A stretch of DNA of 64,000 nt from Gemmatimonadota bacterium (lineage in GTDB: Bacteria > Gemmatimonadota > Gemmatimonadetes > Gemmatimonadales > Gemmatimonadaceae): assembly GCA_026387935.1 (NCBI GenBank), contig JAPLKU010000012.1, positions 186,001-250,000 on the forward strand, given 5' to 3'. Made by a program: the position numbers and the translations under genes. This document shows, in pieces, positions 1-64,000 of the stretch (its first letter is position 1; the number at the start of each line of letters is the position of its first letter). The notes beneath the pieces were generated by a model. It made no database searches, was not told the DNA's origin, and saw only the letters and a list, made by a program, of their open reading frames with translations.

Positions 1-701
1 CCAAACGCTACGACGCCATCGTACGCTTCGGCTTTGAAACCGAAACGGAAGACCTCGGCGGTGCCGTGAGTCGCGAGGCTCCGCTGCCGACCGTCGAGTC
101 GCTGGAACTGGCGCGCGGTCCGCTCGTCGGTGATATCGAGCAGGTGCCGCCCGCCTACTCCGCCAAGCGTGTGGATGGCTCGCGCGCGTACAAACTCGCG
201 CGACAGGGAATCGCACCAGTGCTGGCCCCAAGTCGGGTGCACATCAACTCGATTGACCTCAGCGATTTTGATTGCGATGCGGCTGGCGCCGTGGTGCGCT
301 GCCGCATGCGGGTGGCCTGTGGTGGTGGCACTTACGTGCGCTCGCTTGCACGCGATCTGGCGCGCGCGGCCGGGAGCGCCGCTCACCTGGAGTCGCTTCG
401 CCGAACTGAGTCAGGCCCATTCTCCGTGGCAAACGCCGTGAGTGTGGAAGCGCTCAAGGCCGGGGCAAAAGCGCTGCGTCCACCGGTTGATGCGCTCCCA
501 GGGTATTCCCGCCAACACCTGACCTCCGACGAGGTGGCCCGCATCGTCCGCGGCATTGATGTTGCCGCATCCGTGCCGGGGGCCTACGCGGCCCTCCTTG
601 GCGGCGACCTCGGATCCGAGGCGCTCGTGGCGTTTGCGGAGCGCCGCACGTCGGAACTGGGTGAACGGTGGCAGCCGCGCGTCGTCATGCATGAAGCCTG
701 A
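1..701 (+). CDS. truB: tRNA pseudouridine(55) synthase TruB, 5'-truncated
   Basis: C-terminal 232 codons of TruB, which makes pseudouridine 55 in the T loop of tRNAs. The frame is open from base 3, and the first visible residues (KRYDAIVRFGFETETEDLGG) match the conserved K-x-Y segment and the T-x-T-x-D-x-x-G motif of TruB. Further on, GGGTYVRSLARDL is the conserved substrate-binding motif. The N-terminus with the catalytic Asp lies outside the window. A GTG at 66 would be an internal start and is not used. The stop overlaps the start of ribF by 11 bases, as in the common truB-ribF pairing. Confidence 0.93.
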   Translation, partial: KRYDAIVRFGFETETEDLGGAVSREAPLPTVESLELARGPLVGDIEQVPPAYSAKRVDGSRAYKLARQGIAPVLAPSRVHINSIDLSDFDCDAAGAVVRCRMRVACGGGTYVRSLARDLARAAGSAAHLESLRRTESGPFSVANAVSVEALKAGAKALRPPVDALPGYSRQHLTSDEVARIVRGIDVAASVPGAYAALLGGDLGSEALVAFAERRTSELGERWQPRVVMHEA

Positions 702-1620
702 CACCGCAACGGCCCGCCCGAGCATCGTGACCGTCGGAACGTTCGACGGTGTGCACCGCGGCCATCGGCTGGTCCTCGATCGACTCGCCGAGGCCGCACG
801 GAAGCGGGATCTTCGCGCGATCCTCGTGACCTTTGAGCCGCATCCGTTGACGGTGGTCAATCCGCCGTCGGCGCCGCGGCTGCTCAGCGCCGGTGATGAA
901 AAAACGGAATCGCTCGCGGCAACGGGCCTCGACGAAGTGGCGGTCGTCCCGTTCACCACGGCGCTGGCTTCGTACAAAGCCGAGCAGTTCGTCGACCTGG
1001 TCTTGATCAAACGATTTGGCATGCGGGAGCTGTTCATAGGGCATGACCATGGGTTTGGCCGCGGGCGCTCGGGAAGTGCTGCGATGCTCGCACAGCTCGG
1101 ATCGATCCGCGGTTTTGGTGTTCACGTTGTTCCGCCCGTTGATGGACGGGATGGAAACCCCGTTTCCTCCACAGCCATCCGCCGCGCGATCTCCGATGGC
1201 GACCTCGCTCGCGCCGCGGATGGCCTGGGCCGACCGTATTCGATCTCAGGACGGGTCATTCACGGCGATTCACGCGGGGCGGACCTTGGTTTTCGAACGG
1301 TGAACCTTGGCGAACCCGCCGCCGAAAAGCTGCTTCCGCCGGACGGCGTCTACGCGGTCGCCGCGCAGACCCCCACGGGCCGGTTTGGTGGCATGATGAA
1401 CCTTGGTGGTCGTCCAACCTTCGGCGACGAGCGCCGGACCATCGAAGCGCACCTCTTTGATGCGCATGGGAACTGGTACGGCAGCCGAGTTCGGCTTGAT
1501 GTCATCGCCCGGATACGGGATATCCAGCGATTTTCAGGCCCCGAGGAGCTGACCCGCCAGCTTCGCCGCGACGAAGAGTCAGCACGGATCATCCTGGCCC
1601 GAAACCGGGCCGGTCTCTGA
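691..1620 (+). CDS. ribF: Bifunctional riboflavin kinase / FAD synthetase RibF
   Basis: 309 aa, the usual length. It phosphorylates riboflavin to FMN and adenylates FMN to FAD in the cytosol. The N-terminal nucleotidyltransferase half carries GTFDGVHRGH at residues 16-25 and the later TAIRRAISDGD segment; the C-terminal half is the riboflavin kinase (GADLGFRTVN, MNLGGRPTF). I chose ATG 691 because the GTFDGVHxGH motif normally lies about 15-20 residues from the start; the frame is open further upstream but that part lies inside truB. Translational coupling to truB is likely. No odd features. Confidence 0.95.
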   Translation: MKPDTATARPSIVTVGTFDGVHRGHRLVLDRLAEAARKRDLRAILVTFEPHPLTVVNPPSAPRLLSAGDEKTESLAATGLDEVAVVPFTTALASYKAEQFVDLVLIKRFGMRELFIGHDHGFGRGRSGSAAMLAQLGSIRGFGVHVVPPVDGRDGNPVSSTAIRRAISDGDLARAADGLGRPYSISGRVIHGDSRGADLGFRTVNLGEPAAEKLLPPDGVYAVAAQTPTGRFGGMMNLGGRPTFGDERRTIEAHLFDAHGNWYGSRVRLDVIARIRDIQRFSGPEELTRQLRRDEESARIILARNRAGL

Positions 1621-1654
1621 CCGCAGGCAAAGCGTTGTCAGGCCACAAGATCGC

Positions 1655-1684
1655 TTGACCCGAGCCTGCGCAAACGGCTAGACT
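1655..1684 (+). promoter_or_regulatory. Sigma70-like promoter for secD-secF
   Basis: TTGACC at 1655-1660 and TAGACT at 1679-1684 with an 18-base spacer, in the 105-base gap between ribF and secD and 42 bases before the secD ATG. Assigned by match to the consensus only. Confidence 0.55.
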
Positions 1685-1725
1685 TATTGTTTGCCCTCAA
1701 CTGACCCTTTTTCGCGTCTGACAGC

Positions 1726-3354
1726 ATGTCAAACCTGAAGTACCGCATTGCGCTGATCATCGGGCTCGTGGCGCTCTCGATTGGCGCACTCGTCCCGCGC
1801 ACCGTCATCGAGCGCGTTAAGCGATCTGACGGTTCCATCGGCTTCGACACCGTGAAGCGCGTGCCGCTCAAGCGCGGCCTCGACCTTCAGGGTGGCATGC
1901 ACTTGACGCTCGAGCCTGACGAGTCCAAGGCCGTCATCACCGACAAAGCGGGCGCAATTGACCGCGCCCTCAAAGTCGTGCGCACGCGCATCGACGAGTT
2001 CGGCGTTGCCGAGCCGGTTGTGCAGAGGGTCGGCAATGACCGCATCGTGGTCGAACTCCCCGGCATCGACGATCCGGAGCGCGCCGCGCAGGTCGTGCAG
2101 AAGTCGGCCTTCCTCAAGTTCCAGATCACAGACAAGACGCAATCGTTTGAACGCGTGATTCCGCGCCTCAACTCGATCGTGAAGGAAAAGAAGCTCGGCG
2201 TGGCCGCGCCAGATGTGCGTGGCGATAGCGCGAAAAAGCCGGGCCTCACCTCGCTGTTCGCGGGCAAGGACACGTCCAAGAAGGCCGATACGGCTGCGAC
2301 GTCCACCGATGGGCCGTTCACGCGACACCTGCAGGCGAGCGGCGTCCCCGGAATGTTCTACGTCCCGACGACCGCACAGGCCGAGATCGACAGTTACCTG
2401 CAGAGCGCGGATATCATCGCGGCGCTGCCCCCCGGCAAGGATGTGCGTTGGGGCGCTGACTCGATTCCAAACGCCGGAAAGGCCGTTCGCGCCCTCTACG
2501 TGCTCGACTCGCGGCCGATCATCACGGGCGAATACCTCACGGACGCCAAACCGAATCAGGTGCCGATTGAAGGCACCGTCGTGGAGTTTCAGCTCAACAA
2601 CGAAGGTGGTCGCCGCTTCAAGAACGAGACCGGCAAACATGTGAAGGACTACATGGCCATCGTGCTTGACGATCGCGTCATGAGCGCGCCGATCATCCAG
2701 AGCGCCATCAGCACGCGCGGACAGATCACGATGGGTGGCGGAAGTCTCCAGGCCGCCAGCGACCTTGCCCTCGTGCTGCGCGCTGGCGCGCTGCCAGTGC
2801 CACTGCGGATTGCGGAAGTGCGTAACATCGGCGCCAGCCTTGGTGAAGATTCCATTCGCCAGGGCATGCTGGCCGGTGTCCTCGCCGTCGCGCTGATCAT
2901 CGCTATTCTGTTGGTCTACTACCGATTCTCGGGATTCCTCGCCGTCTGCGGCCTGCTCCTCTACGTGCTTTACACGCTCGCGGCGCTCGCCGGATTCGGC
3001 GCGGTCCTGACGCTTCCCGGTATCGCTGGTTTTATTCTATCGATCGGCATCGCGGTGGACGCCAACGTGCTGATCTTCGAGCGAATTCGAGAAGAAATCG
3101 TGCATGGAAAGACCGTGCGGACGGCCATCGAAGAAGGCTTCCGTCACGCCATGCCCGCCATTGTTGATACCAGCGTGTCCACGGCGCTTACCGCCGCGGT
3201 GCTTTACCAGTACGGCACGGGGCCGGTGAAAGGCTTTGCCGTCACGCTCCTCGCGGGTATCACGGCATCGCTGTTCACTGGCGTATTCGTTGTCCGCACC
3301 TTCTACCTCATCTGGCTGAGCCGCAACAAGACGGCGCAGGCCCTGAGCATCTGA
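1726..3354 (+). CDS. secD: Protein translocase subunit SecD
   Basis: 542 aa. SecD works with SecF in the inner membrane and uses the proton gradient to help pull secreted proteins through SecYEG. Visible: one N-terminal membrane helix (about 7-23), the SecD signature [10 protein letters not shown] at 51-60, a large periplasmic domain with a low-complexity K/T/A-rich insert around residues 165-200, and five C-terminal membrane helices ending with [19 protein letters not shown], typical of the SecD/RND transporter fold. ATG 1726 follows a plausible promoter. The stop overlaps the secF start (TGATG). Confidence 0.96.
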
Positions 3355-4310
3355 TGCTTCGCATACTGCACGACACCAAGTACGATTTCATCCGCTGGTG
3401 GCGGGTGGCGGCTGGCCTGACGATTGCCTTCATCGTCATTGGCTTGGTTGCCCTCGGCTTCGAGCGCGGATTCAACTACAGCGTTGACTTCACCGGCGGC
3501 ACGGTGATGCAGCTCTCGTTCACCGCGGCGCCCGATGTCGGCAAGCTGCGCTCGGCACTCGATGTTGGCGGCGCGAAGGGCGCTGAGCTCGCCGAGTTTG
3601 GTGACGCGAAGTCGTACCTGATTCGTGTGCAGGGTGACACGAGTGCCACCGGTGCGGAAAAGGCCTCGCAGGAGGTCAAGAAGGCCGTCTCGTCTGTGGT
3701 GGGTGAGACCGGCTTCAAGATTGACCGCACCGAGATCGTCGGACCACGCGTCGGAGCCGAGCTGCGCCGCGGCGCGCTCCTCGCGATTCTGGTGTCGTTC
3801 TTCGTCACGCTGCTCTACCTGGCGTGGCGTTTTGAGTGGCGTTTTGGTCTCGCTGCGATCATCGCCACGGGTCACGATATCCTGGCGACCGTCGCGTTCA
3901 TCGCGATCCTCCGTCTGGAGATCTCGCTGACGGTCGTCGCCGGCCTGCTCACCGTGATCGGTTATTCGCTCAACGATACCATTATCATTTTCGACCGCGT
4001 GCGCGAAAACCTTCGCAAGAACCGCCGCGAACCGCTGTACGAAACGCTGAATCGTTCCGTCAACGAGACGCTGCCGCGATCGGTGCTCACGCATGCCACC
4101 GTGCTCGTGTCCACGCTTGCGTTGCTCATCTTCGCCGGCGAAGTCATCCGCCCGTTCGCGTGGGTGATGGCGTTCGGCGTCTTTACCGGCACGTTCAGCT
4201 CCATCTACGTGGCGTCGCCGATCCTGATGTACATCGAGCACAAGTATCCGCGCGACCTTGAGGGCAAGGGCAAGGGCCCGCGCCCGCCGGGCGCAGGCAA
4301 CACGAAGTAG
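3354..4310 (+). CDS. secF: Protein translocase subunit SecF
   Basis: 318 aa, the usual length. Partner of SecD. Visible: an N-terminal helix at about 19-36, the DFTGG motif at 45-49, a periplasmic domain, then five membrane helices with GHDILATVAFIAIL and LNDTIIIFDRVREN. Its ATG overlaps the secD stop by one base, so the two are translationally coupled and probably made in equal amounts. The C-terminus is a short Lys/Pro-rich cytosolic tail. Confidence 0.96.
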   Translation: MLRILHDTKYDFIRWWRVAAGLTIAFIVIGLVALGFERGFNYSVDFTGGTVMQLSFTAAPDVGKLRSALDVGGAKGAELAEFGDAKSYLIRVQGDTSATGAEKASQEVKKAVSSVVGETGFKIDRTEIVGPRVGAELRRGALLAILVSFFVTLLYLAWRFEWRFGLAAIIATGHDILATVAFIAILRLEISLTVVAGLLTVIGYSLNDTIIIFDRVRENLRKNRREPLYETLNRSVNETLPRSVLTHATVLVSTLALLIFAGEVIRPFAWVMAFGVFTGTFSSIYVASPILMYIEHKYPRDLEGKGKGPRPPGAGNTK

Positions 4311-4340
4311 GCGCTCGAGCCACACGCGGCGCGAGCTGCC

Positions 4341-5144
4341 GTGCGGTTCATTGATTCTCACACGCACCTCGCGGATCCGGCTTTCGATGCCGACCGCGCC
4401 GAAGTTATCGAACGAGCGCGCGGCGCAGGTGCCGTAGCGCTCGTTTGCATTGGAGAGTCCGTCGAACGCGCTCGTGCCGCGCAATCCGTTGCCGCAGCAC
4501 ACCCGGGCTTCGTTTCGTTCACGGCCGGTGTGCATCCGCACGATGCGGCGGGGTTCGAGCCCGCGCGCGATGTGGCCGCGATCGACGAACTGCTCTCCGC
4601 TGGGGCCGTGGCGGTCGGAGAATGCGGTCTCGACTCACACTACGACCATTCCCCGAAGCTCCTCCAGCGCCGCGCCTTCGCTGCCCAGCTGGAGTTGGCG
4701 CGTCAGCACGCCAAGCCGGTCGTGGTCCACACGCGCGACGCCGTGGATGATACGGCGGCGATGGTGCGCGAGGCCGGCGCGGCCGGCGTGCGCGGAGTCC
4801 TCCACTGTTTCACGGGGCCGCTCTCGCTTGCCGAAATCGCGCTCGAAGCCGGATGGTACATTTCTTTCAGCGGGATCGTGACCTTCAAGAAGTGGGAAGG
4901 CGGCGATCTCGTCCGCATGGTGCCAGCTGACCGAATCATTGCGGAGTCCGACGCGCCCTATCTCGCGCCGGTGCCAAACCGCAGTAAGCGCAATGAGCCG
5001 GCGTGGGTTGCGCTGACCGTCGAACGCCTCGCCGCAGTGCGGGGAACACCCGTTGAGGCGATGGGTCAGTTGGTAGTGGAGAACGCAGTTCGCTTGTTCA
5101 ACCTGCCGGCAGCAGCTCGCCACGCGAGTGCTGAGCCGGCCTGA
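4341..5144 (+). CDS. tatD: TatD-family metal-dependent hydrolase
   Basis: 267 aa TIM-barrel hydrolase of the TatD family (3'-5' DNase-like, two metals). Metal-ligand motifs: HTH at residues 7-9, GECGLDSHYD, VVHTRDA, VLHCFTG and ESDAPYLAP near the C-terminus, in family order. GTG 4341 is the start; it places DSHTHL at the N-terminus as in relatives. The gene lies 30 bases after secF and may be in the same transcript. The exact substrate in this organism cannot be told from sequence. Confidence 0.9.
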   Translation: MRFIDSHTHLADPAFDADRAEVIERARGAGAVALVCIGESVERARAAQSVAAAHPGFVSFTAGVHPHDAAGFEPARDVAAIDELLSAGAVAVGECGLDSHYDHSPKLLQRRAFAAQLELARQHAKPVVVHTRDAVDDTAAMVREAGAAGVRGVLHCFTGPLSLAEIALEAGWYISFSGIVTFKKWEGGDLVRMVPADRIIAESDAPYLAPVPNRSKRNEPAWVALTVERLAAVRGTPVEAMGQLVVENAVRLFNLPAAARHASAEPA

Positions 5145-5163
5145 CGTTACGGAGATTCACACC

Positions 5164-5547
5164 ATGGCCGTTGAGTACCTCCACACGAAGGACGCCCCAG
5201 AAGCCATCGGGCCCTATTCACAGGCCACGAAGGCCGGTGGATTTCTCTTCACCGCCGGCCAGATCGCCCTTGATCCGGCCACGACGCAAGTGGTTGCGGG
5301 CGATGTCGCCGCGCAGTGCGAGCGCGTGATGACCAATCTCGGAGCCGTGCTTAAGCAGGCGGGCTGCGAGTGGAAGGATGTCGTCAAGACCACGATTTTT
5401 CTCGTGGACATGACCGATTTCGCACAGGTGAACGAGGTGTACGCTCGCTACCTCGGCGACACCAAGCCCGCTCGCTCCACCGTCGCCGTGGCGGGACTGC
5501 CACGCGGCGTGCGGGTCGAAATCGAGTGCGTCGCCAAGCTCCCGTAA
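5164..5547 (+). CDS. ridA: RidA/YjgF family 2-iminobutanoate deaminase
   Basis: 127 aa, exactly the family size. RidA hydrolyses reactive enamine/imine intermediates released by PLP enzymes. Diagnostic segments: AIGPYSQA, FTAGQIALDP, the PARSTVAV segment that carries the family's conserved Arg, and VRVEIECVA at the end. Start ATG 5164 is preceded by GGAG at 5151-5154 at good spacing; an earlier in-frame start at 5128 would overlap tatD and add residues that relatives lack. Confidence 0.92.
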   Translation: MAVEYLHTKDAPEAIGPYSQATKAGGFLFTAGQIALDPATTQVVAGDVAAQCERVMTNLGAVLKQAGCEWKDVVKTTIFLVDMTDFAQVNEVYARYLGDTKPARSTVAVAGLPRGVRVEIECVAKLP

Positions 5548-5564
5548 CCCGCAACGTTCTGTTC

Positions 5565-6605
<1,041 letters not shown>

Positions 6606-6627
6606 TCGACGTCTGTACCGTGCGAAT

Positions 6628-6724
6628 GGGAGTGCATGGAGCCTGGTGGCTTCCTCAGTCTTCAAAACTGATGCGACCTGACTCTGTCGGGTTGGGTGGG
6701 TTCGATTCCCATGCGCTCCCGCCA
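6628..6724 (+). tRNA. selC: tRNA-Sec (anticodon TCA)
   Basis: 97 bases including an encoded CCA (6722-6724). All selenocysteine-tRNA features are visible: an 8-bp acceptor stem (6628-6635 with 6713-6720, one T-G pair), a 6-bp D stem with a 4-base loop (TGGT at 6644-6647), anticodon stem TCAGT/ACTGA around loop CTTCAAA with anticodon TCA at 6662-6664, a long variable arm, and T arm GTGGG/CCCAT around TTCGATT. Discriminator base is G73. It sits directly after selD, so the two probably share a transcript. With selD it implies that the genome decodes UGA as Sec; selA and selB are not in this window. Confidence 0.96.
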
Positions 6725-6742
6725 TGCTATCACGGCGCGGTC

Positions 6743-7312
6743 GTGAGCGTGCTACTGGCGCTCGCGATGATCGGAACCGATCCGAGTACGCTGCATGCAC
6801 AGCGAGCGGCCGACAGTCGGGCGGGAGTGTCCGACACGACCCGGCCGCCGATCACGCCGACGCGCGCGTTTCTGTACTCGCTCGCAATTCCCGGACTCGG
6901 GCAGGCAAAGCTCGATCGCCCACTCGTCGGCGCCGGCTTCTTCCTCGTCGAAGCATTCGCGATCGCCATCGCGCACCGCACGGCCGATGACCTCCGTCTC
7001 GCGCGATCGTACGGTCGCGATTCGATTCCACTGCGGTACGCCATGAATGCATCCACGGGGCAGGTGCAGCTTGACGGAAAGGGGAACGCCGTCGTCGCCG
7101 CATGGGAACCGTCGTACTACTCGGACGCGCTCGTTCGCGCGCGCCGATTGCAAGTTGAGGACTGGAGTGCGGTGATTGTGTTCAATCACCTGATTGCCGG
7201 CGCGGAGGCGTTCGTCGCTGCGCAGTTATGGGATCTTCCGCAGCATGTGAAACTCCGTGCGACTCCGGTACGCGGCGGAATGGCCCTCACCGCACAAATC
7301 GGAAACCGCTAG
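6743..7312 (+). CDS. Exported small protein, DUF5683-like
   Basis: 189 aa with an N-terminal signal peptide (SVLLALAMIG, likely cleavage after LHA). The middle has FLYSLAIPGLGQ followed by a hydrophobic segment, a pattern seen in DUF5683-type membrane or periplasmic proteins of unknown function. GTG 6743 is chosen because the open frame upstream runs through the tRNA-Sec gene and cannot be protein-coding there; GTG also places the signal peptide at the N-terminus. The gene starts 18 bases after the tRNA. Convergent with lpxH, with a gap of only 10 bases. Confidence 0.6.
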   Translation: MSVLLALAMIGTDPSTLHAQRAADSRAGVSDTTRPPITPTRAFLYSLAIPGLGQAKLDRPLVGAGFFLVEAFAIAIAHRTADDLRLARSYGRDSIPLRYAMNASTGQVQLDGKGNAVVAAWEPSYYSDALVRARRLQVEDWSAVIVFNHLIAGAEAFVAAQLWDLPQHVKLRATPVRGGMALTAQIGNR

Positions 7313-7322
7313 CCAGTACGGC

Positions 7323-8102
7323 CTAACGCTGAGCGGACCGCTTTTCCTGGCGCAGCTGCTGCACCTCACTCAAGCCGTTCGGCCCCCATTCCAGCAGTTC
7401 AATCTGGCCAGTCGTCACGCGGAGGCAGCGTGGGGCATCCATCCACGCGCCCGGATTTGCGTACACGCCACCGGCAACGCCGCGAGACAGTGTGTCGGCA
7501 TGCGTATGTCCGTAGACGTACAAATCCAGCGAGGTCTCGGCGGCGAGCGCCGCCTGCGCCACCCGCTTCAATCCCTCGCCGCCGTCCCCAGGCCGCATGT
7601 GGCGACTCGTACGCGACGAGCGCGCGGCGATCGCGGCGGCCCAGTCCGGATGCATCAAATGGCGAAACGCCCAGATCGCAAACGGATTGCGCAGTACCGT
7701 TCGCAGCCGCCGGTACGGCGCATCCTCAATGTCGCGGAGCCCGTCGCCATGTTCGATCAGCGTGTTCCACCCACCGATGTCGCCACGCCACGGGCCGGTA
7801 TGGAAGGTCACGCCGGCGTCATTTGTGAGGATGTCGCCACCCCAGCAATCGTGGTTGCCGGCAATCCAGGTCACGGCGACACCGTGCTCGCGCAGCGCGG
7901 CCAGCGCGGCGATCGTGCGAAACCCGACGCGCGGCATCGCATGCTTCCATTCGAACCAGAAGTCGAAGACGTCGCCGTTCAGCACGACCGACTTCGCTTC
8001 AGTCTTTGCCAGCTCGAGCAGCTGGAGCAGGGAACGCTCCGCCTCGGGCGGTGCCGCGCCCAGGTGTACGTCGGAGAGGATCAGGCAGGGGGCTGGCAGC
8101 AT
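7323..8102 (-). CDS. lpxH: UDP-2,3-diacylglucosamine diphosphatase-like metallophosphoesterase
   Basis: 259 aa calcineurin-like phosphoesterase with the full two-metal set: SDVHLG (10-15), NGDVFDFW (42-49), GNHD (82-85), EHGD (117-120) and GHTH (198-201). The FDFWFEW segment and the spacing match LpxH-type enzymes, which cleave UDP-2,3-diacylglucosamine to lipid X in lipid A synthesis. The neighbouring lptE and rfaE2 support an LPS role. A related metallophosphatase with another substrate cannot be excluded. Minus strand, convergent with the exported protein before it and divergent from the thioesterase after it. Confidence 0.75.
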   Translation of the reverse strand: MLPAPCLILSDVHLGAAPPEAERSLLQLLELAKTEAKSVVLNGDVFDFWFEWKHAMPRVGFRTIAALAALREHGVAVTWIAGNHDCWGGDILTNDAGVTFHTGPWRGDIGGWNTLIEHGDGLRDIEDAPYRRLRTVLRNPFAIWAFRHLMHPDWAAAIAARSSRTSRHMRPGDGGEGLKRVAQAALAAETSLDLYVYGHTHADTLSRGVAGGVYANPGAWMDAPRCLRVTTGQIELLEWGPNGLSEVQQLRQEKRSAQR

Positions 8103-8168
8103 GCGTGGCTCAACCTAGCCTCGAGTGAACCGCTTTACAAAGGCGCTCGCCCTGCCTAACTCTCGCTC

Positions 8169-8576
8169 GTGCCGTCCACGTCCACCGAAACACGGGTGCG
8201 CTACGCCGAGACGGACCAGATGGGCGTCGCGTATCACGCGAACTATCTCGTCTGGTGCGAAATGGGGCGCACCGACTTTATCCGGCAGCATGTGCGCAGC
8301 TACGCCGAGCTCGAGCGTGAAGGCGTGGCCTTGGCCGTCTCCGATGCGAGCATCCGCTATCACGCCGCTGCCCGGTACGACGAAGTCGTGCGAATTACCA
8401 CCACGCTGGTCGAGGTGCGTTCCCGGGCGCTCGTCTTCGACTATCTGATGACCCGGCAGCCGGATGGCGAGCGGCTCGCGTCCGCGCAAACCACCCTCGT
8501 TTCCCTCGGGAAAGACGGCAAATTGACGGCGATGCCCGAGGACCTTCGTGCGCGGCTTGAGGTAGTGAAGGGATGA
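8169..8576 (+). CDS. Acyl-CoA thioesterase, YbgC/4HBT hotdog family
   Basis: 135 aa single hotdog domain. RYAETDQMGVAYHANYLVW carries the conserved Asp (about residue 16) and the HANYL stretch of YbgC-type 4-hydroxybenzoyl-CoA thioesterases, which cleave acyl-CoA esters. GTG 8169 is the only start that leaves the domain intact. The stop overlaps the lptE start (ATGA), so the two are coupled. In Proteobacteria ybgC sits with tol-pal; here it sits with LPS genes, which fits a general envelope role. Confidence 0.85.
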   Translation: MPSTSTETRVRYAETDQMGVAYHANYLVWCEMGRTDFIRQHVRSYAELEREGVALAVSDASIRYHAAARYDEVVRITTTLVEVRSRALVFDYLMTRQPDGERLASAQTTLVSLGKDGKLTAMPEDLRARLEVVKG

Positions 8577-9073
8577 ACCGTCGATCCGCCGTCGCGGCGT
8601 TGGCAACGCTGGCCCTCCCAGGGTGCGTCTGGCGCTATTCGATGAATAGCGGCGGGCTGCCAGACTACATCAAGAACGTCGCGATCCTGCCGTTCGAGAA
8701 CCAGACCACATCGTCCGACCTGCAACGCGAACTGACCGAAGGCCTGCGGAAGGCCTTTTCATCCCGGCTCGGCCTACGCGAGGCCACCGAGGACAAGGCG
8801 AGTGCCGTCGTACGCGGCACAATCGTCCAATACGATACAGACGTACCGATTGCGTTCAGTGCGAATCCCGCGGCGGCGACGTCAGCCAGGCGCCGGCTCC
8901 AGCTCCGGGTGGACGTGGAGATCTTCGACCAGGCGCGAGGTCGCGTGCTCTGGACAAAAAAGGGAATGTCAGCGGATGGCGACTACGCCGAAAACAATGA
9001 GTCGGCCGGGCGGAAACAGGCGCTCGACCGGATCATCAACGACGTAATCGAAGGGGCACAATCGCAATGGTGA
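8573..9073 (+). CDS. lptE: LPS-assembly lipoprotein LptE family
   Basis: 166 aa lipoprotein: basic N-terminus, hydrophobic stretch and lipobox LPGC with Cys18. After the Cys, [24 protein letters not shown]-type sequence (residues 22-46) and an alternating alpha/beta pattern match LptE, which plugs the LptD barrel and helps insert LPS in the outer membrane. The [11 protein letters not shown] segment is also typical. Coupled to the thioesterase upstream (ATGA) and overlapping the next small gene. No lptD in the window. Confidence 0.8.
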
Positions 9074-9315
9074 GACGCCGGTACGGACGATCGTCGCTCG
9101 GATGCCTGGTGTCGATGGCATTCGCGGCTGCGGTCATCAAACGGCGCATCCTTGCCTTTGCCGACTCGATCGGCCTGCCCGAGGCGGCGCGCCACGTCCA
9201 TGTAAAACGCGGCCAGAAGATGATCAGTATCTGGGCCGAGTACTACGACAACATCGAGCTGCCGGGTATCGTACGGGAAATCCATTTCAATCCGCAGGCG
9301 TCGGGCCCATTCTGA
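9067..9315 (+). CDS. Small membrane-anchored protein of unknown function
   Basis: 82 aa, unrecognised. The N-terminus has a basic stretch ([10 protein letters not shown]) then [13 protein letters not shown], a short membrane or signal segment, followed by a basic, mixed region ending in [14 protein letters not shown]. It overlaps lptE by 7 bases (ATGGTGA) and its TGA shares bases with the likely CTG start of rfaE2, so it sits inside a coupled envelope operon, which supports it being real. The membrane segment runs straight into [10 protein letters not shown] with little linker, so it may be a shortened member of a longer family. Confidence 0.55.
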
Positions 9316-9803
9316 GCAAGCGACTTGATCCCAGGCGGAAGGTTCTCACCGTAGACGCGGCGCGCGCCTGGCGCGCGGCGCAGCCGGGAACCGTGGCGTT
9401 CACCAACGGCGTCTTCGATCTGCTGCATCCCGGGCATCTGGACGTGCTCACGGCTGCTCGCGCAGAGGGCGACGCGCTCATCGTCGGTGTGAACAGCGAT
9501 GCCTCGGTCAAACGGCTCAAGGGTCCTTCGCGGCCGGTGCGTGACCAGCTCGCGCGCGCGGCCGTCCTCGGGGCCCTCGAGTGCGTCGACGCGGTGGTCG
9601 TGTTCGACGAAGACACTCCGCTCGAACTGGTGAACGTGCTCAGGCCCGACGTTATCGTGAAAGGCGGCGACTACACCCCAGAGACGGTGGTTGGCGGCGA
9701 TACTGTGCAAGCACTCGGCGGCCGCGTGGTCATCATACCCATTACGCCTGGTCACTCGACCACGGCGACTCTCGCAAAGGCGCAAGGCAACTCCAATGGC
9801 TGA
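9312..9803 (+). CDS. rfaE2: D-glycero-beta-D-manno-heptose 1-phosphate adenylyltransferase
   Basis: 163 aa, the stand-alone nucleotidyltransferase half of HldE. It adds AMP to heptose 1-phosphate for LPS inner-core heptose. [13 protein letters not shown] (30-42) is the HxGH-type active site; [14 protein letters not shown] and VKGGDYTPE are also diagnostic. No ATG, GTG or TTG lies before the conserved core in this frame; CTG 9312 overlaps the TGA of the gene before it (CTGA), which copies the common ATGA coupling, so I use CTG. ATT 9309 is the alternative. The first N-terminal domain of HldE is absent, as in RfaE2. Confidence 0.88.
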
Positions 9804-10530
9804 ACCTCGCACCGGCGGTCGCGTGGTAAGCGCGACACGCCCGATTTCCCTCGTCCGCAACGCCTCGCGGTACGCGGAAGGATCGTGCCTCTGCTCGTTC
9901 GGTGAGACCCGGGTACTCTGCACGGTGTCGGTCGAAGATGGCGTCCCCGGCTGGAAGAAAGGGCGCGGCGAAGGATGGCTTACCGCGGAGTACGCGATGT
10001 TGCCGCGCGCCACGCACACGCGGTCTGCGCGCGAGCGTGACAAGCCACAGGGACGCACGCAGGAAATCCAACGGCTGATCGGACGAAGCGTGCGCGCGAT
10101 GATCGACGGGTTTGATTTCGGCGAGTACACGCTGAAAGTCGATTGCGACGTGATGCAAGCGGACGGCGGAACGCGCACGGCGGCGATCACTGGCGCGAGC
10201 GTGGCGGTCGTGGACGCATTCGATTGGATGGTGCGCACCGGCAGGATCAAGCAATCGCCGGTGAAGCGTCGCGTGGCCGCGATTAGCGTCGGCATCATCG
10301 ATGGTGAGCCGCGTGTCGACCTCGACTATGCCGAAGATGTGCGTGCCGGTGTTGACATGAACGTCGTGATGAGCAGCGAGGGCCGGTTCGTGGAGGTGCA
10401 GGGGACCGGTGAGCATGGCACCTTCGGACGTGGTGAGCTCGACGCGCTGCTCTCGATGGCCGAAGCGGCGATTCGCACGCTCGACGCGGCCCAGCATGCG
10501 GCGCTTGCCGCGGCCGTGCCTACGGCGTGA
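9796..10530 (+). CDS. rph: Ribonuclease PH
   Basis: 244 aa, the usual size. RNase PH trims tRNA 3' ends by phosphorolysis. Diagnostic: [19 protein letters not shown], the basic [21 protein letters not shown] region, [29 protein letters not shown] and the C-terminal [19 protein letters not shown] 9796 overlaps the rfaE2 stop by 8 bases. Three of the four tRNA genes here lack an encoded CCA, so 3'-end trimming followed by CCA addition is expected. Confidence 0.94.
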
Positions 10531-10537
10531 AAACGGG

Positions 10538-11173
10538 GTGAAAACGGCGCGGGAGGTGTTGCTCGCCACGCGCAGCGAGGGGAAAATCCGCGAATTGCTG
10601 CCAATGCTGGCGGCGGCAGGGCTCCGTGGCGTGACGTTGGCCGCTGCCGGGCTTGCGTACGCGTCAGAAGAAGAGGGCATCGAGTGCTACGACACCTTCG
10701 AATCCAATTCGCTCGCGAAGGCGCAATGGTTCAGCGCGCGGGCCAGCGGAATGCTCGTGCTCGCGGACGACTCTGGCTTGGCCGTGGACGCACTCGGCGG
10801 CGCTCCGGGTGTGTGGAGCAAGCGATGGGCAGCAGAGACGGGGCTCGATGGTCATGCACTCGACGCCGCGAACAATGCGAAGCTCGTGCGTGAGCTCACG
10901 GGCGTGCGCGATCGCCGCGCGCGCTATGTCTGCGTGGCGGCGATCGCCTGGTTCGGCGGTGAACTGCTCGCGCGCGGTGAGTGTGCTGGAACCATTCTCG
11001 CGTCGCCCGTTGGCCGTGAGGGCTTCGGCTACGACCCCCATTTCTCCTCTGACGAACTCGGCGAGAGCTTCGGTGTCGCGTCGATTGCCGCGAAGGAACG
11101 CGTGAGTCATCGGGGGCGTGCCGTGCGCGCCGCGATCGCAATGTTGGTTGCTCACGAGAAAAACGGGAGTTGA
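10538..11173 (+). CDS. rdgB: dITP/XTP pyrophosphatase (RdgB/HAM1 family)
   Basis: 211 aa. It hydrolyses non-canonical purine NTPs (dITP, XTP) to monophosphates. Key motifs: LLATRSEGKIREL (the family's (S/T)xNxxK-type loop, with E and G in the variable positions), ESNSLAKA, VLADDSGLAVDALGGAPGV, and GREGFGYDPHF near the C-terminus. GTG 10538 places the ATR-S-x-GK loop near residue 10 as in relatives; it is 7 bases after rph, the common rph-rdgB pair. ATGs further upstream lie inside rph. Confidence 0.93.
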   Translation: MKTAREVLLATRSEGKIRELLPMLAAAGLRGVTLAAAGLAYASEEEGIECYDTFESNSLAKAQWFSARASGMLVLADDSGLAVDALGGAPGVWSKRWAAETGLDGHALDAANNAKLVRELTGVRDRRARYVCVAAIAWFGGELLARGECAGTILASPVGREGFGYDPHFSSDELGESFGVASIAAKERVSHRGRAVRAAIAMLVAHEKNGS

Positions 11174-11220
11174 ACCGTTGACCGCACCACGTGTGTGGAC
11201 TAACATTCGCCTTCGATTCG

Positions 11221-11294
11221 CGGGGCGTAGCGTAGCCCGGTATCGCGCCTGCTTTGGGAGCAGGAGGTCGCCGGTTCGAATCCGGCCGCCCCGA
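11221..11294 (+). tRNA. tRNA-Pro (anticodon TGG)
   Basis: 74 bases. Acceptor CGGGGCG/CGCCCCG (11221-11227 with 11287-11293), discriminator A 11294, anticodon stem CCTGC/GCAGG, loop TTTGGGA with anticodon TGG at 11255-11257, T arm with GGTTCGAATCC. CCA is not encoded (TTT follows). Confidence 0.95.
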
Positions 11295-11353
11295 TTTGAG
11301 ACAGTACGTACTGAAGCAGCGCGGGTACCGAGTGTTGGTGATGCGGTGGTAAG

Positions 11354-11427
11354 GCGCCAGTAGCTCAGGTGGATAGAGCGGGAGCCTTCTAAGCTCCAGG
11401 TCGGGGGTTCGATTCCCTCCTGGCGCG
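11354..11427 (+). tRNA. tRNA-Arg (anticodon TCT)
   Basis: 74 bases. Acceptor GCGCCAG/CTGGCGC (11354-11360 with 11420-11426), discriminator G 11427, anticodon stem GGAGC/GCTCC, loop CTTCTAA with anticodon TCT at 11388-11390, T arm GGGGGTTCGATTCCC. The next bases are CCT, so CCA is not encoded. Confidence 0.95.
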
Positions 11428-11446
11428 CCTGGCTGAGCCGAATGGC

Positions 11447-11477
11447 ACGACGAGTAGCGGACGACGAGTAGCGGACG
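11447..11477 (+). repeat. Direct repeat ACGACGAGTAGCGG x2
   Basis: Two adjacent copies of a 14-base unit in the spacer between tRNA-Arg and tRNA-Lys. Probably replication slippage; no function suggested. Confidence 0.7.
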
Positions 11478-11503
11478 TTGATGCGCGACGAACACACGGG
11501 TTT

Positions 11504-11576
11504 GCGCCCTTAGCTCAATTGGCAGAGCAAGTGACTCTTAATCACTAGGTTGTAGGTTCGATTCCTACAGGGCGCA
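11504..11576 (+). tRNA. tRNA-Lys (anticodon CTT)
   Basis: 73 bases. Acceptor GCGCCCT/AGGGCGC (11504-11510 with 11569-11575), discriminator A 11576, anticodon stem AGTGA/TCACT, loop CTCTTAA with anticodon CTT at 11537-11539, T arm TGTAGGTTCGATTCCTACA. CCA is not encoded (CCC follows), and a short T run comes just after the gene. Confidence 0.95.
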
Positions 11577-11641
11577 CCCTTTTAGTAACATGGGCTTGGC
11601 TTGCAACAGTCATCATGCAGTCACCGCTTCGCTCTTCAAGC

Positions 11642-11722
11642 GCGAGCGAGGCGGTGGGCACGCCGCCGCCCTTCCGTCGGTGCTCGGGCTGTCTGCAATT
11701 ATGCCGTACACTCGACCGACCC
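11642..11722 (+). repeat. 81-bp upstream element, copy 1
   Basis: Starts GCGAGCGAGG and ends CGACCGACCC. It matches copy 2 (12869-12949) at 71 of 81 positions with no gaps, by hand count. It contains a GGCGG...CCGCC inverted pair and the conserved TGCCGTACACT, which includes a TACACT -10-like hexamer (11707-11712). It ends 53 bases before the BNR lipoprotein ATG. Copy 2 lies at a similar distance before the next gene. Confidence 0.8.
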
Positions 11723-11775
11723 CACTCGAATTTCCTGGCCACCGTCTCCTTCCGCCTTTCCTGGGAGCCCTCCCC

Positions 11776-12804
11776 ATGTCCGGATCATCGATTCCCGCGC
11801 CCTGGAGTACGAGCCGACGGGCCACGCGCCGGCTGCTGGCGTGCTACGCCATGACCGCTGGTCTCTGGGTCGCCGCCTGCAGCAACCCGGCGCCGACCGG
11901 CACCACCACGACGGGGAACACGCCACCAACACCATCGCCCACGACCGATGCGTGGACGCTCGGTGGCGGGACGGCATCGCTCAACATGCAATCGGCGTGG
12001 AGTCGCGGCACCGTCACGTACGCCGGAGGCGCCACCGGGGTGTATCGCTCCGACGACGCGGGCGCGTCGTTTCGCCCGTCCAATACCGGTAACGACCCGG
12101 TGGGTCCGACGCGCGGGTTCGCCGACGACGCGACGTATCTCTATACCGCAACCAGCCAGGGCGTCTTCCGCAGCAGCGATGCAGGTGCCACCTGGACCGC
12201 CCGCAGTAGCGGGATGACGGAGCTGCGCACCAGCGGCATGGTGAAGGCGGGTACGCGATTGTACGTGGTTGGCCCAAGTGGCGTGTTCCGCTCCGATAAT
12301 CAGGGGGACAGTTGGGCGCCGGCGGGACTCGTTGGCGTGGATGTGCGCTGCATCGCCGCGCTGGGCGACGTGGTGTATGTGGGCACGCTCGGGAGCGGCG
12401 TGATGAAGAGCCCCGATGGAGGGGCCACGTGGGTCGCGAGCAACGTCGGACTGAGTGCCACGACCTTTCGCGCAATCGAAGCGAAGGGCACCACGCTCTT
12501 CCTCGGCGGCGAGATCGGCACCAGCGTCTTCCGCTCCACCAATGGCGGCACGAGCTGGACCCCGCTCGCCGGCGGTTTGCCCCCGTCCTCGTACCGCGGC
12601 TTCGCGAGCAACGCGCTGTTCATCGTGGCCGGCGCGTTTGGCGGCGGGGTGTTCTACTCGAAAGACAACGGTGACAGCTGGGCCGAACTGAACACCGGCC
12701 TGGCAGATAAAACCGTCTTTGACCTCGTGATCAGCAACGGATTTCTAGTGGCGGCCACGAACACGGGCGGGATCTATCGCATTCCCGTGACGGCCCTGAA
12801 ATAG
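11776..12804 (+). CDS. Secreted lipoprotein with BNR/sialidase-type propeller repeats
   Basis: 342 aa. The N-terminus is basic, then LLACYAMTAGLWVAACS gives a lipobox (AAC) and lipid anchor, followed by a T/P-rich linker of about 20 residues. The rest is a beta-propeller built of repeats with Asp-box-like signatures: YRSDDAGASF, FRSSDAGATW, FRSDNQGDSW, MKSPDGGATW, FRSTNGGTSW and FYSKDNGDSW, about 40 residues apart. Such domains occur in glycosidases, photosystem-assembly factors and surface adhesins; no catalytic residues are recognisable, so function is unknown. ATG 11776 is chosen because it starts the signal sequence; the longer frame from 11590 would run through the repeat element. Confidence 0.8.
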   Translation: MSGSSIPAPWSTSRRATRRLLACYAMTAGLWVAACSNPAPTGTTTTGNTPPTPSPTTDAWTLGGGTASLNMQSAWSRGTVTYAGGATGVYRSDDAGASFRPSNTGNDPVGPTRGFADDATYLYTATSQGVFRSSDAGATWTARSSGMTELRTSGMVKAGTRLYVVGPSGVFRSDNQGDSWAPAGLVGVDVRCIAALGDVVYVGTLGSGVMKSPDGGATWVASNVGLSATTFRAIEAKGTTLFLGGEIGTSVFRSTNGGTSWTPLAGGLPPSSYRGFASNALFIVAGAFGGGVFYSKDNGDSWAELNTGLADKTVFDLVISNGFLVAATNTGGIYRIPVTALK

Positions 12805-12868
12805 CCGACGCCGGGCATCGGTGTGGCCGTGGCGCAGTAGCACTTCCAAGTTGCGTCTGCGTGCTCGA

Positions 12869-12949
12869 GCGAGCGAGGCGGAGGGCACGCCGCCGCCCGC
12901 CTGTCGGTGCTCGGGCGGTCAGCGATCATGCCGTACACTTAACCGACCC
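12869..12949 (+). repeat. 81-bp upstream element, copy 2
   Basis: Second copy of the element at 11642-11722 (71/81 identical). The TGCCGTACACT core is kept exactly (TACACT at 12934-12939). It ends 44 bases before the amidohydrolase ATG. The two copies lie 1227 bases apart in the same orientation, each in front of a gene for a secreted protein. Confidence 0.8.
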
Positions 12950-12993
12950 GAATTGAATGTCCTATCCAGAATTCGCCCGGTGAGGGCGCCCAC

Positions 12994-14964
12994 ATGAAAC
13001 GGACGCTCGCGCTCGTTGCTCTGTTCGTAGCCAGCCTGGGCGCGCAGGCTGCGGCACCGGCCACACGTATTCAGTTGTTTCTCATCGAGCGGCCCGTGGG
13101 TTTCGAAACGGCGACGACGGTGTCAACGGCGGACGGTCGGACGGTCACGTCGGAGATGGAACTGGTCGATCGGGGTACGCGGCTGCAGTTGTCCGCGTCG
13201 CTCAGTGTCGCGCCCGACGGAACGGCTCGCCACTTCCGGGCGTCGGGGAAGAGCTACCGATTCGTCAATGTGGATGCCGAGGTCACCGTGACCGGCAACA
13301 CCGCACGCGTCATGACCATGGGCGAGACCACGGAGGTTGCCGTACCGGCGGCATGGTTCCCGGCTCGAACGTGGGCGCCGGCGGCGGCGCGCGCATCGCT
13401 CATCGACTATTGGGAAAAGCACAAACGGCCGTCCAGCATGGCGTTGCTGCCCGGTGACGCCGACAGCCGCATCGTGGTCACCTTCCGCGGCGACGAGGAT
13501 GTGCAGGCCGGTGGTCGAACGGTGCGCTTGCGTCGCTACAGTGTTGACGGTGTCGTCTGGGGCCGCGAGACCGTGTGGGTTGACGCGCAGGGCGAATTCG
13601 CCGCGCTGGTGTCGCGCATTCACATCCTGCCGTTCGAGGCTGTCCGGGAGAATCTCGCGACCGCACTACCGGCGTTGCAGGCGAGTGCGGTGCGCGATCG
13701 CATGGCGGACCTTGCGGGCTTCGGAAGCTCGACGCCGCCCACCGCCTCGGGGGTCTATGCCCTTACGGGTGCACGCATCATCACGGGAGACGATGCGCCT
13801 CCGATCGAAGATGGTGTGGTGTGGGTGCGGAACGGGCGCATCGTGGGCGTCGGGCCGCGCGCGAGCGTGACGCTGCCGCAAGGCATTCGCGTGATCGATG
13901 TGGCCGGCGCGACGATCATTCCCGGTTTGATCGACATGCACGCGCACGCATCGCAGATCGAATGGGCGTCAGCGTATCTGGCGGCCGGTGTGACGACAAT
14001 CCGCGATATGGGCGGGGAAGCTCGATTCCTCACCGCCTTCCGTGACGAGATTGCTTCGGGGCGCGGGCTGGGGCCTCGCGTGGAACTGGCGGGCCTCGTG
14101 GACGGCCCCGGCGCCGATGGATTCGGGACGGTCGTCGCTTCCACCCCCGCCGAAGGCCGGGCCATCGTCGATCGCTACCACGCCCAGGGCTTCAGTCAGA
14201 TGAAGTTATACAGCCTGGTGCAGCCCGACGTGGTGACGGCGATTACCGCGCGCGTGCATGAATTGAAAATGCCGGTCACCGGGCACGTACCCACTGCGCT
14301 TGGGCTTGAGAACGCGGTGCTGGCGGGAATGGATCAGATCGCGCATCTGTCGGTGCGCGGTCAGCCTGGCACGCCGGATACTGACCGTGTCATTGCGCTG
14401 CTGGCAGAACGCCACGTGGTGATTGATCCGACTCAGGCGTGGGGTGAATTGCTGAATCGTCCGCGCGATGTGCAGGCTGAAGCGATCGAGCCGGGTGTCG
14501 CGCGGGCCCCGTATCCGCTTGCTGCCAACTACCGCAGTGTTCTCAACAATCCACGTCCGGCGCCGGCGGCGCCGGCGGCTCCGGCGACGCCAGCAGGCGA
14601 CCCTGGCCCAAACCGTCTGTCCATCTTGAAGGTGCTTTACGACCACGGCGTGCCGATCGTGGCCGGCACCGATGGCGCGTTGCCGGGGTACAGCTTGTTG
14701 CGCGAGGTCGAGCTCTACGTGCAGGCGGGATTCACGCCACTGCAGGCGATTCAGGCGGCGACGCGGATCTCCGCGCGCGCGCTTTCCCAGGAAGCCGAGA
14801 TGGGGACGATCACGCCTGGCAAACGCGCGGACCTTGTCGTGCTCGATGCGAATCCGCTCACCGACATTTCAGCGATCCGACGCACACGTTTCGTCGTCAC
14901 GAACGGGAAGATGTACGAACCCGCGGCTCTGTGGAGGCTTGCGGGGTTCCGAGCCGCCAAATAG
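12994..14964 (+). CDS. Secreted amidohydrolase-superfamily enzyme
   Basis: 656 aa with a Sec signal peptide (MKRTLALVALFVASLGAQA). Residues about 25-240 form an unrecognised N-terminal domain; the rest is an imidazolonepropionase/prolidase-like amidohydrolase. Visible: LTGARIITGDDAPPIEDG, PGLIDMHAHA with H316-x-H318, AGVTTIRDMGG, the MKLYS segment with the likely metal-bridging Lys, VTGHVPTALGLE, VAGTDGALPG with the late Asp, and the end motif GTITPGKRADLVVLDANPL. An A/P-rich stretch around residues 522-534 is probably a loop. The substrate is unknown; secreted relatives cleave cyclic or N-acyl amides or dipeptides. Confidence 0.82.
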   Translation: MKRTLALVALFVASLGAQAAAPATRIQLFLIERPVGFETATTVSTADGRTVTSEMELVDRGTRLQLSASLSVAPDGTARHFRASGKSYRFVNVDAEVTVTGNTARVMTMGETTEVAVPAAWFPARTWAPAAARASLIDYWEKHKRPSSMALLPGDADSRIVVTFRGDEDVQAGGRTVRLRRYSVDGVVWGRETVWVDAQGEFAALVSRIHILPFEAVRENLATALPALQASAVRDRMADLAGFGSSTPPTASGVYALTGARIITGDDAPPIEDGVVWVRNGRIVGVGPRASVTLPQGIRVIDVAGATIIPGLIDMHAHASQIEWASAYLAAGVTTIRDMGGEARFLTAFRDEIASGRGLGPRVELAGLVDGPGADGFGTVVASTPAEGRAIVDRYHAQGFSQMKLYSLVQPDVVTAITARVHELKMPVTGHVPTALGLENAVLAGMDQIAHLSVRGQPGTPDTDRVIALLAERHVVIDPTQAWGELLNRPRDVQAEAIEPGVARAPYPLAANYRSVLNNPRPAPAAPAAPATPAGDPGPNRLSILKVLYDHGVPIVAGTDGALPGYSLLREVELYVQAGFTPLQAIQAATRISARALSQEAEMGTITPGKRADLVVLDANPLTDISAIRRTRFVVTNGKMYEPAALWRLAGFRAAK

Positions 14965-14967
14965 TCC

Positions 14968-15000
14968 CGTTGGTCCGTTGATCCGTTGGTCCGTTGGTCC
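14968..15000 (+). repeat. CGTTGGTC octamer tandem repeat (about 4 units)
   Basis: Four near-perfect 8-base units (one GATC variant) directly after the amidohydrolase stop. Part of a wider pattern of short tandem repeats in gaps of this window. Confidence 0.75.
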
Positions 15001-15133
15001 CAAGGTTCGCGGTGGCCGACCGGCGCAGCACTCGTCTGGGGTGCCCGCGGCTGTCAGGCTGATTGTCTGCCCGTCCGTACCGATCAGCGCCCGTGTGGGA
15101 TGTTGGGTTATCCTTCAGCCACTCTGGGCGGCT

Positions 15134-15209
15134 GCCGTTCCCTGAGAGGGCATCGGACTCAAAATCCCTTGGGTGAAAGCCCATCCGAGTTCGACTCGCA
15201 GCCCCGGCA
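15134..15209 (+). pseudogene. tRNA-Leu(CAA)-like relic
   Basis: The 3' part looks like a class II tRNA-Leu: anticodon loop CTCAAAA within GGACTCAAAATCC, a variable arm TGGG-TGAAAG-CCCA, a T loop in GTTCGACTC and a 3' end CCCCGGC followed by A. The rest fails: only GCCG (15134-15137) of the acceptor 5' side pairs with CGGC (15205-15208), the anticodon stem has 3 pairs, the T stem has two mismatches, and no normal D arm is visible. 76 bases is short for tRNA-Leu. Either a decayed tRNA or a chance/regulatory tRNA mimic just before dapE. Confidence 0.4.
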
Positions 15210-15234
15210 TCTTGTAGTTCGCACCTTTCGTCCG

Positions 15235-16230
15235 ATGACCGACGCCTTAGCACTCGCCGCAGAACTCGTTGCCATTCCCTCCGTCACTAAAGACGAAGGG
15301 AAGGTCGTGGATTTTGTCGCGCGCTGGCTCGTGACTCGTGGCTGGAACGTGACGGTGCAAGAAGTCACGCCGGGGCGAGGAAACGTGTGGGCGACCCGGA
15401 AGGGCGGCGGCGTCACGCTGAGCACCCATCTCGACACCGTGCCACCATTCGTCGCGCCGCGCGCCGAAGGCGATCGCCTCTACGGACGCGGTAGTTGCGA
15501 TGCCAAGGGGATCGCCGCGGCCATGATGACCGCCGCTGATCGGCTTGTCGCGGAAGGTGAGGAGCGCGTGGACTTGCTCTTCGTGGTCGGCGAAGAGCGC
15601 GGGTCCGATGGCGCGCGACTCGCAAATCAGCTGCCCGCCACGAGTCGCTTCCTCATCAATGGCGAGCCTACCGAAAGCACGCTCGCTTCGGGATGCAAAG
15701 GCGCGCTCCGCATCACCCTTCGCACGCGCGGCCGCGAAGCGCATTCGGCGTACGCCGAGCTCGGGGATTCGGCCATCACGCCGATGGCGCGCCTGCTGCT
15801 CGACATGGACACGCTGGTGCTGCCCATCGATCCGGTGCTTGGCGCCACCACCGTCAACGTTGGAACAATTCGCGGTGGCAGCGAAGCCAATATCGTGCCG
15901 GGTGAATGCGAGGCCGAATTGATGGTGCGGGTCGTTGGTGAGCCGGAACCCGTGAAGATCGCGTTCGAAGCGTGGGTTGCCGGGCGCGCAGAGGTGACCT
16001 ACCCGGCGTTCACGCCAGCCCAGCGATTTTCCGAAGTCCCGGGTTTCGCCATGAAGGCGTTTGCGTACACGACTGATGCGCCGCTGCTTTCGAATTGGGG
16101 CAGGCCGATGCTCTTCGGGCCTGGTTCGATCACGGTGGCGCACACCCCCGATGAGTTCATTGACACCGTCGAGCTTCGCGCGTCGGTGGACACGTACATG
16201 CGCCTCGTGCGCACACTGCTCGCCTCGTGA
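15235..16230 (+). CDS. dapE: M20-family deacylase, probable succinyl-diaminopimelate desuccinylase DapE
   Basis: 331 aa zinc peptidase of the ArgE/DapE/CPG2 family. STHLDTVPP (63-71) carries the first metal His and catalytic Asp, GRGSCDAKG the bridging Asp, and VVGEERGSDGA the catalytic Glu pair; GREAHSAY is in the dimerisation domain. Family members differ in substrate; I call DapE because the gene begins an overlapping run asd-lysC-dapB-dapA-dapD in which every other member serves the succinylase route to diaminopimelate. ATG 15235 is chosen for the normal N-terminus. ArgE-like or LysK-like activity remains possible. Confidence 0.7.
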   Translation: MTDALALAAELVAIPSVTKDEGKVVDFVARWLVTRGWNVTVQEVTPGRGNVWATRKGGGVTLSTHLDTVPPFVAPRAEGDRLYGRGSCDAKGIAAAMMTAADRLVAEGEERVDLLFVVGEERGSDGARLANQLPATSRFLINGEPTESTLASGCKGALRITLRTRGREAHSAYAELGDSAITPMARLLLDMDTLVLPIDPVLGATTVNVGTIRGGSEANIVPGECEAELMVRVVGEPEPVKIAFEAWVAGRAEVTYPAFTPAQRFSEVPGFAMKAFAYTTDAPLLSNWGRPMLFGPGSITVAHTPDEFIDTVELRASVDTYMRLVRTLLAS

Positions 16231-17312
16231 TCATGGCCGATTCCCGAATTCCCGTCGCAGTCCTTGGCGCCACTGGCGCCGTCGGACAGACGTTTATCCG
16301 CCTGCTGAATGGGCACCCCTGGTTTCGCGTAGCGGAAGTGGCCGCGTCAGAGCGTTCAGCGGGGAAGTCGTACCGAGACGCAGCGACGACGTGGCTTGAA
16401 GGAATAATTCCGAACGAGGTGGCGGGGCTCACGGTGCTCCCCTGCGACACGGGCAGCGTGAAGTCGCTGCTCGTGTTTTCCGCACTTGACGCGGCTGCGG
16501 CGCAGGATGTGGAACCTGCCTTTGCGAAGGCGGGGCGCTTCGTGCTCAGCAATGCCAAGAACTTCCGGATGGAGCCTGACGTTCCCCTCGTGATTCCTGA
16601 AGTGAATGCGTCGCACCTCGGACTGATCGAAACGCAGCGCAAGAACCGTGGCTGGAGCGGCGCCGTGGTCACCAACGCGAACTGTGCGGCAACGTGTGCC
16701 GCCGTCGCCTTGGCGCCATTGCACGAGGCCTTTGGTGTGCGCCAGGTATTCGCCGCAACGATGCAGGCGGTTTCCGGTGCGGGATATCCTGGTGTGCCCT
16801 CGCTCGATATTCTCGGCAACGTCATTCCGTACATCGGAGGAGAAGAGTCGAAGATCGAATCGGAGATGCAGAAAATGCTCGGCATTTTCTCCGGCAATGC
16901 GATCGTGCCCGCGCCGTTTGTCGTGAGTTCGCACGCAAACCGGGTAGCGGTTGAAAACGGCCACACCGTCGTGATGTCGATTGGGTTTGAGCAGAAGCCG
17001 ACGGTTGAGCAGGCGATCGCTGCGGTGCGCGCATGGCGCGGCGCGGAAGAGGTGCGCGGACTCCCGTCGGCGCCCGCGGTTCCGTTGCAGTATTTCGACG
17101 AACCGAATCGCCCGCAGCCGCGGCGCGATGCCATGATCGGGAAGGGAATGACGACGTCGGTGGGACGGATCCGTGAGGACTCGATTCTGCACATCAAGCT
17201 CGTGGCCATGTCGCATAACACCATCCGCGGCGCGGCGGGCGGCTCTATCCTCAATGCAGAAGTGCTCGTGTCGCGGGGGATTGTGCCGCGACCCGGTGGT
17301 TCGAACGCATGA
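16227..17312 (+). CDS. asd: Aspartate-semialdehyde dehydrogenase
   Basis: 361 aa, NADPH-dependent reduction of aspartyl phosphate to the semialdehyde. VLGATGAVGQ near the N-terminus is the dinucleotide loop; NANCAATC holds the catalytic Cys153; SGAGYPGV and the C-terminal HNTIRGAAGGSILNAE follow. The length and sequence match the archaeal/fungal subgroup rather than the E. coli form. Start is GTG 16227 (overlapping the dapE TGA) or ATG 16233 two codons later. Coupled to lysC by 4 bases. Confidence 0.93.
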   Translation: MIMADSRIPVAVLGATGAVGQTFIRLLNGHPWFRVAEVAASERSAGKSYRDAATTWLEGIIPNEVAGLTVLPCDTGSVKSLLVFSALDAAAAQDVEPAFAKAGRFVLSNAKNFRMEPDVPLVIPEVNASHLGLIETQRKNRGWSGAVVTNANCAATCAAVALAPLHEAFGVRQVFAATMQAVSGAGYPGVPSLDILGNVIPYIGGEESKIESEMQKMLGIFSGNAIVPAPFVVSSHANRVAVENGHTVVMSIGFEQKPTVEQAIAAVRAWRGAEEVRGLPSAPAVPLQYFDEPNRPQPRRDAMIGKGMTTSVGRIREDSILHIKLVAMSHNTIRGAAGGSILNAEVLVSRGIVPRPGGSNA

Positions 17313-18667
17313 TTGTCATGAAGTTCGGCGGGACCTCGGTGGGCGATGCGGCGGCGATTCGGCGCACGGCCGAAATCGTTCGCGGACGTCTGCCACGCGG
17401 ACCTGTCGTCGTGGTGTCCGCACTCGCCGGTACGACGAACGCATTGCTGGCAGCGGCAGAGCAGGGTGCTGCCGGCAACCTCGTGGCCGCAATCGCCACG
17501 GTCGAGCAACTGCGCGAACGTCACCTCACCGCTGTGGCCGAGCTCATTGGAGTCGGACCTGACGCCGAAGACCTGGCTGCCACTGAGTCCGTCCTCCTCG
17601 ACGAACTCGCACATCTGGTCGAGGCGCTTTCTGTCCTTGGGCACCGCACGCCGCGTGCGATGGACGCCGTCGCGTCGCTTGGCGAGCAACTCGCCGCGCC
17701 GATCGTTGTGGCGGCCCTTCGTCGCGCTGGCATTGACGCGGTGCTGGTTGATGCCCGGCGTGTGCTCGTGACGAACGACGAGTTCGGGCGCGCGGAGCCG
17801 CAGCCGGAGCAGATTGCTGCCGCGTGCAGAGAGCACCTCCTCCCGCTGGTGGGTGCCGGAAAAGTTCCGGTGCTCGGCGGCTACATGGGTGCCACACCTC
17901 AGGGTGTGACCACGACGCTCGGACGCGGTGGGTCGGACTACAGCGCGTCGCTCTTCGGTGCGGCGCTCGAAGCCGAGGCGATTGAGATCTGGACCGACGT
18001 GGACGGAATGCTCACTGCGGATCCGCGGGTCGTCACGGGAGCGAAGCTCATTGAACACATTCGCTTTGACGAGGCGGCAGAACTCGCGAGTTTCGGCGCG
18101 AAGGTGTTGCATCCGAACACCATCGCGCCGGCAGTCACACGCGGTATTCCAGTGTTCATCTTCAATTCCCTTCGCCCCGACGCGAAGGGAACGCGCATCA
18201 CGGCCGATGCGCCACGCCACTCGGTGCGTGCCATCGCAGGAAAGGGGAACACCGTCATCGTGAAGGTCCGGTCGGCGCGGATGCTTGGCACGCCCGGCGC
18301 ATTGAAGCAGATCTTCGAGGTGTTCGCCCGTCACCGGACATCGGTCGATGTGGTGACGACATCGGAAGTCTCCGTGTCGCTGACCGTGGACGACGACCAG
18401 TTCCTCGACGCCGTGATTGCGGATCTGCGGGCCTTTGGTGACGTCAGCGTCGAACGGGGCCGAGGCATTATTGCGGTGGTAGGATCCGGACTTGCTGAGC
18501 ACACCGAGGCGATGGCCAAGGCGATTGCCGCTGTTGGTGACACACGGCTGTACATGCTCTCGCTCGACTCGACGGGCATCAACCTCACGATGGTCATGGA
18601 CGCCGACGCCGTGAAGCCGGTCATGCAGCGCTTGCACGATGCCTTCTTTTCGGACCCCGCTGCATGA
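17309..18667 (+). CDS. lysC: Aspartate kinase
   Basis: 452 aa, first step of the aspartate family. KFGGTSVGD (5-13) is the kinase signature, with GRGGSDYSAS and IWTDVDGMLTADPR further in. The C-terminal third has tandem ACT domains (VRSARMLGTPGALKQIFEVFARH..., MAKAIAAVG...), the usual site for feedback by lysine or threonine. ATG 17309 overlaps the asd stop (ATGA), and the stop overlaps dapB (ATGA). No leader or riboswitch is visible near it. Confidence 0.95.
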   Translation: MIVMKFGGTSVGDAAAIRRTAEIVRGRLPRGPVVVVSALAGTTNALLAAAEQGAAGNLVAAIATVEQLRERHLTAVAELIGVGPDAEDLAATESVLLDELAHLVEALSVLGHRTPRAMDAVASLGEQLAAPIVVAALRRAGIDAVLVDARRVLVTNDEFGRAEPQPEQIAAACREHLLPLVGAGKVPVLGGYMGATPQGVTTTLGRGGSDYSASLFGAALEAEAIEIWTDVDGMLTADPRVVTGAKLIEHIRFDEAAELASFGAKVLHPNTIAPAVTRGIPVFIFNSLRPDAKGTRITADAPRHSVRAIAGKGNTVIVKVRSARMLGTPGALKQIFEVFARHRTSVDVVTTSEVSVSLTVDDDQFLDAVIADLRAFGDVSVERGRGIIAVVGSGLAEHTEAMAKAIAAVGDTRLYMLSLDSTGINLTMVMDADAVKPVMQRLHDAFFSDPAA

Positions 18668-19356
18668 CGCGCCTCGCGATCATTGGCGACGGCAAGATGG
18701 GACGCGCCGTACGCGAGCTTGCGGCCGAGGCGGGTTTCGACGTGGTCGCGTTTCTTGGTGAGGGCGATGTTGGCGCTGGCGGACCGACCGTGGCCCAGTT
18801 GAACGGCGCTGCCGTCGCCATTGAATTCACGATGCCGGCTGCTGCCGCGGCGAACATCGCCGCCTGCGCCAAGGCGGGCGTTCCAGTGGTGTGTGGTACG
18901 ACTGGCTGGGAGAGTGCTCGCGCGAGCACCGAAGCCGCGGTACGTGCAAGCAGTGGCGCGTTGCTCTGGTCTCCAAATTTTTCCATCGGCGTGCAGCTGT
19001 TCGCTCGGATTGCGGCGCGCGCGGCTGCGGAGCTGAAGGCAGTCCCCGGTGTGTTCGGCGCGCACATCGTCGAGACCCATCACTCCGCCAAGAAAGATGC
19101 GCCGTCTGGTACGGGGCGAATGCTGGGTGAGCGAATGGACGCTGTGCTCGGCGGAACCACTCCAATCAGCAGCATCCGAACGGGAAGTGTTCCGGGCACG
19201 CACGAGATCGTGCTCGACGCGGCCTTTGAACAGATTACGCTCACCCATGTGGCGCGTGACCGTCGTGTGTTTGCCGCGGGCGCCCTTACTGCTGCCCGCT
19301 GGCTGTCAGGGAAAAGGGGTGTGTTCACCATGGACGACTTGCTGGGGACCAACTGA
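18664..19356 (+). CDS. dapB: 4-hydroxy-tetrahydrodipicolinate reductase
   Basis: 230 aa, on the short side as in several non-proteobacterial phyla (E. coli has 273). IIGDGKMGRAV at the N-terminus is the NAD(P)H loop; ETHHSAKKDAPSGT is the catalytic signature with His-His, Lys and the DAPSGT phosphate-type loop. VPGTHEIV is also conserved. Reduces HTPA to tetrahydrodipicolinate. Its stop shares a base with the dapA ATG (TGATG), so the chain is tightly coupled. Confidence 0.94.
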   Translation: MTRLAIIGDGKMGRAVRELAAEAGFDVVAFLGEGDVGAGGPTVAQLNGAAVAIEFTMPAAAAANIAACAKAGVPVVCGTTGWESARASTEAAVRASSGALLWSPNFSIGVQLFARIAARAAAELKAVPGVFGAHIVETHHSAKKDAPSGTGRMLGERMDAVLGGTTPISSIRTGSVPGTHEIVLDAAFEQITLTHVARDRRVFAAGALTAARWLSGKRGVFTMDDLLGTN

Positions 19357-20252
19357 TGGCGACTGCGAAACTGCTGACCGGTGCACTCACGGCGCTTGTC
19401 ACGCCTTTTAATGCCGATGGCTCGATCGACGAGGCGGCCTACAAGGCGCTCGTCGACTGGCAGATCACCGAAGGGATCGACGGCCTCGTGCCGTGCGGTT
19501 CCACTGGTGAGGCCGCCACGATGTCGCTCGAAGAGCGTGTGCGCGTCGCGCGGCTCTGTGTGGACGCAACGGCTGGCCGCGTACCCGTGATGGCTGGTGC
19601 CGGCGGCAACGACACCGCGGTTGCGATCGCGACGTCGAAGGCGATGGCCGCCACCGGTGCGACGCACCTGCTCCATGTGTCGCCAGCGTACAGCAAGCCG
19701 CCACAGCGCGGTATCATCGCGCACTTCCGCGCTATCGCCGATGCCGCGCCACTTCCGATCATCGTGTACAACGTGCCTGGCCGCACGGCGAGCAACCTCG
19801 AGGCCGAGACGACGCTGGCGTTGGCAGAGCACCCGAACATTGTCGCGGTAAAGGAGGCTTCCGGAAACCTCGCGCAGATGTCCGAGATTATTCGACACCG
19901 GCCAAAGCACTTCGCCGTCATCTGTGGCGACGACCCGCTGACGCTTGGACTGATCGCTGCCGGCGGGCAGGGCATCATCTCCGTGGTATCGAACGCGGCG
20001 CCGAAGGCAACAGCGGAACTCACGCGGCGAGCGCTGGCGGGTGACTACACGAAGGCGCAGGAACTCCACTTGGCGCTGACACCACTCTTTGCGGCGGCGT
20101 TCGTAGAATCGAATCCGATGCCGATCAAGGCGGCGCTCGCCATGATGGGGCGAATTACGAACGTGCTCCGCCTTCCGCTCGTGCCAATGGACGAGAAACA
20201 CAACGCCCATTTGAAGGCAGCGCTCGTGGCCGCCGGGGCGATGCCTGCGTGA
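19356..20252 (+). CDS. dapA: 4-hydroxy-tetrahydrodipicolinate synthase
   Basis: 298 aa TIM barrel. It condenses pyruvate with aspartate semialdehyde. GSTGEAATMSLEER is the pyruvate-binding loop, VYNVPGRT carries the catalytic Tyr, and VAVKEASGN carries the Schiff-base Lys166. ATG 19356 gives the standard N-terminus (LLTGALTALVTPF). It overlaps dapD by 4 bases. Confidence 0.96.
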   Translation: MATAKLLTGALTALVTPFNADGSIDEAAYKALVDWQITEGIDGLVPCGSTGEAATMSLEERVRVARLCVDATAGRVPVMAGAGGNDTAVAIATSKAMAATGATHLLHVSPAYSKPPQRGIIAHFRAIADAAPLPIIVYNVPGRTASNLEAETTLALAEHPNIVAVKEASGNLAQMSEIIRHRPKHFAVICGDDPLTLGLIAAGGQGIISVVSNAAPKATAELTRRALAGDYTKAQELHLALTPLFAAAFVESNPMPIKAALAMMGRITNVLRLPLVPMDEKHNAHLKAALVAAGAMPA

Positions 20253-21097
20253 GCCACGCGTCACTCAGCGCGCGGATTGCGGCGCTCGTCGCGCTTCCTG
20301 CAGGCGCGCCGTCGCCGGAAGATCCACTGATCGTCATTGAGGAACTGCTCACGGCGCTCGAGAACGGTACGATTCGCGCTGCTGAGCGCGGCGCCGATGG
20401 TGTCTGGCGCGCCGTGCCGTGGGTGAAGCAGGGGATCCTGATTGCATTTCGTTTCGGTGCCATGGCTGATCTCTCGGCGGACTCCGGTGCGTTTTCATTT
20501 GTGGACAAGCACACGATGCCGCCGCGACGCTTCGATGTGAGCGACGGCGTGCGCATAGTGCCTGGCGGCTCGACGATTCGTCGGGGCACCTACATCGCGA
20601 AAGGCGTAGTCTGCATGCCGCCAATGTTTGTGAACGTCGGCGCCTGGATTGGCACGGGTACGATGGTCGACTCGCACGCGCTCGTCGGTTCGTGCGCGCA
20701 GATTGGTGAGCGGGTGCACCTCAGCGCCGCAGCACAGATCGGTGGTGTGCTCGAGCCCGTCGGCGCGAGTCCGGTCGTGATCGAGGATGACGTGATCGTC
20801 GGTGGCAACTGTGGCGTGTATGAAGGAACGGTGGTCCGCACCCGCGCCGTGATCGGCGCGGGCGTCGTGCTCACGCGCGGAACGCCGGTATACGATCTCG
20901 TAAATGAGACTGTCTACCGGGCCACACCGGACGCGCCACTCGAGATTCCCGCTGGCGCTGTGGTGGTGCCTGGCGCGCGCGCCGTACGCGCTCCTTGGGC
21001 GGCGGAGCAGGGGCTCTCGTTGCAGACGCCGGTGATTGTGAAGTACCGTGACGAACGGACCGACCTCGCCACCGCGCTCGAAGCCTGGTTGCGTTGA
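20249..21097 (+). CDS. dapD: Tetrahydrodipicolinate N-succinyltransferase
   Basis: 282 aa. It transfers succinyl from succinyl-CoA to tetrahydrodipicolinate, the branch-defining step of the succinylase pathway. The middle (MPPRRFDVSDGVRIVPGGS) and the left-handed beta-helix hexapeptide repeats (GAWIGTGTMVDSHALVGSCA, GGVLEPVGASPVVIEDDV, GGNCGVYEGTVV) match DapD. Start GTG 20249 overlaps the dapA TGA. The transaminase (DapC/ArgD), DapF and LysA steps are not in the window. Confidence 0.94.
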   Translation: MSHASLSARIAALVALPAGAPSPEDPLIVIEELLTALENGTIRAAERGADGVWRAVPWVKQGILIAFRFGAMADLSADSGAFSFVDKHTMPPRRFDVSDGVRIVPGGSTIRRGTYIAKGVVCMPPMFVNVGAWIGTGTMVDSHALVGSCAQIGERVHLSAAAQIGGVLEPVGASPVVIEDDVIVGGNCGVYEGTVVRTRAVIGAGVVLTRGTPVYDLVNETVYRATPDAPLEIPAGAVVVPGARAVRAPWAAEQGLSLQTPVIVKYRDERTDLATALEAWLR

Positions 21098-21098
21098 G

Positions 21099-22358
21099 AT
21101 GAAGGTTCATGGCCGCCGGCGTGTGCCCGGGGACAAGAGCATTTCGCATCGGGCCCTGATGCTCAGCGCGCTGGCCACAGGCCCGTCACAGCTGACCGGC
21201 CTGCTCACTTCGGCAGATATTCAAAGCACCGCGACGGTCTTACGCGCCCTCGGTGTCGAGATCCCGATGATTGGCAACGATCCGGTCGTGGTGAACGGCG
21301 TGGGCGCTGCCGGACTGCGTCTTCCTACTGGCGACCTCGACGCTGGGAACAGTGGAACCACTGCGCGACTCATGTCGGGAATCCTCGCGGCACGGCCGTA
21401 CCGCTCGCGCCTGATAGGCGACGCGAGCCTCAGCAAGCGTCCGATGGGTCGCGTGTCAAAGCCGCTCTCCGAAATGGGCGCGAAGTTTGAGTTCGTGAAC
21501 GGTGATGGACTGCCGATGACGATCATCGGTAGCGCGCTTCGCGGAATTACGTGGAGAAGTGAGTCGGCGAGCGCGCAGGTGAAGAGCGCATTGTTGCTCG
21601 CGGGGTTCACCGCCGGTGTGCCGGTCGAAGTGCATGAGCCCGCCCTCTCGCGCGATCACACTGAGCGGATGATGCGCGGCCGCGGGGTGGATGTGCGGAG
21701 CGAAGGTGCGGTGGCCACGCTCGTGCCCGGCGCGACGATGCGCGCGCTCGACGTGCAGGTGCCTGGTGATCCGTCGTCCGCCGCCTTCTTTGCCGCGCTG
21801 GCAGCGCTTGCCACCGGAGGCGAAATCGAACTGCCCGGTGTGTGCGCTAATCCCGGGCGCACCGGCGTCTTCCGCGTGCTCGACCGCATGGGCGCGCGAA
21901 TTGGCTGGGAAGATATGAGTGACGAAGGCGGCGAGCCCGTCGCGACGCTCATCGCCGCACCGCGCACGCTGAAGGGTGTCACGATTGCGCCGGACGAAGT
22001 GCCGTCGCTGATCGACGAGCTGCCGATGCTGGCCTGTGTCGCCGCCCGTGCGTCCGGCGAAACGCGGGTCACCGGAGCCGGTGAACTGCGGGTGAAGGAG
22101 AGCGACCGCATCGCGCTCGTCGTCAAGAACCTTCGCGCCGTCGGTGTTGATGCGGAAGAACTCCCCGATGGATTTGTCGTCCGTGGTTCAGACCACCCGC
22201 TCAGCGGGCGCATCGAAACGGAGGGAGATCACCGGATTGCGATGGCCTTCGGCGTGCTCAGTGCCGCGACCGGTGGTATGATCGACATTGACGACCGCGA
22301 CTGTGTGGGCGTCTCGTACCCTGATTTCTGGAACGATCTTGGTCAAGCCACAGTCTAG
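21099..22358 (+). CDS. aroA: 3-phosphoshikimate 1-carboxyvinyltransferase (EPSP synthase)
   Basis: 419 aa, shikimate pathway. PGDKSISHRA (10-19) binds the shikimate phosphate; LDAGNSGTTARLM is the PEP-site signature; KSALLLAG, GDPSSAAFF, LRVKESDRIA and GDHRIAMAFGV follow. ATG 21099 sits one base after the dapD TGA, so aroA continues the DAP operon. It overlaps cmk by about 20 bases if the TTG start there is right. An earlier start inside dapD is rejected. Confidence 0.95.
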   Translation: MKVHGRRRVPGDKSISHRALMLSALATGPSQLTGLLTSADIQSTATVLRALGVEIPMIGNDPVVVNGVGAAGLRLPTGDLDAGNSGTTARLMSGILAARPYRSRLIGDASLSKRPMGRVSKPLSEMGAKFEFVNGDGLPMTIIGSALRGITWRSESASAQVKSALLLAGFTAGVPVEVHEPALSRDHTERMMRGRGVDVRSEGAVATLVPGATMRALDVQVPGDPSSAAFFAALAALATGGEIELPGVCANPGRTGVFRVLDRMGARIGWEDMSDEGGEPVATLIAAPRTLKGVTIAPDEVPSLIDELPMLACVAARASGETRVTGAGELRVKESDRIALVVKNLRAVGVDAEELPDGFVVRGSDHPLSGRIETEGDHRIAMAFGVLSAATGGMIDIDDRDCVGVSYPDFWNDLGQATV

Positions 22359-23022
22359 TACGCTTCCGGTAATTGCCATCGACGGACCCGCCGCATCGGG
22401 CAAGTCGACGACGGCGCGCATGGTCGCGAAAGCGCTCGGCTTTCGTCAGGCCGATTCCGGTTCGCTCTATCGCGCGGTTGCGGCGTCGCAGATTCGGCTC
22501 GCTGGCGACAACGCGAAATGGAGCGCGGCGTCGCTGCTCGATGCCGCGCGGTCGGTGACCATTGAACCGGTCGTCGGCGTGTTCGCCGTGCGCGTTGACG
22601 GCGAGGATGCTGAAGCCGAGTTGCGTAGTGCCGCGGTGACCGCTCACGTGAGTCTGGTTGCATCCATCCCCCAGGTGCGCACCTGGGTCAATACCCGCAT
22701 GCGCGACTGCGCGAAGGCCGGCCCGATCGTCGTGGATGGTCGCGATATGGGCACGGCTGTATTTCCGGACGCGGTGCTGAAGGTCTGGCTCATTGCCCTA
22801 ACGGGTGAGCGCGCGCGACGCCGGAGTGTCGAGTTGCTCGGCCGCGATCCCTCGGCGGAGGAACTCGCGCGCGAAGCAGCGGAGCTCGTTGCGCGCGATA
22901 CCAAGGACGCCACACAAACCAAGCCCGCTGCCGACGCAGTTCACATAGATACCACCACGCTCACGCGCGACGAGCAGGTGGCCCAGATCGTCGCGCTCGC
23001 CAGAGAGAGGATGCGGGCGTAG
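22339..23022 (+). CDS. cmk: Cytidylate kinase
   Basis: 227 aa, phosphorylates CMP and dCMP. The P-loop GPAASGKST lies at 16-24; ADSGSLYRAVA is the CMP-binding motif and VVDGRDMGTAVFPDA the lid/NMP region. TTG 22339 is the best start: it puts the P-loop at the normal distance and overlaps the aroA end. Earlier starts lie deeper in aroA. This is the usual aroA-cmk-rpsA neighbourhood, here broken by an S9 peptidase on the other strand. Confidence 0.92.
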   Translation: MVKPQSSTLPVIAIDGPAASGKSTTARMVAKALGFRQADSGSLYRAVAASQIRLAGDNAKWSAASLLDAARSVTIEPVVGVFAVRVDGEDAEAELRSAAVTAHVSLVASIPQVRTWVNTRMRDCAKAGPIVVDGRDMGTAVFPDAVLKVWLIALTGERARRRSVELLGRDPSAEELAREAAELVARDTKDATQTKPAADAVHIDTTTLTRDEQVAQIVALARERMRA

Positions 23023-23037
23023 GAGTCGGCCGTTAGT

Positions 23038-23092
23038 TACTGCCCACTGCCCACTGCCGGCTGCCCACTGCCCACTGCCGGCTGTTTACTGC
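23038..23092 (+). repeat. Tandem repeat of a 21-base unit built from ACTGCCC-like heptamers
   Basis: Two exact copies of a 21-base unit (TGCCCACTGCCCACTGCCGGC as 23041-23061 and 23062-23082), itself made of three heptamer-like blocks, plus partial units at both ends. It fills the gap between the convergent cmk and S9 peptidase genes and touches the peptidase stop codon. It could also fold through CCGGC/GCCGG, but no clear terminator is seen. Confidence 0.75.
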
Positions 23093-25203
23093 AAGACCTT
23101 CGTCCCCAAGGTGTAGCGCGCGATCCAATCGAACTCGCGCTTCATCTTGTCCATCTGGTGGTAGTATTCCGTGAAGCCGTGGCCTTCGCGCGGGTAGAAC
23201 CAGAGTTCGGTCGGGGTGCCGCGATCCTTCATGCCGCGGAAGAACTCCATCGGCTGGCCAATCGGGACGCGGCCATCCTGCGCGCCATGCAGAATCAGCG
23301 TCGGAGTCTTTACCTGGTCGATGTACGTCATGGCTGAACGTTCGCGGTACTTCGCCAACGTCGCCTTGCTCGGCACGCCGTCGAAGAACGCCCCGATGTA
23401 GCCAGGGATGTCCGTCGTGCCGTACATGCTCTCGAGATTCGAGAGGCCGGCGCCCATGCGTGCGGCCTTGAAGCGAGTCGTCTGCGAGACGACCCACGAC
23501 GTCATGTAGCCGCCGTAGCTCCAGCCGGCCACCGCGAGTTTCTCGGGATCGGCAATGCCCTTGGCGATAACCGCATCCACCCCGGTCATGATGTCCTTGT
23601 AGTCGCCGCCGCCCCAATCCATGATGTTGCCACGCATGAACTTTTCGCCGTACCCGGTGGAGCCGCGCGGATTCGGATAAAACGTCGCCCAACCCTTACC
23701 GGCCCAGAACTGTCCCGGCGAACCGTTGCTCGCCTTGAACCCGGCGTTGTGCGCGCCCGTCGGACCACCATGCGGTTCAACGAGCATCGGGACTTTCTGG
23801 CCAGGTTGATAGCCAACCGGCTTGAGCAGGATGCCTTCCACTTCCTGGCCGTCGCTGCTCTTCCAGGTGATGACTTCCGTTTCGCCGAGCGCAATCTGGT
23901 CGAGCTGCGGATTCATGGTGGTGAGGCGACGCTGCTCACCCATCGCGTCCATGCGCATGAAATAGATGTCATTCGGCTCCGTGGCCGTTTGCTTCGTCAT
24001 CGCAACGCTCAGCCCGTCCTTGCTGTACGACAGGCCGCCAACCATCTGGCGCGGAAGCCCTTTCATGTAGCGCCCTGGCGGAACGAGATAGCTCCACACG
24101 CTCTGCCAGGAACGATCGGTGGCGGTGAACCAGATCTGATCGCCTTGCGGTGACCACTTGATGCCGTTGGCATCTTCGTCGAACTGCTTCGCGTCATAGA
24201 CGTCTTTCGCCGTTCCCGCCGCCACGTTGTACAACGTCAGGTGCGTCGAACGCTGTTCGCGCTCCATCATCCCGTCGCTGTGTGCAGCGTGGGTCTGCGC
24301 GAGCGTCGTGAAGGCGAGCGTTTTGCCATCCGGCGACCACGCTGGTGTGCCCTGGATTTCGCCGGCGGCCTTAATCGGCGTCAGCGCCCCAGTTGCGACA
24401 GTGACCATAAACGCGCTGCGCCGCTCGTCGCGCAGCAGCGTGGAGAGATGCGTCGAGATCGCGATCCGCGATCCGTCGGGTGACCACGCTGCGCCACCGG
24501 AGACCGTCCATTCTGTTGAATGCGTCAGTTCACGCGACTTCTTCGTCGCCATATCAACGATCCAGACGTGTGAAAAGCGCTGATCACCTTCGTACTGCTG
24601 CGGATCATCGCGCCGCGCGCGCTTGGCTTCATCGTCTCGCGCCAATGAATCGCTGCTGATGAACGCGATCGATCGTCCGTCGGGCGCCCACGAAAACGTG
24701 CTCGCACCCTCCTTTATGTCCGTGATTCTTTCGGCTTCGCCGCCGGTGAGCCGAAGCAACCAGATCTGCGGGCGGGGGGGCGTTGCACCGGCCGCTCCAC
24801 GTGCGGAGATGAACGCAATCGACTGGCCGTCCGGCGAGAACGCTGGTGCAGACTCGCCGCGCTCGCTGAACGTCAGCTGCCGGGCTGGTGCAGACGCGTC
24901 GGTTGGCACGATCCAGACATGCGACCGGTTCTCGTGCGTATCGCCCTTGGCACTGTCGCCTTTGGCCGCGTTTGCGCTGGGATGCTCCCAGCCGCCGACG
25001 GTAAAGGTCACCAGGGCGCCGTTGGGCGAAATGTTCGTGCTTCCGACACTCTTCAACGCCATGATGTCATCAATGGTCATCGGGCGCTTGGCGCCCTGTG
25101 CCTGAAGGGCGGCGCTTGCTGACGCGAGGGCCGCGGCCATCGCGACCATAGCAGCGATCCGGCGCAGGACGTTCGGGGCAGGGCGGCGAACAGTGCTGTT
25201 CAT
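23086..25203 (-). CDS. Secreted S9-family prolyl oligopeptidase/acylaminoacyl peptidase
   Basis: 705 aa. Signal peptide at the N-terminus (basic VRRPAPNVLRR, then MVAMAAALASASAALQAQ). The first two thirds are WD40-like/TolB-type beta-propeller repeats (AFSPDGQSIAFIS, SWAPDGRSIAFIS, AWSPDGSRIAIS, AWSPDGKTLAFT). The C-terminal alpha/beta-hydrolase domain has HGGPTGAH (oxyanion region), GWSYGGYM (Ser nucleophile), HGAQDGRVP (Asp) and REGHGF (His). It probably digests short peptides in the periplasm. I start at 25203 where the signal peptide begins; the frame stays open far upstream but would cross the rpsA leader. Divergent from rpsA. Confidence 0.9.
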   Translation of the reverse strand: MNSTVRRPAPNVLRRIAAMVAMAAALASASAALQAQGAKRPMTIDDIMALKSVGSTNISPNGALVTFTVGGWEHPSANAAKGDSAKGDTHENRSHVWIVPTDASAPARQLTFSERGESAPAFSPDGQSIAFISARGAAGATPPRPQIWLLRLTGGEAERITDIKEGASTFSWAPDGRSIAFISSDSLARDDEAKRARRDDPQQYEGDQRFSHVWIVDMATKKSRELTHSTEWTVSGGAAWSPDGSRIAISTHLSTLLRDERRSAFMVTVATGALTPIKAAGEIQGTPAWSPDGKTLAFTTLAQTHAAHSDGMMEREQRSTHLTLYNVAAGTAKDVYDAKQFDEDANGIKWSPQGDQIWFTATDRSWQSVWSYLVPPGRYMKGLPRQMVGGLSYSKDGLSVAMTKQTATEPNDIYFMRMDAMGEQRRLTTMNPQLDQIALGETEVITWKSSDGQEVEGILLKPVGYQPGQKVPMLVEPHGGPTGAHNAGFKASNGSPGQFWAGKGWATFYPNPRGSTGYGEKFMRGNIMDWGGGDYKDIMTGVDAVIAKGIADPEKLAVAGWSYGGYMTSWVVSQTTRFKAARMGAGLSNLESMYGTTDIPGYIGAFFDGVPSKATLAKYRERSAMTYIDQVKTPTLILHGAQDGRVPIGQPMEFFRGMKDRGTPTELWFYPREGHGFTEYYHQMDKMKREFDWIARYTLGTKVLQ

Positions 25204-25235
25204 GCGTAGGGGCCTCAGTTGGGGCGTATGGCGCG

Positions 25236-25263
25236 AATATACGATTTCCGGCTGCATTGGCCA
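25236..25263 (-). promoter_or_regulatory. Possible minus-strand promoter for the S9 peptidase
   Basis: TATATT on the minus strand (25236-25241) is a strong -10 hexamer 33 bases before the ATG; the -35 side (TGGCCA at 16-base spacing) is weak. Back to back with the rpsA promoter. Confidence 0.4.
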
Positions 25264-25281
25264 GCGCAGTTGGCCCCTCGG

Positions 25282-25310
25282 TTGACCCAAGTGCTTGTGA
25301 AGAGTATGCT
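25282..25310 (+). promoter_or_regulatory. Sigma70-like promoter for rpsA
   Basis: TTGACC 25282-25287, 17-base spacer, TATGCT 25305-25310. The spacer contains AAGTGCTTGTG (25289-25299), which recurs exactly in the rplM promoter. The mRNA leader would be about 95 bases. Confidence 0.65.
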
Positions 25311-25413
25311 TAGAGGCTCCCCCGGCAATTCTGCCGGTCGAGTGTTTGTCGTTATTTGCAGTCCAACCAATGCCTCGACGCGACGAGCCGAACCCTTCGC
25401 GAACAACCGACTC

Positions 25414-27249
25414 ATGACTGATACGCTCATCGCGCCAGCAGGCGCGCCAGCAGACGGGCCAGCAGACGGGCCAGCCGAAGTCAATTCGCTGACTACGCGC
25501 GAGAAACGCGACCTGCAAAAGGCGCAGCTTCGCCCCCTCTCCAATCGCCGGCCCGAACTGTACGAGGAAGACGAGTATTCGTCGGCCGACTACGAAGCGA
25601 TGATGGAGATGTACAACGGTACCCTGGCCGCGATCGAAGAAGGCGAGATCGTCAAGGCCAAGGTGCTGGACATTCGCGACAACCTCGTCGTCCTCGATAT
25701 CGGGTTCAAGTCGGAAGGCTCGATCCCGCTGGAAGAGTTCAAGGACATGCCGGACCTCAAGGCTGGCGATGAAGTCGAAGTGCTCCTCGAGCACCTCGAA
25801 GACCAGGAAGGCTCGGTTGTTCTTTCAAAGAAGAAAGCCGACTTCATGCGCGTGTGGGAAAAAATCCGCGTCGCGTACGAGTCGGATCAGCCGGTGGAAG
25901 GCGTGCTTGTCAAGAAGATCAAGGGTGGCGTGGTCGTCGACCTCATGGGCGTCGACGCATTCCTCCCCGGTTCGCAGATCGCGCTCCGTCGCGTCCCGAA
26001 CATCGACGATCTCCTTGGCCAGAAGTACGAGTTCAAGATCATCAAGCTCAACAAGCGCCGTCGCAACATCGTCGTGTCGCGCCGCGTGATTCTGGAAACC
26101 GAGCGCGCCGGCAAGCGCGAGAAGCTCATGAAGGAGCTCCAGAAGGACCAGGTGCGGAAGGGTACCGTCAAGAACATCACCGATTTCGGGGCGTTCATCG
26201 ACCTCGGCGGCGTCGACGGCCTGCTCCACATCACCGACATGTCGTGGGGCCGCATCCAGCATCCGACCGAGATGGTACAGATCGGTCTCGAGCTGGAAAT
26301 CAAGGTGCTCGACATCGATTGGGAACGCGAGCGCATCTCGCTCGGCCTCAAGCAGCTCCAGAGCTACCCGTGGAAGGACGTCGCGGCGAAGTACCCGGTC
26401 GGCACGCGCGTCTCGGGTAAGGTCGTCTCGATCACGAACTATGGCGCGTTCATCGAGCTCGAGCCGGGCATCGAAGGCCTCGTGCACATCAGCGAAATGA
26501 GCTGGACGCGCAATGTGCGTCACCCGTCGAAGCTCGTGTCGATCGGTGAGGCCATCGAGGCGGTGGTGCTCAAGGTCGATCCGACTGAAGAGAAGATCTC
26601 GCTCGGTATGAAGCAGACCGAGCAGGATCCGTGGATGGTGCTGCCGCAGAAATACCCGGTTGGCACGCGTCTCTCCGGCAAGGTTCGGAACCTGACCTCG
26701 TTCGGTGCATTCGTTGAAATCGAGCCGGGCATTGACGGCCTGATCCATATCTCCGACATGAGCTGGACGAAGCGCGTGCAGCATCCGTCGGACGTCGTGA
26801 AGAAGGGCGATGACGTGAACGTCGTCATCCTCAACATTGACGCCGAAAACAAGCGCATCTCGCTCGGCCTCAAGCAGGCCGAGGACGATCCGTGGCTCAA
26901 GATCGGCGAGAACTACCCGGTGGGAACGGAACTCCCGGGCACGGTGGTTCGCCTGATGGATAAGGGCGTGGTCGTGGATATCGGCAACGATATCGAAGGC
27001 TTCGTTCCGCTCTCGCACCTCAGCACGACGGGGAAGAACATCGACAGCCCGGCCGAAGTGGCGTGGGAGCAGATGGCGATGCAGATCCGTGTGCTCGAAG
27101 TGGATCCCATCCACCGCCGCATCGTGCTGGGCGTGGTGAGCATCCCGGAAGGCCAGGAACGTCCGGCAGAGCCGTCCAAGATTCACACGGAAGACGAAGT
27201 CGCGGAAATCCCGCCGATCGACATGAACGCCGTCATCGACGACGAATAG
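25414..27249 (+). CDS. rpsA: 30S ribosomal protein S1
   Basis: 611 aa with six S1 (OB-fold) domains in a row; it binds mRNA and helps 30S initiation. Repeats such as GTVKNITDFGAFIDLGGVDG, GKVVSITNYGAFIELEPGIE and GKVRNLTSFGAFVEIEPGID mark domains 3-5, and HISxMSW recurs. The first about 17 residues are a low-complexity stretch (APAGAPADGPADGPAE) coded by slipped repeats of GGGCCAGCAGAC. ATG 25414 is chosen since it lies downstream of the promoter; the frame is open further up but that part covers the promoter itself. Confidence 0.95.
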   Translation: MTDTLIAPAGAPADGPADGPAEVNSLTTREKRDLQKAQLRPLSNRRPELYEEDEYSSADYEAMMEMYNGTLAAIEEGEIVKAKVLDIRDNLVVLDIGFKSEGSIPLEEFKDMPDLKAGDEVEVLLEHLEDQEGSVVLSKKKADFMRVWEKIRVAYESDQPVEGVLVKKIKGGVVVDLMGVDAFLPGSQIALRRVPNIDDLLGQKYEFKIIKLNKRRRNIVVSRRVILETERAGKREKLMKELQKDQVRKGTVKNITDFGAFIDLGGVDGLLHITDMSWGRIQHPTEMVQIGLELEIKVLDIDWERERISLGLKQLQSYPWKDVAAKYPVGTRVSGKVVSITNYGAFIELEPGIEGLVHISEMSWTRNVRHPSKLVSIGEAIEAVVLKVDPTEEKISLGMKQTEQDPWMVLPQKYPVGTRLSGKVRNLTSFGAFVEIEPGIDGLIHISDMSWTKRVQHPSDVVKKGDDVNVVILNIDAENKRISLGLKQAEDDPWLKIGENYPVGTELPGTVVRLMDKGVVVDIGNDIEGFVPLSHLSTTGKNIDSPAEVAWEQMAMQIRVLEVDPIHRRIVLGVVSIPEGQERPAEPSKIHTEDEVAEIPPIDMNAVIDDE

Positions 27250-27262
27250 ATCGAGCATTGGC

Positions 27263-27298
27263 CACCCGCGCAGCGGCTTGACAGGCGCTGCGCGGGTG
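27263..27298 (+). terminator. rpsA terminator hairpin
   Basis: Perfect 13-bp stem CACCCGCGCAGCG (27263-27275) with CGCTGCGCGGGTG (27286-27298), 10-base loop. No T tract follows, so it may be factor-assisted or an mRNA-end stabiliser. The loop holds the TTGACA of the next promoter. Confidence 0.7.
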
Positions 27299-27306
27299 CC
27301 CAGACT
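27278..27306 (+). promoter_or_regulatory. Promoter of the tyrosine operon leader
   Basis: TTGACA 27278-27283 in the loop of the rpsA hairpin, 17-base spacer, CAGACT 27301-27306 (compare TAGACT before secD). Transcription would start around 27313, leaving only about 6 bases before the leader-peptide ATG, so the leader would be read from a near-leaderless start. Confidence 0.55.
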
Positions 27307-27318
27307 CACCTTCCGATT

Positions 27319-27399
27319 ATGAATACGCGTAGCTACTCCTATTATTACTCCGCCGCCGGCCGCCACACGGGCCGCACGGCTGGAGCGCTGCGCACGTAA
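27319..27399 (+). CDS. Tyr-rich leader peptide of the aroF-tyrA operon
   Basis: 26 codons (MNTRSYSYYYSAAG, then HTGRT-type sequence to the TAA). Codons 6-10 read Tyr-Ser-Tyr-Tyr-Tyr (27334-27348), an extreme bias. It precedes the tyrosine-branch operon and is followed by mutually exclusive hairpins and a terminator, so it is interpreted as a sensor of charged tRNA-Tyr: a ribosome stalled on the Tyr codons would expose 27366-27373 for antitermination. It has no clear Shine-Dalgarno. The product itself is not expected to have another function. Confidence 0.8.
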   Translation: MNTRSYSYYYSAAGRHTGRTAGALRT

Positions 27400-27436
27400 C
27401 AGCGAAACAGTCCTGCGAACACTTCACGGGCCCGTG
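27357..27436 (+). promoter_or_regulatory. Attenuator: protector and antiterminator segments
   Basis: Segment 1 CGGCC (27357-27361) pairs with GGCCG (27370-27374). Segment 2 CACGGGCC (27366-27373) is the exact complement of GGCCCGTG (27429-27436), the 5' arm of the terminator. Segments 1:2, 2:3 and 3:4 are thus mutually exclusive, as in amino-acid attenuators. Segment 2 begins 18 bases after the last Tyr codon, just beyond the expected edge of a stalled ribosome. Confidence 0.75.
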
Positions 27437-27461
27437 GAACTTCCACGGGCCTGTTTCGTTT
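27429..27461 (+). terminator. Attenuator terminator of the tyrosine operon
   Basis: Perfect 9-bp stem GGCCCGTGG (27429-27437) with CCACGGGCC (27443-27451), loop AACTT, followed by TGTTTCGTTT (27452-27461). It lies 21 bases before the DAHP synthase ATG, so it can only act as a conditional terminator of this operon. Confidence 0.88.
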
Positions 27462-27482
27462 ACCCCATCCTGAGTCTCGAAC

Positions 27483-28547
27483 ATGATCATCGTTACGCGC
27501 CCAGGCATCACCGAAATCCAGCTCGACGCCATTCGAGAAGCTGTCGAACGCGCCGGCTTTCAGACGCATCTCTCGCGCGGAGAGCACCGCACCATCCTGG
27601 GATGCATTGGGGACGAGCGGATGCTCAGCGAGGTGCCGCTTGCGACGCTGCCGGGTGTTGAAAGCGTCATTCCGATTCTCAAACCCTACCGTCAGGTGGC
27701 GCGCGATTTCCGCGCCGAGGCAACCATCGTCACCGTAGGCGAGGGCGTGGGCGCTTCGATTGGGGGCAACGCGCTCGCGGTGATTGCTGGGCCCTGCTCG
27801 GTTGAGGGCCGCGACATGTTGTTCGAGTCGGCACATGTGGTGAAGGCGGCCGGTGCGACGCTGCTGCGTGGCGGCGCATACAAGCCGCGCAGCTCGCCCT
27901 ACGCCTTCCGGGGCCTCGGTGAGGAAGCGCTCATGCTCCTCACCGAAGTACGCGAAGAGACCGGGCTGCCCATCGTGACCGAAGTGATGGACACGCGGCA
28001 GGTGGAACTCGTCGCCGCGCATGCGGACATGCTGCAGATTGGCGCGCGCAATATGCAAAACTTTGCGCTGCTTTCCGCTGTTGGCGAAGTCCGTCGCCCG
28101 GTACTGCTCAAGCGCGGGCTCTCGGCAACTGTCGAAGAACTGTTGCTCGCCGCGGAGTACATCCTCGCGCGCGGCTACGATCATGTTATTCTCTGCGAGC
28201 GCGGCATTCGCACGTTCGAGACCGCGACGCGAAACACGCTCGATGTGTCAGCCGTTCCGGTGCTGAAGCGCGAGACCCACTTGCCCGTCATCGTGGACCC
28301 GAGTCACGCGGGCGGAAAGGCGTGGCTCGTGGCGCCGCTCTCGTTTGCCGCGGTCGCCGCAGGCGCGGACGGGCTGATCATCGAAGTGCATCCGAAACCC
28401 TCGGAGGCCAAGTCAGACGCGGAGCAGTCGCTCACGCCCACTGACTTCAACGACGTCATGGCTCGGCTGCGGCCGTTCGCGGCGGCCGCAGGCAGAACGA
28501 TGGCAGCCGCAACACCGCTGATGGCTGGCGCAGGAGCAACCCGATGA
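27483..28547 (+). CDS. aroF: 3-deoxy-7-phosphoheptulonate synthase (DAHP synthase, type I-beta)
   Basis: 354 aa. It condenses PEP and erythrose 4-phosphate, the entry to aromatic synthesis. An N-terminal regulatory ferredoxin-like domain (about 1-70) precedes the barrel, as in Thermotoga-type enzymes that are inhibited by Tyr/Phe. Barrel motifs: AGPCSVEG (102-109), [14 protein letters not shown] (Lys134), [25 protein letters not shown] and VDPSHAGG. It is the first gene of the Tyr-attenuated operon and overlaps the chorismate mutase gene by 4 bases. The C-terminus has an A/G-rich tail. Confidence 0.95.
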
Positions 28548-28867
28548 CGCGCGAACGTGATGCGAAAGGCATGGCGGCAATCGATTCGCTGCGCGTGCGA
28601 ATCGAGAAGGCCGACGATGCGTTGCTGGCGCTCCTCCAGCGCCGGATGCGACTGGCGCGAGCCATCGGAAAGGCCAAGCAGGAAGCCGGACTGCCGATTC
28701 TCGACCCGGCGCGCGAGGCGCGCGTCGTCCGTCGAGTCGCGGCCAGGGCGCGCGAACTCGGCATGCCGGCTGAGGAGGTGCGCTCGCTCTTCTGGAACAT
28801 CATTGCGCTCTGTCGCAGCGAGCAGATCCATGCGCGCACCGCTCGGTCAGCGCGGAGCGTGAAGTGA
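28544..28867 (+). CDS. Chorismate mutase, AroQ class
   Basis: 107 aa, all-helical. It converts chorismate to prephenate. [22 protein letters not shown] is split here by position: Arg at about 17-20 and Leu-rich helix 1; [16 protein letters not shown] carries the conserved Arg/Lys; REARVVRRV follows. Stand-alone domain, not fused to prephenate dehydratase or dehydrogenase. Coupled on both sides (ATGA with aroF, GTGA with tyrA), so it serves the tyrosine branch. Confidence 0.9.
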
Positions 28868-29703
28868 AGGTCGCGGTCATCGGGCTCGGGTTGATCGGCG
28901 GGTCGATCGCTCGCGACCTCACCGCGGCCGGCCACACGGTTGTTGGGCATGACCGGTCCAAGGCGTCGCTGCGTTCTGCCCGGCGGGCAGGTGCTGTCGT
29001 CGAAGCGATCGGCGCGGACTTTGCCGGACTCGAGTCGTGCGATGCTTGCGTGCTCGCGGTGCCCGTGCTTGATGCGCCGAGGTTGCTCGCGCGCGCCATC
29101 AAGCAGCTGCCCGCATCCGCTCTGATCACCGACGTCGGGAGTACCAAAGTGTCGATCGTCCAGGCAGCTGTCAGGCTCGGCGCAGCGGACCGGTTCGTTG
29201 GCGCGCACCCGTTCGCCGGCGATCACCGGTCCGGGTGGAAGGCCTCGCGACGCGGACTCTTTGCTGGGGTATCCGTGTTCCTGACACCGACTCGGGCCAC
29301 GCGACCAGCGATGTTGGCGAAGTCCAGGAAGCTCTGGCGCGCAGTTGGCGGCAAGCCGAAGGTCGTGTCGGCCACCGAGCACGATGCGCTGATGGCTGGC
29401 GCCAGTCACCTTCCGCAGCTCGTGTCATCGACACTGGGTGCTTCGCTGCTCCGCGCCGGCGTGTCGCGCGCAACGCTCGGGCGCGGAGGGCGAGATGTGA
29501 CGCGGCTCGCAGGGTCAGATCCCCGCGTCTGGAGTGCGATTCTACTCGACAATGCAGACCGCATCGCGCCACTGGCGCGGGCTAACGCACGATTGCTTGC
29601 GAAGTTCGCACAGGCGCTTGACCGAGGTGACGGCGCAGCCGTTCGCCGCCTGTTGACCGACTCGAATCGCTGGTTCAGGGCAGGCCCACCTGCCCAGGCC
29701 TGA
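28864..29703 (+). CDS. tyrA: Prephenate dehydrogenase
   Basis: 279 aa. NAD-binding loop VIGLGLIGGS (5-14), TDVGSTK, GAHPFAGDHRSGW (substrate His region; family motif GxHPMxG, here with Phe), ATEHDALMAGASHLPQ. It oxidises prephenate to 4-hydroxyphenylpyruvate; arogenate use cannot be excluded. GTG 28864 overlaps the chorismate mutase stop. It has no C-terminal ACT domain, so feedback may act on the DAHP synthase and on the attenuator instead. Confidence 0.92.
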   Translation: MKVAVIGLGLIGGSIARDLTAAGHTVVGHDRSKASLRSARRAGAVVEAIGADFAGLESCDACVLAVPVLDAPRLLARAIKQLPASALITDVGSTKVSIVQAAVRLGAADRFVGAHPFAGDHRSGWKASRRGLFAGVSVFLTPTRATRPAMLAKSRKLWRAVGGKPKVVSATEHDALMAGASHLPQLVSSTLGASLLRAGVSRATLGRGGRDVTRLAGSDPRVWSAILLDNADRIAPLARANARLLAKFAQALDRGDGAAVRRLLTDSNRWFRAGPPAQA

Positions 29704-29735
29704 GGCGTCCCGGCGCGACCGTTCGACCATTAGAT

Positions 29736-29761
29736 AGGTCCGGCCACTGGACGGACCTTTT
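29736..29761 (+). terminator. Terminator after tyrA
   Basis: 7-bp stem AGGTCCG (29736-29742) with CGGACCT (29752-29758), 9-base loop, then TTTT (29758-29761). It closes the tyrosine operon before pccB. Confidence 0.7.
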
Positions 29762-29783
29762 CGCAGGTCGTTGATTTCGCTGT

Positions 29784-31334
29784 ATGTCCATGCAAGAAAA
29801 ACTCGACCTGCTCGACAAGCGCCGAAACGAGTCGGAACAGGGCGGTGGCCCTGAACGGCTCAAGGCCCAGCACGCCAAGGGAAAGCTCTCGGCGCGCGAA
29901 CGCCTCGACGCGCTGCTCGACGATGGATCGTTCGTTGAACTCGATCGCTTCGTCACGCACCAGTCGTCCGACTTCGGGCTCGACGCCCAGCGCCCGTACG
30001 GCGACGGCGTCGTCACCGGATTCGGCAAAATTGACGACCGGCTCGTCTACGTCTTTTCACAGGACTTCACGGTGTTCGGCGGATCGCTCTCCGAAGCACA
30101 TGCCAAGAAGATTTGCAAGGTCATGGACATGGCCGTGCGCAACGGCGCCCCCATGATCGGCCTCAACGATTCCGGCGGCGCGCGCATCCAGGAAGGCGTG
30201 GTGTCGCTCGGCGGCTACGCCGAGATCTTTCTCCGCAACACGCTCGCCTCCGGAGTCGTACCGCAAATTTCCGCGATCCTTGGTCCGTGCGCCGGCTGCG
30301 CCGTCTACTCTCCGGCGATTACCGATTTTGTATTCATGGCCCGTGGAACGAGCTACATGTTCGTGACCGGTCCGAATGTCGTGAAAACCGTCACCCATGA
30401 AGATGTGACGATGGAGCAGCTCGGCGGCGCCGACACGCATGGCGGGGTCAGCGGCGTCTCGCACTTCACCTGCGCGAGCGAGCTCGAGGTCTTCGAGGGA
30501 ATTCGCAAGTTGCTGCGGTTCATTCCTTCGAACAACGTGGACGCGCCGCCGCGGGGAGTGAGTCAGGATCCCCGTGCTCGTCGCGACGAATCACTCCGCG
30601 ACGTGGTGCCGGACAGTCCGAACAAGCCATACGACATGCACGAGGTGCTCCGCCGGGTGGTTGACGACGGCGAATTCCTCGAGGTGCACGCCGACTTCGC
30701 GCAGAACATCATCTGCGGGTTCGCCCACATCGGCACGTACAGCGTTGGCATCGTCGCCAATCAGCCAGCAATTCTGGCCGGCGTCCTGGACATCCAGGCC
30801 AGCACCAAGGCCGCACGCTTCATCCGGTTCTGCGACGCCTTCAATGTGCCGGTGGTGACGTTCGAGGACGTGCCGGGATTTCTGCCAGGACTCGCGCAGG
30901 AACATGGCGGCATCATTCGGCACGGCGCGAAACTGCTCTTCGCCTACTGCGAAGCGACGGTGCCCAAGTTGACGGTCATTACGCGCAAGGCCTATGGCGG
31001 CGCGTACGACGTCATGAGTTCGCGGCATATTCGCGGCGACTACAACGTCGCCTGGCCAACGGCCGAGATTGCCGTCATGGGCCCGAAAGGGGCTGTTGAG
31101 ATCTTGTTTAAGAAGGAAATCGCAGAGTCGAAGGACCCCGTGGCCGCTATGGATCTGCGTGTGAAGGAGTACACGGACAAGTTTGCGAACCCTTATGTCG
31201 CCGCCGCGCGTGGCTATGTCGACGACATCATCGATCCGGCCGACACGCGTCCGCGGTTGATCGACGCGCTCGAGTCGCTGCAGGGCAAGCGCGACAAGAA
31301 TCCGCCGAAGAAGCACGGCAATATCCCGCTATAG
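29784..31334 (+). CDS. pccB: Propionyl/acyl-CoA carboxylase, carboxyltransferase (beta) subunit
   Basis: 516 aa, usual length. It carries carboxyl from biotin to acyl-CoA, probably propionyl-CoA to methylmalonyl-CoA. N-terminal and C-terminal crotonase-like halves: KLSARERLDALLDDGSF, NDSGGARIQEGV, GPCAGCAVYSPA and FVTGPNVVK in the first; DVPGFLPG, GKAYGGAYDVM-like ITRKAYGGAYDVMSS and AEIAVMGPKGA in the second. ATG 29784 (29790 is the alternative). The stop is directly followed by the biotin carboxylase ATG. Confidence 0.93.
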   Translation: MSMQEKLDLLDKRRNESEQGGGPERLKAQHAKGKLSARERLDALLDDGSFVELDRFVTHQSSDFGLDAQRPYGDGVVTGFGKIDDRLVYVFSQDFTVFGGSLSEAHAKKICKVMDMAVRNGAPMIGLNDSGGARIQEGVVSLGGYAEIFLRNTLASGVVPQISAILGPCAGCAVYSPAITDFVFMARGTSYMFVTGPNVVKTVTHEDVTMEQLGGADTHGGVSGVSHFTCASELEVFEGIRKLLRFIPSNNVDAPPRGVSQDPRARRDESLRDVVPDSPNKPYDMHEVLRRVVDDGEFLEVHADFAQNIICGFAHIGTYSVGIVANQPAILAGVLDIQASTKAARFIRFCDAFNVPVVTFEDVPGFLPGLAQEHGGIIRHGAKLLFAYCEATVPKLTVITRKAYGGAYDVMSSRHIRGDYNVAWPTAEIAVMGPKGAVEILFKKEIAESKDPVAAMDLRVKEYTDKFANPYVAAARGYVDDIIDPADTRPRLIDALESLQGKRDKNPPKKHGNIPL

Positions 31335-32912
31335 ATGAGCGCTGGCAAAAAGCAGAAGGCAGCAACCGCCGTTCCGGCCGCTCCGGTCGCCAAGCTGCTC
31401 CGCAAGGTTCTGATCGCCAACCGCGGCGAAATCGCGTTGCGCATTGTGCGTGCCTGTCAGGAACTGGGCGTGCGGTCCGTGGCGGTGTATTCCGATGCTG
31501 ACGCGCACGCTCCGCACGTGCGCGAGGCCGACGAAGCGGTGAACATCGGTCCGGCACCGTCCGCCGAGAGCTACTTGAAGGGTGACGTGATCATTGCGGC
31601 GGCGAAGCGCGTGGGCGCCGATGCGATTCACCCCGGCTACGGGTTTCTCTCCGAGCGCGAGTGGTTTGCGCGCGCCGTGCGCGATGCAGGCCTGGTGTGG
31701 ATTGGGCCGCCGGCCGAGGCGATTGCCGCACTGGGATCCAAGACCGCGGCCCGTACGCTGGCTGTGAAGCACGGTGTGCCGGTCGTACCCGGTACGACCG
31801 AGGCGCTTTCGTGCGCCGACGAAGCCGTCACCGTTGCCACCAAGTTCGGTTTCCCCGTGTTGCTCAAGGCAGCGGCCGGCGGCGGGGGGAAGGGCATGCG
31901 CGTCGTGCGCAGCGCCGGCGAGATGGCGTCGGCGTGGGATGCCGCCCGCAACGAATCGAAGAAAGCATTCGGCGATGACGCGGTGTACATCGAGAAGTAT
32001 ATCGAAGGCCCGCGGCACGTCGAAATTCAGATACTGGCTGACTCGCACGGCACGGTCATCTCACTCGGCGAGCGCGAATGCTCGGTGCAGCGGCGGCACC
32101 AGAAGATGATCGAAGAGGCGCCGAGTCCCGCCGTAGACGTCGATTTGCGCCGCCGCATGGGTGCCGCGGCCGTGCGCGCGGCGAAGGCCGCGGGCTATGT
32201 GAATGCCGGAACGTGTGAGTTTCTTCTCGACAGCACTGGCGAGTTCTATTTTCTCGAGATGAACACCCGTATTCAGGTCGAGCATCCCGTGACCGAACTC
32301 GTCACGGGAATCGATCTGGTCCAGTGGCAGATTCGCATCGCATCGGGCGAGAAGATTCCATTTCCCTCCGAGATCGAACCGCGCGGGTGGGCCATTGAGT
32401 GCCGCCTCACGAGTGAAGACCCGTCGAATGGGTTCCTCCCGTCCACCGGCCGAGTGGACTACCTGCATGTGCCGTCCGGCCCGGGTGTGCGCTGGGATGG
32501 CGGAATCGAAACGGGCTCCGTCGTCGGGCTGCATTACGATCCGATGCTGGCGAAACTGATCGTCTGGGGTGCGACGCGAGAGGAGGCGGTGAGTCGCATG
32601 CACCGCGCGCTGCTTGAACTCGTGGTTGATGGAGTGGAGACGTCGCGCGAGTTCCACCTGCGCGTGATGGAAGACGCCGATTTCAAGTCCGGCGCGATCG
32701 ACATTCAGTGGCTTGAACGCCGGCTCGAGTCGCTGCTCGGTAGCGCGCCGGACGAAGACGCATTGCAGGCGGCGGCAATCGCGGCGACCCTGGTCGCCGA
32801 TCGGGACAGGCGTGGCGGCGGCCGGACGAGCGCAGCAGCAGCTGCAGCAGCAGCACCGGAGTCTGCATCTGCGTGGGCGCGACGCGGGCGCACCGACGGG
32901 CTTCGCGTGTGA
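31335..32912 (+). CDS. accC: Biotin carboxylase subunit of acyl-CoA carboxylase
   Basis: 525 aa, longer than stand-alone AccC (about 450) because of a 20-residue basic/Ala N-terminal extension and a C-terminal tail with an 8-Ala run. ATP-grasp core: KVLIANRGEIALRI, HPGYGFLSE, KAAAGGGGKGM (ATP loop), EKYIEGPRHVE, FLEMNTRIQVEHPVTE. It carboxylates biotin on the carrier protein with bicarbonate and ATP. The start directly follows the pccB stop. It could also serve acetyl-CoA carboxylase with accD, since no other biotin carboxylase is in the window. Confidence 0.92.
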   Translation: MSAGKKQKAATAVPAAPVAKLLRKVLIANRGEIALRIVRACQELGVRSVAVYSDADAHAPHVREADEAVNIGPAPSAESYLKGDVIIAAAKRVGADAIHPGYGFLSEREWFARAVRDAGLVWIGPPAEAIAALGSKTAARTLAVKHGVPVVPGTTEALSCADEAVTVATKFGFPVLLKAAAGGGGKGMRVVRSAGEMASAWDAARNESKKAFGDDAVYIEKYIEGPRHVEIQILADSHGTVISLGERECSVQRRHQKMIEEAPSPAVDVDLRRRMGAAAVRAAKAAGYVNAGTCEFLLDSTGEFYFLEMNTRIQVEHPVTELVTGIDLVQWQIRIASGEKIPFPSEIEPRGWAIECRLTSEDPSNGFLPSTGRVDYLHVPSGPGVRWDGGIETGSVVGLHYDPMLAKLIVWGATREEAVSRMHRALLELVVDGVETSREFHLRVMEDADFKSGAIDIQWLERRLESLLGSAPDEDALQAAAIAATLVADRDRRGGGRTSAAAAAAAAPESASAWARRGRTDGLRV

Positions 32913-34171
32913 TAAACGACATCGTGACCGCCGTTCCCGAAGCGCTTGAGCTGGTGATCGAGTCCATTGCGGCCGGTGGCGATGGCGTCGCGCGCCGTGA
33001 TGGCATGGTGGTGTTTGTTCCGCGCACGGCGCCGGGAGATCGCGTGACCGCACAGGTGACGCGCGAGCGTCGCATGGCGCGCGGACAGGTGCAACGCATT
33101 GAAGTCGCATCGCCCGATCGCGCGGTACCCGCATGTCCGCATTACGAAGGGGAGCGGTGCGGCGGCTGCCAGCTGCAGCACCTCACGCTCGATGCGCAGC
33201 GCGAAGCGAAACGCCACATCGTCCAGGATACACTGCGTCGTATCGGGCGGCGCACGATTGGGTTGCCATCGATTCGTGCGGCCGGCTCGCCGTGGCGGTA
33301 TCGTGAGCGCCTCTCGCTCGCGCTGCGGCGTCGCGCCGACGGTTCATGGTACGCGGGCCTGCATTCCCGCGATGATGTCAACACGGTATTTGAGTTGAAG
33401 GACTGCCACATCACCGACGAACGCGTGGTCGTGCTCTGGCGTCAGGTCATGGAGGCGGCCGACGGACTTCCGGGCGCTCAGCAACTGCGCGGAACGGTGC
33501 GCTCCGTTGGCGACCGCGGCGTGTTCACTCTCGAAGGCGGCGCGAGCTGGGATGCTGCGGAGACCTTTGCCGGCCGACTCGCTGCCTTCGACCACCTGTG
33601 GTGGGTGCCGGAAGGCGGACGTCGTCGACGAATCGGTGGTACCGCCGCCGCAAACAGCGCCCATGGTGGTTTCACGCAGGTGAATCCCGCCGTCGCGCGC
33701 GAGATGATCGCGCTCGTGCTTGAGCGAGTCCTGTCCTACGAGCCGAAGCATGTCCTGGATGCGTATGCCGGTGCCGGCGATCTCTCTACGTCGCTTCACG
33801 CGCGCGGTGTGCGGGCCACGGCTATCGAACTCGATGAAGACGCGACGGCGTATGCATCGGCCCGACTGAGCTCGCCATCACGGGCGCTCGCTGCGCGGGT
33901 CGAAGATGTGATCGCGCGTCACCTTCCGGCCGATGTCGTCGTGCTGAATCCGCCTCGTTCGGGGGTCGATGCGCGCGTGACCGCCGCCTTGGAATCGGCC
34001 GCACCGGTGCCGAAAGCGATTTTCTACATCAGTTGCGATCCGGCGACCCTCGCGCGCGACCTTGCGCGGATGCCGTCTTGGGAAATCAGGAACGTGATGG
34101 CATTCGACATGTTCCCGCAGACGGCGCACGTCGAGACGCTCGTTGAACTCACGCGAACGGTGCCAGCGTGA
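32909..34171 (+). CDS. RlmD/TrmA-family 23S rRNA/tRNA (uracil-5-)-methyltransferase
   Basis: 420 aa. The N-terminal TRAM domain (IESIAAGGDGVARRDGMVVF, APGDRV) is followed by the Fe-S type Cys set ACPHYEGERCGGCQLQHL, a central domain, and a Rossmann methyltransferase (LDAYAGAGDLS, AIELDEDATAY, VLNPPRSGVD). ISCDPATLARDL holds the catalytic Cys of uracil-C5 methyltransferases. Position specificity (U747, U1939 or U54) cannot be told. GTG 32909 overlaps the accC stop (GTGA) and its own stop overlaps the BCCP start, so it is embedded in the carboxylase operon. Confidence 0.88.
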   Translation: MINDIVTAVPEALELVIESIAAGGDGVARRDGMVVFVPRTAPGDRVTAQVTRERRMARGQVQRIEVASPDRAVPACPHYEGERCGGCQLQHLTLDAQREAKRHIVQDTLRRIGRRTIGLPSIRAAGSPWRYRERLSLALRRRADGSWYAGLHSRDDVNTVFELKDCHITDERVVVLWRQVMEAADGLPGAQQLRGTVRSVGDRGVFTLEGGASWDAAETFAGRLAAFDHLWWVPEGGRRRRIGGTAAANSAHGGFTQVNPAVAREMIALVLERVLSYEPKHVLDAYAGAGDLSTSLHARGVRATAIELDEDATAYASARLSSPSRALAARVEDVIARHLPADVVVLNPPRSGVDARVTAALESAAPVPKAIFYISCDPATLARDLARMPSWEIRNVMAFDMFPQTAHVETLVELTRTVPA

Positions 34172-34671
34172 AATACGTCGTCGAACTGAGCGGCCGCACC
34201 TTCGTCGTCGAGTTGGATGCGGGCGTCGCCCGGGTGGACGGAGGTGCACCGATTGCCGTGACACTCGACGACGTGGACGGCACCCCCGTACGCCTCGTTT
34301 CGATTGCCGGCACGCTCCACCGGATGACCGCCCGCCGCGATGGTCCACGCGGCCGATACATCCTGCGCATGGACGGGCGCCGATTCGGTGTGGACGCGTT
34401 GGATGAACGCACCCGAGCGATCCGTGACCTTGCCGACGCCGCGCGCCCGTCGTCGGGGCCGGTACCGCTCATCGCGCCGATGCCCGGACTGGTCGTGCGG
34501 GTGACGGCGGCGGTTGGCGACGTAGTGCAGGCGGGGCAGCCCCTCGTGGCTATTGAGGCCATGAAAATGGAGAATGAACTTCGGGCTCCCGCCGCGGGCA
34601 CGGTGCGTGCCGTTCACGCGACGCCCGGGTCTCCCGTAGAGAAAGGGACCGTTCTCATCGAATTCAGCTAA
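34168..34671 (+). CDS. Biotin carboxyl carrier protein of acyl-CoA carboxylase
   Basis: 167 aa. The C-terminal biotinyl domain (about 98-167) has the EAMKMEN site with biotinyl Lys133 and the flanking Gly-rich turns. The N-terminal about 95 residues look like the linker domain of PCC/methylcrotonyl-CoA carboxylase alpha chains, detached here as a separate protein. GTG 34168 overlaps the methyltransferase stop. With pccB and accC it completes a three-part carboxylase. Confidence 0.92.
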   Translation: MKYVVELSGRTFVVELDAGVARVDGGAPIAVTLDDVDGTPVRLVSIAGTLHRMTARRDGPRGRYILRMDGRRFGVDALDERTRAIRDLADAARPSSGPVPLIAPMPGLVVRVTAAVGDVVQAGQPLVAIEAMKMENELRAPAAGTVRAVHATPGSPVEKGTVLIEFS

Positions 34672-34718
34672 AAATCAGGCCCGCCCTCCTTTAGATGGAA
34701 GGGGCGCTATCTGCCGCG

Positions 34719-34747
34719 TTGACATAGGCTAAGTGCTTGTGTAGCTT
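34719..34747 (+). promoter_or_regulatory. Sigma70-like promoter for rplM-rpsI
   Basis: TTGACA 34719-34724, 17-base spacer, TAGCTT 34742-34747. The spacer ends with AAGTGCTTGTG (34731-34741), identical to the 11-mer in the rpsA promoter. The mRNA leader would be about 130 bases, room for autogenous control; I could not identify a known L13 leader motif. Confidence 0.7.
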
Positions 34748-34880
34748 GGATGTCTGTCCTAAAACGCCCTAGTGGCGGCCGAAACCCGGGTTGCATCCCG
34801 CACCGGTGAGGCGAAGTAGCTACCGCGAGCACGCGTCTTTGAAGTTTCGCGCGTTCGCACAGTTGGGAGCAGTTTTTACG

Positions 34881-35330
34881 ATGTCCACGTATTCAGCAAA
34901 ACCCGCCGACATGGACCACAAGTGGTTCGTGCTTGATGCGGAAGGGATCGTGCTCGGCCGACTCGCTTCTGAAGTCGCCAAGATCCTCCGGGGCAAGAAC
35001 AAACCCATCTTCACGCCGCACGTCGACACTGGCGACAACGTCATTGTCATCAACGCGGCCAAGATCGTGTTGACCGGTCGGAAGGCGGAGCAGAAGACGT
35101 ACTTCCAGTACACGGGCTACATGGGTCACGACAAGAAGGTCCCCATCGCCACCGTGCTCGCGAAGCATCCGGAACGCGTCATCGAGCATGCCGTGTATGG
35201 CATGCTGCCGAAGAACTCGTTGGCGAAGCAGGTGCTCCGTCTCAAGCTGCGTGTCTATCCGGGCGCCCAGCATCCCCATAAGGCTCAACAGCCCCAGACG
35301 CTTACGCTCCCCAAGCGCGAGGCCAAGTAA
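34881..35330 (+). CDS. rplM: 50S ribosomal protein L13
   Basis: 149 aa. KWFVLDAEGIVLGRLASEVAKIL and the C-terminal AVYGMLPKNSLAKQVL(R)LKLRVYPGAQHPHKAQQP are classic L13; early assembly protein of the large subunit. ATG 34881 is chosen for the normal N-terminus; the frame upstream covers the mRNA leader. rpsI follows directly, the conserved rplM-rpsI pair. Confidence 0.97.
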   Translation: MSTYSAKPADMDHKWFVLDAEGIVLGRLASEVAKILRGKNKPIFTPHVDTGDNVIVINAAKIVLTGRKAEQKTYFQYTGYMGHDKKVPIATVLAKHPERVIEHAVYGMLPKNSLAKQVLRLKLRVYPGAQHPHKAQQPQTLTLPKREAK

Positions 35331-35723
35331 ATGACCGACGCAATCATCCATACGATCGGTCGCCGCAAGGAAGCGGTCTGCCGCATTTTCATCCGCTCGG
35401 GTTCGGGCAAGTGGGACATCAACGGCAAGACGCTCGGGGATTATTTCCCGCGGTCTGGCCTCGTCACTGCGATTCAGCAGCCGTTCACGGCGACTGACAC
35501 GCTCGGGCGCTTTGATGTGCAGGCCAACCTGAACGGTGGCGGTTCGAGCGGTCAGGCCGGCGCGCTCCGTCTCGCGGTGGCTCGCGCACTCGTGAAGATC
35601 GACGAGGCGCACCGCCCAAAGCTCCGAACCCTTGGGCTCCTCACGCGCGATGCCCGCGCCGTCGAGCGTAAGAAGCCAGGCCGTCCGAAGGCACGCAAGA
35701 AGTTCCAGTTCAGCAAGCGCTAA
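35331..35723 (+). CDS. rpsI: 30S ribosomal protein S9
   Basis: 130 aa, usual size. TIGRRKEAVCRIF at the start, GGGSSGQAGALRLAVARAL in the middle, and the basic tail RKKPGRPKARKKFQFSKR whose last residues reach the P-site tRNA. Begins at the base after the rplM stop. Confidence 0.97.
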   Translation: MTDAIIHTIGRRKEAVCRIFIRSGSGKWDINGKTLGDYFPRSGLVTAIQQPFTATDTLGRFDVQANLNGGGSSGQAGALRLAVARALVKIDEAHRPKLRTLGLLTRDARAVERKKPGRPKARKKFQFSKR

Positions 35724-35811
35724 ACCATTCGCAGTTGTTGTGGCACAGGTATTTGTAAAGTTCTTGTAGTTCGCAGTTCATCTCTCAGGTGCGACGAGTT
35801 CTGGCCGGGTG

Positions 35812-35836
35812 CCGCCCCGCTCTTTGAGCGGGGCGG
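35812..35836 (+). terminator. Strong hairpin between rpsI and rpsB
   Basis: 11-bp stem CCGCCCCGCTC (35812-35822) with GAGCGGGGCGG (35826-35836), TTT loop, and an outer GGCCG/CGGCC pairing. There is no T tract, and it sits 50 bases before the rpsB ATG. It may end the rplM-rpsI transcript or be a regulatory hairpin in the rpsB leader. Confidence 0.6.
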
Positions 35837-35886
35837 TCGGCCGGAACGATGACTCGCACCGACGCCGCTAACCCTCGCAGGTACAC

Positions 35887-36879
35887 ATGTCGCAGATGAC
35901 GCTCGACGATCTCCTCAAGGCCGGAGTGCACTTCGGCCACCAGACCCGCCGTTGGAACCCGAAGATGCGCCGGTTCATCTTCGCGGAGCGAAACGGCATT
36001 CACATCATTGACCTTCAGAAGACGCTGCGCCAGCTCGAGCTGGCCCAGAAGCTCGCGCGCGAAGTGGTGCTGCGCGGCGAAAACGTCCTCTTCGTCTGCA
36101 CCAAGCGCCAGCTCTCGCAGATCGTCATGGCGGAGTCGGACCGTTCCGGCGCGCTGTACGTCACCGAGCGTTGGCTCGGTGGCATGCTGACGAACTTCGC
36201 CACCATGAAGAAGCAGATTCGCCGACTCAAAGAACTTGAGGCCGGTGCGGAAGTCGGCGGCGATTTCGTGAACTACACCAAGAAGGAACAGCTGATGCTC
36301 ACGCGTCAGCGCGACAAGCTCCTGAAGAATCTTTCGGGCATCAAGAATATGGGCCGCCTCCCGGGCCTGTTGTTCATCGTTGACGCCCGCAAGGAACGCA
36401 TCGCCGTGGAAGAAGCAAACAAGCTTGGTATTCCGATCGTCGCGATTTGCGATACGAACTCGGACCCGGACTTGATCACCGTGCCGGTTGCCGGTAATGA
36501 CGACGCGATCCGATCGGTTGAGCTGATCACGCATGCCTTCGCGGATGCGGTGATCGAAGCGCGCCGAGAAGCTCCGGTGCGCGAAGCGTCCGAGGAAGGC
36601 GAGAGCTACACCTACTCGTCAGACCGTGGCGCAGAGCCGGAAGGCGACCGCGATGGTCGCCGGAAGCGCGGCAGTGGCGGCAGTGGCGGCAGTGGCGGCA
36701 GTGGCGGCAGTGGCGGCAGTGGTGATCGCCCGGCGGGCGGTGGTGGTGGTGGTGGTGGTGGTGGTGGCGCAGGTCGACCGGGCGGTGCCCGTCGTCGTCG
36801 CGCGAAGCCGGAAGCCATCGCGGCGCGTATCAAGCCCGCTGAAACGCCGGACGCTCCTGCGGCGCCCGCAGCAGAGTAG
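35887..36879 (+). CDS. rpsB: 30S ribosomal protein S2 with long low-complexity C-terminal tail
   Basis: 330 aa against about 240-250 for most S2. The core (LLKAGVHFGHQTRRWNPKM, KRQLSQIV, RWLGGMLTNF, LPGLLFIVDARKE, PIVAICDTNSDPDLI) is normal and ends near residue 240. The tail is acidic/basic, then six GSG units (9-base repeats, 36670-36723), then 11 Gly (nine GGT codons in a row), an Arg-rich patch and an A/P-rich end. AGGT before ATG 35887 is a weak ribosome site. First gene of rpsB-tsf-pyrH-frr. Confidence 0.94.
   Translation: MSQMTLDDLLKAGVHFGHQTRRWNPKMRRFIFAERNGIHIIDLQKTLRQLELAQKLAREVVLRGENVLFVCTKRQLSQIVMAESDRSGALYVTERWLGGMLTNFATMKKQIRRLKELEAGAEVGGDFVNYTKKEQLMLTRQRDKLLKNLSGIKNMGRLPGLLFIVDARKERIAVEEANKLGIPIVAICDTNSDPDLITVPVAGNDDAIRSVELITHAFADAVIEARREAPVREASEEGESYTYSSDRGAEPEGDRDGRRKRGSGGSGGSGGSGGSGGSGDRPAGGGGGGGGGGGAGRPGGARRRRAKPEAIAARIKPAETPDAPAAPAAE
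36670..36771 (+). repeat. Coding microsatellites in the rpsB tail
   Basis: A 9-base unit (GGC AGT GGC) repeated six times, followed a few codons later by nine GGT codons. Both keep frame, so copy-number change would only alter tail length. Confidence 0.85.
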
Positions 36880-36905
36880 TTGCAGAGTAGTTGCAGAGGA
36901 GTTCG
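36878..36905 (+). repeat. 11-base repeat GCAGAGTAGTT around the rpsB stop
   Basis: Three near-identical units (the last GCAGAGGAGTT) beginning at the rpsB stop codon; each of the first two repeats a TAG. Confidence 0.65.
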
Positions 36906-36961
36906 ACAGCAGTTGAACGACCGCCGTACCTAACTCACGATTTCACGAGCTGGATACATAT

Positions 36962-37840
36962 ATGATGACCATCAGTGCGAAGGACGTTGCCGCACTCCGG
37001 GCCCGCACGGGCGCGGGAATCGGCGACTGCAAGAAGGCGCTCGAGGAGGCCGGCGGCGACATGGAGCAGGCCGTTGACGTGCTTCGCAAGAAGGGCATCG
37101 CCAAGGCGGACAAGCGCGCTGGTCGTGCTGCCGCAGAAGGCCAGATTATTACCTGGGTCTCCGACGACGCGTCGCTCGCGGCCCTCATCGAGCTCAACTC
37201 CGAAACCGATTTTGTCGCGCGCAACGAAGAGTTCGTGGCGCTGGCCACGCTCGTTGTGCGTCATATCGCCGAAGACACCTCCCTCGACGGCATTGCGGAC
37301 ATCACCGCGGATCATGCGTTGCTCGCGAAGCACTGGCATCACGACAAGGCGCAGACCCTGGGCGAAGTCGTGAAGGCGGCGGCCGCGAAGACGGGCGAGA
37401 ACGTCACGCTTCGTCGCGTCGCTCGTTATACAAGCGACGGAGCGATTGGTTTTTATCGCCACTTCAACGGCAAGATCGCCGTGTTGGTCGACGTGCGTGG
37501 TGTGACGGGCGATGCGGGCAAGGCCCTCGCGGCCACAATCGCGGAGCATGCGGCCGCTGGTGTGCCAGTCGTGCCCGTTGGCGTGAACAAGGAAGACGTT
37601 CCCGCGGACGTCCTCGAGCGCGAGCGCAAGATCTATTTCGAGCAGGCCAAGGAGAGCGGCAAGCCCGAGGCGATCGCCGAGAAGATGGTTGCAGGTCGAA
37701 TCGAGAAGTATTACAAAGAAGTCACGCTCCTCGAACAGCCCTGGGTGCGTGATCCGGAAAAGACCATCAGCCAGCTCGTGAAGGCCGTGCCTGGCGCGTC
37801 GGTCAAGCGGTTTGTCCGGTTCCAGATGGGCGAGGCCTGA
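36962..37840 (+). CDS. tsf: Elongation factor Ts
   Basis: 292 aa. Exchanges GDP on EF-Tu. [20 protein letters not shown] (14-33) with TGAG-D-KKAL is the EF-Tu-contact signature, [15 protein letters not shown] the second; the C-terminal dimerisation domain ends [14 protein letters not shown] 36962 or ATG 36965 are both possible. Follows rpsB by 82 bases. Confidence 0.96.
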
Positions 37841-37860
37841 GTCCCGGAGATACGATCGCC

Positions 37861-38583
37861 ATGCCGCGCAGCACCCCGCTCAAGTACCAGCGCATTCTGC
37901 TGAAGCTGTCGGGCGAAGCGCTTGCCGGCAGTGGCGGCCATGCCTTCGACTTCGCGACCATCACAGGATACGCGAAGGCCCTGAAAGAAGTCGTCAATGC
38001 CGGTGTGCAGGTGGGGCTCGTGATCGGCGGCGGCAACATCGTTCGCGGCTCGCAGCTCTCCAAGATGGGGATGGACCGCGTCAGTGCCGACTACATGGGC
38101 ATGCTCGGCACCGTGATCAACGCGCTGGCGTTCCAGGACATTCTGGAGCGCGAAGGCGTGGACACCCGCGTCATGACGGCCATCCGAATGGAAGAGCTCG
38201 CAGAGCCGTTCATCCGGCGGCGCGCCATGCGCCATATGGAAAAGAACCGCGTCGTTATTTTCGCCGCCGGCACAGGCAACCCGTACTTCAGCACCGACAC
38301 GGCCGCGGTGCTGCGTGGCATTCAGATGAAGGCAGACGTCATCATCAAGGCGACGAGCGTGGACGGCGTGTACAGCGCGGATCCGAAAACGACGCCGAAT
38401 GCCAAGCGCTACACCACGATCAGCTACCGCGATGTGATGAAGAAGGAGCTCGGTGTCATGGACCAAACTGCGATTACGCTCTGCAAGGAAAACAAGCTTC
38501 CCTTAATAGTTCTCGATATCAACGCGTCCCGGGCGGTTCTCAAGGCCGTGAAGGGCGACAAGGTGGGGACACTCGTCTCATGA
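37861..38583 (+). CDS. pyrH: UMP kinase
   Basis: 240 aa, amino-acid-kinase fold. LLKLSGEAL (14-22), [37 protein letters not shown] and [14 protein letters not shown] are all typical. GGAG at 9-12 bases before ATG 37861. Hexameric bacterial UMPK, GTP-activated and UTP-inhibited in known members. Overlaps frr by 4 bases. Confidence 0.96.
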
Positions 38584-39134
38584 GCACGATTTCTCAAATC
38601 CTGAAGGACTGCCGCACCGGCATGGACAAGAGCATTGAGTCCGTCAAGCATCAGTTCAGCTCGATTCGCTCAGGCAAAGCCTCCGCCAGCATGCTCGATT
38701 CCGTAAAAGTCGAGATGTACGGCTCCGCGATGGCGCTCAATCAGGTGGCCAGCGTTTCGGCGCCTGAGCCGCGCATGCTGGTCGTGACGCCATTCGACAA
38801 GACGCAGGCGAAGGCCATCGAAAAGGCGATTCGCGATGCCAACCTCGGGCTTGATCCGGCCCATCAGGGCGGCGTGATTCGTGTGCCGATGCCGTCAATG
38901 AACGAGGAACGGCGCAAGGAACTCGCGAAGGTGCTGCACAAGTACGGTGAAGACGGCCATATCGCCATCCGTCACCTTCGCACGAACGCGCGCGAAGCGC
39001 TCAAGAAGCTCGACAGCGTTTCTGAAGACGATGTGAAACATGCCGAGAAGGAATTACAGAAGGCTCATGATGATTACATCGCGAAGGTGGATGCCGCGAT
39101 GAAAGCGAAAGAGCAAGAAATTATGGCGGTGTAG
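38580..39134 (+). CDS. frr: Ribosome recycling factor
   Basis: 184 aa, usual size. [21 protein letters not shown] and [26 protein letters not shown] are RRF signatures. With EF-G it splits post-termination ribosomes. ATG 38580 overlaps the pyrH stop (ATGA). An open frame upstream of it crosses pyrH and is not used. Confidence 0.96.
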
Positions 39135-39145
39135 GGGAGCCGCCG

Positions 39146-39895
39146 ATGGCAGACGCGGCCGCGCTCCTCTCCCAGATTCGAATCAACGGCGCGATTCCAC
39201 GGCACGTGGCCATCATCATGGATGGCAACGGTCGCTGGGCACGCGAGCGGCTGCTGCCGCGGCCGGTGGGTCACCGCAATGGGATGAAGTCGGTGCGCAC
39301 GGTGGTCGAGGCCGCGCTCGAAGCCGGCGTCGAGGTGCTCTCGCTCTTTGCCTTTTCGCAGGAGAATTGGCAGCGCCCAGCGGTTGAAGTGTCGGCACTG
39401 ATGTCCCTCCTCGAAGAATTCATCCAGCGCGAGGCCGACGAACTCGAGCAGCAGGGCGTGCAGGTGCACTTCCTTGGCGAACTCGACCGGCTGGCGCCAG
39501 CGGCCGCTGCCGCGGTGGACAAGGTGGTCGCGCAGACCGCCGCCGGTTCCAAGCTTCGTCTGAATCTCTTGGTGTCGTACGGGTCCCGCGCCGAGATCAT
39601 TCGGGCGGTGAAGAGCGTCGCGGCAGATGCTGCAGCCGGCCGAATCACACCGGATCAGGTGGACGACGCGCTGTTCAGTGACAAACTGTTCACCGTGGGT
39701 TGCCCTGATCCAGATCTCTTGATCCGCACGTCGGGCGAGCAGCGCATTTCAAACTTTATGCTCTGGCAACTCGCGTATACCGAGCTCGCGATCTCGCCCG
39801 TCCTCTGGCCAGATTTTGGTCGCAAGGAACTCTACGAGGCGATTCTCGACTACCAGCAGCGTGACCGACGGTTCGGTCGCGTACAGGCGCAGTAG
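39146..39895 (+). CDS. uppS: Isoprenyl transferase (undecaprenyl diphosphate synthase)
   Basis: 249 aa. IMDGNGRWA (catalytic Asp), GHRNGMKSVR, FAFSQENWQRP, ARTSGE-like IRTSGEQRISNF. Makes the C55 carrier lipid for peptidoglycan and LPS. GGGGAG sits about 6 bases before ATG 39146. Two bases separate it from cdsA. Confidence 0.95.
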   Translation: MADAAALLSQIRINGAIPRHVAIIMDGNGRWARERLLPRPVGHRNGMKSVRTVVEAALEAGVEVLSLFAFSQENWQRPAVEVSALMSLLEEFIQREADELEQQGVQVHFLGELDRLAPAAAAAVDKVVAQTAAGSKLRLNLLVSYGSRAEIIRAVKSVAADAAAGRITPDQVDDALFSDKLFTVGCPDPDLLIRTSGEQRISNFMLWQLAYTELAISPVLWPDFGRKELYEAILDYQQRDRRFGRVQAQ

Positions 39896-39897
39896 GC

Positions 39898-40788
39898 ATG
39901 GGCCAAACGGTGAAGTCGGTCGCGAGCACCCCGGTTTCCGAGTTGGTGAAGCGATTGGCGTTCTCGCTCGTCGCCATCCCCGTCGTCATCTGGCTCGTGT
40001 GGACTGGTGGCCTGGCATTCGCGCTGTTGCTCGCGGTTGCTGCCGCACTCGCTGCCTGGGAGTTCTACAAACTCGCGATCGACACGGGGAGCGAGCCGCT
40101 CTGGGGTCACGGCGTGGTGTTCAGTGCGCTCATTCCGCTTTTTGTGCACGCGCGCTTCATCGGCTGGTGGGCGCCGCCGGTGAGCATCGTCATGCTGCTC
40201 GTGCTCGAACTTCTTTGCGTGGCGCTCTGGAGGCGCGGCTCTGAAGGGAAGCCGCTCGAAGCGGTTGGCATTACGTTGCTCGGCGCGTTCTACACCGGTG
40301 GCATGCTTGGCTTCGGCTACGTCATTCGCTACCACCAGTACGCCGTTGCGCCCTTGGCGGGCACGCTGCTCCTCGTGCTCCCGCTGTTGCTCACCTGGGG
40401 CACCGACTCCGGAGCCATGCTCTTTGGCACGGCCTTCGGCGTGCGCAAACTGATGCCGAGCGTGAGCCCGAAGAAGACCGTGGTCGGCGCGGCGGCTGGC
40501 GCGGCCCTCGCTGTGATTCTCTCGGTCGTCTATGTGCGGTTCGCGCTGCAACCGTACGCGAAACTGACCATGCCGATGGTGTCTGCCGTGGTGTTTGGCC
40601 TCGGTGTGAGCGTTGCCGGCCAGCTCGGCGATCTCGTGGAGTCGATGCTCAAGCGGCAGGCCGGTGTGAAAGACAGCTCGAAGCTCATTCCAGGGCATGG
40701 CGGGGCGCTTGATCGCGTGGATTCGTTGCTCTTCACCCTTCCCGTGGCCTTCGTGCTGTACGATGTGTTGTTGAAGGCCGCGCCGTGA
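39898..40788 (+). CDS. cdsA: Phosphatidate cytidylyltransferase
   Basis: 296 aa, about seven to eight membrane helices. The C-terminal CDP-diglyceride synthetase signature is intact: SMLKRQAGVKDSSKLIPGHG followed by GALDRVDSL. DSGAMLFGTAFG is also typical. Makes CDP-diacylglycerol for phospholipids. Part of the uppS-cdsA-dxr-rseP run. Confidence 0.94.
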   Translation: MGQTVKSVASTPVSELVKRLAFSLVAIPVVIWLVWTGGLAFALLLAVAAALAAWEFYKLAIDTGSEPLWGHGVVFSALIPLFVHARFIGWWAPPVSIVMLLVLELLCVALWRRGSEGKPLEAVGITLLGAFYTGGMLGFGYVIRYHQYAVAPLAGTLLLVLPLLLTWGTDSGAMLFGTAFGVRKLMPSVSPKKTVVGAAAGAALAVILSVVYVRFALQPYAKLTMPMVSAVVFGLGVSVAGQLGDLVESMLKRQAGVKDSSKLIPGHGGALDRVDSLLFTLPVAFVLYDVLLKAAP

Positions 40789-40804
40789 CCCGTCAGACCA
40801 ACTC

Positions 40805-41932
40805 GTGACGCGTCGCGTAGCAATTCTGGGGTCAACGGGATCTATCGGTACCACTGCGCTTCGCGTGCTCTCCCGCCAGCGGGAACGATTTTCCGTCACG
40901 GCCCTGACCGCGAACGTCAATGCGAAACTGCTTGGCGAGCAGGCGGACTCCTGGCTGCCGTCGTACGTTGGCCTCGTTTCGCCAAATGGATCGGGCTCAC
41001 GGCCCGAGTGGAAGAATGGCGTTGGCGCCCTCGTTGACGCGGCCACGCGAACGGATGTGGACATCGTGCTCAATGCCGTGGTCGGTGTCGCGGGCATGGA
41101 CGCCACCCTTGCCGCGTTATCGGCCGGGAAGCGCGTGGCACTCGCCAACAAGGAAACGCTTGTGGTGGCCGGCGAACTCGTCGCCGCTGCCTGTGCCACC
41201 AGCGGCGGCGAGATCGTCCCGGTGGATAGCGAACACTCAGCCATCCTGCAGTGCATCGGCGCGCGCGGCGCCAAGGATGTGCGTCGCCTCATCATCACCG
41301 CGTCGGGTGGTCCGTTCCGCCAGTGGGGCGCCGATCGCATCGGCGCCGCGACGCGTGAAGAGGCGTTGAATCATCCCACCTGGAGCATGGGCCGCAAGAT
41401 CACCGTAGACAGCGCGACGCTGGCGAATAAGGCACTCGAAGTGATCGAAGCGCATTTCCTCTTTGGATTGCCGTATGACGCTATCGAGGTCGTGGTGCAT
41501 CCGCAGAGCATCGTGCATTCGATGGTTGAGTTCGTGGACGGCAGCGTACTGGCGCAGGTCGGCGTGCCGTCAATGGAATTGCCGATTCTGTACGCGCTTA
41601 CTCATCCGGAACGGCTCGCCGATTCTGGCGTCCCGCGCTTTGATCCCGTTGCGGCATCGCCGCTGACGTTTGAGCCCGTCCGGCTCGATGCGTTTCCTGC
41701 GCTGCAGCTCGGTATTGAAGCGGGGCGCGCCGGTGGGCTCGCGCCCGCCACATTCAATGCAGCCAACGAGGCCGCGGTGGCGCTGTTTCTCGATGGGAAG
41801 ATTTCGTTTGCCGGCATTGCGCACGGAATCGCGCGCGCGCTTGCCCTGGTACCACCAATGGCGTCGCCAACTCGCGATGACCTGATGGACGCTGACCGGC
41901 GCGCACGCGCCATCGTGAAGGATTCCGTCTGA
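40805..41932 (+). CDS. dxr: 1-deoxy-D-xylulose 5-phosphate reductoisomerase
   Basis: 375 aa, second step of the MEP isoprenoid pathway. VAILGSTGSIG at the N-terminus binds NADPH; LANKETLVVAG; VDSEHSAILQC carries the metal ligands; TASGGPFR; WSMGRKITVDSATLANKALE. GTG 40805 gives the standard N-terminus. Stop overlaps the rseP ATG by one base. Confidence 0.96.
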   Translation: MTRRVAILGSTGSIGTTALRVLSRQRERFSVTALTANVNAKLLGEQADSWLPSYVGLVSPNGSGSRPEWKNGVGALVDAATRTDVDIVLNAVVGVAGMDATLAALSAGKRVALANKETLVVAGELVAAACATSGGEIVPVDSEHSAILQCIGARGAKDVRRLIITASGGPFRQWGADRIGAATREEALNHPTWSMGRKITVDSATLANKALEVIEAHFLFGLPYDAIEVVVHPQSIVHSMVEFVDGSVLAQVGVPSMELPILYALTHPERLADSGVPRFDPVAASPLTFEPVRLDAFPALQLGIEAGRAGGLAPATFNAANEAAVALFLDGKISFAGIAHGIARALALVPPMASPTRDDLMDADRRARAIVKDSV

Positions 41933-43116
41933 TGCTTGCATGGCTTGCACCACTCGTCGTGCTCGGCCTCGTGGTCTTTGTCCACGAGCTCGGGCATGTT
42001 CTCGCCGCAAAGATCGTTGGTGTCTATGCGCCCCGATTCTCACTCGGATGGGGAAAGCCACTCTGGCGCTGGCGGCCGAAGGGCGGCGAAACCGAATATG
42101 TGATTTCGATGCTGCCGATTGGCGGCTACGTCCGCATGGCGTCGCGAGACGACGAGACGATGGCCGCGATTGAGGGCGGCACGGAAACCGCTCCCACTCA
42201 GGAAGATCAGCAGGGGCCACACTGGGATCCGAATGCGATGGTTCCGCACGGCCCACACCCCGTGCCCGCCGACCGATGGTTTGAATCGAAGCCGGTCTAT
42301 GCACGAGTGTTCATTCTGCTCGCTGGCGTCACGATGAACGCGTTGCTGACAATCGTTGTCGCCACCGGCAGCATCGCGGCGTACGGCCGTCTTGTCGCAC
42401 AGGACGTGCAGCCCGCCGTGGTGGACACCGTGATCGCAAACCGTCCGGCCGCGAAGGCCGGCTTCTTGAAGGGCGATTCGATCATTTCGGTGAACGATGC
42501 GGCCATCAGGCAGTGGGCCGATTTCCTGACGGCGGTCACGAGCAAGCCGGGCGAGCCACTGCGCATTGTGGTCGGACGCGCCGGCGCCACCACGACGCTG
42601 CAGGTCACTCCGGAAGCGGTAGAAGAACCGGATCCGACGACCGGCGTGAAGCGGCCTGTGGGTCGGATCGGCATGGGGCCTGTAATTCGCACCACCCGCC
42701 AGTCAGTTGGATTCACCGACGCGGCGGCGTTCGGCTGGCGCTACACCTGGGCCAAGACCGGTGAGGTGGTCGGCGTGTTAGGTGGCCTCTTCAAGGGCAC
42801 GGTCGGCGTTTCGCAGCTCGGCGGGCCTATTGCCATCGCCCGCGTGTCGGTCGCGCAGGCCAGGGAGGGGCTGGAGCCGCTGCTGGCGCTCATCGCCTTC
42901 CTGAGCGTGAATCTGGCGGTCCTTAACTTGCTCCCGGTGCCGGTCCTCGATGGTGGACAGATCCTGATGACCGTGGCCGAGGCGGTGCGCGGCAAGCCGC
43001 TGTCCATTCGCACGCGCGAGAACTTCATGAAGGTCGGCGTGGCCCTGATTCTGGTGCTGTTTGCGATTGTCATGTTCAATGACATCAAGTCGTTGGTCCT
43101 GAGCTTGGTCAGTTAG
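41932..43116 (+). CDS. rseP: RseP-type site-2 intramembrane metalloprotease
   Basis: 394 aa. HELGH at 18-22 in the first membrane helix is the zinc site; LNLLPVPVLDGGQI near the C-terminus gives the third ligand (LDGG). A PDZ domain (about 155-235; IANRPAAKAGFLKGDSIISV) lies between. An extra loop of about 40 residues (78-118) follows the first sheet. Cleaves membrane-bound regulators or signal peptides; the substrate here is unknown. Last gene of the run. Confidence 0.93.
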   Translation: MLAWLAPLVVLGLVVFVHELGHVLAAKIVGVYAPRFSLGWGKPLWRWRPKGGETEYVISMLPIGGYVRMASRDDETMAAIEGGTETAPTQEDQQGPHWDPNAMVPHGPHPVPADRWFESKPVYARVFILLAGVTMNALLTIVVATGSIAAYGRLVAQDVQPAVVDTVIANRPAAKAGFLKGDSIISVNDAAIRQWADFLTAVTSKPGEPLRIVVGRAGATTTLQVTPEAVEEPDPTTGVKRPVGRIGMGPVIRTTRQSVGFTDAAAFGWRYTWAKTGEVVGVLGGLFKGTVGVSQLGGPIAIARVSVAQAREGLEPLLALIAFLSVNLAVLNLLPVPVLDGGQILMTVAEAVRGKPLSIRTRENFMKVGVALILVLFAIVMFNDIKSLVLSLVS

Positions 43117-43117
43117 G

Positions 43118-43147
43118 GCCTGCTGCCGACTGCGGACTGCCCACTTG
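43118..43147 (+). repeat. Degenerate CTGCCNACT-type intergenic repeat
   Basis: Heptamer-like units (CTGCCGA, CTGCGGA, CTGCCCA) directly after the rseP stop, related to those at 23038-23092 and 47253-47284. Confidence 0.5.
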
Positions 43148-43173
43148 AAGGGGTGCGTTTGGCCCCTTATCTT
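43145..43173 (+). promoter_or_regulatory. Sigma70-like promoter for rpsO
   Basis: TTGAAG 43145-43150, 17-base spacer, TATCTT 43168-43173; 46 bases before the rpsO ATG. AAGGGG/CCCCTT inside the spacer could form a small hairpin that ends the rseP transcript. Confidence 0.6.
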
Positions 43174-43218
43174 ATTGTGCTACAACACAGTTGACGATCG
43201 AACTCGGGTACAAGGACA

Positions 43219-43479
43219 ATGGCTTTTTCGAAGACCGCCGCGTTGGCAAAGAACCAGCGGCACGCAACAGACACAGGCTCGCCGGAAGTGCAGGTCACGG
43301 TGTTGACGGAGCGGATCAAGTTCCTCACCGAACACTTCCAGACGCACGCCAAGGACCACCACGGTCGCCGTGGCCTCCTGATGATGGTCCGCAAGCGCGG
43401 CCGTCTCCTCACCTATCTGAAGCGCATCAACCTCGCCTCATATCGCAAGCTCAATGATGAGCTGGGGCTGCGTTACTAA
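43219..43479 (+). CDS. rpsO: 30S ribosomal protein S15
   Basis: 86 aa. [38 protein letters not shown] and RRxLLxYL-type [20 protein letters not shown] are classic S15 segments. Binds 16S rRNA in the platform. It precedes pnp as in most bacteria, but with a strong terminator between. Confidence 0.96.
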
Positions 43480-43491
43480 CTGACCGATCAA

Positions 43492-43540
43492 CGAAAGCGC
43501 GCGGACGCGGGGTGTTTCCCCAGCGAACCGCGCGCTTTCG
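43492..43540 (+). terminator. rpsO terminator / RNase-processing hairpin
   Basis: 13-bp stem CGAAAGCGCGCGG (43492-43504) with CCGCGCGCTTTCG (43528-43540) and an inner GGGG/CCCC helix. In E. coli the rpsO-pnp gap holds a terminator and an RNase III site that controls pnp; this large hairpin is in the same place. Confidence 0.75.
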
Positions 43541-43670
43541 CGTTGGACGGCAGGTCATGGTGTGTGGATAGTCGCCGCGGGGTCGAGAGACCCTCGCTGC
43601 AGGGCTTCGCGCACCCCGCTGCCCACTAATCCGTTTTCATAATTCTTGTTTCTTATCTCTTATTTCTAAC

Positions 43671-45920
43671 ATGTCAATGCAACGCATCGAAACCACCTTC
43701 GCAGGCCGCCCCCTCGTCATCGAGACGGGCCGCATGGCCAAGCAGGCCGCCGGCTCCTGCACCATCCGCTTCGGCGACACGATGGTCATCGCCGCCGTCA
43801 CGGTCAGCGACAAGCAGAGTACGCTGCCGTTCTTCCCGCTCACGGTCGAATACAAGGAAAAGACCTACGCGGCCGGCAAGATCCCCGGCGGCTTCATCAA
43901 GCGCGAAGGGCGCCCGCGCGACGAGGAAATCCTCTCGTGCCGCATTATCGACCGCTCCATCCGTCCGCTCTTCCCGGAAGGCTTCCAGAACGAAGTGCAG
44001 GTTTTCGTTTATGTCGTGAGCGCCGACCAGGAAAACGATGCCGACGTGCTCGGTCTTGTTGCAACGAGTTTCGCGTTGAACGCTTCGCGCATTCCGTTCC
44101 TTGAGCCGATCGCCGCCGTTCGCGTCGGTCGCATTCAAGGAAAGTGGGTGCTCAACCCGACGTTCCAGCAGCTCGAGTTCTCCGACATGGATCTGGTGGT
44201 CGCGGGCTCCAAGGCCTCGATCATGATGGTCGAAGGCGGCGCACTCGAAGTGTCCGAAGCCGACGTCGTCGAAGCGCTGGGCATTGCGCAGCGCGGCATT
44301 GGCGAACTGATCGATCTCCAGCAGCAGTTGTTGGGCAAGGCCGAGGTTCCGGCCAAGATGGAATGGAAGGCGAAGGCCACGCCGGCCTCGGTTTCCGATC
44401 GCGTGCGCGCCGAAGCCGAAGGGCTGATCGCAAAGGCGATCAACCAGGCCGACAAGGCCACGCGAGTGCAGGCCGTTGAGCGCGTGAAGGAACAGGTAAA
44501 GGAAAAGCTCAAGCTCGAGCTGCCGGCCGAAGACCATGGCTTCATCGGCGCGGCGCTGGGCGATCTGGAATACGCCGCGCTCCGTGGCCAGGTACTCGAG
44601 ACGGGGCTCCGCGTGGACGGCCGCAAGCCGACGCAGGTGCGCCCGATCTCCATTGACACGTCGCTGCTCCCGCGCGCGCATGGCTCGGCGCTCTTCACGC
44701 GCGGCCAGACGCAGGCGCTGGTCGCCACGACGCTCGGTACCGCGAACGACGTGCAGCGCCTGGACTCGATTGACGAGGCCAAGGAAAGCACGAAGAGCTT
44801 CATGCTCCACTACAACTTCCCGCCGTTCTCGACGGGCGAAGTGCGTCCGATGCGTGGCACGAGCCGTCGTGAAATCGGCCACGGCAATCTCGCCGAGCGC
44901 GCGGTACAGGCCGTCCTTCCGCCGTTCGAAGAGTTCCCGTACACGCTGCGCATCGTCTCCGAGATTCTCGAGTCGAATGGTTCGAGCTCCATGGCCTCGG
45001 TCTGCGGCGCATCGCTTTCGCTCTATGACGCCGGCGTGCCCATCAAGGGTGCAGTCGCTGGAGTAGCGATGGGTCTGATCAAGGAAGGCGCCAAGTACGC
45101 CATCCTCACCGACATTCTTGGCACCGAAGACCACCTGGGCGACATGGACTTCAAGGTCGCCGGGACGGCAGACGGCATCACGTCCATCCAGATGGACATC
45201 AAGATTCAGGGCCTTGAGCTCTCGCTCATGACCGAGGCGCTCGCGCAGGCCAAGGTCGGCCGCATGCATATCCTCGGCGAAATGAAGAAGGCGCTTGATG
45301 GTCCGCGCGCCGATCTCTCGCCGTACGCGCCGCGCATTGTGACGGTCATGATCAACCCCGAGAAGATCGGCGACCTGATCGGTCCGAAGGGCAAGACGAT
45401 CCGCGGCATCCAGGACGAGACGGGCGCGGAGCTCAGCGTGGACGATACGGGCCTCGTGACGATTGCCGCTGTTGGCGGCGACGCCATGCAGCGCGCACGC
45501 CAGATGGTACAGGCGATCACGGCCGAGCCGGTCGTCGGCGAGATCTATGAAGGTCCGGTGAAGAGCACCACGGCGTTCGGCGCCTTCGTCGAAATCATGC
45601 CTGGTACTGACGGCCTCGTGCACATCTCCGAGCTTCGCCATGGCCGCACGGAGAAGACAGAAGACGTCGTGAAGAAGGGCGACCGCGTGCGGGTCAAGCT
45701 CATCGAGCGCGACGAACGCGGAAAGCTTCGTCTCTCGATGAAGGCGCTGATTCCGAAGCCAGAAGGCGGCGCTCCTGCCGCGGTGGCTCCGGCGGACGCG
45801 ACGTACGCCGAGGGTGGCGCAGAGCTGCCGCCGCCGGCCGCGACTGCACCGGACGGTGACGGTGAGAGCGGTGGGCGTGGCGGTTCGCGTGGTGGACGTG
45901 GGGGCGGGCGCCGCGGGTGA
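43671..45920 (+). CDS. pnp: Polyribonucleotide nucleotidyltransferase (PNPase)
   Basis: 749 aa. Two RNase PH-like cores (IRFGDTMVIAAVTVSD, REGRPRDEEILSCRIIDRSI; RAHGSALFTRGQTQALV, MRGTSRREIGHGNLAERAV, DILGTEDHLGDMDFKVAGT) joined by a helical domain, then KH (IGPKGKTIRGIQDETGA-type; GPKG loop) and S1 (STTAFGAFVEIMPGTDGLVH). The end is G/R-rich (GGRGGSRGGRGGGRRG). ATG 43671 follows an AT-rich, pyrimidine-rich leader without a clear ribosome site. Overlaps the M16 gene by 4 bases. Confidence 0.96.
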   Translation: MSMQRIETTFAGRPLVIETGRMAKQAAGSCTIRFGDTMVIAAVTVSDKQSTLPFFPLTVEYKEKTYAAGKIPGGFIKREGRPRDEEILSCRIIDRSIRPLFPEGFQNEVQVFVYVVSADQENDADVLGLVATSFALNASRIPFLEPIAAVRVGRIQGKWVLNPTFQQLEFSDMDLVVAGSKASIMMVEGGALEVSEADVVEALGIAQRGIGELIDLQQQLLGKAEVPAKMEWKAKATPASVSDRVRAEAEGLIAKAINQADKATRVQAVERVKEQVKEKLKLELPAEDHGFIGAALGDLEYAALRGQVLETGLRVDGRKPTQVRPISIDTSLLPRAHGSALFTRGQTQALVATTLGTANDVQRLDSIDEAKESTKSFMLHYNFPPFSTGEVRPMRGTSRREIGHGNLAERAVQAVLPPFEEFPYTLRIVSEILESNGSSSMASVCGASLSLYDAGVPIKGAVAGVAMGLIKEGAKYAILTDILGTEDHLGDMDFKVAGTADGITSIQMDIKIQGLELSLMTEALAQAKVGRMHILGEMKKALDGPRADLSPYAPRIVTVMINPEKIGDLIGPKGKTIRGIQDETGAELSVDDTGLVTIAAVGGDAMQRARQMVQAITAEPVVGEIYEGPVKSTTAFGAFVEIMPGTDGLVHISELRHGRTEKTEDVVKKGDRVRVKLIERDERGKLRLSMKALIPKPEGGAPAAVAPADATYAEGGAELPPPAATAPDGDGESGGRGGSRGGRGGGRRG

Positions 45921-47239
45921 ACACGGGGTTGCCCAAGCAGGTGAGCGCGGTCACCGGGGCGCCCATGGGCTCCATGGGCGCCATGGGACTCCGCTCGGAC
46001 CACGACGCCGGTGTTGAGCGGACGGTGCTCCCGAATGGCCTGACGGTCGTTTCGGAGCGCGTCCCCGGGGTTCGCTCCGTCGCGATTGGGGCATGGGTCC
46101 GATCGGCGTCGATTCATGAGACGCCTGCCGAGATGGGCGTCTCGCACATGCTCGAGCATCTGTGCTTCAAGGGAACCGAGCGCCGCACCGCGAAAGAAAT
46201 CGCGTCGGCGCTCGAGTCGCTTGGGGGGTCGCTCGACGCATACACCTCGCGTGAGCACATCGCCTTTCAGGCGCGTGTACTCGACGAGCATCTCCCGCAG
46301 GCGGTGGACGTGCTCGCCGATGTGATGTTTCGTCCGTTGCTCCGCGACGAAGATCTTCAGCTGGAACGGAAAGTCGTCCTCGAAGAGATCTCGATGGTGG
46401 ATGACACACCGGACGACATTGTTTTCGAGTTGCATAACAGTGCGCTCTGGGGCGATCACCCGTACGGGTATTCGATCCTGGGCACGCGTGCCACGGTATC
46501 ATCGCTCAGCGCCGAATCGGTGCGCGCGCTGCACAAGCGGGCATTTACTCCGTCGAATGTCGTTGTTGGCGCGGCGGGACACATTCCGCACGACCGGTTG
46601 ATTGACGCGCTCCTCACGGCCGGGTGGGGCGACCTGCCCCGGAGCGTTTCGCCGGCGGTTTCTCCGCCTCCACCGGTGCAGGCGGCGCCTGGGATGCGGC
46701 ATGTAAGCCGCGATTCTGCGCAGGCGCATATTGTGGTCGGCTCGGCCACGGTGCCGCATGCGGATCCGCGCCGCCACGCGCTCATTGTCGTCGACACGTT
46801 GCTTGGCGGCGGCATGAGTTCACGCCTCTTCCAGCGCGTGCGCGAAGAGCTTGGCCTCGCGTACTCGATCTACGCGTTTCAGTCGTTCAATCATGACGCC
46901 GGTTCTCACGGCGTGTACGCCGGCACCGCGCCGGAGTCAGCCGAGCAGACCCTCGAGGCCATTCGCACCGAACTTTCTCGGATTGCGACTGACGCGATCA
47001 CTGCCGAAGAGTTGGCGCTCGCGAAGCAGCAGCTGAAAGGGCAGATCACGCTCTCGATGGAAAGCGTGCACAGTCGCATGTACCGCGCGGCGGCGGTTGA
47101 CCTCTTCGACGAACCCTGGTTGCCACTCGACGACCTGCTCGCGCAGGTTGACGCCGTCACTCTCGATGTTGCTCGTGATGTCTGTACGACGTTTTTTCAG
47201 CCCGACCAGTTGACGGGAGTTCATCTCGGGCCCGGCTGA
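45917..47239 (+). CDS. M16-family zinc peptidase (processing-peptidase-like)
   Basis: 440 aa. Inverted zinc motif HMLEH at 77-81, with Glu ligand further on (LEEISMVDDTPDD region). Two M16 domains; GLAYSIYAF and GGGMSSRLFQRVREE belong to the second. The first 30 residues are Met/Gly-rich repeats (GAPMGSMGAMG). GTG 45917 overlaps the pnp stop (GTGA); the pnp-M16 pair is common in bacteria. No signal peptide, so cytosolic. Confidence 0.92.
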   Translation: MNTGLPKQVSAVTGAPMGSMGAMGLRSDHDAGVERTVLPNGLTVVSERVPGVRSVAIGAWVRSASIHETPAEMGVSHMLEHLCFKGTERRTAKEIASALESLGGSLDAYTSREHIAFQARVLDEHLPQAVDVLADVMFRPLLRDEDLQLERKVVLEEISMVDDTPDDIVFELHNSALWGDHPYGYSILGTRATVSSLSAESVRALHKRAFTPSNVVVGAAGHIPHDRLIDALLTAGWGDLPRSVSPAVSPPPPVQAAPGMRHVSRDSAQAHIVVGSATVPHADPRRHALIVVDTLLGGGMSSRLFQRVREELGLAYSIYAFQSFNHDAGSHGVYAGTAPESAEQTLEAIRTELSRIATDAITAEELALAKQQLKGQITLSMESVHSRMYRAAAVDLFDEPWLPLDDLLAQVDAVTLDVARDVCTTFFQPDQLTGVHLGPG

Positions 47240-47252
47240 GCCCGCCCCGTTT

Positions 47253-47284
47253 CTGCCTGCTGCCTACCACTTACTACCCACTTG
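47253..47284 (+). repeat. Degenerate CTGCC/ACT intergenic repeat before ald
   Basis: Short units CTGCTGCC, ACCACTTACTAC and CCACTTG resemble the gap after rseP (shared CTGCTGCC and CCCACTTG). Contains no promoter that I can place. Confidence 0.4.
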
Positions 47285-47293
47285 TCCTCTCCC

Positions 47294-48406
47294 ATGCGCA
47301 TCGGAATCCCGAAGGAAATCAAGACGAACGAGAACCGCATTGCCCTCGTGCCTGCCGGCGCGGAAGCGCTGGTTGCGGCCGGTCATGACGTGATGGTGGA
47401 AAAGGGCGGCGGCATTGGCAGCGGGTTCACCGACGAGAACTACACGTCGGTTGGTGCGACCATCGGCGCGAATGCCGCCAAGGTCTGGGCCGGCGCCGAC
47501 ATGATCATGAAGGTGAAGGAGCCGATCGCGAAAGAATGGAAGCACATGCAGAAGGGGCAGACCATCTTCACGTACTTCCACTTTGCCGCTGACGAAAAGC
47601 TCACGAAGGCGCACATGGCCTCAGGCGCCACATGCATTGCGTACGAGACGGTCGAGACGGCGAACGCCGAACTCCCGCTCCTGATTCCGATGTCCGAAGT
47701 CGCAGGGCGCATGGCCGTGCAGGAAGGCGCCAAGTACCTCGAGAAGCTTTACGGCGGTTACGGCGTGCTGCTCGGCGGTGTGCCGGGTGTGCCTCCAGCC
47801 AAGGTGGTGGTGCTCGGCGGCGGCATCGTTGGCATCAATGCGGCGAAGATGGCCGCCGGCATGGGCGCCAAGGTCACGATTCTCGATTTGTCGCTGCCGC
47901 GGCTTCGCTACCTCAGCGATGTGATGCCGGCGAACGTGACCTGCATCTACAGCAATCGGCACAATATTCTCGAACAGATTTCGACCGCTGATCTCGTCAT
48001 CGGCGGCGTGCTCATTCCCGGCGCGAAGGCACCGAAGCTCATTCGCCGCGAAGACCTGAAGCTCATGAAGCAGGGCTCGGTGATCGTGGACGTCGCGATC
48101 GACCAGGGCGGCTGCGTCGAGACGATTCACGCGACGACGCACGAGAATCCCGTCTACACCGTGGACGGCGTAATTCACTACGGTGTGGCCAACATGCCGG
48201 GTGGGGTACCGCGGACATCAACGTTGGCGCTCACCAACGCGACATTCCCCTATGCGATGCGGCTGGCGAACAAGGGCTGGAAGGCCGCTCTTGCCGCTGA
48301 CGCCGGGCTGCTCAAGGGCCTGAACGTGGTCGCCGGGAAGGTCACATACGAAGGCGTGGCTGAAGCGTTCGGCATGAAGTTCCACGATCCAGCGAAGTTC
48401 CTGTAG
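47294..48406 (+). CDS. ald: Alanine dehydrogenase
   Basis: 370 aa, usual length. MRIGIPKEIKTNENRIALVP at the N-terminus (Arg for pyruvate), MKVKEPIAKEW (catalytic Lys), FTYFHFAADEKL, VVVLGGGIVGINAAKMAAGM (NAD loop) and the C-terminal VANMPGGVPRTSTLALTNAT. Interconverts alanine and pyruvate/ammonia with NAD. ATG 47294 is preferred over TTG 47282. Single gene closed by its own terminator. Confidence 0.95.
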   Translation: MRIGIPKEIKTNENRIALVPAGAEALVAAGHDVMVEKGGGIGSGFTDENYTSVGATIGANAAKVWAGADMIMKVKEPIAKEWKHMQKGQTIFTYFHFAADEKLTKAHMASGATCIAYETVETANAELPLLIPMSEVAGRMAVQEGAKYLEKLYGGYGVLLGGVPGVPPAKVVVLGGGIVGINAAKMAAGMGAKVTILDLSLPRLRYLSDVMPANVTCIYSNRHNILEQISTADLVIGGVLIPGAKAPKLIRREDLKLMKQGSVIVDVAIDQGGCVETIHATTHENPVYTVDGVIHYGVANMPGGVPRTSTLALTNATFPYAMRLANKGWKAALAADAGLLKGLNVVAGKVTYEGVAEAFGMKFHDPAKFL

Positions 48407-48422
48407 TTCACGGTGATCGGTG

Positions 48423-48451
48423 GCGGGCCTCCGGTAACCCCGGAGGCCCGC
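48423..48451 (+). terminator. Terminator after ald
   Basis: Perfect 12-bp stem GCGGGCCTCCGG (48423-48434) with CCGGAGGCCCGC (48440-48451), loop TAACC; followed by a modest T content only. Confidence 0.75.
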
Positions 48452-48477
48452 TCGCTTATCCGTTCGCGTGCGCCGCG

Positions 48478-48774
48478 GTCGTCGAGTGTCGCGCCGCGGT
48501 GGTCGAGTGTCGCGCCTCTGCCGTCGAGTGTCGCGCCTCTGCCGTCGAGTGTCGCGCCTCTGCCGTCGAGTGTCGGGTCTCTGCCGTCGAGCGTCGAGCG
48601 TCGCGCCTCTGCCGTCGAGTGTCGGGCCTCTGCCGTCGAGCGTCGCGCCTCGGTCGTCGAGTGTCGCGCCTCTGCCGTCGAGTGTCGGGCCGCGGTCGCG
48701 CCTCTGCTGTCGAGTGTCGCGCCTCGGTCGTCTGTCGTCGCGGTCTTCTCGTCTGTCGTCGCGGTCTTCTCGTC
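48478..48774 (+). repeat. 21-bp-unit minisatellite
   Basis: About eleven units of consensus GTCGAGTGTCGCGCCTCTGCC (variants GGG for GCG, GGTC/GGTG for the end, one short duplication), followed by two exact copies of a second 21-base unit (GTCTGTCGTCGCGGTCTTCTC, 48730-48771). It fills most of the 494-base gap between ald and susC. Since 21 is a multiple of three and the unit lacks stops, all three forward frames stay open; I see no start, ribosome site or codon pattern that makes any of them a gene. Units vary gradually and have no unique spacers, so it is not CRISPR. Confidence 0.88.
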
Positions 48775-48830
48775 CCCTGTGACGGCGGCGTAGGTGCCGT
48801 AGGTAGAAGGAGATAGGGTAGGGAGCGGTC

Positions 48831-48859
48831 TTTACTGGCCGCTGTTTTAGACTTATAGT
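48831..48859 (+). promoter_or_regulatory. Promoter for the susC-susD pair
   Basis: TTTACT 48831-48836, 17-base spacer, TATAGT 48854-48859 (TAGACT at 48848 is an overlapping alternative). AGGGGGG about 10 bases before ATG 48901 is the strongest ribosome site in the window. Confidence 0.55.
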
Positions 48860-48900
48860 TGTGTTTTCCGGCTTTCAACCCTTGCAGGGGGGTCTTTCGA

Positions 48901-51900
48901 ATGTTGACAACGCGGTCTTGGACGCGCTGGGCTCAGAGCCTCGTAGCGATCCTTGTGACCGGCGTGGCTACGGCTGCGCAGTCACAGTCAGGCATCGTCG
49001 CGGTGCACGTCATCGAAGCGGGCGGTAGCCCGATTTCGCAGGCGCAGGTGGCCATCGTCGGAACCAACGTGGGCGGCCTGACGGGCGTCGACGGCCGCAC
49101 GAGCCTCCGTGGCGTTCCCGTGGGCACGCAGACGGTGCGCGTGCTCCGCGTCGGATTTGCCGAGCTCAAGAAGACGGTTGAAGTCGCTGCGAGCCAGACG
49201 GTGGCGGTCGAGTTCACGATGTCGGCGGTGGCCGTGAGCCTTACGCCGGTTGTGACCACGGCCACTGGCGAAACGCGCCGCGTCGAGATCGGCAATGCCG
49301 TCTCGAGCTTCTCGGTTTCTGATATCAAGGAAAAGGCCCCGATCTCCAGCGTGCAGGACGTGATCAACGCCCGCACCCCCGGCGTCTCGGTGCAGCTCGG
49401 AACGCAGACGGGCACAGGCGCTCGTATTCGTATCCGCGGCACCAACTCGCTTTCGCTGTCCAACGACCCAATCTGGATCATTGACGGCGTGCGCATGACG
49501 AGCGACAACGGCGCCGGTCCGGGCACAGGCGGTAACACCGCCAGCCGCGTTGGCGACATCAACCCCGAAGAAATCGAGAGCATCGAAATCGTGAAGGGTC
49601 CGTCGGCCGCCACGCTGTACGGCACCGACGCCGCCAACGGAGTGATCGTCGTGACGACCAAGAAGGGTCGTGCCGGTGCGATGCGTTGGACCGCTGGCGT
49701 GGAAGGCGGCATCCTCACGGACCGCAACGCCTATCCGAACAACTACTCGCTTGCCGGTCACTTGCCGGCCACGCCGAGCGTGTATGCCAACTGCGCCGGC
49801 ATGCAGCAGATCTCGCTTGGCAACTGCGTGCTGGACAGCCTCCGCATCTACACGCCGTTCCACGATGCCGACGCGACGCCAATCAATCAGGGCGACAAGT
49901 CGCAGTACGCCGTGACGGCGCTTGGCGGCACCGACGCGGTGCGCTACTTCATCTCGGCCGACCAGGAAAAAGAAACCGGCACGCTTCGCCTGCCACCGTT
50001 CGAGCGCCGCCGCCTCAACGCCGAAGGGGGAGGATTTCATCCCTGGGTTGAGCGTCCGAACATGCTCGCCAAGTATTCGTTCCGCGTGAACGTTCAGACG
50101 CAGCTTTCGCAGAACATCGATGTGCAGCTGCAGACCAATTACATCAACGTCTATCAGCGCTACACGCTGGAGTCGAACGCCACGGCCGGTCTCGGCTCCC
50201 AGGTGTTCGGCGGACAGGGCTACAAGAACAATGGCACGATTGCCACGGTGCTCACGCCGCTGAACGGCTACCGCGCATGGACTCCGGGTTACACCTGGCA
50301 GGAGCGGAATGACCAGCGCGTCAATCGCTTCCTGGTTTCGATGAACGTCAACTGGCGCCCCACCTCGTGGCTGCAGAACCGGCTCAACATCGGTTCTGAC
50401 CTGACAGACCGCATGGACGGCGACTTCCTGTACCGCGGCGAAGGTCCGCCGATCACGACGACGTACCGCAACGGCTTCAAGTCGGATTCCCGTCGCGACA
50501 CGCGCACGACGACGGCCGACGTGGGCAGCACCGCCTCGTGGCGCATCCGTCCGTGGCTGCTTTCCAAGACCACGGTTGGCCTACAGTACACGAACTACCA
50601 GAACGACGTGGCCACGGCGAGCGGCACGGAGCTTCCGCCGGGCGCACAGACCACCAACGGTGGCGTAACGCTCGGGGCAACCGAAGCGACGACGTTCACG
50701 AAGACGCTCGGCATGTTTGTCGAACAGGCCGTGGCCATCAACGATCGCCTCTTCCTGACCGGTGCCGTTCGCACCGACCAGAACTCGGCGTTCGGCACCA
50801 ACTTCCAGGCGGTCGCCTATCCGAAGCTCTCTGCTTCGTGGGTGATCTCGGATGAGCCATGGTTCAAGGCCTTCCGCGGCCTGAACTCGCTTCGCCTCCG
50901 CGCGGCGTACGGCGCCTCCGGCGTGCAACCGGGCCCGAACGACGCCCTGAAGTTCTTCGCCACCACGAGCGTCAACGTGCGCGGCACGGACGTCTCTGGC
51001 GAAGTCTTTCAGGCTCAGGGCAATCCGGACCTCAAGCCCGAGTCGTCCACCGAGTACGAGGGCGGATTCGAAGCGAAGTTCTTCGACAACCGGTATAGCC
51101 TCGACGTCACGTACTACTCGAAGAAGACGAAGGACGCACTGATCAGCGCGATCATTCCGCCGTCGTTCGGCACGGCCGGAACGACGCGCCGCAACATTGG
51201 TTCGACGAGCAACCAGGGATGGGAGTTCCTGATCAACGGTCAGCTCATTGACCGCGCGAACTTCGGCATGGACATCACGATCAACGCGTCCAAGAACTCG
51301 AACAAGCTCGTCTCGCTCGGCGGCACGCCGCCGCAGATCGGCACGGCGACACGCGCGGTAGAGAACTACCCGCTCTTCGGCTTCTGGGCGCCGAAGATCA
51401 CGGGTTGGAACGACAAGAACAAGGACGGCTACCTGACATACAACGCCAATCCGGCGTTGAACGAAGTGTTCGTCGATACGGTAAACCACCAGCCGAATGA
51501 CCGCGCGTCGTTCATCGGCTACTCGGCACCGCGCCAGTTCCTCGGCATTACGCCGGGCTTCGATTTCATGAAGAAGAAGCTGCGCGTGCAGATGCTATTC
51601 GACTATCGCGGTGGCAACTCGTTCTACAACAACACGGAGCGCATTCGCTGCGTGAGCCGCCAGAACTGCATGGGCTGGGCCAATCCGAAGGCGTCGCTCG
51701 AAGAGCAGGCGATGGTGATCGCCACGCTGAGCGACCCGACCAAGACGCTTGCTGGATTCTTCCAGTCGGGTGACTTCGTGAAGCTCCGCGAAATCTCGGC
51801 CAGCTATGAGCTGCCGTCGTCGTGGGCGACGCTGATCAAGGCACGGAGCGCCCGCGCGATTGTGTCGGGCCGCAACGTGTGGAAGCACACGCTGTACCGT

Positions 51901-52017
51901 GGAGTGGACCCGGAAAACGACTACCTCACCACTGGTGGTGGCGACAACCCGGGCGGCGACTTCCAGACGATTGGTGCGCCGAGTTACTTCACGTTCCGCA
52001 TCAATCTCTCCTACTAA
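48901..52017 (+). CDS. SusC/RagA-family TonB-dependent outer-membrane transporter
   Basis: 1038 aa. Signal peptide (LVAILVTGVATAAQSQS), then a carboxypeptidase-regulatory-like domain (about 30-115; GGSPISQAQVAIVGTNVGG), a plug domain (VQDVINARTPGVSVQLGT, IRIRGTNSLSLSNDPIWIID, EIESIEIVKGPSAATLYG) and a long beta-barrel ending in a terminal Tyr (FRINLSY). Forms the barrel of a SusCD importer for oligomers taken up with TonB energy. The partner lipoprotein gene follows 23 bases later. No glycosidase, peptidase or sensor gene is adjacent, so the substrate cannot be inferred. Confidence 0.93.
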   Translation: MLTTRSWTRWAQSLVAILVTGVATAAQSQSGIVAVHVIEAGGSPISQAQVAIVGTNVGGLTGVDGRTSLRGVPVGTQTVRVLRVGFAELKKTVEVAASQTVAVEFTMSAVAVSLTPVVTTATGETRRVEIGNAVSSFSVSDIKEKAPISSVQDVINARTPGVSVQLGTQTGTGARIRIRGTNSLSLSNDPIWIIDGVRMTSDNGAGPGTGGNTASRVGDINPEEIESIEIVKGPSAATLYGTDAANGVIVVTTKKGRAGAMRWTAGVEGGILTDRNAYPNNYSLAGHLPATPSVYANCAGMQQISLGNCVLDSLRIYTPFHDADATPINQGDKSQYAVTALGGTDAVRYFISADQEKETGTLRLPPFERRRLNAEGGGFHPWVERPNMLAKYSFRVNVQTQLSQNIDVQLQTNYINVYQRYTLESNATAGLGSQVFGGQGYKNNGTIATVLTPLNGYRAWTPGYTWQERNDQRVNRFLVSMNVNWRPTSWLQNRLNIGSDLTDRMDGDFLYRGEGPPITTTYRNGFKSDSRRDTRTTTADVGSTASWRIRPWLLSKTTVGLQYTNYQNDVATASGTELPPGAQTTNGGVTLGATEATTFTKTLGMFVEQAVAINDRLFLTGAVRTDQNSAFGTNFQAVAYPKLSASWVISDEPWFKAFRGLNSLRLRAAYGASGVQPGPNDALKFFATTSVNVRGTDVSGEVFQAQGNPDLKPESSTEYEGGFEAKFFDNRYSLDVTYYSKKTKDALISAIIPPSFGTAGTTRRNIGSTSNQGWEFLINGQLIDRANFGMDITINASKNSNKLVSLGGTPPQIGTATRAVENYPLFGFWAPKITGWNDKNKDGYLTYNANPALNEVFVDTVNHQPNDRASFIGYSAPRQFLGITPGFDFMKKKLRVQMLFDYRGGNSFYNNTERIRCVSRQNCMGWANPKASLEEQAMVIATLSDPTKTLAGFFQSGDFVKLREISASYELPSSWATLIKARSARAIVSGRNVWKHTLYRGVDPENDYLTTGGGDNPGGDFQTIGAPSYFTFRINLSY

Positions 52018-52040
52018 CCGCAACCGAGGATCGACTCAGT

Positions 52041-53447
52041 ATGAGCCAGCATGCTGCATTCCGCCGGCGCCTCGGTCGGGCGACGGGACTGCTCGCGGTG
52101 GGAACCTTTACCCTGTTCTCGCTCGCGTGCGTGGACGCAAAGGAAAACCTCCTCACGGCGGTTGACCCTGACCTTATCAACCCGCAGGACGTACTCTCGC
52201 CTGACGGAGCGAACGCACTCCGCCTCGGCACGCTCTCGCGCCTCCGAACCGCTACGGCTGCGAGCGATGGCGACTGGCTCTTCGGCGGCCTGCTGGCCGA
52301 CGAATGGTCAACCAGTTCGACGTTCGTACAGAACGACGAAGCCGACGAGCGGAGTATGTTGGAGAATAACGGCACGGTCACTTCGTTCTACCGGAACCTG
52401 AATCAGGTCCGCACCGCAGCCAATCAGGCGATTGCGGCGCTGAGGATTTATGCGCCGACGCCGGCGTCGAACATCGCCGAGATGTATTTCGCGCGAGCGT
52501 TCGTCGAGATGCAGCTGGCGCAGGACTTCTGTAGTGGCCTCAGCGTGTCGGACGGTGCCAACAACGTGGCCGGCGGTCCGCTGACAAACGATCAGGTGTT
52601 CAACATGTCGCTGGCGTCGTACGATTCAGCGATTGCGATCGCGACGGCGACGGATGCCGCCACGGTTCTGATCAAGAATTCCGCGATGGTTGGCAAGGCG
52701 AGGGCGTACATCGGCCTGAACAATCACGCGGCCGCTGTTGCGCTTGTGGCTGCTATTCCCACCACGTTTACCTACGACGTCACCTTCGCGACGTCGAGCG
52801 GCGACAACATCCTCTGGTCGCAGCCGGCCAGTTCCCGTCGGTACACGGTAGGCGACTCGCTCGAGGGCAACGCCCGCAACCTCGTGTTGACGGGTGCCAT
52901 TCCGTTCTTCTCGGCCAAGGATCCCCGCCTCCCGGTGGTGTACACGACATCTGGAACGGGCGGCAAGGACACGCTCCGTTCGCAGGACGGCCTGACATTC
53001 TCGCGTACCACCACGCTCTGGGGCCGCACGACGAGCGTCCCAATCGTAAACGGCATCGATGCCCGAATGGTCGAGGCGGAAGCCAAGGCCAAGGCCGGTG
53101 ATGCGGCCGGTTCGCTGGCCATCCTCAACGCGCTCCGGGCAGCACCGCCGAAGCTCGGGGATGTGCAGGCGACGGCAGCACAGCTGCCGCCCCTGACAGC
53201 GGCGGCCACGACGGCCGCTGCGATTGATCAGTTCTTCCGTGAGAAGGCCTTCTGGACCTTCAGCCGCGGCCAGCGCCTGAGCGATGTTCGTCGCCTGATG
53301 CGCCAGTACGGCCGCTCTCAGGCCTCGACGTACCCGACGGGCCAACACTACCGTGGTCTGCCGTACGGCACGGACGTGGTCTTCCAGGTGCCCACGGACG
53401 AACGCAACAACCCGAAAAGCACGGGCTGCACCAACCGCCTCCCGTAA
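52041..53447 (+). CDS. SusD/RagB-family outer-membrane lipoprotein
   Basis: 468 aa. Lipobox FSLAC with Cys30, then an all-helical TPR-like SusD fold (YRNLNQVRTAANQAIAAL, YFARAFVEMQLAQDFC, AMVGKARAYIGLNN). EAEAKAKAGDAAGSLAILNALR and the C-terminal REKAFWTFSRGQRLSDVRRL resemble SusD C-termini. It is the surface lid for the upstream transporter. GAGGA lies about 12 bases before ATG 52041. The protein ends in NPKSTGCTNRLP. Moderate divergence from Bacteroidota SusD. Confidence 0.87.
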   Translation: MSQHAAFRRRLGRATGLLAVGTFTLFSLACVDAKENLLTAVDPDLINPQDVLSPDGANALRLGTLSRLRTATAASDGDWLFGGLLADEWSTSSTFVQNDEADERSMLENNGTVTSFYRNLNQVRTAANQAIAALRIYAPTPASNIAEMYFARAFVEMQLAQDFCSGLSVSDGANNVAGGPLTNDQVFNMSLASYDSAIAIATATDAATVLIKNSAMVGKARAYIGLNNHAAAVALVAAIPTTFTYDVTFATSSGDNILWSQPASSRRYTVGDSLEGNARNLVLTGAIPFFSAKDPRLPVVYTTSGTGGKDTLRSQDGLTFSRTTTLWGRTTSVPIVNGIDARMVEAEAKAKAGDAAGSLAILNALRAAPPKLGDVQATAAQLPPLTAAATTAAAIDQFFREKAFWTFSRGQRLSDVRRLMRQYGRSQASTYPTGQHYRGLPYGTDVVFQVPTDERNNPKSTGCTNRLP

Positions 53448-53470
53448 CCTTTGGGCAGGCCAATCGTTTG

Positions 53471-53508
53471 AAGGGGCGGCGAGGTGATCCTCGCCGCCCC
53501 TTTGTTTT
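53471..53508 (+). terminator. Strong terminator after susD
   Basis: Perfect 14-bp stem AAGGGGCGGCGAGG (53471-53484) with CCTCGCCGCCCCTT (53489-53502), TGAT loop, then TTTGTTTT (53501-53508). Best intrinsic terminator in the window. Confidence 0.93.
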
Positions 53509-53569
53509 ACGCCATACCCAGCGCCCGGGTGCGGCCCCAAAGCCCCGTAGGTGTCGAAATGCCAATAGC

Positions 53570-53598
53570 TTGCCGCACCATAAGGCGCTGGCTAGGTT
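53570..53598 (+). promoter_or_regulatory. Possible promoter for the mre operon
   Basis: TTGCCG 53570-53575, 17-base spacer, TAGGTT 53593-53598, about 80 bases before the mreB ATG. Confidence 0.45.
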
Positions 53599-53677
53599 TC
53601 AGCCACTTGGACGTTCCCGCACCTGCCGATCCCTGCCTCCGGCCGCTCTCCCAAAGGGCCGAACGAGTCATTAGATA

Positions 53678-54715
53678 ATGCGTTGGCCTTTTTTCAAATC
53701 TGGATCGTTCTTTCCGGCCAGCGCGATCGCAGTGGATTTGGGTACCGCCAATACGCTCATCTACGTCAAGGGCGAAGGCATTGTACTGAACGAACCGTCC
53801 GTCGTGGCGCTCGACCGCGAATCGAGAAAGATCAAGGGCGTTGGCCTCGAGGCGAAGCGCATGCTCGGTCGTACGCCAGAAGGTGTGATCGCCGTGCGTC
53901 CGATGAAGGACGGCGTGATCGCCGATTTTGACGTCACCGAAAAAATGCTGCGGCACTTTCTCGAGCTGATTATCGAGAAGCACATCTTTCGTGTAAAGCC
54001 GCGCGTGATCGTCTGCGTTCCCTCTGGCATCACTGAAGTGGAACGCCGTGCCGTGCGCGACTCGGCGCTTGGCGCCGGTGCCAAGGAAGTGTACATGGTG
54101 GCCGAGCCGATGGCCGCGGCGATTGGCGTGGGCCTGCCGGTGGAGACGCCGACAGGCAACATGGTCATTGACATCGGCGGCGGAACCACGGAAATCGCCG
54201 TGATCGCGCTGAGCGGAATTGTCAGCGACACCTCCATTCGCGTGGGCGGTGACGAAGTGGACGTGGCGATCGTACAGTTCATGCGCAAGAGCTACAATCT
54301 CCTTATCGGTGAGCCGACGGCAGAACTGATCAAGATTCAGATTGGATCGGCCGCGCCGTTGGGCGAAGAGAAGGAAATGGAAGTGAAGGGTCGCGATCTC
54401 GTCTCTGGCATTCCGAAGACGGTGCGTGTGCACTCCGCGGAAATTCGCGAGGCGATTCAAGAGCCGGTGCAGCAGATCGTGGACGCCGTGCGTCGCGCGC
54501 TGGAAATCACGCCGCCGGAGTTGGCCAGCGACATCGTGGACCGCGGCATTGTGATGACCGGCGGCGGCGCGCTGATTCGTGGACTCGACATCGTCCTCAC
54601 GCAGGAGACGGGACTCCCGATTCATATGGACGAGGATCCGCTGACCTGCGTCGTGCGCGGCTGCGGCCGGATTCTGGACGACGAAGAGAAGTACTGGTCG
54701 GTTCTGACGACCTGA
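53678..54715 (+). CDS. mreB: Rod-shape protein MreB
   Basis: 345 aa actin homologue. [19 protein letters not shown] (ATP phosphate 1), [40 protein letters not shown] (phosphate 2) and [15 protein letters not shown] (adenosine). Forms membrane filaments that guide lateral wall synthesis. The N-terminal RWPFFK may be the membrane-binding helix. Start of mreB-mreC-mreD-mrdA-rodA, so the cell is probably rod-shaped or at least elongates with this machine. Confidence 0.97.
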
Positions 54716-54749
54716 CCAGCCGCACCAGCAACCGCTCGCGAGCGAACTC

Positions 54750-55739
54750 GTGGCCAGAGCCGCGCGGACCGATGCCCGAGTCGACATTGCCGTAGGCGCC
54801 GCATGCGTCGTGGCTGCGCTCGTCTGCATGGCGCTGCCAACCTCCACGCGCGACGCATTTGCGGCCGTGTTGCGCACGACCGTCATGGCGCCCTTGGTGA
54901 GCATGCAACAGCGGGCGGAACTCGGGCGACGCACATTCGCGGCGCACGATGCGTCGGTGCGCGTTGCCGATTCCGTGGCACTCCGGTCACTCAGGCTGCA
55001 GGGCATCGAGCAGGAGAATGAGCGGCTCCGTGCGCTCCTTGGACTCGGCGCGGCGCTCAAATGGGGCTTTGTGCCGGCCGAGATGCTTCGCGGACGCGGG
55101 TTGGGCGATGAACAATCCATGTCGCTCTCGGTGGGCCGGCGGGCGGGCGTAGAGCCGCTGTCTCCGGTGGTTTCTGAGGACGGCATCGTCGGGCTGGTTG
55201 AGCGCGCAGACGCGAACATGGCGACGGCAATCACCTGGCAGCATCCCGAGTTTCGGGTCAGTGGCATGTCCACTGACGGCGAGGCCTACGGACTCGTGCA
55301 GGCCCATGGTGGGACCGGCGCCGATCGCTACTTCCTCGAGCTGCGCGGCGTATTGCTGCGGAGTCAGCTCAGGCCGGGCGCGCTGGTGATCACGGACGGA
55401 CTTGGCGGCGTATTTCCGCGCGGCATTCCCATCGGCACCGTGGTGCAGGAATTGAAGGCACCGGACCAGTGGGCCCGGAGCTACCTGATTCGTCCCGCGG
55501 CGTCCCTGTCGAACATCGGTTCGGTGCTCGTGTTGCGCCCTGACCGAGCGCGCGCCGGCGTTGAAGGCGTCTGGACGAATGCCGCGAGCTCCGATTCTGC
55601 AGCGAAGCGTATTGTGTCGGCGATTGATTCCATCGCGCGTCTCACCGGCGACTCCAATACCGTGCGGCAGCGCCGGGCCATCGCAGACAGCGTGCGCATG
55701 CGGCTCTCGCGCGACAGCCTGAAGAAGCGCATCCCATGA
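54750..55739 (+). CDS. mreC: Rod-shape protein MreC
   Basis: 329 aa. One N-terminal membrane helix (about 13-30), a coiled-coil (residues about 50-92; RLQGIEQENERLRALLGL), then the two beta-barrel domains (VSEDGIVGLVERAD, ALVITDGLGGVFPRGIPIGT is the MreC signature stretch). A 60-residue Ser/Arg/Ala-rich tail follows the fold. GTG 54750 chosen for the normal N-terminus. Periplasmic activator of PBP2-RodA. Confidence 0.92.
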   Translation: MARAARTDARVDIAVGAACVVAALVCMALPTSTRDAFAAVLRTTVMAPLVSMQQRAELGRRTFAAHDASVRVADSVALRSLRLQGIEQENERLRALLGLGAALKWGFVPAEMLRGRGLGDEQSMSLSVGRRAGVEPLSPVVSEDGIVGLVERADANMATAITWQHPEFRVSGMSTDGEAYGLVQAHGGTGADRYFLELRGVLLRSQLRPGALVITDGLGGVFPRGIPIGTVVQELKAPDQWARSYLIRPAASLSNIGSVLVLRPDRARAGVEGVWTNAASSDSAAKRIVSAIDSIARLTGDSNTVRQRRAIADSVRMRLSRDSLKKRIP

Positions 55740-55758
55740 GCGCCGACGCGGTGCTGGC

Positions 55759-56244
55759 ATGAACATCTCCCGGTCGTTCTGGACGGCGGCGTGGCTCGCC
55801 TCGCTCATGGTGCTGCACTTCACACTGCGGCCCATGCTGGACTGGCGCGTGCAGGTGGACTTCCTGATCATCGCGCTCCTCTTGGTCGCGGTCACCGCTC
55901 GCCCCGCCATAGCGGCCTTCTTCGGGTTCGCGCTCGGTATGGTGACCGATTCGCTCACTCCCGCGGCGTTCGGTGCCGGTGCGCTGGCGATGACGCTCGT
56001 GGGTTTCGCCTCGAGTTGGCTCAAGTCCGCGTTCTTTACCGAAAACCTGATGCTCAACGCCGGGTTCGTTTTTCTCGGCAAGTGGGCGTTTGACGTCATC
56101 TACATTCTGGCGGAGCACCGGCTTGGTGGCGTTGATCTCGTAGCGCAGTTGCTCCTCTGGTCGCCGCTGTCGGCGGTACTCACTGCCGTTGTGGGGTTGG
56201 GAGTGTTGGTGGTGTCGCGGCCTCCGGCCACGAAGCGGAGATGA
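55759..56244 (+). CDS. mreD: Rod-shape protein MreD
   Basis: 161 aa, five or six membrane helices. VDFLIIALLLVAVTARP and FGFALGMVTDSLTPAAFGAGAL fit MreD (the D-x-x-x-P/G loop). Low primary conservation in the family, so the position between mreC and mrdA carries much weight. Overlaps mrdA by 4 bases. Confidence 0.85.
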   Translation: MNISRSFWTAAWLASLMVLHFTLRPMLDWRVQVDFLIIALLLVAVTARPAIAAFFGFALGMVTDSLTPAAFGAGALAMTLVGFASSWLKSAFFTENLMLNAGFVFLGKWAFDVIYILAEHRLGGVDLVAQLLLWSPLSAVLTAVVGLGVLVVSRPPATKRR

Positions 56245-58034
56245 AGTTCCATCCAAACGAGGTCCAGGCCCGTTCGCGGGCGGCGGCAGGTACGCTCTTT
56301 CTCGCGATGGTGTTTCTCGTAGGATCGTTTTTTCGTGCTCAGGTCGTTCAGCACGCCAGTTACCTGTTGAAGTCCGAGGAGAATCGGTTGCGCGAGGTGC
56401 CGCTCCCCGCGCAGCGAGGCATGATCCGCGATCGACGCGGCGCCGTGATCGCCGAAAACGTTCCCGGGTACACCGTCTCGGTGCTCTCGCCGCGGCAAGA
56501 TTCATTGCGCGCGGTGCTCGCCCGCGTGGCGACGGTGATCCCGATATCACCGGAACAGACAGATCTTGCCCTGCGGCGATTTCGACGAAGTGCGAATCGC
56601 CCAACGGTGATCCTGAACAGCGCCTCGTTCGACATCGTGAGCAGGCTTGAGGAGCACCGATTGCTCTTTCCGGGACTGATCATTCAGCAAACGCCGAAGC
56701 GGTTCTATCCTGATGGTCCGGCAGTGGCATCCCTCGTGGGATATACCGGCGAGGTGACGGAAGCCGAGTTGGCGACGGCGGCGTACCTCGGGTACAAGCC
56801 GGGTCAGCAGGTTGGGCGAGTCGGGCTCGAGCGCCAATACGAGCAGCGTTTGCGCGGTCACGAGGGTGTCCGGTTCGTGGAAGTGGACGCTCGCGGCCGG
56901 GTGGTTCGCGACGCCGACACCCGTGATGTCGTGTTGCCGGAACCCGCAACGCCTCTCAACACCAACATTGACCTGGACCTCCAGCGCTTCGTTGCCGGAA
57001 TCTTTGGCGATTCACTCACCGGCGCTGCGGTGGCGCTCGACCCCGTGACCGGTGATGTGCTCGCTCTGCATAGCGGCCCGTCATTCGATCCGAACAGGTT
57101 CATTGGTGGTGTGTCGTCCGCGTACTACGAACAGCTGCGCAATGATCCTCGCCGGCCACTGCTCAACAAGGCAACGCAGGGGCGGTACCCGCCGGGCTCG
57201 ACCTGGAAACTCGCGACGGCCGTTACCGCGCTGGAACTCGGCCTGGTGAGGATGGACGAGCACATGCAGGTGCCGTGCACCGGCGCGTATCAGTACGGCA
57301 ACCGTCCCTTCAAGTGCCATCTCGCGAAGGGCCACGGGTCATTGACACTCGCCCAGGCCATCGAGCAGTCGTGTGACGTGTACTTCTATCAGCTGGGTCT
57401 CAAGATCGGGCTCGACCGTCTGATCGCCGGCGGAATCAAGCTGGGCGCTGGAAGTCGCTCAGGCGTTGACTTGCCCAATGACAACCGGCCGTTCTATCCA
57501 ACAGAGCCAGTTGCCGAGTACTTCAATCGCAAATACGGTCCGGCCGGTTGGTCCGGGCAGGGGCCGTCGCTCAGTCTTTCTATTGGTCAGGGCGAGAACA
57601 CGCAAACCGTCATTGGCCTCGCGAAGTTCTACACGGCGCTCGCCATGGGTGGTGAGGCCGTCGCGCCGCGCATCGTGCGTGGGGATCCGATCAAATCACG
57701 GATCTTTGACCTCGACAGCGCGACGCTCGCGGGCCTGCGCGATGCGCTCACGGGCGTCGTCTCGCGCGGCACGGCTGCATCGGCCCGGATTCAGGGCGTA
57801 GTGATGGCCGGGAAAACGGGCACGGCGCAGAGCGGAAAAGTCGTCGCCGGCAAGGAGCTGAATCATGCGTGGTTCGCCGGCTTCGCGCCGGCGGATGCGC
57901 CGCGCATCGTGGTGGCCGTCATGCTCGAGTTTGGCGGTCATGGTCCGCGCGCGGCGCACATCGCATCGAAAATCATCGAGCACTATTTGCGTGCCGCGCC
58001 GGTCACCTTCATCAAGACGGAAGGGGAGTGGTGA
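56241..58034 (+). CDS. mrdA: Penicillin-binding protein 2 (elongation transpeptidase)
   Basis: 597 aa. N-terminal membrane anchor (about 12-30), dimerisation domain (RGMIRDRRGAVIAENVPGYTV-type segment, 52-72), transpeptidase with PPGSTWKL (SxxK nucleophile), SCD (SxN-type motif, as in PBP2) and KTGTAQ (KTG). Cross-links peptidoglycan with RodA during side-wall growth. Coupled on both sides (ATGA with mreD, GTGA with rodA). Confidence 0.95.
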   Translation: MKFHPNEVQARSRAAAGTLFLAMVFLVGSFFRAQVVQHASYLLKSEENRLREVPLPAQRGMIRDRRGAVIAENVPGYTVSVLSPRQDSLRAVLARVATVIPISPEQTDLALRRFRRSANRPTVILNSASFDIVSRLEEHRLLFPGLIIQQTPKRFYPDGPAVASLVGYTGEVTEAELATAAYLGYKPGQQVGRVGLERQYEQRLRGHEGVRFVEVDARGRVVRDADTRDVVLPEPATPLNTNIDLDLQRFVAGIFGDSLTGAAVALDPVTGDVLALHSGPSFDPNRFIGGVSSAYYEQLRNDPRRPLLNKATQGRYPPGSTWKLATAVTALELGLVRMDEHMQVPCTGAYQYGNRPFKCHLAKGHGSLTLAQAIEQSCDVYFYQLGLKIGLDRLIAGGIKLGAGSRSGVDLPNDNRPFYPTEPVAEYFNRKYGPAGWSGQGPSLSLSIGQGENTQTVIGLAKFYTALAMGGEAVAPRIVRGDPIKSRIFDLDSATLAGLRDALTGVVSRGTAASARIQGVVMAGKTGTAQSGKVVAGKELNHAWFAGFAPADAPRIVVAVMLEFGGHGPRAAHIASKIIEHYLRAAPVTFIKTEGEW

Positions 58035-59278
58035 GGCGGAACATCGCGGTCGACTATCCGCTGGCGCTGCTCGCGCTTGGGCTCTCGTTGGCGGGCGTGG
58101 CGACGGTCTATTCGGCTGGCCAGACGGATGTGTCGACCGGATTGGTGAACCTCTGGCGCACACAGGCGCTGTATCTCGCACTCGGGCTTGGCGCCGCGTG
58201 GATCGTGAGCCGTGTGACAGTGCGCATGCTCGACTATCTCACGCCGGCGATTTACGGTACCACGATTGCCGTGCTGACGCTGCTCCTCTTCGTCGGGCGC
58301 GGCGCGGGCACCGGTCAGCACACGAAGAGCTGGATCTACATCGGTGACGTTTCAATCGGGCAGCCGTCGGAACTCGCGAAGATCGCCGTGGTTCTCATGC
58401 TGGCCAAGGTGCTTTCTGTGCGTGGCGAAACCCCGTCCACGCTGAAGGAATTTTGGCGCCCGGCGCTGGTGGTAGGTGCCCCCTGGCTGCTGATCATGCT
58501 GCAGCCGGACCTGGGCACGGGCTTGGTGTTCATCGGCGTGTTCTTTGCGATGCTCTTCTGGGCGGGGACTGACTGGCGCCTGCTCGTGCTGGCGGCCAGT
58601 CCGGTGGTGAGCCTGGTCCTGGCCTTCAGCACAGGGCTCTGGGGCGCCTGGTTCCTCCTCATGCTCGCGCTGGTGCTGTGGGTGAAGCCGTTCATTCTCG
58701 AGTCTATTGCCGTCGTTGCGGCCAACCTCGTCATGGGCGTCGTCGCCCCGATTGTTTGGTCACGATTGAGCGCGTATCAGCAGCGGCGACTGCTCGTCTT
58801 CCTGGATCCTTCCAGCGATCCACTCATGGGCGGCTGGCACGTCATGCAGTCCCAGGTCGCCATCGGCTCCGGCGGCTGGTTGGGAAAGGGTTTTACCGCG
58901 GGGTCGCAGAAACGACTCGGCTATCTCCCTGAGCAACAGACTGATTTTATCTTCCCCGTCGTTGGCGAAGAACTCGGCTTTCTTGGCGTGGTACTCGTGC
59001 TCGGCCTCTTCGCCTGGCTCATGATGCGGTGCATCCGCGTCGCCGGCCGATCCAAGAACCCCTTCGCGAGCCTGGTGGCGTTTGGGCTCGTATCCATGAT
59101 TTTCGTGCACGTCCTGATCAACGTGGGCATGACAATCGGCGTCATGCCGATCACGGGAATCCCGCTTCCATTCTTCAGCTTCGGCGGCTCGTTCATGCTT
59201 GCCTGTTGGCTGGCCATGGGGCTTATGATCCGCCTCTCAGTGGAAGGCCGGGGACGCGCCGACACCTTCGTGATCTGA
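58031..59278 (+). CDS. rodA: Peptidoglycan glycosyltransferase RodA
   Basis: 415 aa SEDS protein with about ten membrane helices. SWIYIGDVSIGQPSELAKIA, LQPDLGTGLVF (catalytic Asp region), AIGSGGWLGKGFTAGSQKRL, PEQQTDFIFPVVGEELGFLG and ITGIPLPFFSFGGSFM are SEDS motifs. GTG 58031 overlaps the mrdA stop; an open frame upstream runs through mrdA and is rejected. Polymerises glycan strands from lipid II. Confidence 0.95.
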   Translation: MRRNIAVDYPLALLALGLSLAGVATVYSAGQTDVSTGLVNLWRTQALYLALGLGAAWIVSRVTVRMLDYLTPAIYGTTIAVLTLLLFVGRGAGTGQHTKSWIYIGDVSIGQPSELAKIAVVLMLAKVLSVRGETPSTLKEFWRPALVVGAPWLLIMLQPDLGTGLVFIGVFFAMLFWAGTDWRLLVLAASPVVSLVLAFSTGLWGAWFLLMLALVLWVKPFILESIAVVAANLVMGVVAPIVWSRLSAYQQRRLLVFLDPSSDPLMGGWHVMQSQVAIGSGGWLGKGFTAGSQKRLGYLPEQQTDFIFPVVGEELGFLGVVLVLGLFAWLMMRCIRVAGRSKNPFASLVAFGLVSMIFVHVLINVGMTIGVMPITGIPLPFFSFGGSFMLACWLAMGLMIRLSVEGRGRADTFVI

Positions 59279-59337
59279 CGGCATTACGCCTGCTGAACAG
59301 TCGCCAGCGGGGCGTCCGGGGCCGTAGATTTCTCCAA

Positions 59338-60201
59338 ATGGTTTGGTTCAGAAAGGAAAGGAAGCCGCGTCAGCCGCTCCGCGCGCGCCTCGAGATTCCC
59401 GCAGACGTTTTTGAGAAGTGTGAGTCGTGCGGGCATACGGATTCTCGTGACGCGTTCCAGAAGCAGCTGAACGTCTGCCCGAGCTGCGACTTTCATCGCA
59501 GGCTACGGGCGATTGAGTTCACCACGATACTCCTCGACGACGGCACCATCGAGGAAATCGAGCCGTCCCTCAAGTCCAAGGATCCGCTCGGCTTTCCCGA
59601 CTACGAGGCCCGCCTCAAGCGCGCCCGAGAAAAGGCCGGCGATGGGGACGCCATCCTGACCACCAGCGGGACCATGGACGGCATGCCGGTAAATCTCGGC
59701 GTCATGGACTTCGCGTTCATGGGCGGTTCGATGGGCTCGGTGGTGGGCGAAAAAATCGCTCGGCTCGGACAGCACAGCCTCGAGAAGAAGTTCCCGCTGA
59801 TCATTGTTTCCGCCTCTGGCGGTGCACGCATGCAGGAGGGCGTGCTCTCCCTCATGCAGATGGCCAAGACATCGGCGGTACTCTCGCAGCTCGCGGAGCG
59901 CCGGATTCCATACGTCTCGATTCTTACGAATCCCACGACAGGTGGCGTGAGTGCCAGTTTTGCCATGCTGGGCGATGCAATTCTTGCAGAGCCTGGCGCC
60001 GTGATCGGGTTCGCTGGCCCACGCGTGATCAAGCAGACGCTGGGACAGGACCTGCCCGAAGGATTTCAGACGGCAGAGTTTCTCCTCGAGCACGGCATGG
60101 TGGACTCGGTCGTCCATCGGCGCGAGCTGAAGCGGACCATCGGCCAACTCCTTCGCCATATGAGCGGCAAGCCCGCCGCGACGGGGTGGGCATCGGTCTG
60201 A
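59338..60201 (+). CDS. accD: Acetyl-CoA carboxylase carboxyltransferase subunit beta
   Basis: 287 aa. N-terminal zinc ribbon C28-x2-C31...C47-x2-C50, then the crotonase-fold domain (VMDFAFMGGSMGSVVGEKI, SASGGARMQEGVLSLMQMAK, TNPTTGGVSASFAMLGD, IGFAGPRVIKQTL). Works with AccA (not in the window) in fatty-acid synthesis. ATG 59338, 59 bases after rodA. Distinct from pccB, so the organism has both acetyl- and propionyl-type carboxyltransferases. Followed by folC, the common accD-folC pair. Confidence 0.95.
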   Translation: MVWFRKERKPRQPLRARLEIPADVFEKCESCGHTDSRDAFQKQLNVCPSCDFHRRLRAIEFTTILLDDGTIEEIEPSLKSKDPLGFPDYEARLKRAREKAGDGDAILTTSGTMDGMPVNLGVMDFAFMGGSMGSVVGEKIARLGQHSLEKKFPLIIVSASGGARMQEGVLSLMQMAKTSAVLSQLAERRIPYVSILTNPTTGGVSASFAMLGDAILAEPGAVIGFAGPRVIKQTLGQDLPEGFQTAEFLLEHGMVDSVVHRRELKRTIGQLLRHMSGKPAATGWASV

Positions 60202-60208
60202 GCGCGCT

Positions 60209-61474
60209 GTGAAATCGTATCACGATGCGCTCGACTTTCTCTTCGCCCGGACTACCGGCGCGTGGAAGCTGGGTCTCGAGCGGGTTGATGCCTTTCTCGA
60301 TCTGCTCGGCAATCCACACCGCGAAGTGCCGTCACTCCATGTGGCCGGCACGAATGGAAAGGGCAGCGTGTGCGCCGGGCTTGAGGCGGTGCTCCGTGCG
60401 CAGGGGCTTCGTGTCGGCAAATACACGTCGCCCCACCTCGTGGATTTCCGGGAACGGTTTCTCGTGAACGGCGAACCGGTTCCCGCAGAGCAGATTGTGG
60501 AGTTCGTGGGCCGTTGGACGCCGGAGGTTGAACGGCTCGGCGCGACCTTTTTTGAAGCGACGACCGCAATGGCCTTCGAGTTCTTCAAAACGGCGAAGGT
60601 TGACATCGCCGTGATCGAAACCGGGCTCGGTGGGCGGCTCGACGCGACGAATGTGATCACGCCATTGGTTGCAGGGGTGACGAATATCGGAATCGACCAC
60701 GTTGACTATCTCGGCGCCACGCTCGAACTGATCGCGGCAGAGAAGGCCGGCATTTTCAAGCGCGGTGTGCCGGCGGTGATTGGCGAGCCGGACCGTCGGG
60801 TTGCCGCCTTGCTGGCCGAGATGGCGCAGGCGGCGGGCGCCTTGCCCATTACCCATACGTTCGCTGCGGCGGAGCCTTCGGATGTGCACGTAGACGCCTC
60901 CGGCACGAGCTTCAGGCTCGGCGGCCGGCCATGGCACACGCCGCTGGTCGGCGCGCATCAGGCGGCGAACGCGGCCGTCGCGCTCGCGATGATCGAGGCG
61001 TTGCCGACAGCGATGCGGCCGACGGATGCCATCGCTGCGCAGGGAATCCGGCAAACGGTGTTGCCTGGAAGGTTCCAACAATCAGGGAAGTACCTCTTTG
61101 ACGTCGCGCACAATCCGGCCGGCGCGCTGGTCCTGGCGGAGGTGCTGCGTACGGTTCGTCCCAAGGCACCGCTCGTCGCCGTGCTCTCCGTGCTCAGCGA
61201 CAAGGATTGGCGAGGCATCATGGATGTGCTTTCGCCCGTCGTGGATTCGTTCATTCTGACGGTTGCGCCGACCTCTCCGGCGAGCCGGACCTGGAGTCTT
61301 CCGGACCCCCTCAGCTATGCTCGAGAAAAGGGCTGGAAAGCGGTCGTCCACCGTGACTTTGACCGGGCACTTGTGCGGGGGGCCGAGGAGGGCGCCACGG
61401 TGCTGATTACCGGGTCATTTCACACTGTGGGAGACGCGATGGATCGGCTGGAGGTATCACCGACCGCCGGGTAA
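60209..61474 (+). CDS. folC: Dihydrofolate synthase / folylpolyglutamate synthase
   Basis: 421 aa Mur-ligase-like enzyme. HVAGTNGKGSV (44-54) is the P-loop; YTSPHLVDFRERF, FEATTAMAFEFF, ETGLGGRLDATNV, ITNIGIDH-like VTNIGIDHVDYLG, and PGRFQQ with FDVAHNPAGA near the ADP site. Adds glutamate to dihydropteroate and folates. GTG 60209 starts 7 bases after accD. Confidence 0.94.
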   Translation: MKSYHDALDFLFARTTGAWKLGLERVDAFLDLLGNPHREVPSLHVAGTNGKGSVCAGLEAVLRAQGLRVGKYTSPHLVDFRERFLVNGEPVPAEQIVEFVGRWTPEVERLGATFFEATTAMAFEFFKTAKVDIAVIETGLGGRLDATNVITPLVAGVTNIGIDHVDYLGATLELIAAEKAGIFKRGVPAVIGEPDRRVAALLAEMAQAAGALPITHTFAAAEPSDVHVDASGTSFRLGGRPWHTPLVGAHQAANAAVALAMIEALPTAMRPTDAIAAQGIRQTVLPGRFQQSGKYLFDVAHNPAGALVLAEVLRTVRPKAPLVAVLSVLSDKDWRGIMDVLSPVVDSFILTVAPTSPASRTWSLPDPLSYAREKGWKAVVHRDFDRALVRGAEEGATVLITGSFHTVGDAMDRLEVSPTAG

Positions 61475-61482
61475 CTTTCGGG

Positions 61483-64000
<2,518 letters not shown>

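Follow-up and report, generated by a model that had tools for sequence, protein, structure and literature searches.

The leader preceding the aroF–chorismate mutase–tyrA operon of a Gemmatimonadota bacterium of the family Gemmatimonadaceae is proposed to control transcription by ribosome-mediated attenuation in response to charged tRNA-Tyr, a reading to which a probability of about 0.9 was assigned. The operon lies on the forward strand of a 64,000-nucleotide stretch of contig JAPLKU010000012.1, hereafter the window, and the parts of the leader and operon given below are on that strand. Sensing of charged tRNA-Tyr had been suggested in a preliminary description of this DNA, and is now supported at the sequence level by conserved aromatic codons, covariation of segments 2 and 3, the spacing of segment 2 and the match between leader codons and operon content. 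In the proposed mechanism, transcription would start just 5' of the leader ATG and the ribosome would load on a nearly leaderless RNA. With ample Tyr-tRNA, it would pass codons 6–10 and hairpin 1:2 would form, leaving segment 3 free for segment 4, and transcription would end at the terminator, ahead of aroF. Under a shortage of Tyr-tRNA, the ribosome would stall at codons 6–10 and cover segment 1; segment 2 would then pair with segment 3 while segment 4 has yet to be made, and transcription would continue into aroF-CM-tyrA.

Domain matches agreed with the earlier assignment of the operon to the tyrosine branch. They identified a DAHP synthase (DAHPS) of the TIGR01361 type (PRK08673, TIGR01361; 27483–28547), a chorismate mutase (CM) of the AroQ class (28544–28867) and the prephenate dehydrogenase TyrA (28864–29703), the adjoining genes sharing 4 bp overlaps. 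The leader peptide ORF, MNTRSYSYYYSAAGRHTGRTAGALRT (27319–27399), has the 26 codons initially reported, with Tyr at codons 6, 8, 9 and 10 (27334–27336, 27340–27342, 27343–27345 and 27346–27348). These four control codons, spanning 27334–27348, are not accompanied by any Phe or Trp codon, and Tyr is kept at this place in DAHPS-CM-TyrA operons. The Tyr-rich leader ORF is no chance ORF, since among the 427 small ATG ORFs of the window it is the only one having 4 or more Tyr within 8 codons, and shuffled windows gave 0.033. The ATG, the frame and the aromatic cluster are kept in relatives, where the clustered codons also match the operon, as expected of the short ORF of a ribosome-mediated attenuator.

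Re-reading of the sequence confirmed all coordinates of the preliminary description. Segment 1 (27348–27361), which begins at the last Tyr codon, was found by folding as the 5' strand of the 1:2 hairpin with 27370–27385 as partner; the pairing announced earlier, CGGCC at 27357–27361 with GGCCG at 27370–27374, is present. Segment 2, CACGGGCC (27366–27373), sits wholly within the leader ORF and mimics the 3' arm of the terminator. Its assignment as antiterminator strand is based on complementarity, covariation and geometry, and it is, as claimed, the exact reverse complement of GGCCCGTG at 27429–27436. A terminator scan placed segment 3, the 5' arm, at 27426–27438, and segment 4 at 27442–27461, made of the 3' arm (27442–27454) and the T-rich tail TTCGTTT (27455–27461). 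The presence of a terminator with a T-rich tail was therefore correctly reported, while its size was not: the stem at 27426–27454 has 13 pairs instead of 9. It is the sole terminator-like site in 27200–27500, where 0.2 are expected, and it provides the intrinsic terminator that an attenuator carries between leader ORF and first structural gene. The fold of the leader region gave a z of -4.7.

A putative sigma-70 promoter was detected upstream of the leader by hexamer scan (27278–27306), with a perfect -35 hexamer (TTGACA, 27278–27283), a 17-nt spacer and a weak -10 hexamer (CAGACT, 27301–27306; 3/6). Because of this weak -10, a stricter promoter scan of the window region reported no promoter. 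A TTGACA-like hexamer with a spaced -10 precedes the leader ATG in 56 of the 75 orthologous leaders, and a promoter score of at least 8 was reached at 45 loci vs 1.1% of shuffled sequences. The commonest gap between -10 and ATG is 6–7 nt (34 of the 56 promoter-bearing loci), from which transcription is predicted to start at or near the A of the leader ATG. In the window, where the gap is 12 nt and the -10 weak, about six bases are predicted to precede the ATG in the transcript. The leader mRNA appears to be leaderless or almost leaderless.

Conservation was investigated in 61 relatives and in 256 genomes of the class, in which two DAHPS paralogs were distinguished, the first about 60–85% identical to the DAHPS of the window and the other (paralog B) near 50%. 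Upstream regions of first-paralog genes were collected (107, one contig, L014/L032, being counted twice) and searched for an ATG ORF of 14–60 codons with at least 3 aromatic codons in 8 and a terminator within 90 nt. Such an aromatic leader with terminator was found in 75/107 regions, while none of the 15 regions upstream of paralog B displayed an aromatic leader ORF. The comparison of DAHPS upstream regions in relatives, proposed at the outset as a check, showed that aromatic codons, terminator and 2:3 pairing are kept with compensatory changes; non-conservation of the Tyr codons or of the pairing had been named as what would speak against attenuation, and the reading withstood this examination in the relatives. 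Leader and terminator are absent from several orthologs, chiefly in genera g60 and g66 of family f7 (L176–L185, L200–L207), where the switch appears to have been lost. At one further locus (L013) the terminator is kept and the leader has just one Phe and one Tyr.

The pairing of segments 2 and 3 was scored at each locus and compared with pairs swapped between loci. The own pairs scored 22.1 vs 17.6 for swapped pairs (sd 0.43; 0/2000 permutations) and 15.5 for base-shuffled stretches, and removal of duplicate pairs (67 loci) gave 21.9 vs 17.1 (sd 0.48; 0/5000). A weaker excess was obtained for segments 1 and 2 (11.9 vs 10.8, sd 0.23; 0/2000). The terminator arms vary by lineage (GGCCCGTG, GGCCCCGG, GGCTCCCG, GGCCCTCGG, GGCCTCCGG) and segment 2 follows these changes (CACGGGCC, CGGGGCCG, CGGGAGCC or CGGGAGTC, CCGAGGGCC, TCCGGAGGCC), indicating that segments 2, 3 and 4 changed together. 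The pairing of the antiterminator strand with the 5' arm of the terminator, as attenuators require, is hence kept by compensatory change.

The position of segment 2 was determined by an unconstrained search of the whole leader ORF at the 75 loci. In 68 of them, the best segment 2 starts 6–18 nt past the last aromatic codon, while 17% would be expected from ORF length; the commonest distance is exactly 10 nt (25/75). In the window this distance is 17 nt, the interval being taken up by segment 1. As known from toeprints, about 10 nt downstream of the A-site codon are covered by the ribosome. Segment 2 thus sits at about the place where a ribosome stalled at the last aromatic codon would be predicted to expose it.

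Ribosome position was then modelled by folding the transcript made before segment 4, with the ribosome footprint masked as unpaired. The mean probability of the 2:3 antiterminator in this model was about 0.8 with the A site at or before the last aromatic codon, and 0.49, 0.18, 0.08 and 0.01 at one, two, three and four codons past it. For the window, the modelled probability was 0.00 in ribosome-free RNA, 0.98 with the ribosome stalled at the last Tyr and 0.00 with the ribosome at the stop codon. In silico, the position of the stalled ribosome decides which helix forms, a further feature of ribosome-mediated attenuators. The 1:2 hairpin found in the fold of the window is weak or absent at many other loci, and at 39/75 loci the model favours the 2:3 helix in ribosome-free RNA as well. 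Hairpin 1:2 is consequently no universal off-switch, and at these loci the off state would have to come from the moving ribosome or from features outside the model. Four leaders (L132, L136, L141, L158) do not fit a simple ungapped 2:3 model.

The codons of the leaders were compared with operon content at the loci with readable downstream genes. Aromatic clusters average 84% Tyr in front of TyrA operons (n=27), 65% Phe where a prephenate dehydratase (PDT) gene lies beside or is fused to DAHPS (n=7), and 51% Tyr, 30% Phe and 20% Trp at loci without CM, TyrA and PDT (n=28). Trp occurs in 2/27 TyrA clusters vs 24/30 clusters without CM or TyrA (Fisher P = 2e-8, a value that ignores phylogeny), and the Phe content of PDT vs TyrA operons differs with P = 1e-4, likewise ignoring phylogeny. 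On the DAHPS tree, the starred branches force at least 5 changes of the TyrA label. In the window and its three closest congeners, Tyr is the sole aromatic amino acid of the cluster. The clearest case is one of these congeners, G005, which has a DAHPS-CM-TyrA operon with the leader MSTLYASYYYYAVGRHTGRTAGARRG and a separate DAHPS-CM-PDT operon, whose leader MSRRALFTSAFFFGPHTGPERSFVRA contains Phe and no Tyr; segment 2 and terminator are of the same type in both. From these data, the predicted Tyr specificity is a property of operons also holding tyrA, with Phe in the PDT orthologs and mixed Tyr/Phe/Trp at stand-alone DAHPS. One mixed leader reads FYGFRYWF (L006). Two exceptions were noted: FFYFFY before a TyrA operon (L008), and an all-Tyr leader with TyrA undetected in the 1.2 kb after CM (L009).

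Several side observations belong here. The Phe-type operon of G005 (L116, L258; G005:C114) shares its contig with ilvB and leuA homologs, and its DAHPS is on a long branch. In a different family of the order, a PDT-DAHPS fusion (L250, about 1322–1412) has a leader reading WFFGYF. The downstream ORFs tested at stand-alone DAHPS loci revealed no aromatic genes, several of these ORFs being spurious high-GC frames, and no convincing Trp leader before trpE nor branched-chain leader before ilvB/leuA was found in the relatives. Aromatic-rich leaders with terminator-like sequence also precede DAHPS outside the phylum, in Desulfacinum (L080), Bittarella (L086), a Fusobacteria MAG (L098) and Pelosinus (L099); that of Bittarella is Tyr-rich (SYYGYRYLGYFY) with TyrA downstream. 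These leaders suggest that the same attenuator solution recurs beyond the phylum.

It is likely that the leaders form a modular, near-leaderless attenuator family present throughout the Gemmatimonadota, in which codons are swapped in line with operon content and which would include a first Tyr-specific leader-peptide attenuator. Tyr would be read before DAHPS-CM-TyrA, Phe before DAHPS(-CM)-PDT, and Tyr/Phe/Trp before stand-alone DAHPS, where the mixed leaders would work as an OR gate responding to a lack of any one aromatic amino acid.

Such mixtures raise the possibility that the switch of the window is of a general aromatic type, opened by a shortage of any aromatic aminoacyl-tRNA or by generally slow translation. 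Tyr is indeed mixed with Phe and Trp in many orthologs and a TyrA-type operon is preceded by FFYFFY at L008, but the mixed codons are associated with loci without TyrA, as seen in the distribution of Trp (2/27 vs 24/30 clusters), and the Tyr-only cluster of the window is shared by its three closest congeners, which makes a general response unlikely. A short ORF before an operon would also fit an arrest peptide of the TnaC or SpeL kind, sensing tyrosine in the exit tunnel and stalling the ribosome. The peptide outside the aromatic run varies freely, however, the aromatic residues are exchanged to match the operon type and the spacing of segment 2 to the last aromatic codon is kept; moreover, an arrest triggered by abundant Tyr would cause antitermination, the opposite of what a biosynthetic operon needs. 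Nascent-peptide arrest is accordingly regarded as very improbable.

Two further explanations carry hardly any weight. Just 69 nt separate the stop codon of rpsA (ribosomal protein S1) from the leader ATG downstream of it, so that the hairpin could be a mere rpsA terminator and the ORF a product of chance. The hairpin nevertheless starts 177 nt past that stop, beyond the leader ORF, and the persistence of leader, terminator and 2:3 covariation across the class already refutes this explanation. A T-box riboswitch, or another tRNA- or tyrosine-binding RNA, would find a precedent in the RNA-level Tyr control known in Firmicutes (PMC1262725). Against it, the Rfam covariance scan gave no family at gathering score at the leader, the best sub-threshold match there being an unrelated sRNA (E 0.17), and it seems scarcely credible. 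The T-box and the Trp, Phe, His, Leu and Thr leader families were absent from the matches listed there, both at the gathering threshold and with E values up to 5.

Other elements were observed around the operon and in the genome. In the interval separating rpsA from the leader, a 20-nt inverted repeat (27259–27302), its arms 90% complementary and 4 nt apart, lies on either side of the -35 TTGACA and may represent an operator or a 3' hairpin of rpsA. The two closest congeners (G003, G005) have, by eye, different repeats at this position. A selenocysteine tRNA gene was identified at 6628–6720 by a strong Rfam match. The acetolactate synthase large subunit (TIGR00118) and leuA (TIGR00973) had no match in the genome of the window (G000, an assembly about 95% complete), which suggests a possible branched-chain amino acid auxotrophy.

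The preliminary description knew of no such attenuator in this lineage, and a search of the open-access literature found no paper linking Gemmatimonadetes to leader-peptide attenuation. No Tyr-specific leader-peptide attenuator was found among the open-access matches listed, and within this scope that of the window would be the first. The attenuators encountered in the literature address His, Thr, Phe, Trp and branched-chain amino acids, RNA-level control by Tyr being ascribed to T-boxes; a Tyr-reading leader would fill this gap. Naville and Gautheret (2010), who described leader-peptide systems in Firmicutes, knew of none demonstrated earlier in any group other than Proteobacteria and Actinobacteria (PMC2965389). 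The paired changes of codons and operons, including Tyr and Phe versions in one genome, represent a natural experiment on the evolution of attenuator specificity; they also inform on multi-amino-acid (OR-gate) leaders and provide a rule for designing sensors of aromatic amino acids.

Among known systems, control of Tyr-branch genes by tyrosine status is shared with the Tyr T-boxes of Firmicutes, which sense tRNA directly, and with TyrR, the protein repressor acting on aroF-tyrA in E. coli, both unlike the leader of the window in working without leader-peptide translation. A survey of Actinobacteria ascribed Tyr control at the RNA level to T-boxes and named attenuators for His, Thr and Phe (PMC1262725). 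For E. coli aroF, attenuation had once been put forward as a hypothesis, as noted in PMC8632094. The same paper predicted a Phe-type uORF in the uORFC-13-1 motif upstream of Acholeplasma aroF; like the leader of the window, it combines a candidate uORF and a terminator before a DAHP synthase gene, but it has Phe codon(s), a different sequence and lineage, and is a prediction alone. The attenuators of E. coli (pheL-pheA, trpL-trpE, his, thr, ilv and leu) share control codons, an antiterminator/terminator switch and a product matching the codons, while the window differs from their generally known design by its Tyr codons, a transcript predicted to be near-leaderless and a segment 2 wholly inside the ORF. 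A leaderless leader peptide is found in the ilvBNC attenuator of Corynebacterium glutamicum, where transcription starts one nucleotide from the start codon (PMC11857589), in another phylum and for branched-chain amino acids. The nearest system found is aroR of the same organism, an aromatic leader peptide before the DAHP synthase gene aroF with ribosome-mediated attenuation. With its single Phe-Tyr-Phe motif, aroR responds to Phe limitation and not to Tyr (Neshat et al., 2014, via the review PMC11802643; also PMC4046766), whereas the leader of the window has four Tyr, lacks Phe and Trp, and belongs to an operon with tyrA as its last gene.
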